From the NCBI GenBank assembly GCA_025774205.1, contig JALGWK010000170.1, forward strand, positions 1 to 5,379: DNA of 5,379 nt. The letters run 5' to 3'. Below are positions 1 through 5,379 of the stretch, piece by piece (the stretch's first letter is position 1; each line of letters opens with the position of its first letter). The notes under the pieces are model-generated. The model was not told the DNA's origin. It did not search any database and saw only the letters and a list, made by a program, of their open reading frames with translations. The DNA is from a bacterium. GTDB taxonomy: Bacteria > Blakebacterota > Blakebacteria > Blakebacterales > Blakebacteraceae. The translations under genes and the position numbers were made by a program.

Positions 1-1038
1 GATGGTCCACTGGTTGATCAACGGCACAGCAGAGTTCATCAGGAGCACAGCGAACATCACCCCTTCGGGGTAGCCGGTGAACATCCTGATCAGCACCACG
101 AAAAAGCCGATCCCAACGCCGAACCACAGCTTCCCTTTCGGACTCAGGGGGCTGGTGACGGGATCGGTGGCGATGAAGAAGGCGCCCAGCAGGAGCGCTC
201 CGCCGAAGAGGTGGTGCATGATGGAGAGATCGGTGAGGTTGATGAGATTGGCGAAACCGGCTAACACGGCTGTCGCTCCGATGACCCCCACCGGGATCTC
301 CCAGGACGCCGAACGGCGCCAGCAGATATAGAGCCCGCCGAGCAGTATCGCCAGGGCGCTCGTCTCACCAAGCGAGCCGTTGTGGGTTCCGACGAAAAGC
401 GGCCAGAGGGAGGGCAGATCGGTCATCGCGCCTGCTGCTTCCTTGGCGGCTGCCAGCGGCGTGGCCTGCGTGACCACTTCGAGCGCTTCGCCGGCCCGGA
501 CGTAGGCACCAGCGCCCATCACCCGCGCGAAGCTGATCATCACGAAGAAGGCCCGTCCGACCATGGCCGGGTTGAAGATGTTCTGACCCAGCCCGCCAAA
601 GACCGTCTTGCCGATTCCGATCGCGACCGTGGTTCCGATGACCGGCACATACCACGGTGCGCTCCAGGGGAGCGAGAGGCCGAGGATCACCGCCGTTATG
701 ACCGCCGAGAAGTCCCCGATCGGGATCGGTTTGCCGGTCATCCGCGTGAAGACCGACTCCGCGATCAGGGCAGTGATGAGGCAGATCCCCACCTGAATGA
801 CCGAATACCAGCCGAAGACGACGATCGAGGCGAGCATCACCGGCGCCAGACCGATGAGGACGTCTATCATCATCCCCTTCGTGGTAACCGAGGTATCGGA
901 GAGATGGGGTGAGGGCGCGACGATGTTGCCGACCACAGGGCCTTCCGGCTCCTTCGGCTCGGCCTTTGGCTCTTCAGGAGCTGCCTGCGGCTCCTCCGTC
1001 GCGTCGTCCGGGTTGTTCCGTGCTTCTGGTTCCACCAT
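1..1038 (-). CDS. rnfD: RnfD, membrane flavoprotein subunit of the Rnf ferredoxin:NAD+ oxidoreductase (3' end outside window)
   Basis: RnfD is an integral membrane subunit of the Rnf complex, which moves electrons from reduced ferredoxin to NAD+ and pumps Na+ or H+. In this family it carries a covalently bound FMN. Exactly 346 codons are visible with no stop, so the C-terminus lies beyond the left edge. Hallmarks seen: PSPH at residues 42-45, the GQNIFNPAMVGRAF block at 151-164, TQATPLA at 190-196 with Thr193 as the likely FMN attachment site, FIATDPVTSP at 288-297, and a C-terminal block at 311-335 containing IRMFTGYPEG. Several hydrophobic segments begin at about residue 58. The ATG at 1038 lies 30 nt after the rnfC stop and has a GGAAGAG ribosome-binding site 9 nt upstream. 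This start gives about 36 Pro/Glu/Ala-rich residues before the usual beginning of the family; a GTG at 936 would give a conventional N-terminus. Identity is secure, the start less so. Confidence 0.95.
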   Translation of the reverse strand, partial: MVEPEARNNPDDATEEPQAAPEEPKAEPKEPEGPVVGNIVAPSPHLSDTSVTTKGMMIDVLIGLAPVMLASIVVFGWYSVIQVGICLITALIAESVFTRMTGKPIPIGDFSAVITAVILGLSLPWSAPWYVPVIGTTVAIGIGKTVFGGLGQNIFNPAMVGRAFFVMISFARVMGAGAYVRAGEALEVVTQATPLAAAKEAAGAMTDLPSLWPLFVGTHNGSLGETSALAILLGGLYICWRRSASWEIPVGVIGATAVLAGFANLINLTDLSIMHHLFGGALLLGAFFIATDPVTSPLSPKGKLWFGVGIGFFVVLIRMFTGYPEGVMFAVLLMNSAVPLINQWTI

Positions 1039-1047
1039 CAGATTCGG

Positions 1048-1054
1048 CTCTTCC
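1048..1054 (-). promoter_or_regulatory. Ribosome-binding site of rnfD (GGAAGAG)
   Basis: The minus strand reads GGAAGAG 9 nt upstream of the ATG at 1038, inside the 30-nt rnfC-rnfD gap. It favours the long rnfD start over the GTG at 936. The alternative also has purine-rich sequence before it, but that sequence doubles as Glu/Lys/Gly codons, so it is weaker evidence. Confidence 0.5.
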
Positions 1055-1068
1055 GTGACTGTGTTCGT

Positions 1069-2418
1069 TTACTTTTTGCTTAACTGGATCTTGCCGATCC
1101 GCACCAGCTGGACAAGTGGGATGCTCGCCGGACAGGTGTACGCGCAACACCCGCACTCCACACAGGCGGGCAGGTAATACCGCTCCATTACCTCGGTGTT
1201 CCCCACCCTCGCCGCCAGCGCGATCTTGGTCGGCACGAGATTGAGGGGACAGGCGTCCACACAGCGTCCGCAGCGGATACAGGCTGTTTCCGCTGAACTC
1301 CTGACATCCTCGTGGGTGAGAACGGTCACGCCGCTGGTCCCCTTGGTGACCGGCGCGTCGAGATTCCCGACCGTGAAGCCCATCATCGGTCCGCCCGAAA
1401 CGACCCTGGCGGCGTCCTCGGTCATCCCGCCGCAGTGTTCGATCAGGACCCGATAACTCACACCGATCGGCACCAGCAGGTTCTTCGGTTCCCTGATGCC
1501 GGCGCCGGTAACCGTAACCACCCGATGCGTGAGGGGTTTGCCGCGCAGAACCGCCCTGGCGATGGCTGCGATCGTGCCCACGTTCTGGACGACAACGCCG
1601 ACGTGGAGCGGCAGGCCAAGCGTGGGCACCTCACGATCAACCATCGCGACACTGAGCTGGCGCTCGGCGCCCTGCGGGTACTTTGTCTTCAGCGACTGGA
1701 CTATGATCCCGGTACCCTCGGCCGCCTTCCGCAGGGCAGCGATCGCTTTCGGCTTGTTGTTCTCGACGCCGATGCGGGCCTCCCGGGCACCGGTCGAGTG
1801 TTTCGCCAGGAGGGTGCCGGTGATGATCGCGTCGGCCGCTTCCACCATCATGCGGTAGTCGGCGGTCAGGTACGGCTCACATTCGCAGCCGTTGATGAGG
1901 AGGTATTCGATCGGAGTCTCCTCGTTCCTGGCCATCTTCACGTGGCTCGGGAACGCCGCCCCGCCCAGTCCCACAACCCCCGCTTCCAGCACGGCTTTGG
2001 AGATCTCTTCCGAGGTGTGGGTGTCCAGCCCGTCACGGGGCCATTCTCCACCGAAGAAGTCATCGAAGAGAGCCTGGCCGGAGAGGGACTGTTCGGCCGC
2101 GGCCGTGATCGGGATCATGGGCACGTGCCGGCCGTTCGGCAGGGTCGTAACGGTTGCCTTCTTGGTCTTGCCGTCGATCGAGGAGTGGACAGGCGAGGAA
2201 ATGAATCCTGTTGCCTCTCCTATCTTCTCCCCCAGCTGCACCTCCTGCTTCTTGTCCACCAGGGGCTCACATGGAGCTCCGAGGTGCTGCAGCAGCGGGA
2301 TATTGACTTCAGCCGGGATCGGCAGGATTTCGATCGGCATCTCCTCCGCCAGATGCTTCTCCTCAGGGGGATGTATGCCTCTGGCAAAGGTGGCTTCGGA
2401 AGTGGTTGCGGTGCTCAC
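1069..2418 (-). CDS. rnfC: RnfC, iron-sulfur and NADH/FMN-binding subunit of the Rnf complex
   Basis: RnfC is the peripheral cytoplasmic subunit of Rnf that interacts with NAD(H) and passes electrons through Fe-S clusters. From the GTG at 2418 it is 449 residues, the usual length for the short clostridial/Thermotoga form without the long alanine-rich C-terminal tail of E. coli RsxC. In order one sees the RGIHPPE motif near the N-terminus, a biotinyl-like region containing QHLGAPCEP and SSPVHSS, the nucleotide-binding loop GVVGLGGAAFPSHVK at 147-161, NGCECEPYLTADYRMM at 176-191, PQGAERQL at 248-255, and GGPMMG at 342-347. Two CxxCxxCxxxCP motifs follow: Cys380/383/386/390 and Cys419/422/425/429, so both 4Fe-4S clusters are intact. 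A GGAGGT site precedes the chosen start by 12 nt. An upstream in-frame ATG at 2493 would add 25 unrelated residues and lacks a comparable site. rnfD follows after 30 nt. Confidence 0.95.
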   Translation of the reverse strand: MSTATTSEATFARGIHPPEEKHLAEEMPIEILPIPAEVNIPLLQHLGAPCEPLVDKKQEVQLGEKIGEATGFISSPVHSSIDGKTKKATVTTLPNGRHVPMIPITAAAEQSLSGQALFDDFFGGEWPRDGLDTHTSEEISKAVLEAGVVGLGGAAFPSHVKMARNEETPIEYLLINGCECEPYLTADYRMMVEAADAIITGTLLAKHSTGAREARIGVENNKPKAIAALRKAAEGTGIIVQSLKTKYPQGAERQLSVAMVDREVPTLGLPLHVGVVVQNVGTIAAIARAVLRGKPLTHRVVTVTGAGIREPKNLLVPIGVSYRVLIEHCGGMTEDAARVVSGGPMMGFTVGNLDAPVTKGTSGVTVLTHEDVRSSAETACIRCGRCVDACPLNLVPTKIALAARVGNTEVMERYYLPACVECGCCAYTCPASIPLVQLVRIGKIQLSKK

Positions 2419-2430
2419 GACAGGGTCGAT

Positions 2431-2436
2431 ACCTCC
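2431..2436 (-). promoter_or_regulatory. Ribosome-binding site of rnfC (GGAGGT)
   Basis: This is the strongest Shine-Dalgarno match in the window, 12 nt upstream of the GTG at 2418. The spacing is somewhat long. No other start codon lies between it and the RGIHPPE motif, so it decides the rnfC start. Confidence 0.65.
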
Positions 2437-2465
2437 GTTATTCGCCGGTAGTGTAGATGCGGTCC

Positions 2466-2493
2466 AACATACACAGGACATGGCTCCAGGCAA
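2466..2493 (-). promoter_or_regulatory. Weak candidate promoter for the rnf operon
   Basis: On the minus strand, TTGCCT (2493-2488) and TATGTT (2471-2466) are separated by 16 nt, matching the sigma70 consensus at four of six positions in each box. Transcription would start near 2459, giving a leader of about 40 nt that includes the rnfC ribosome-binding site. A promoter is expected here because a terminator separates rnfC from rpsU. The exact placement is a guess. Confidence 0.3.
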
Positions 2494-2605
2494 GGCACTA
2501 TTGGAGTGTCAGGTCTGAATATCCTGTTTGTCGGAATGAACCACGGAACAGAGACAGAAAGAGCCCTGGTTGAGGGCAGATTTTCTGCAGTTTCATCCCC
2601 GGGTA

Positions 2606-2626
2606 CCAGTCGCCGGAAGCGACTGG
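2606..2626 (-). other. Perfect hairpin in the rnfC upstream region
   Basis: The minus strand reads CCAGTCGC, a TTCCG loop, then GCGACTGG: an 8-bp perfect inverted repeat. No T-tract follows on either strand, so it is not a simple terminator. It lies about 190 nt upstream of rnfC and 35 nt beyond the rpsU terminator. It could be an operator for a dimeric regulator or part of a structured leader RNA. Function unknown. Confidence 0.45.
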
Positions 2627-2661
2627 ATCAGACGGTCGAAACTCTCCGGAATATCAAAAGG

Positions 2662-2691
2662 AAAATGAAAAGGCCGTCCTGAAGGACGGCC
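2662..2691 (-). terminator. Rho-independent terminator of rpsU
   Basis: On the minus strand GGCCGTCC, a TTCA tetraloop and GGACGGCC form a perfect 8-bp GC-rich stem (2691-2672), followed directly by TTTTCATTTT (2671-2662). No T-run follows on the plus strand, so it acts on minus-strand transcription only. It lies 54 nt after the rpsU stop codon and isolates rpsU from rnfC. Confidence 0.85.
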
Positions 2692-2697
2692 CCGAAG

Positions 2698-2721
2698 CCC
2701 GGTTTCAGCAGGGAAACCGGG
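2698..2721 (-). other. Hairpin upstream of the rpsU terminator
   Basis: CCCGGTTTC and GAAACCGGG form a perfect 9-bp stem around a 6-nt loop, beginning 24 nt after the rpsU stop and ending 6 nt before the terminator stem. It has no T-tract of its own. It may protect the mRNA 3' end or aid termination. Confidence 0.6.
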
Positions 2722-2745
2722 GTACAGCCAGCATGTCACAACGGT

Positions 2746-2943
2746 TCAGACCTTGTCGTTCGTGGCGCGTCTCCGCTGCTTCCGCTTCTGGCTGAGCTTG
2801 CGCTGGTGTTTGCGCTCTGACGGCTTGAGGTGGTAGCGCTTGCGCTTAAGATCGGTCGTGATCCCCTCCTTCTTTACCTGTTTCTGGAAACGCTTGAGGG
2901 TCTTCTCGAAGCTCTCATTATCACGGACCTGAACGTAAGCCAC
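2746..2943 (-). CDS. rpsU: Small ribosomal subunit protein bS21
   Basis: bS21 is a small basic protein of the 30S subunit that sits near the 3' end of 16S rRNA and aids initiation. From the GTG at 2943 the product is 65 residues, typical for the family. It begins with the characteristic VQVRDNESFEKTLKRF pattern (residues 4-19), continues with KRKRYHLKPSERK, the bS21 equivalent of the usual basic-aromatic-KPSERR stretch, and ends in a very Lys/Arg-rich tail. An AAAGGA ribosome-binding site lies 10 nt upstream of this GTG. An in-frame ATG at 3018 would add 25 residues not seen in the family and has no ribosome-binding site. A promoter just downstream of the guaA coding end and a terminator after the gene suggest rpsU is largely transcribed alone, with possible read-through from guaA. 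Family certain, start likely. Confidence 0.93.
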   Translation of the reverse strand: MAYVQVRDNESFEKTLKRFQKQVKKEGITTDLKRKRYHLKPSERKHQRKLSQKRKQRRRATNDKV

Positions 2944-2953
2944 TGTTACCACA

Positions 2954-2959
2954 TCCTTT
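2954..2959 (-). promoter_or_regulatory. Ribosome-binding site of rpsU (AAAGGA)
   Basis: AAAGGA on the minus strand lies 10 nt before the GTG at 2943. It is too close to the GTG at 2952 to serve it, so it supports 2943 as the start. Confidence 0.55.
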
Positions 2960-2992
2960 ACAGCTCGGGTTTTGGCAGGGGTCTGGTCATTT

Positions 2993-3011
2993 TCGCTCAA
3001 TACCGGAGCGA
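2993..3011 (-). other. Small hairpin in the rpsU leader
   Basis: TCGCTC, a 7-nt loop and GAGCGA form a perfect 6-bp stem between the predicted rpsU promoter and its ribosome-binding site. If the predicted transcription start near 3030 is right, it lies about 20 nt into the 87-nt leader. Leaders of ribosomal protein genes can bind their own product; whether this one does is unknown. Confidence 0.3.
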
Positions 3012-3019
3012 CTGCCATG

Positions 3020-3029
3020 CTGATATCAG
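3020..3029. promoter_or_regulatory. 10-bp palindrome at the predicted rpsU transcription start
   Basis: CTGATATCAG is a perfect palindrome placed 7 nt downstream of the -10 box of the rpsU promoter candidate, around the expected transcription start. It could be an operator, but a palindrome this short can also arise by chance. Confidence 0.2.
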
Positions 3030-3036
3030 TTGAGTA

Positions 3037-3064
3037 AAAGTACGCAGGAATTGGTTGTCGTCAA
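3037..3064 (-). promoter_or_regulatory. Probable sigma70-type promoter of rpsU
   Basis: The minus strand has TTGACG (3064-3059), a 16-nt spacer and TACTTT (3042-3037). The boxes match the consensus at five and four of six positions. The -35 box begins 4 nt after the guaA stop codon, and transcription would start near 3030, about 87 nt before the rpsU GTG. No terminator is visible between guaA and this promoter. Confidence 0.5.
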
Positions 3065-3068
3065 CTCC

Positions 3069-4898
3069 TCATTCCCATTCGATCGTGGCGGGCGGTTTGT
3101 GGGTCACATCGTAAAATACCGAGGAGATGCCGGTCAACGCCTCGATGCCGTGGACCATCTCATCCACCGTCGACCAAGGCAGATCGGCGAACTTCGCGGT
3201 CATGGCCTCGGTGCTGTAAACCGGACGGAGGACGACGCATTCCCCGCCTGACGCGGGACCAAGCGGCAGCAGGACGGTGATCAGCTGCCAGGCACTGCGA
3301 TCGAGTCCGGCCGTGGTGAGTATCCTCATGGCAATGGCGTCAACTTCCTGAAGCAGCGAGAGCCGGTCGGGTGTGACAGAGGCAGCCCTCGTGATGAGCT
3401 GACCCGGGTCGTTACGGCTTACCGAATAGATCACCCGGTTGATCTCCCTGATCTCATTGGTGATCCGGGTGGAGACGTCCTCGAGGGCTCGCCACTCACG
3501 CTCCCCGCCATTCAGCATGACCGGGTGGGCGTAGGTCCGGTAGTCACCCTGGACACCGACCGACCTGGTCGGCAGAACCCGTGCGTCGTAGCCTGCCCCG
3601 GCCGCGATCTCAGCGGCGCGGGCCTCCGCCTCAGCCATCAAGACGCGCTCATCCTCCATGATCTCGGCACCGCTGTCGCAGAGGATCCGCACTCCCAGCC
3701 CGGGACCGGGAAAGGGATGTCTCCAGACGAGCGCCTCGGGCAGACCGAGTGCCATCCCCGCTTCCCTGACTTCATCCTTGTAGAGGTGGGCGAGCGGTTC
3801 GATGACCTTCCCCCGTGCGATGAGCTGCTCGATCTCCTCGACCCGGTTGTGGTGGGTCTTGATGGTGGCGGCGTGCCTCGTACCACCCGTTTCGATCGTG
3901 TCGGGGTAGATGGTCCCCTGGGCCAGCAGCCAGCCCTCCTCCAGGTCGATCCCGCCCAGCTGGTCACTGGCGACCTCGACGAACATCCGGCCGATGATCC
4001 TCCGCTTCTCCTCCGGATCGGTCACCCCTTCGAGCGGGGTGAGGAAACGGTCGACCGCGTCTACATGTTCCAGGTTGTCATAGCCCAAATCGGAAAAGGC
4101 CGCGATCACATCACGCGACTCGTTCTTCCGCATCAGACCGTTATCGATGTGGACCCCCTTCACCCGCTCCGGTCCGATTGTCTGGTTCAGCAGAGCGAAG
4201 CAGACGGTAGAGTCGACTCCGCCCGAGACCAGCAGCAGCACCCGGTCATCTCCGACCTGGTCGGCTATGTCCCGGCTTATCTCATCTATGTAGTCACCGA
4301 CGTTCCACTCCCGTGGTGCCCCGCAGAGATCGATGAAGTTCTCCAGCATCCGCATGCCGTTCGGGGTATGGGTCACCTCGGGATGGAACTGGAAACCGTA
4401 CCTGTGACGGGTGGAATCCCCCATCGCGGCGATCGGGCAGTCCTCGGTGGAGCCGAGAACTTCGAAGCCGTCGGGCAGCTGCACGATCTGGTCCCCGTGA
4501 CTCATCCAGACCTCTTCCCGGTCGGAGAGTCCGCGCAGGGGGCCTTCCCCGGCGGCGATCCTCAGGGTCGCGGTCCCGAATTCCCTCACCTCACCGCGGG
4601 CGACTTGCCCCCCAAGCTGCTGGGCCAGCAGGTGATGCCCGTAGCAGAGTCCCAGCATCGGCAGATTGTATTCGAAGAGTTCAGCGTTGTAAGGCGGTTG
4701 ACTTGGATCGTAGACGCTGCTCGGTCCACCGGAGAGGATGATGCCGACGGCATGTTCCAGGACCGCCGCGTCGACGTCGGGCGGCACGATCTCCGAATAC
4801 ATGCCGAGCCGCCTGATACGATTGGCGATCAGGTGAGCGTACTGGCCCCCGAAGTCGAGGACGGCAATGAAGGATCTTGAGGGGATTTCAGTGGTCAT
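3069..4898 (-). CDS. guaA: GMP synthase (glutamine-hydrolysing), long eukaryote-like form
   Basis: GuaA converts XMP, ATP and glutamine to GMP in the cytoplasm, the last step of guanine nucleotide synthesis. From the ATG at 4898 it has 609 residues, against about 525 in E. coli. The class I glutaminase domain shows LDFGGQY at 14-20, GLCYGHH with catalytic Cys85, and FHPEVTH with His172 and Glu174. The ATP-pyrophosphatase domain shows the SGGVDS loop at 225-230, HIDNGLMRKNE at 250-260, LAQGTIYPDTIE at 325-336, and HPFPGPGLGVRIL at 394-406. The dimerisation domain carries SVGVQGDYRTY (446-456), about 95 extra residues, then RPVYSTEAMTA and the terminal KPPATIEWE. The extra part and motifs such as HIDNG.MRK resemble the human enzyme more than the E. 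coli one. The start is 16 nt after the nadB stop; no clear ribosome-binding site is seen. An upstream ATG at 4964 would overlap nadB. All catalytic motifs are intact. Confidence 0.97.
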   Translation of the reverse strand: MTTEIPSRSFIAVLDFGGQYAHLIANRIRRLGMYSEIVPPDVDAAVLEHAVGIILSGGPSSVYDPSQPPYNAELFEYNLPMLGLCYGHHLLAQQLGGQVARGEVREFGTATLRIAAGEGPLRGLSDREEVWMSHGDQIVQLPDGFEVLGSTEDCPIAAMGDSTRHRYGFQFHPEVTHTPNGMRMLENFIDLCGAPREWNVGDYIDEISRDIADQVGDDRVLLLVSGGVDSTVCFALLNQTIGPERVKGVHIDNGLMRKNESRDVIAAFSDLGYDNLEHVDAVDRFLTPLEGVTDPEEKRRIIGRMFVEVASDQLGGIDLEEGWLLAQGTIYPDTIETGGTRHAATIKTHHNRVEEIEQLIARGKVIEPLAHLYKDEVREAGMALGLPEALVWRHPFPGPGLGVRILCDSGAEIMEDERVLMAEAEARAAEIAAGAGYDARVLPTRSVGVQGDYRTYAHPVMLNGGEREWRALEDVSTRITNEIREINRVIYSVSRNDPGQLITRAASVTPDRLSLLQEVDAIAMRILTTAGLDRSAWQLITVLLPLGPASGGECVVLRPVYSTEAMTAKFADLPWSTVDEMVHGIEALTGISSVFYDVTHKPPATIEWE

Positions 4899-4914
4899 GG
4901 TTGTGAATCTGTAT

Positions 4915-5379
4915 TCAGGGGCTGACAACAGTCCAGTCGAATGTGACGAAGGTGTCTTTACCATCCAGCGTCGGGTCCCGGTCGGGATAGTCGGTCACGA
5001 AATGGAGTCCCCGGCTCTCCCTGCGGCTACGGGCGGCGTTGGTGATGAGAAGCGCCACCTGGGAGAGGTTCCGGAGTTCCAGCAGTTCCGCGGTCAGCCT
5101 GGTCCAGCGGTAGTATCGCTCGGTTTCCTGGGCGATGACGGTGAGTCGTCTGGCCGCCCGACGGTGAGTCGTCTGGCCGCCCGCTCGAGGCGGTCGCGTG
5201 AGCGGACGAGACCAACATAGTCCCACAGGAGGGTGCGGATCTCTGTCCGGTCATGGATCAGGAGGACCCGTTCGACAGTCCTGGTCGTGCCGGCCGCGTC
5301 CCACCCGGGTGACGGCACCTCGAGCTGTTCGGTGGAGGCCAGCTGCTCCCTGGCGGCGTTCGCGGTCTGTTCGGCGAAG
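4915..5379 (-). pseudogene. nadB: L-aspartate oxidase, C-terminal part, frameshifted by a tandem duplication (5' end outside window)
   Basis: NadB oxidises L-aspartate to iminoaspartate, using O2 or fumarate, in the first step of de novo NAD synthesis. Only the C-terminal helical domain is visible. The first 73 codons (5378-5160) end with the typical RTLLWDYVGLVRS and RLERAARRL pattern. The frame then runs out of register through a second copy of a 23-bp repeat and stops at 5094-5096 after a non-homologous tail. Homology resumes at 5136 in another frame for 73 codons with ETERYYRW, ELLELRNLSQVA and the family hallmark RRESRGLHFVTDYP, ending at the stop 4915-4917. Deleting one repeat copy joins the two parts exactly and in frame. 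The FAD-binding and catalytic regions lie beyond the right edge. guaA follows after 16 nt. Family assignment is firm; whether the break is real in the organism cannot be told from one sequence. Confidence 0.88.
5137..5182. repeat. Perfect 23-bp tandem duplication inside nadB
   Basis: Positions 5137-5159 and 5160-5182 are identical over all 23 bp; the periodicity extends one base to 5183 and is broken at 5136 and 5184. The length is not a multiple of three, so the second copy causes the nadB frameshift. The encoded segment AARRLTV appears in both the upstream and downstream reading frames, the signature of a recent duplication. Confidence 0.95.

Follow-up and report, generated by a model that had tools for sequence, protein, structure and literature searches.

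A perfect 23-bp tandem duplication that splits nadB in a draft bacterial genome is most likely an assembly artefact

The window analyzed here, a stretch of 5,379 nucleotides, is a complete contig (C457) of a draft MAG of 527 contigs and 3.09 Mb (85.85% complete, 4.84% contamination), whose source resembles Latescibacterota. Its minus strand carries intact genes resembling the RnfD and RnfC electron-transport subunits (1-2493), a small ORF like ribosomal protein S21 lies at 2746-3018, and an intact guaA (GMP synthase; 3069..4913, minus strand) was assigned from the ORF list and the sister loci L010 and L011. guaA is the next gene after nadB (L-aspartate oxidase), an order common to both sister loci. 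Within nadB, Tandem Repeats Finder, run on the window, detected 2.0 copies of a 23-bp unit at 5137-5183 with a 100% match and no indels, and together with an exact pattern search it places the two copies of GACGGTGAGTCGTCTGGCCGCCC at 5137..5159 and 5160..5182, neither with an assigned strand. Base 5183 matches as well, giving a 1-bp overhang past the two copies. The two identical adjacent copies at 5137-5182 that an earlier note had described from the letters alone are therefore real features of the record, and only ~3e-10 such runs would be expected by chance in the window. An exact search of the whole 3.09-Mb assembly found the unit only at the nadB site, which rules out a dispersed repeat or mobile element as its source. 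Hairpin-driven instability is likewise ruled out, as the region folds no better than shuffled sequences (z -0.48), and an RNA element at the repeat was rejected, the window being free of any Rfam match.

Two nadB fragments flank the repeat on the minus strand, both assigned by TIGR00551, NF006567, and sister alignment: one in the 5' frame (5163..5378) and a C-terminal one in the 3' frame that runs through the stop codon (4915..5160). TIGR00551 positions 381-447 match 5163-5369 (minus strand) in the 5' frame and positions 441-489 match 4984-5160 (minus strand) in the other, while NF006567 is matched at positions 399-466 and 462-523, respectively. The two window frames thus match consecutive parts of the NadB family profiles; they meet on the 23-bp unit gap-free, and the profile continues without loss. 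These matches agree with the earlier note, which had placed a change of NadB frame at the repeat and held that removal of a copy would rejoin the halves: without the second unit, both frames become one.

The contig ends on the right 196 bp past the repeat, and its last 36 bp (5344..5379, no strand assigned) are identical to the first 36 bp of contig C103 (G000:C103:1-36), an unmerged overlap 160 bp from the repeat. C103 holds the first 419 nadB codons, uninterrupted and with no stop, and matches TIGR00551 positions 2-384 over the cut-off; together with the two window pieces it covers the NadB equivalog profile over its whole length. In contrast to the family, the gene in this assembly is split twice, by the 23-bp repeat and by the contig break, where the short end overlap was left unjoined. 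Read separately, the three pieces cover residues 1-419, 409-473, and 482-554 of the sister protein, and sister residues 474-481 correspond to the 23-bp unit. Internal stops are absent from all pieces, the repeat being the only lesion seen, and nadB differs from its sister at 292 codons (189 synonymous, 103 non-synonymous).

Comparison with relatives, which the earlier note had proposed as a check, returned intact, single-copy genes. The nearest relatives are a same-genus MAG (JALGVQ010000007.1) and a Candidatus Latescibacterota MAG. The same-genus sister has an intact nadB of 554 aa that scores 572 bits against TIGR00551, over the cut-off, and also exceeds the NF006567 cut-off; nadB is intact in the same-family genome too. 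The sister alignment contains one copy of the unit region, and the duplication is absent from both relatives having nadB. In the MAG itself, nadA (C283) and nadC (C48) are present, intact, and over their profile cut-offs. Nicotinate phosphoribosyltransferase (pncB) was not found in the MAG, weak evidence at 85.85% completeness. An intact second nadB, suggested earlier as something to look for, was also not found in a profile search of the MAG, again weak evidence given the incomplete assembly; the other strong TIGR00551 match, a 573-aa ORF on C359 (348 bits), was rejected because it reads as SdhA, with an SdhB-like ORF as its neighbor. We saw no sign that the organism could dispense with NAD synthesis, or of a gene that would let it tolerate the loss of nadB.

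Lesions of this type recur elsewhere in the MAG. We searched 557 kb of its contigs (18% of the MAG) for exact tandem duplications of at least 10 bp, and classed as frame-breaking those flanked on each side by 150 nt or more of open frame, with the two frames meeting on the unit. The sample contains 21 perfect tandem duplications, 15 of which are not a multiple of three in length, and nine are frame-breaking two-copy cases (16.2 per Mb) with units of 10, 22, 22, 23, 28, 28, 49, 53, and 104 bp; all nine extend 0-1 bp beyond the two copies. Perfect duplications break the frames of waaA (lipid IVA KDO transferase; 10 bp, L009:2805-2824 on G000:C103), ppdK (pyruvate phosphate dikinase; 22 bp, L120:375-418 on G000:C10), a DUF1846 gene (22 bp, L161:3043-3086 on G000:C26), and a TrkA-type channel gene (104 bp, L159:267-474 on G000:C24), and further frames are broken in a TonB-dependent receptor (28 bp) and a TolC-like efflux protein (53 bp). 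At the DUF1846 gene, one frame matches Pfam profile positions 2-176 and the second frame positions 170-331. In alignments, the sister waaA is intact and single-copy, and the sister is also single-copy at ppdK and DUF1846. At the TrkA-type locus the sister has ~80 bp of different coding sequence in place of the first 104-bp copy; since a simple duplication only adds sequence, while a wrong join can both add and remove it, this locus favors a wrong join. Two of the nine cases, L225 and L232, have no family assignment. The former (L225:6806-6950 on G000:C109) lies in repetitive coding sequence (LDAGLDTGTPKVEEV...) that contains exact tandem units of 28 and 57 bp, and it is the shorter unit that breaks the frame. 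An apparently non-coding stretch (L202:756-823 on G000:C311) contains a 32-bp repeat with inverted arms CTCGAC/GTCGAG and imperfect copies around it, and is probably a natural intergenic repeat family.

As controls we used 78 loci (756 kb) from other assemblies and phyla. These contain two frame-breaking cases (2.6 per Mb, about six times below the MAG), one of them apparently just past the end of guaA; the difference has a Fisher p of ~0.01, on 9 versus 2 events and across assemblies and phyla that differ. The rates of all perfect duplications are similar (30.9 per Mb in the MAG versus 44.6 in the controls) and uninformative, as in-frame arrays swell the control count, leaving the frame-breaking class as the one that differs. 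Scanning 356 kb of the same-genus MAG gave three frame-breaking cases, of 35, 38, and 76 bp per unit. In that MAG, a perfect 38-bp duplication (L148:3965-4040 on G001:C18) breaks a gene resembling isoprenylcysteine/phospholipid methyltransferases.

Traces of the assembly procedure are also visible. Among the sampled contigs, four pairs overlap at their ends by exactly 114 bp, which suggests de Bruijn assembly at k=115; a published IDBA-UD setting is -mink 65 -maxk 115 (PMC8204110). MAGs of the Meg series feature in an IDBA-UD-based study (PMC9727166), and the sister MAG has a Meg-type name matching that series; we infer that IDBA-UD assembled the window's own MAG. The frame-breaking units (10-104 bp) are all shorter than the 114-bp contig overlap. 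Short N gaps are present, indicating that the MAG was scaffolded, and the three internal gaps sampled across this and the same-genus MAG show no exact overlap across the Ns. Curation work has found that such assemblies, notably those by IDBA-UD, duplicate overlapping ends (PMC7111523). The cases described here resemble these local assembly and scaffolding errors in that sequence is doubled where flanking pieces overlap, several times per MAG, and coding frames are broken without biological decay nearby; they differ in that Ns separate the duplicated flanks in the published errors, whereas the copies here abut without N.

We therefore consider it very probable that the 23-bp duplication in nadB is an assembly artefact, an unmerged overlap written twice. 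Two pieces may have overlapped by only 23 bp at what would have been a thinly covered spot, an overlap shorter than the assembler would have needed to recognize it. The pieces would then have been joined without merging, with read-pair scaffolding or local assembly as the probable step, leaving the overlap written twice and shifting the nadB frame. The 0-1 extra bases and the units below 114 bp are as expected for unrecognized short overlaps written twice, and the unmerged 36-bp end overlap in nadB may represent such a substrate, still unjoined. An assembly error is favored by the eight other frames broken alike in 18% of the MAG, by the single-copy state of the sister at nadB and the other cleanly aligned sites, and by the absence of any other lesion from nadB together with the short unmerged contig-end overlap in the same gene. 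Counting against it, the controls belong to different assemblies and phyla, and the comparison is of 9 events with 2; L225 and L232 lack a family, the former in repetitive coding sequence; and the joins contain no N, unlike the error of PMC7111523. Similar data would be expected from a genome in which duplications truly arise at a high rate and selection is weak.

Replication slippage is well established as a maker of such repeats, and a real, very recent 23-bp slippage duplication could have inactivated nadB in the population or a subpopulation. Such a mutation would be a loss of function of the ordinary kind, reverting as often as short tandem repeats usually do, and it fits the clean repeat with its 1-bp overhang and no further lesion; the ~16 events per Mb could moreover reflect a mutator lineage, given the three cases in the same-genus MAG. 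We nevertheless regard it as unlikely, as the same lesion occurs in eight other reading frames, including waaA and ppdK, the TrkA-type locus also has substituted sequence, and neither a spare nadB nor pncB was found in the incomplete assembly, with nadA and nadC intact. Less probable still is that the lineage truly produces short, perfect tandem duplications frequently, such that many genes, nadB included, are mixed between broken and intact forms in the population. The excess of duplications in two same-genus MAGs is compatible with such a lineage but is more simply explained by a shared assembly method.

A slipped-strand phase switch, in which gain or loss of the 23-bp unit turns NAD synthesis on or off, is highly improbable. 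Phase variation through the copy number of tandem repeats is known, for example at a promoter in M. tuberculosis with a 57-bp repeat (PMC12817950), and nadB shares with it a perfect tandem unit that would change the state of the gene through its copy number, both frames becoming one on loss of the second unit. Known switches, however, vary across strains and within populations; here there are two copies only, in one assembly, with a single copy in both nadB-bearing relatives (compared across species) and no unusual DNA structure at the repeat. A switch should also be peculiar to nadB, whereas the same lesion class is scattered across unrelated genes, leaving a nadB-specific switch unsupported. 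Finally, that a lineage now taking up NAD precursors has fixed nadB as a pseudogene is barely credible, since beyond the broken frame in the MAG assembly there are no more stop codons or frameshifts, the mainly synonymous substitutions (189 versus 103 codon differences) give no sign of further decay or relaxed selection, nadA and nadC are present, and sister genomes keep nadB intact. Among the three options raised in the earlier note, assembly error is favored over the slipped-strand switch and pseudogenization, given the eight other broken frames and the single-copy sister.

These results indicate that the nadB duplication is present in the sequence record and most likely absent from the organism, whose own nadB is most likely ordinary, intact, and present in one copy. 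They also serve as a warning that what looks like a pseudogene or a switch in a draft MAG can stem from unmerged overlaps, for which a search for exact tandem repeats with two copies and a unit below k offers a cheap quality check. If the sampled rate holds, this MAG contains ~50 genes with false breaks of this kind, which would distort metabolic predictions, for example by suggesting NAD or lipid A auxotrophy.
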